A stretch of DNA of 9,530 nucleotides. Origin: Ruminiclostridium sp. GTDB taxonomy: Bacteria > Bacillota > Clostridia > DSM-8532. Shown here piece by piece: positions 1 through 9,530 of the stretch. The DNA is taken from assembly GCA_003535195.1 (NCBI GenBank), contig DOHN01000080.1:4924-14453 (forward strand), given 5' to 3'. Made by a program: the position numbers and the translations under genes. The notes beneath the pieces were generated by a model, which saw only the letters and a list, made by a program, of their open reading frames with translations, was not told the origin of the DNA and ran no database searches. Numbering within the stretch: the stretch's first letter is position 1; each line of letters starts with the position of its first letter.

Positions 1-1
1 A

Positions 2-127
2 TTGAGGCAATTTGATGAGACAAAAGTGGATATAATCTACTCGGAGGCATTTTGCGAGCAGGGAATCGGAAAGGCTATTATGAATCGTCTGAAAAAAGCA
101 TCCGCCGGAAAAATCATAGAAGTGTGA
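2..127 (+). CDS. sua5: C-terminal end of L-threonylcarbamoyladenylate synthase (Sua5/YwlC), 5' part outside the window
   Basis: This is an open frame from the window edge to a TGA at 125-127 that encodes the last 41 residues of a protein. The tail contains IIYSEAFCEQGIGKAIMNRL and ends KIIEV. This matches what is known of the C-terminal Sua5 domain of the long-form enzyme, which usually reads roughly (Y/F)xEx(F/L)xxxGxGxAIMNRLxKAA. The full enzyme makes threonylcarbamoyl-AMP from threonine, bicarbonate and ATP for the t6A modification at position 37 of ANN-decoding tRNAs. The catalytic YrdC domain would lie upstream and cannot be judged. The next gene, ywlE, starts 13 nt downstream, which is the common Firmicutes arrangement and supports the call. 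Identification rests on a short tail plus gene order. Confidence 0.8.
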   Translation: MRQFDETKVDIIYSEAFCEQGIGKAIMNRLKKASAGKIIEV

Positions 128-140
128 GAGGAGATGGAGT

Positions 141-620
141 GTGAATAAGAAAATTGTTTTTGTGTGTACCGGAAATACATGCCGAAGCCCCATGGCCGAA
201 GCCCTTTTTAAAGACATTTTGAAAGAGAGGGATGGGCTAGGAGCGGAATTTTCTGTTTTCTCGGCGGGAATCTATGCCTACGAAGGCGATCCGGCAGCCT
301 ATGAGGCTATTGATGCTATGAAAGAAGAATTCGGCATTGATATTTCTTCTCACAGGGCCAGAGTTTTAGACGATCAGGATATCCGGGAGGCCTATATCAT
401 ACTGGTTATGACGCGGCATCACCGGGAGATGATTCTGGAACTCTATCCTGAGGCTGCTGACAAGGTTTATACCTTGAAAGAGTACGCCGGGGAGGAAGGC
501 GGGGACCCTGATATCTGTGACCCGTTCGGAGGGGATTATGAAGTTTATAAAGGATGTTCGTCAGAAATAGAGGCAATGCTTTTAAATGCAGCCGACAGGC
601 TTGAAAGCGATCTGCAGTAG
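141..620 (+). CDS. ywlE: Protein-arginine phosphatase YwlE (low-molecular-weight phosphatase fold)
   Basis: This 159-residue protein is about the usual length for the LMW protein-phosphatase family. The phosphate-binding loop C-x5-R-S lies at Cys9-Arg15-Ser16 (CTGNTCRS), with Cys9 the expected nucleophile. Asp127 in the DPFGG motif (127-131) is the expected general acid. Thr13 inside the loop matches the threonine that steers Bacillus YwlE towards phospho-arginine, where tyrosine phosphatases usually carry a bulkier residue. The inferred role is therefore removing McsB arginine phosphate marks from proteins in the cytoplasm. The start is GTG at 141, with AGGAG at 129-133 and a 7-nt gap. The ATG at 134 meets a stop within five codons and is excluded. 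The gene sits between sua5 and rpiB as in many Firmicutes. A tyrosine phosphatase activity is not ruled out. Confidence 0.93.
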   Translation: MNKKIVFVCTGNTCRSPMAEALFKDILKERDGLGAEFSVFSAGIYAYEGDPAAYEAIDAMKEEFGIDISSHRARVLDDQDIREAYIILVMTRHHREMILELYPEAADKVYTLKEYAGEEGGDPDICDPFGGDYEVYKGCSSEIEAMLLNAADRLESDLQ

Positions 621-636
621 AGAGATGCATAACCTT

Positions 637-665
637 TTGACAACAGACTATGATTACTATAAAAT
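637..665 (+). promoter_or_regulatory. Sigma-A-like promoter inside the operon, driving rpiB and downstream genes
   Basis: A perfect TTGACA (637-642) is followed after exactly 17 nt by TAAAAT (660-665), five of six matches to TATAAT. Transcription would start near 672, leaving a leader of about 24 nt before the rpiB ATG with its GGAGG at 681-685. It fills the only sizeable gap (75 nt) between ywlE and rpiB. This is a motif match only. Confidence 0.65.
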
Positions 666-695
666 TTATGTAGAAAACAGGGAGGTAACCTTAGG

Positions 696-1148
696 ATGAA
701 AATTGCATTAGGATCCGATCATGGCGGATTTAAACTCAAAGAAACTGTAAAGACACATCTAATAGAGCAGGGTTATGAGGTGGAGGATTTCGGCACCTAT
801 AGCGAGGAGTCTGTAGACTATCCAAAATTTGCCCTGAAAGCGGCGCTTGCGGTAAGCAAGGGGCAATGTGAAAGGGGCATCGTTATTTGTTCCACCGGAA
901 TTGGTATTTCTATTGCCGCCAACAAGGTCCGCGGCATCCGGGCAGCCCTGTGCGACAACCTGCTGTCTGCAAGGCTTACAAGGGAGCACAACGACACCAA
1001 TGTCCTGGCCCTGGGCGCTTTTATTGTAGGTGAAAAGCTGGCTTGCACCATTGTCGATACCTGGCTGAGCACTCCATTCTCAAAAGAGGAAAGGCACCAA
1101 AGGCGTATCGATTTGATAACAGAAATTGAAAAAGAATACTTAAAATAA
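696..1148 (+). CDS. rpiB: Ribose-5-phosphate isomerase B (RpiB/LacAB family)
   Basis: This 150-residue protein has the full RpiB pattern. SDHGGFKLK lies at 7-15, with Asp8 and His9 for sugar-ring and phosphate contacts. [13 protein letters not shown] at 65-77 carries the catalytic base Cys65 and the anion-binding loop. REHNDTN at 96-102 has His98, which by family knowledge helps open the furanose ring. It interconverts ribulose-5-phosphate and ribose-5-phosphate in the non-oxidative pentose phosphate pathway and so supplies PRPP, which the next gene product (Upp) consumes. The start ATG has GGAGG at 681-685, with a second AGG just before the codon. The gene lies 19 nt before upp. An allose-6-phosphate or galactose-6-phosphate isomerase is less likely, because no sugar operon surrounds it. 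Confidence 0.95.
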
Positions 1149-1154
1149 AATCTT

Positions 1155-1160
1155 GGAGGT
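1155..1160 (+). promoter_or_regulatory. Ribosome binding site that fixes the upp start
   Basis: GGAGGT lies 7 nt before the ATG at 1168. An in-frame TTG at 1153 would overlap this site and add five residues foreign to the Upp family, so ATG 1168 is chosen. Confidence 0.9.
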
Positions 1161-1167
1161 ACTATTC

Positions 1168-1797
1168 ATGAGCGAAGCTTTTATTTTTGATCATCCCCTT
1201 ATTCAGCACAAAATTTCACTCCTCAGAGATAAAAATACCAGCAGCAAGGAATTTCGCGAGCTTGTTTCAGAAATCTCTATGCTTATGGGATATGAGGTGA
1301 CCAGAGATATTCCTTTAAAAGAAGTAGAGATTGAGACACCCGTTGGACTGGCTAGAACAAAGGTAATTTCAGGGAAAAAGCTGGCCTTTGTGCCCATATT
1401 AAGAGCGGGCCTGGGCATGGTGGATGGCCTTTTGAGGCTGGTACCTATGGCAAGAGTGGGACATATTGGGTTATACCGCGATCATGAGACCTTAGAGCCC
1501 GTCCAATATTACTGCAAGCTCCCGGAGGATATTTGCGAGCGCGATGTTGTTGTTCTTGACCCCATGCTTGCTACCGGCGGCTCCGCTTGCGACGCTGTAA
1601 AGTTTTTGAAGAATTATGGCGCAAAGAATATTAAATTTGTTTGTTTGATTGCCTCCAAACAGGGCGTTGGAAAACTGAGCCGGGAGCATCCGGATGTGAG
1701 TATTTACTGTGCATCCCTTGATGAGAAATTAAATGATATAGGCTACATTGTTCCCGGTCTTGGCGATGCGGGAGACCGGCTTTTTGGAACGAAATAA
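1168..1797 (+). CDS. upp: Uracil phosphoribosyltransferase
   Basis: From the ATG at 1168 the protein is 209 residues, the standard length for bacterial Upp. The PRPP-binding signature [13 protein letters not shown] occupies 127-139. The C-terminal uracil-recognition segment [13 protein letters not shown] lies at 192-204. RAGLGM (79-84) and the Arg/Asp-containing LYRDHET (102-108) also fit the family. The enzyme salvages uracil with PRPP to give UMP and pyrophosphate in the cytoplasm. It follows rpiB, whose product feeds PRPP synthesis, and precedes a dCMP deaminase, so three consecutive genes touch pentose phosphate and pyrimidine metabolism. All key motifs are intact. Confidence 0.97.
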
Positions 1798-1863
1798 CCG
1801 GAAGATTAAATCCGGCGCTAAAAAAGGCCGGGGCCGGAATAGGGCAAAGAGTGCCGGCCGGCA
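1798..1863. repeat. GC-rich palindromic spacer between upp and the dCMP deaminase gene
   Basis: This spacer is far richer in GC than the other gaps here. It contains a small inverted repeat CCGGA (1798-1802) / TCCGG (1811-1815), the dyad GGCCGGGGCCGG (1826-1837) and a perfect 12-bp palindrome TGCCGGCCGGCA (1852-1863). GGCCGG at 1832-1837 can also pair with CCGGCC at 1854-1859 across a 16-nt loop. There is no T-run, so it is not a standard terminator. It could be an mRNA processing or stability element or a protein site. Confidence 0.5.
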
Positions 1864-1897
1864 GCATCAATGAGGTTTACTGAAATGGGGGAGTTGT

Positions 1898-2377
1898 ATG
1901 CGTCCGTCATGGGATGAATATTTCATGGGTATTGTGGAATTGGTTAAGACGCGGTCCACTTGTCTGCGAAGACAGGTGGGTGCGTTGGTTGTAAAGGATA
2001 AGCGCATTTTAGCTTCAGGATACAACGGTGCACCGGTAGGGTGTAATCATTGCCATGAGCTGGGCTGCCTCCGGGAGAAGCTCGGCATTCCTTCGGGACA
2101 GCGGCATGAGCTTTGCAGGGCCACCCACGCCGAACAGAACGCTATTGCACAGGCGGCCTACTCGGGAATATGTATAAAGGATAGTACGCTGTATGTGACG
2201 ACCCAGCCCTGTGTCCTTTGCGCTAAACTTGCCATCAACGCCGGGATCTCAAAAATTATTTTTAAAGGGGATTATCCCGACGAACTTTCAATGGAGCTTT
2301 TACAGGAAGCCGGGGTTCGCGTAATTAAATATGAAGGTTCCGAAACCATTACAAATGAAGAGCTTAAAATTATTTAA
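1898..2377 (+). CDS. comEB: ComEB-type deoxycytidylate (dCMP) deaminase
   Basis: This 159-residue protein belongs to the cytidine/deoxycytidylate deaminase fold. The catalytic zinc motif is HAEQNAI at 77-83 (His77 ligand, Glu79 proton shuttle) with PCVLC at 104-108 (Cys105 and Cys108 ligands). Extra cysteines and histidines at Cys22, Cys49, Cys52 and His70 fit the second, structural zinc seen in dCMP deaminases. The N-terminal RPSWDEYFM is the usual opening of the family and fixes the start at 1898, behind a slightly close GGGGGAG at 1887-1893. The reaction is dCMP to dUMP, feeding dTMP synthesis. Despite the gene name there are no other competence genes nearby; the context is pyrimidine salvage. 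Confidence 0.93.
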
Positions 2378-2418
2378 ATTTATGAAGGCTTCTGTTTGTT
2401 TGAATCAGAGGTGTAAAT

Positions 2419-3648
2419 ATGATCATTATTGAATACCATCATCTGGTAGCCTTCGCGGTTGCTTTAATTGTGGCTTTTTTCGCCACACCCATAGCCCGGA
2501 GGATCGCAGTAAATTCGGGTGCTGTCAATGTTCCGAAGGATAGCCGCCGCGTCCATAAAAAGCCCATGGCATTAATGGGCGGACTTGCGATCATCGCGGG
2601 TTTTTTACTTGCAGTAGTTTACAGCTTTGCCACTAAGGATTTGCACAGGTTCATGGAATATCTTTCCGGACCTCAGGGAATAGGCATTGTTGTAGGAGCG
2701 CTGATCATTATCGTTCTCGGCATTGCCGACGACATTAGACCCTTGAAAGCCAGAGTCAAGCTTCCCATTCAGATTCTGGCCGCCGTTATTGTGGTGGCAA
2801 CGGGTACGCGCATCACAGCGATTTCAAAACCATTTCAGCCTTCGGTTGCCCTGCACCCCAGCATGATGTTTATTCTTGAAGATATATTAGCGTTTGCAAT
2901 CTCTATCTTCTGGATTGTCGGCATAACAAACGCCATCAATCTTATAGACGGCCTCGATGGCTTGGCCGCAGGAGTTTCGGGCATTGCCACCCTGGTTCTG
3001 TACATCGTTGCGGTTATCCGCAGGCAGGATGACATCGCCATCATATCGGTTTCACTGGTAGGCGCCATCTTTGGCTTCCTTCCGTATAATTTTAATCCCG
3101 CCAAGATTTTTATGGGCGATACCGGCTCCACCTTTTTGGGTTTTGTACTGGCCATCATCTCCATTCAGGGCACCATGAAATCCGTCACGGGCCTGGCATT
3201 GGCCATTCCCATTCTGGTACTGGGGCTCCCGATATTTGATACAATTTTTGCTATTTTCAGAAGGGTACTGAGCGGAAGACCTATAGGAGAAGCCGATAGG
3301 GGCCATATACATCACAGGCTGCTCGACATGGGACTGAGCCATCGTATGGCTGTCATTATACTGTATATAGTCAGTGCCGGCTTGGGTATTATTTCTATCG
3401 TACTGGTGGATAAAGGGCTGCTTCCTTCCCTGATACTCCTGATCATTCTGGTTATGTTCGGGGTTGGCGGCGCAAGAAACCTCAGCGATTTAAAGGATAT
3501 ACCGGAAAAAGACAAGCCCATACGCCAAAGCGAAGCAGTTTTATCTTCCGATCTTGAAGACGCCAGAAAAGAGGCCGCTTTCGGTCAAAAACAGGAAGCT
3601 GCGCCCGAAAACGCTCAGGACCATAAGCAAGACAATGATCAGACTTGA
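2419..3648 (+). CDS. tagO: Undecaprenyl-phosphate N-acetylglucosaminyl-1-phosphate transferase (TagO/WecA family)
   Basis: This is a 409-residue polytopic membrane protein with about ten or eleven hydrophobic segments between residues 9 and 352. The family motifs are in order: the Asp pair ADD (103-105) before RPLKAR, NAINLIDGLDGLA (171-183) with Asp177 and Asp180, GDTGS (233-237), and the cytoplasmic loop HIHH (296-299). It transfers GlcNAc-1-phosphate from UDP-GlcNAc to undecaprenyl phosphate, the first lipid-linked step of teichoic acid or another wall glycopolymer. The neighbouring UDP-GlcNAc 2-epimerase supplies ManNAc for the next sugar of such a linkage unit. After the last membrane segment there is a charged tail of about 55 residues, rich in Gln, Asp, Glu and Lys, longer than in Bacillus TagO. 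AGAGGTG at 2407-2413 serves the start. MraY is ruled out by the motif forms and context. Confidence 0.94.
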   Translation: MIIIEYHHLVAFAVALIVAFFATPIARRIAVNSGAVNVPKDSRRVHKKPMALMGGLAIIAGFLLAVVYSFATKDLHRFMEYLSGPQGIGIVVGALIIIVLGIADDIRPLKARVKLPIQILAAVIVVATGTRITAISKPFQPSVALHPSMMFILEDILAFAISIFWIVGITNAINLIDGLDGLAAGVSGIATLVLYIVAVIRRQDDIAIISVSLVGAIFGFLPYNFNPAKIFMGDTGSTFLGFVLAIISIQGTMKSVTGLALAIPILVLGLPIFDTIFAIFRRVLSGRPIGEADRGHIHHRLLDMGLSHRMAVIILYIVSAGLGIISIVLVDKGLLPSLILLIILVMFGVGGARNLSDLKDIPEKDKPIRQSEAVLSSDLEDARKEAAFGQKQEAAPENAQDHKQDNDQT

Positions 3649-3672
3649 ATGATGATTTTGTAGGAGAAATAT

Positions 3673-4836
3673 ATGCGAAAAATAAAAGTTATGACAGTAT
3701 TCGGCACAAGGCCGGAAGCCATTAAAATGGCGCCTTTGGTCAAGGCCCTTGAAAATTGTGAATATATTGATTCCCAGGTCTGTGTCACGGCCCAGCACAG
3801 ACAGATGCTGGACCAGGTTCTGGAGATATTCCGTATTCAGCCTGACTATGATCTTAATATCATGCAGGACAGGCAGACCCTTATCGATATTACAACCCGG
3901 GCTATTGAAGGCCTCCACGGTGTTTTTACGGAGACCGAACCTGATATAGTGCTGGTACACGGTGATACCACCACCACCTTTGCGGCATCTCTTGCTGCTT
4001 TTTACGCAAGAGTGAAGGTAGGCCATGTGGAAGCAGGCCTTAGAACCTATGACAAATATTCTCCCTATCCCGAGGAAATGAACCGCAGACTTACGGGAGC
4101 GATTGCCGATCTGCATTTTGCCCCTACAGTCGCCAACCGGGAAAATCTTCTGAAGGAGAATATTTCCGGGGATGCCATTTATATCACGGGCAATACCGTT
4201 ATTGACGCTCTTTCTTCAACGGTTGTCAGCGGTTATAATTTTACCGACAGTTTTTTAAGAGAGTTTTCTTTTGAAAATAAACGGGTGATTCTGGTGACTG
4301 CTCACAGGCGGGAAAATCTGGGCGAGCCCTTTGAAAATATTTTTACTGCCTTAAGACAACTGGCCGATGATGTACCGGATGTGAACATTATCTATCCGGT
4401 CCATTTGAATCCGGTGGTCCGGGAGGCAGCCGGCCGTATTCTGGGGAACCATGACCGCATTCATTTGATCGAGCCGCTGAATGTCCAGGACATGCACAAT
4501 CTGATGGAAAAATCCACGTTGATCATGACCGACTCCGGGGGCATCCAGGAGGAGGCGCCCGCTTTGGGCAAGCCGGTGCTGGTTTTAAGAAATGAGACGG
4601 AGCGGCCGGAAGCCATAAAAGCCGGTACTGTCAAGCTGGCAGGAACACAAAGAGATGCCGTTTACCGCGAGGCGAGACTGCTTCTGGATGATGCGGAAGA
4701 ATACCAAAGAATGGCCAGATCCGTAAACCCGTATGGGGACGGTCATGCATCGAAGCGCATTGTAGAGGCTATTTTGTATTACTTTGGATTAAAAAACGGA
4801 AGACCCGAGGAATTTGCCGTTGAACATCGCTCGTAG
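3673..4836 (+). CDS. mnaA: UDP-N-acetylglucosamine 2-epimerase, non-hydrolysing
   Basis: This 387-residue GT-B-fold enzyme starts 24 nt after tagO behind AGGAG (3662-3666). Signature blocks are FGTRPEAIKMAP (10-21), HGDTTTTFA (96-104, Asp98), HVEAGLRT (118-125, Glu120), PEEMNRR (133-139), TAHRREN (209-215, His211), DSGGIQEEA (287-295) and NPYGDG (352-357). These include the Asp, Glu, Glu and His positions known to matter in E. coli WecB. It converts UDP-GlcNAc to UDP-ManNAc, the donor for ManNAc in teichoic acid linkage units and related polymers. The non-hydrolysing class is normally activated by its own substrate UDP-GlcNAc. Pairing with tagO places it in the cell-wall branch. The equivalent Gram-negative name is wecB. 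Confidence 0.95.
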   Translation: MRKIKVMTVFGTRPEAIKMAPLVKALENCEYIDSQVCVTAQHRQMLDQVLEIFRIQPDYDLNIMQDRQTLIDITTRAIEGLHGVFTETEPDIVLVHGDTTTTFAASLAAFYARVKVGHVEAGLRTYDKYSPYPEEMNRRLTGAIADLHFAPTVANRENLLKENISGDAIYITGNTVIDALSSTVVSGYNFTDSFLREFSFENKRVILVTAHRRENLGEPFENIFTALRQLADDVPDVNIIYPVHLNPVVREAAGRILGNHDRIHLIEPLNVQDMHNLMEKSTLIMTDSGGIQEEAPALGKPVLVLRNETERPEAIKAGTVKLAGTQRDAVYREARLLLDDAEEYQRMARSVNPYGDGHASKRIVEAILYYFGLKNGRPEEFAVEHRS

Positions 4837-4847
4837 AAGGGAATTTT

Positions 4848-5795
4848 ATGGCCGATTTTCTGACTCATATCTTACTTGCGGATTCAGTATTAAAACAGAT
4901 AGAGAGTAGAAGAATTTTGGAGGGCGCTGCAAAAAAGCGCTCTCTTTATCATCTGGGTGCCCAGGGACCCGATATCTTTTTCTATTACAACTGCTTTCCC
5001 GGCTCGGGCAGAGGACCTTTTAGGGAACTGGGGGATACCATGCACAGGGAAAAGACGGGGGCTTTTTTGAAGCGGGGTTTTCAAAGGCTGCAGAGCATAT
5101 CCTATGATAAGAATTGGACGGATCTGGCCATTTACCTGTCCGGATTTATCTGTCATTTTACACTGGACAGGTTTTTTCATCCCTATGTGCATTGGGCTGC
5201 GGACCAATGGATTTGGGGCATGGACGGAACGCCCAGGCATGTGACCCATGAGCAGGTTGAAATGGCATTGGATATCATTTTCTGGACGGAGGCCAAAAAG
5301 ATTCCGGCATATAAGACAAGAACGCGAAAATTAGCCGACATCGGTCCGGCGTGGCCCGAGGGAATTGCTTCTTTCTTGCAGGAAACCTTTTCCGAGCTTT
5401 ATGGTATAGAAGCGGGGGAAAGTGAAATGAATAAAGTATTGATTGATTTCTACCGCGGAAATGATTTGCTTTTTGACCCGAAAGGCTGGAAAAAAGGTTT
5501 GGTAAACTGGCTGGAAGGCTTTACCGGAGGGGGCATTAAACCGCCCAAGCATCCCCGCCTGGTCAATGCGGACCCGGCCATCGATTGGGCAAACAGGAAA
5601 AAAAGGACCTGGGCGAATCCTTTTGTGGATGGTGAAACCAGTAATTTAACGGCTGACGAACTGTTTTTGGCGGCTTCAGACGCCGCTGCAAGTCATATCA
5701 ATACGCTGTTTTCAAGAATCCAAAAAAGCGAGGACATCGAGGATCTCTTTCCGGATATAAGCTATATTACAGGCACGCTGATCAATGAGCAGTGA
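4848..5795 (+). CDS. Zinc-dependent phospholipase C-like protein, cytoplasmic, function unknown
   Basis: This 315-residue protein resembles the zinc-dependent phospholipase C / S1-P1 nuclease-like group. The opening MADFLTHILLAD places His7 early. GAQGPDIF (37-44) supplies Asp42, and THHR-like TMHRE (64-68) supplies His66. ICHFTLDRFFHPY (101-113) gives the HxxxD pair His103/Asp107 plus His111, and HVTHEQVE (131-138) gives the HxxxE pair His134/Glu138. This His/Asp/His/Asp/His/Glu order follows the trinuclear zinc site of clostridial alpha-toxin-type enzymes. Unlike those toxins it has no signal peptide and no C2-like lipid-binding domain, and it starts 11 nt after the epimerase gene, so it is probably an intracellular hydrolase made with wall-precursor enzymes. 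The substrate is unknown. The family assignment comes from residue spacing and has not been tested by alignment. Confidence 0.72.
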   Translation: MADFLTHILLADSVLKQIESRRILEGAAKKRSLYHLGAQGPDIFFYYNCFPGSGRGPFRELGDTMHREKTGAFLKRGFQRLQSISYDKNWTDLAIYLSGFICHFTLDRFFHPYVHWAADQWIWGMDGTPRHVTHEQVEMALDIIFWTEAKKIPAYKTRTRKLADIGPAWPEGIASFLQETFSELYGIEAGESEMNKVLIDFYRGNDLLFDPKGWKKGLVNWLEGFTGGGIKPPKHPRLVNADPAIDWANRKKRTWANPFVDGETSNLTADELFLAASDAAASHINTLFSRIQKSEDIEDLFPDISYITGTLINEQ

Positions 5796-5808
5796 GCAGT
5801 TTTTTTGC

Positions 5809-5815
5809 AAAGGAG
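5809..5815 (+). promoter_or_regulatory. Ribosome binding site that fixes the hslO start
   Basis: AAAGGAG lies 8 nt before the ATG at 5824. An in-frame ATG at 5785 would overlap the end of the upstream gene, lacks a good binding site and adds 13 residues not expected in Hsp33, so 5824 is preferred. Confidence 0.85.
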
Positions 5816-5823
5816 CGTTAAAG

Positions 5824-6711
5824 ATGACGGATTATATAGCCAAGGCAATGGCCTTATCAGGTCAGGTGAGAATTTACTCCGCCGTTACAACCGGCGTTGT
5901 GGAGGAAGCGCGGATTCTTCATGATATGAACCCTACGCCGGCGGTGGCTCTGGGAAGGGTACTCACGGGCGCGGCTCTGATGAGCCAGACGCTGAAAGGC
6001 GAGAACCAGTCTATCACCATTCAGATCAAGGGCGACGGACCCATAGGGGGAATTGTCGCTGTGACTGATTCCAAGGCCGGGGTTCGGGGATATGTCTATA
6101 ATCCCTTCTTTGATGTGCCTTTAAATGATAAGGGAAAGTTTGATATAGCAGCGGCAGTGGGAAAAGGCTACCTCAATGTCATTAAGGATATCGGTATGAA
6201 GGAGCCCTATATCGGCTATGTGGATCTGGTCTCGGGGGAAATTGCCGAAGATCTGACCTATTATTACGCCTATTCGGAACAGATACCAACGGTTATGAAT
6301 CTGGGGGTTTTAATCGGGGCGGGAGGAAAGGTCGAAGCGGCCGGAGGCTTTTTCATCCAGCTTCTGCCTGATGCCCGGGAGGACTCAATTGAAAAGGTTG
6401 AAAAATGTATTTCAGATCTTTTGCCTGTCACCACTCTTATCCACCAGGGAAAAACACCCGAAGATTTGATTAACCTGATTTTTCCCGATGAAGATGTGGA
6501 GATGTTTGATACCTGCCCGGTCCGGTACCAGTGCAATTGCTCCAGGGATCGGATGGAAAGAAATCTGATGAGTCTGGGCGTCAAGAATTTATCCGAAATT
6601 GCGGAGGAGGAAAAAAGCGCCGAGCTTCAGTGCCATTTCTGCAATAAAAAATATCAGTTCACCGGAGGCGAATTATTGAAGCTTTTGGATGGCGTGAAAA
6701 GCAGGGGCTGA
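5824..6711 (+). CDS. hslO: Redox-regulated molecular chaperone Hsp33
   Basis: From ATG 5824 the protein is 295 residues, the normal Hsp33 size. The N-terminal domain carries the characteristic GDGPIGG (70-76) and RGYVYNP (88-94). The C-terminal redox switch has the zinc-binding cysteines in CxC form at Cys237/Cys239 and CxxC form at Cys270/Cys273, spaced as in the family. Two further cysteines sit at 195 and 231. By family knowledge the four switch cysteines bind zinc when reduced; oxidation and unfolding release zinc and turn on ATP-independent holdase activity in the cytoplasm. It is the last gene of the long operon, ending about 30 nt before the terminator, and shares no pathway with its immediate neighbours. 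All key residues are present. Confidence 0.96.
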   Translation: MTDYIAKAMALSGQVRIYSAVTTGVVEEARILHDMNPTPAVALGRVLTGAALMSQTLKGENQSITIQIKGDGPIGGIVAVTDSKAGVRGYVYNPFFDVPLNDKGKFDIAAAVGKGYLNVIKDIGMKEPYIGYVDLVSGEIAEDLTYYYAYSEQIPTVMNLGVLIGAGGKVEAAGGFFIQLLPDAREDSIEKVEKCISDLLPVTTLIHQGKTPEDLINLIFPDEDVEMFDTCPVRYQCNCSRDRMERNLMSLGVKNLSEIAEEEKSAELQCHFCNKKYQFTGGELLKLLDGVKSRG

Positions 6712-6743
6712 TTAAGAACCGGCACCTTGGTATGGATATCATG

Positions 6744-6784
6744 AAAAATGGCAACAATTCTTTAGGAATTGCCGCCATTTTTTT
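6744..6784 (+). terminator. Intrinsic terminator after hslO
   Basis: AAAAATGGC (6744-6752) pairs with GCCATTTTT (6774-6782), and inside it CAATTC (6755-6760) pairs with GAATTG (6766-6771) around a TTTAG loop. A two-base mismatch separates the two helices. A run of seven T (6778-6784) follows. It marks the end of the operon. Confidence 0.9.
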
Positions 6785-6864
6785 ACCCCAACAATCGCTT
6801 ACTTAAAAAACCTGGACCCGAGATGTATTCCTTTAAATAATTCCTAAAAAGAAGAGAATACTAA

Positions 6865-6873
6865 CATTATAAT
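6865..6873 (+). promoter_or_regulatory. Possible -10 element for the CAP-domain gene
   Basis: A perfect TATAAT (6868-6873) lies 25 nt before the CAP-protein ATG and downstream of the hslO terminator, so a promoter is expected here. No good -35 sits 16-18 nt upstream. The overlapping CATTATA fits the -10 form of forespore sigma-F/G promoters, but no matching -35 was found, so the sigma factor is left open. Confidence 0.4.
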
Positions 6874-6898
6874 CTATTTAAGACAATGGAGGGAGAGT

Positions 6899-7690
6899 AT
6901 GAAAAGACGTATTCTAGCTGCGTCACTCGCGGTTTTATTGGCACTGACTGTAATCAGTTTTTCAAGCAGTGAGGCTAATGCTGCACAAACATTTGAAAGG
7001 GTCAACTTTATCAGCGGTGTGGTAACCGCCAATGAATTGAACCTTCGCAACGGTCCTTCTATGGACAATGACATTATCGGTACTTTTAAGAGATACAAAT
7101 GGCTTAATGTGCTGGCGCAAATAGGTGATTGGTATGCGGTCTTTGATCCTGATACCGGAAAGGTGGGCTGTGTTGCAAAAGCCTATTTGGCAGATGCCTC
7201 AACGATCCAGCAACAGCAGCCGCAGCAGCCCGGCGCGACAACGCCTCCGGCAACGTCAACGCCGGCGCCTGCTACTCCGGCACCTACAGGGACGACGACC
7301 GGAGACCTTTCCCAGGAAGAACAACAGCTGCTGAGCCTTATCAACCAGGAGAGGGCCAAGAGCAATCTTTCACCGCTGCAGGCCGATGCTGAACTCATGA
7401 AGGTCGCCAGAATAAAGGCGGAAGATATGTCTAAAAACAATTATTTTTCGCACTATTCGCCCACCTACGGCTCACCCTTTGATATGATGAGACAGTTCGG
7501 CATCACCTTTAAAGCCGCAGCCGAAAATATTGCAGGCAACTCAAGCGTCCAGGGCGCCGTAAATGCATGGCTGAAATCCGAGGGACACCGCCGCAACATT
7601 ATGAGCAGTACCTATAATTATACCGGTATCGGAATTGCAAAAAGCAATAAATACGGCTATTTGTTTGTCCAGATGTTTATCAAGAAATAA
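6899..7690 (+). CDS. Secreted SH3b-CAP (SCP/YkwD-like) domain protein
   Basis: This 263-residue protein begins with a Sec signal peptide: MKRR, then a hydrophobic core at 5-21, with likely cleavage after the ANA of residues 26-28. A bacterial SH3 domain spans about 39-97 (NLRNGPS at 48-54, WYAVF at 78-82) and probably binds peptidoglycan. A linker at 104-134 is rich in Gln, Pro, Thr and Ala. A CAP domain follows from about 141 to 261, opening with the LINQERAKSNLSPL form (147-160) and holding His185 (FSHYS), Glu209 (AENIAGN) and His230 (GHRRNIM), the usual CAP cavity residues. The general architecture recalls clostridial spore- or wall-associated YkwD-like proteins. The molecular activity of bacterial CAP domains is not well settled. 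The gene is monocistronic or paired with the small gene downstream. The start is supported by GGAGG at 6888-6892. Confidence 0.9.
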   Translation: MKRRILAASLAVLLALTVISFSSSEANAAQTFERVNFISGVVTANELNLRNGPSMDNDIIGTFKRYKWLNVLAQIGDWYAVFDPDTGKVGCVAKAYLADASTIQQQQPQQPGATTPPATSTPAPATPAPTGTTTGDLSQEEQQLLSLINQERAKSNLSPLQADAELMKVARIKAEDMSKNNYFSHYSPTYGSPFDMMRQFGITFKAAAENIAGNSSVQGAVNAWLKSEGHRRNIMSSTYNYTGIGIAKSNKYGYLFVQMFIKK

Positions 7691-7742
7691 ATGAATAATT
7701 CCATTGCTATGAGAGACAATAATGAATAATGGAGGTGTATAT

Positions 7743-7895
7743 ATGGATAAGGAAAAACCAAGGAAAGAATCAAATCCTTTGGATGAGGCCAACTTTACCG
7801 GTACTTCGGCTGGGGCTGGCATGAACAATAAGAACCAGCAGAAAAAGAACCAGAATTCTGCACAGAATAATGAATCCGGAACTACGAATCAATAA
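7743..7895 (+). CDS. Small hydrophilic protein of 50 residues, unassigned
   Basis: This short open frame runs from ATG 7743 to TAA at 7893-7895, behind a strong GGAGGTG at 7731-7737 with a 5-nt gap. It encodes a very polar protein rich in Asn, Gln, Lys and Gly, without cysteine, tryptophan or any membrane segment. It opens MDKEKPRKESNPLDEANF and has a central GTSAGAG (20-26). A well-formed terminator begins seven bases after the stop, and no terminator separates it from the CAP gene 52 nt upstream. I do not recognise the family. The composition recalls minor small acid-soluble spore proteins, but the defining motifs are absent, so that is only a guess. Reality as a gene is supported by the start signal and terminator placement. 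Confidence 0.7.
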   Translation: MDKEKPRKESNPLDEANFTGTSAGAGMNNKNQQKKNQNSAQNNESGTTNQ

Positions 7896-7901
7896 AGATT
7901 C

Positions 7902-7934
7902 AGGCAGGGACCAAAGATCCCTGCCTTTTCTTTT
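7902..7934 (+). terminator. Intrinsic terminator after the 50-residue gene
   Basis: AGGCAGGGA (7902-7910) pairs perfectly with TCCCTGCCT (7918-7926) around a seven-base loop, followed by TTTTCTTTT to 7934. This is a textbook nine-base-pair stem with U tract and isolates the hpf upstream region from the CAP transcript. Confidence 0.95.
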
Positions 7935-7955
7935 AGGAACCTTTTTTGGTGCGGG

Positions 7956-8029
7956 TTTTCCACACTATCCACAGACTTATCCACAAAAAACCCTCATATG
8001 TGGACTAATTATGGTAATAATGTGGATAA
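7956..8029. promoter_or_regulatory. DnaA-box cluster upstream of hpf
   Basis: Five 9-mers resemble the DnaA box TTATNCACA. On the plus strand are TTTTCCACA (7956-7964, one mismatch), CTATCCACA (7965-7973, one mismatch) and TTATCCACA (7977-7985, perfect). On the minus strand are TAGTCCACA (7999-8007, two mismatches) and TTATCCACA (8021-8029, perfect). The centres of the first, third, fourth and fifth are 21, 22 and 22 bp apart, about two helical turns, so they share one DNA face. The two perfect boxes form an 11-bp inverted repeat (7975-7985 / 8021-8031). No dnaA or dnaN gene is present, so this is more likely a regulatory or DnaA-titration site than oriC. Confidence 0.7.
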
Positions 8030-8043
8030 GTTTATTGATTTAA

Positions 8044-8071
8044 GAAGGACTATTCTGGGTAATATTAGAAT
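8044..8071 (+). promoter_or_regulatory. Sigma-H-like promoter candidate for hpf
   Basis: GAAGGACTA (8044-8052) resembles the sigma-H -35 form RnAGGAwWW with one mismatch. Twelve bases later TTAGAAT (8065-8071) carries the GAAT core of the -10 form RnnGAAT. Start would fall near 8078, about 30 nt before the hpf ATG. Bacillus subtilis hpf (yvyD) is known to use sigma-H and sigma-B, which makes the match plausible. A weak sigma-A alternative is TTGATT (8035-8040) with GGTAAT (8058-8063). Confidence 0.42.
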
Positions 8072-8109
8072 ACATACTTCATATCTCATCTAAGAGAGGA
8101 GTTGCATTT

Positions 8110-8640
8110 ATGAATTACATTTTCAAAGGGAAACAAGTATCAGTCACGGCAGCCATGCAGGAAAAGGCCCAGAAGAAAATCAGCAAGTTTGAGAAGTTCT
8201 TCAAGCCGGATGCGGAGGCTGTTATTACTTTCAAGGTGGAAAAAGAAAGAAACATTTTTGAAGTCTCTATTTTTTCGGCAGGCACCATCATCCGGGCAGA
8301 GGAACGCAGCACAGATATGTATGCAGCTATGGACCTTGTGGTCGAGAAACTGGAAAGGCAGATCAGAAAATATAAAACCAGGCTGGGAAAGAAAATTCAC
8401 CAGGAAGCCATGGTTCCCGAAAACTTTAACATCGTAGAAAAAATTGACGAGGACAATAACTTTGAAGTCGTACGGACAAAACGTTTTCCATTAAAACCTA
8501 TGGATACGGAAGAGGCCATTTTGCAAATGGATCTGCTGGGCCACACCTTCTTTGTTTTCATAAACGCTGAGAGCGAAACGGTAAATGTCGTATATAAGCG
8601 TAAGGATGGACGCTACGGGCTGATTGAACCCGAAATATAA
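8110..8640 (+). CDS. hpf: Long-form ribosome hibernation promoting factor
   Basis: This 176-residue protein has the two-part layout of long HPF. An N-terminal S30AE / YfiA-like domain (about 1-100) has a basic helix LERQIRKYKTRL (81-92). An acidic linker follows (about 103-117), then a C-terminal dimerisation domain (118-174) with VVRTKRFPLKPM (120-131) and YKRKDGRYGLIEP (162-174). Long HPF binds the small subunit near the decoding centre and joins two 70S ribosomes into inactive 100S dimers through the C-terminal domains. The start is backed by AGGAG at 8097-8101. It is transcribed alone: terminators lie on both sides. The upstream DnaA-box array and sigma-H-like promoter point to control by cell-cycle or growth-phase signals. 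secA, a frequent downstream neighbour, does not follow. Confidence 0.96.
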   Translation: MNYIFKGKQVSVTAAMQEKAQKKISKFEKFFKPDAEAVITFKVEKERNIFEVSIFSAGTIIRAEERSTDMYAAMDLVVEKLERQIRKYKTRLGKKIHQEAMVPENFNIVEKIDEDNNFEVVRTKRFPLKPMDTEEAILQMDLLGHTFFVFINAESETVNVVYKRKDGRYGLIEPEI

Positions 8641-8706
8641 TCCTCTATCATGCAGCTTTCCGGTTTTTTAGTTTTCACAAAAAGGTTTCAGACAATTTGT
8701 CATGCT

Positions 8707-8736
8707 AAGACGCAAGCAATTACGCTTGCGTCTTTA
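8707..8736 (+). terminator. Intrinsic terminator after hpf
   Basis: AAGACGCAAGC (8707-8717) pairs perfectly over 11 bases with GCTTGCGTCTT (8724-8734) around a six-base loop. The T tract after the stem is short and interrupted (TCTTTATA), so it may be less efficient than the other terminators in this window. Confidence 0.75.
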
Positions 8737-8887
8737 TACAGACAGCCGCAGCGAATAGCGGGATTCGCATTTTGCTAAAATGGAAAAAGAAAAATAAAAA
8801 ATTTGTTTATAAAAGCATGTTTTATGGTATAGATAAAATATATACTGTCAGTTCCTCCTTTTATGATATAAAAATTTGTCCTTGATC

Positions 8888-8896
8888 TGATATAAG
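8888..8896 (+). promoter_or_regulatory. Possible extended -10 promoter for the Nudix gene
   Basis: TGATATAAG fits the extended -10 form TGnTATAAT with one mismatch. No good -35 is present at 17 nt. Transcription would start near 8903, giving a leader of about 93 nt to ATG 8996. Motif match only. Confidence 0.35.
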
Positions 8897-8980
8897 TTAG
8901 GGGCACGCTTTGGAATCATGATTATTTTCATAGAAAGTGCTTCTTTTTATGTGGAGAAAGCGTTTAGAATTTTAACAGAT

Positions 8981-8987
8981 GGGAAGG
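8981..8987 (+). promoter_or_regulatory. Ribosome binding site supporting the Nudix start at 8996
   Basis: GGGAAGG lies 8 nt before ATG 8996. The in-frame ATG at 8918 has no ribosome binding site at the right distance; its nearest AGGGG (8898-8902) is 15 nt away. Confidence 0.65.
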
Positions 8988-8995
8988 TTAGGAAA

Positions 8996-9427
8996 ATGCT
9001 TTTAAGGGATTGTGCCGGCGGAGTGGTGTTTTTTGGCGATAAAGTGTTTCTAATCTTAAATGAAAAGAAAGAATGGATCATGCCAAAGGGCTTGATCAAA
9101 GAGGGAGAAAACCCGCAGGATGCAGCCGTCAGAAGAGTACGTGAGGAAACCGGTATAGAGGCGGGCATCGTAGAACAGGCAGGCAGGACTTATTATGAAT
9201 TCTATTCCATAACAAGAAGAATGCCGGTATGCAACCGGATTGCGTGGTATATTATGACCGCTGAAAAGGATTATTTCCGGATCGCTGAGAGTGATAAATA
9301 TACTCAGGCCGGTTTCTACAATATTTCTGAGGCTCTTGAAATGATCACCTACAGCCAGGACAAATCGCTGGTGGTTCAGTCCTATAAAAGACTTTGTGAA
9401 AAAACCGGCAAAAAGCCGGAATATTAG
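8996..9427 (+). CDS. Nudix hydrolase with an altered Nudix box
   Basis: From ATG 8996 the protein has 143 residues and opens MLLRDCAGGVVFF, a usual beginning for small Nudix proteins. An upstream in-frame ATG (8918) would add 26 residues of unfamiliar sequence without a ribosome binding site. The Nudix box spans 32-54: Gly32, Glu38, then R46-R47-V48-R49-E50-E51-T52-G53-I54. The metal-binding pair Glu50/Glu51 is intact, but Arg47 replaces the first Glu of REUXEE, the position of MutT Glu53. WIMPKG (27-32) just before the box is typical. Such enzymes hydrolyse nucleoside diphosphates linked to another group, with Mg2+. The substrate (oxidised nucleotide, dinucleoside polyphosphate, sugar nucleotide or other) cannot be told from the sequence. 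It stands alone between two terminators. Confidence 0.88.
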   Translation: MLLRDCAGGVVFFGDKVFLILNEKKEWIMPKGLIKEGENPQDAAVRRVREETGIEAGIVEQAGRTYYEFYSITRRMPVCNRIAWYIMTAEKDYFRIAESDKYTQAGFYNISEALEMITYSQDKSLVVQSYKRLCEKTGKKPEY

Positions 9428-9480
9428 TTTTGCAAATAAAGCATAGCGGTTGAATAAGCAAAACTGATTCTGATAAAATG

Positions 9481-9506
9481 AAAGATGGCTTAAGTCATCT
9501 TTTTTT
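9481..9506 (+). terminator. Intrinsic terminator after the Nudix gene
   Basis: AAAGATG (9481-9487) pairs with CATCTTT (9496-9502), extended by a G-T pair, around a CTTAAG loop. A run of seven T (9500-9506) follows. It lies 53 nt after the stop codon. Confidence 0.82.
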
Positions 9507-9511
9507 GTTGG

Positions 9512-9528
9512 TGTGCCCGGCGGGCACA
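9512..9528. repeat. GC-rich perfect inverted repeat at the window edge
   Basis: TGTGCCCG (9512-9519) and CGGGCACA (9521-9528) are exact inverted copies around one base. It could form a seven-pair hairpin with a GGC loop. Whether a T-run follows is hidden by the window end, so it could be a second terminator, an operator or the edge of a repeat. Confidence 0.55.
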
Positions 9529-9530
9529 GG

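Follow-up and report, generated by a model that had tools for sequence, protein, structure and literature searches.

Upstream of hpf, the gene for ribosome hibernation-promoting factor, five predicted DnaA boxes are packed into 74 bp between a terminator-like hairpin and the gene, and such an array recurs upstream of hpf across many families of Clostridia. In the reading that we prefer, at a confidence just short of even, the cluster is a conserved array of predicted DnaA sites where DnaA would assemble and would probably adjust the transcription of hpf. Judged from genome sequences, replication likely helps to control when Clostridia put their ribosomes to sleep.

Layout and rarity of the array

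The window, that is, the whole stretch of 9530 bp that was analysed, comes from contig C121 of a 3.1-Mb assembly that consists of 213 contigs and is 82% complete. The final open reading frame ahead of the array is small (50 aa; 7743..7895, plus strand), and a terminator-like hairpin (7902..7926, plus strand) lies 3′ of it. The array itself occupies nt 7956–8029 of the 214-bp intergenic stretch before hpf and comprises two perfect and three imperfect boxes. Box 1, TTTTCCACA (7956..7964, plus strand), has one mismatch and is directly abutted by box 2, CTATCCACA (7965..7973, plus strand), likewise with one mismatch. Box 3, TTATCCACA (7977..7985, plus strand), is perfect and is the most conserved box of the genus alignment. 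The weak box 4, TAGTCCACA (7999..8007, minus strand), carries two mismatches, with a TGTG/TGTT core that recurs in the genus alignment, and box 5, again a perfect TTATCCACA (8021..8029, minus strand), ends 8 bp before a predicted −35 element. The hpf gene (8110..8640, plus strand, 176 aa) is identified by its match to TIGR00741, at 82.8 bits against a cut-off of 40.9.

The initial annotation had described five boxes in 74 bp, two of them perfect and on opposite strands, and all of them were recovered where it placed them, as was the spacing of 21, 22 and 22 bp between the centres of four boxes. Since box 4 has two mismatches, only four of the five satisfy a one-mismatch rule. The phasing read from these distances is present in the window and is not fixed beyond it: five other members of the genus (L033, L035, L037, L038 and L040) share the layout and place the last box 43–45 bp from the third. 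Helical phasing is a feature of the window's genome.

Dinucleotide shuffling of the 214-bp intergenic stretch (2000 times) and shuffling of the whole window (200 times) never produced four boxes, two of them perfect, in 74 bp. The window contains 17 boxes at up to one mismatch against a shuffle mean of 7.9. Across its 3.1 Mb, the window's genome has 117 perfect boxes, twice the number of the reversed control (59), with two pairs of perfect boxes at most 100 bp apart among 100 matches listed. An array was met in 7 of 581 control windows of 600 bp. Such clusters, which the proposal needed to be uncommon at random, are thus rare by the control windows and by the few genome-wide pairs among the matches listed. 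The array thus shows the several boxes within about 100 bp, beyond chance, that mark a DnaA-box cluster outside oriC.

Conservation in the family and across Clostridia

A search for Hpf matched 28 of 32 genomes of the family and gave 25 usable upstream regions, the window's own included; G017 (L056), where the start lies off the contig, and the fragments from G006 and G022 (L057, L058) were left out of the count. At least three boxes with up to one mismatch lie within 100 bp upstream of hpf in 22 of the 25 regions, and in 20 when at least one perfect box is required as well, so that the conservation in close relatives on which the initial annotation had made its proposal depend is indeed seen. 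The exceptions are L041, with two boxes, and L042 and L043, with none in the 450 bp upstream of hpf; these last two are natural loss cases usable for comparison. The conserved blocks of the genus alignment are box 3, the box 4 core, box 5, TGATTT and TGGGTAATA; the last box is close to a conserved −35 in this genus, and the promoter blocks remain in L042 despite its loss of the boxes. Eight loci from the genera g2, g4 and g6 (L048–L055) have bigger arrays, with 4 or 5 perfect boxes per locus. Perfect boxes were also counted in 22 family genomes over two stretches of unequal length, 450 bp upstream of hpf and 300 bp after dnaA: the hpf stretch has more of them in 18 genomes and fewer in one, and three are ties.

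Within the class, 93 genomes were taken, non-randomly, from the best-scoring listed Hpf matches. Of these, 36 have an array in the 600 bp ahead of hpf, against 5 of 1860 shuffles and the control-window rate given above, and 57 have none within that distance. It is also present in 10 of 11 named Lachnospiraceae-type records (Lachnospiraceae, Acetatifactor, Roseburia; the exception is Roseburia L180). Not one of the 66 remaining named records, most of them Bacilli (Exiguobacterium, Fictibacillus and others), has it at hpf; Fictibacillus L143 has four imperfect boxes spread over 150 bp. The tie of the predicted array to hpf is much wider than the window alone could reveal.

In the genera g2, g4 and g6, as in the sister family f2 and numerous further families, the boxes share one pattern on the hpf strand: A is separated from B by about 30–40 bp and B from C by 3 bp, and D abuts C directly. 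A related order, box-0-box-3-box, is found in the window's genus, and the window itself is without the B-N3-C-D triplet. When 391 class genomes were searched for this triplet with up to two mismatches, it was found in 139, and the reversed triplet used as a control gave none among the matches listed. Placement relative to hpf counted one triplet per genome, second and third triplets being omitted, and covered 80 genomes, 65 with both elements on one contig and 15 with them on different contigs; the 59 other triplet genomes, without listed coordinates for triplet or hpf, were excluded. On the same strand as hpf, the triplet lies 187–787 bp upstream in 49 of the 65 single-contig placements and 2.4–3.9 kb upstream in 12, and it is elsewhere in 4. 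Chance alone would hit a target of 1 kb in a 3-Mb genome about once in several thousand. Another 22 triplet genomes were examined, picked since hpf was not known nearby; the triplet is next to hpf in three of these (G250, G320, G398), next to an ABC operon or the first gene of one in three (G067, G111, G138), and next to other genes in 16. Because most placements are upstream of hpf and yet other genes adjoin the triplet in most of the further genomes, it is a general pattern of predicted DnaA sites whose preference for hpf is strong but far from exclusive.

Predicted promoters of hpf

In B. subtilis, hpf is described as dependent on SigH and SigB sites (PMC12421865). The window has a predicted SigB-type promoter, ATTTAA-N13-GGGTAA (8038..8062, plus strand), with one mismatch. 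Of the 25 family genomes, 11 have a site of this type with up to one mismatch within 180 bp of hpf (shuffles: 7 of 500), as do 23 of the 93 class genomes (shuffles: 23 of 1860). A weak SigH-like match with two mismatches (8046–8071) overlaps the SigB-type site and is no better than shuffles; matches of this quality are seen in 47 of 74 rows and 765 of 1480 shuffles. Perfect SigH-type sites are present in 16 of 93 class genomes against 4 of 1860 shuffles and in 0 of 25 family genomes, and allowing one mismatch in this family, f1, again gives 0 of 25. A SigH promoter is therefore unsupported for the window. The perfect SigH sites are not tied to the array, and 12 of the 16 fall in triplet genomes. 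No sigma-70-type site was found within nt 7700–8200 of the window.

Three SigB/F/G paralogues score above the cut-off in each of nine genomes checked, consistent with SigB being present besides SigF and SigG, the three not being told apart. The lowest-scoring paralogue is 24–42 kb from hpf in G026, G364, G298, G245 and G163, about 99 kb away in G027 and 291 kb in G337, and on another contig in G001 and G004.

Proposed control of hpf and possible titration of DnaA

The mechanism that we propose runs as follows. DnaA would bind the array, and hpf would be transcribed from the adjoining stress-type (SigB-like) promoter. ATP-DnaA beside the −35 element would hold hpf down during replication, and hpf would be released once active DnaA is lost as replication or energy fails. 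That the sign is repression rather than activation is a guess with a slight lean toward repression. The array would also soak up some DnaA, which we regard as a side effect.

In favour of control of hpf, the last box is near the predicted −35 element in the window's genus. Several observations were weighed against it. The 187–787 bp between triplet and hpf elsewhere are unusual for a promoter-bound regulator. Several kilobases with an ABC operon separate array and hpf in 12 of the 65 placed genomes, the triplet has other neighbours in 16 of the 22 further genomes, and family f22 has arrays without hpf. Moreover, 57 of the 93 class genomes have no array, and L042 and L043 no boxes. The chief rival is a free-standing DnaA sink, comparable to the B. 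subtilis DnaA-box clusters or E. coli datA, that would set the timing of initiation; adjacency to hpf would then be inherited synteny and hpf would not be the target. We consider this alternative somewhat less probable, and it deserves serious weight. It fits the variable spacing and the triplets at other genes, and it fits f22, where hpf is gone and the array persists beside a treble-clef gene with three different kinds of next gene, namely an ABC operon (G111, G138, G204), cas6 (G052) and a convergent M20 peptidase gene (G085). The array of G052 (L318) is immediately followed by a group of Cas6-Cas1 genes. The arrays are also origin-near in all of 11 single-contig genomes, at a distance from dnaA that is not constant (4.6–24.6% of the chromosome); in three of these, G068, G073 and G204, the array is not directly upstream of hpf. 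In B. subtilis, six such clusters are reported to restrain initiation (PMC5295017).

What speaks against a pure sink is that 49 of the 65 placed genomes have hpf as the next gene despite ten kinds of upstream gene: Fur, a treble-clef zinc protein, a short-chain dehydrogenase, an aromatic-acid exporter, an arabinofuranosidase, a YflT stress protein, CAP/SH3, NlpC/P60, spore photoproduct lyase and CutC. A functional tie to hpf is favoured because breaks between the upstream gene and hpf should often separate array and hpf, yet hpf stays downstream. Nothing about a pure sink would keep it beside hpf in a constant orientation, although simple inheritance could account for part of this. Assignment of the array to the upstream gene was rejected, since that gene runs in the same direction, has a terminator-like hairpin behind it and varies between lineages. 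Control of hpf by a DnaA complex is preferred over a pure sink, though the two need not exclude each other, and the sink stays a strong reading in view of the variable distance, the ABC lineages and f22.

No link between DnaA and hpf or ribosome hibernation was found in the open-licence PMC literature, hibernation papers being judged by title, in agreement with the initial annotation, which knew of none. In the available text of papers on clostridial DnaA (PMC7561715, PMC5749712), including the Clostridium taeniosporum genome, box clusters are mentioned at oriC only. B. subtilis resembles the present case in having DnaA-box clusters outside oriC, one of them upstream of sda, the gene that blocks sporulation and is activated by DnaA (PMC4447404). 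It differs in that hpf is not among the eight places at which the available text of that source reports DnaA in vivo. No Sda match was obtained in any of 15 array-bearing genomes searched. The datA, DARS1 and DARS2 elements of E. coli are likewise arrays of DnaA boxes away from oriC; they lie at an origin-related distance, which for the present arrays is origin-near and not constant, and are described as being built with IHF or Fis sites (PMC4585315). We claim no sequence relation between them and the hpf array.

A bolder version of hpf control, which we think unlikely but worth stating, is that the DnaA platform of the origin has, in a copy that lacks trios, been wired to hpf throughout Clostridia, so that ATP-DnaA, reading the replication and energy state, would directly gate hpf in bacteria without Sda. 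If DnaA gates hpf, one protein joins chromosome replication and ribosome shutdown in many anaerobes, including gut Lachnospiraceae. If the array merely titrates DnaA, it would still be a widely conserved DnaA-control site in Clostridia.

Neighbouring transcripts

The array could alternatively control another local transcript, an ABC operon or the raiA RNA, and not hpf. An ABC operon adjoins the array, partly as judged by eye, in f5, f20, f22 (3 of 5), f37, f38, f42 and f50; in f5, f38, f42 and f50 it is of the amino-acid type and lies between array and hpf, and in f20 and f37 the array is ahead of ABC-type genes. Five of 20 sources (L193, L224, L225, L250, L265) have the raiA RNA (RF03072) upstream of the array, and the order raiA RNA, array, hpf is seen in f23, f31 and f78. 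We nevertheless consider this explanation improbable: hpf follows within 1 kb in the window and in the 49 of 65 genomes mentioned above, and the window has neither a covariance-model match to raiA RNA (RF03072) nor an ABC operon beside the array. RNase P was ruled out as the identity of the RNA upstream of some arrays, for which Rfam gives raiA RNA. The raiA (ModT) RNA locus shares its neighbourhood with the array but is an RNA, separate from it. Its most frequent downstream genes are reported to be raiA genes (66%), and the word DnaA is absent from the available main text of the same paper (PMC11706538).

A palindrome near CACAAAACANNTGTTTTGTG follows box D in L190, L194, L215, L222, L223, L227 and L319 and consists of inverted DnaA-like boxes. 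It is found after the triplet in f54, f26, f16, f64, f76, f80, f87 and most f22 rows. An operator of another regulator was considered as its identity; because the palindrome is also present where hpf is absent, it goes with the array.

Relation to the replication origin

A second or relocated replication origin is a very improbable identity for the array. It is suggested by one f58 genome, in which the same triplet lies between dnaA-like and dnaN-like genes (L354:1987–2016; genes named by eye) and runs into a DnaA-trio; the four tandem trios there served as positive control for the trio test. Among the 57 hpf arrays with a triplet that were put to this test, however, at least three tandem trios within 40 bases past box D were found in only two, both of them T-rich runs; the window, being without the triplet, was judged by eye. 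In 20 stretches sampled from G026, the GC skew is positive between dnaA and 1.35 Mb, then negative from 1.49 Mb until dnaA is reached again. It switches at dnaA and near 1.4–1.5 Mb and not at hpf, which at 2.58 Mb is inside the negative-skew arm. The array of G026 is 390 kb from dnaA, outside oriC. On the GC skew of G026 and the absent DnaA-trios, oriC was rejected as the identity of the array. The hpf arrays resemble the BUS of oriC (DnaA boxes 6/7 and DnaA-trios) in their tandem, closely spaced boxes, and the f58 triplet lies in the dnaA-dnaN gap, but the hpf arrays have no adjoining trio. Unwinding in B. subtilis and other tested species is reported to require both boxes and trios (PMC8287927). 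No dnaA is among the open reading frames of the window, and none scored above the cut-off in its assembly, which is 82% complete.

A chance grouping of AT-rich 9-mers, to which the degenerate boxes of some relatives might point, has practically no probability left, being contradicted by the shuffles, the control windows and the reversed pattern.

Other box clusters

A second cluster of the window's genome (L324:2020–2061; C9 from 55219) lies just past the stop codon of tsaD, which we take to be the same gene as gcp. A strong DnaA site of B. subtilis, reported downstream of gcp and ydiF (PMC4447404), is similarly placed. In genus g32 of f26 (L347, L348, L349) extra triplets lie near galU-like and SigH-like genes, names given by eye, and in f17 (L328, L363) a triplet is ahead of a hisD-like gene. 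The L328 triplet directly follows a sigma-70 family gene that resembles SigH.
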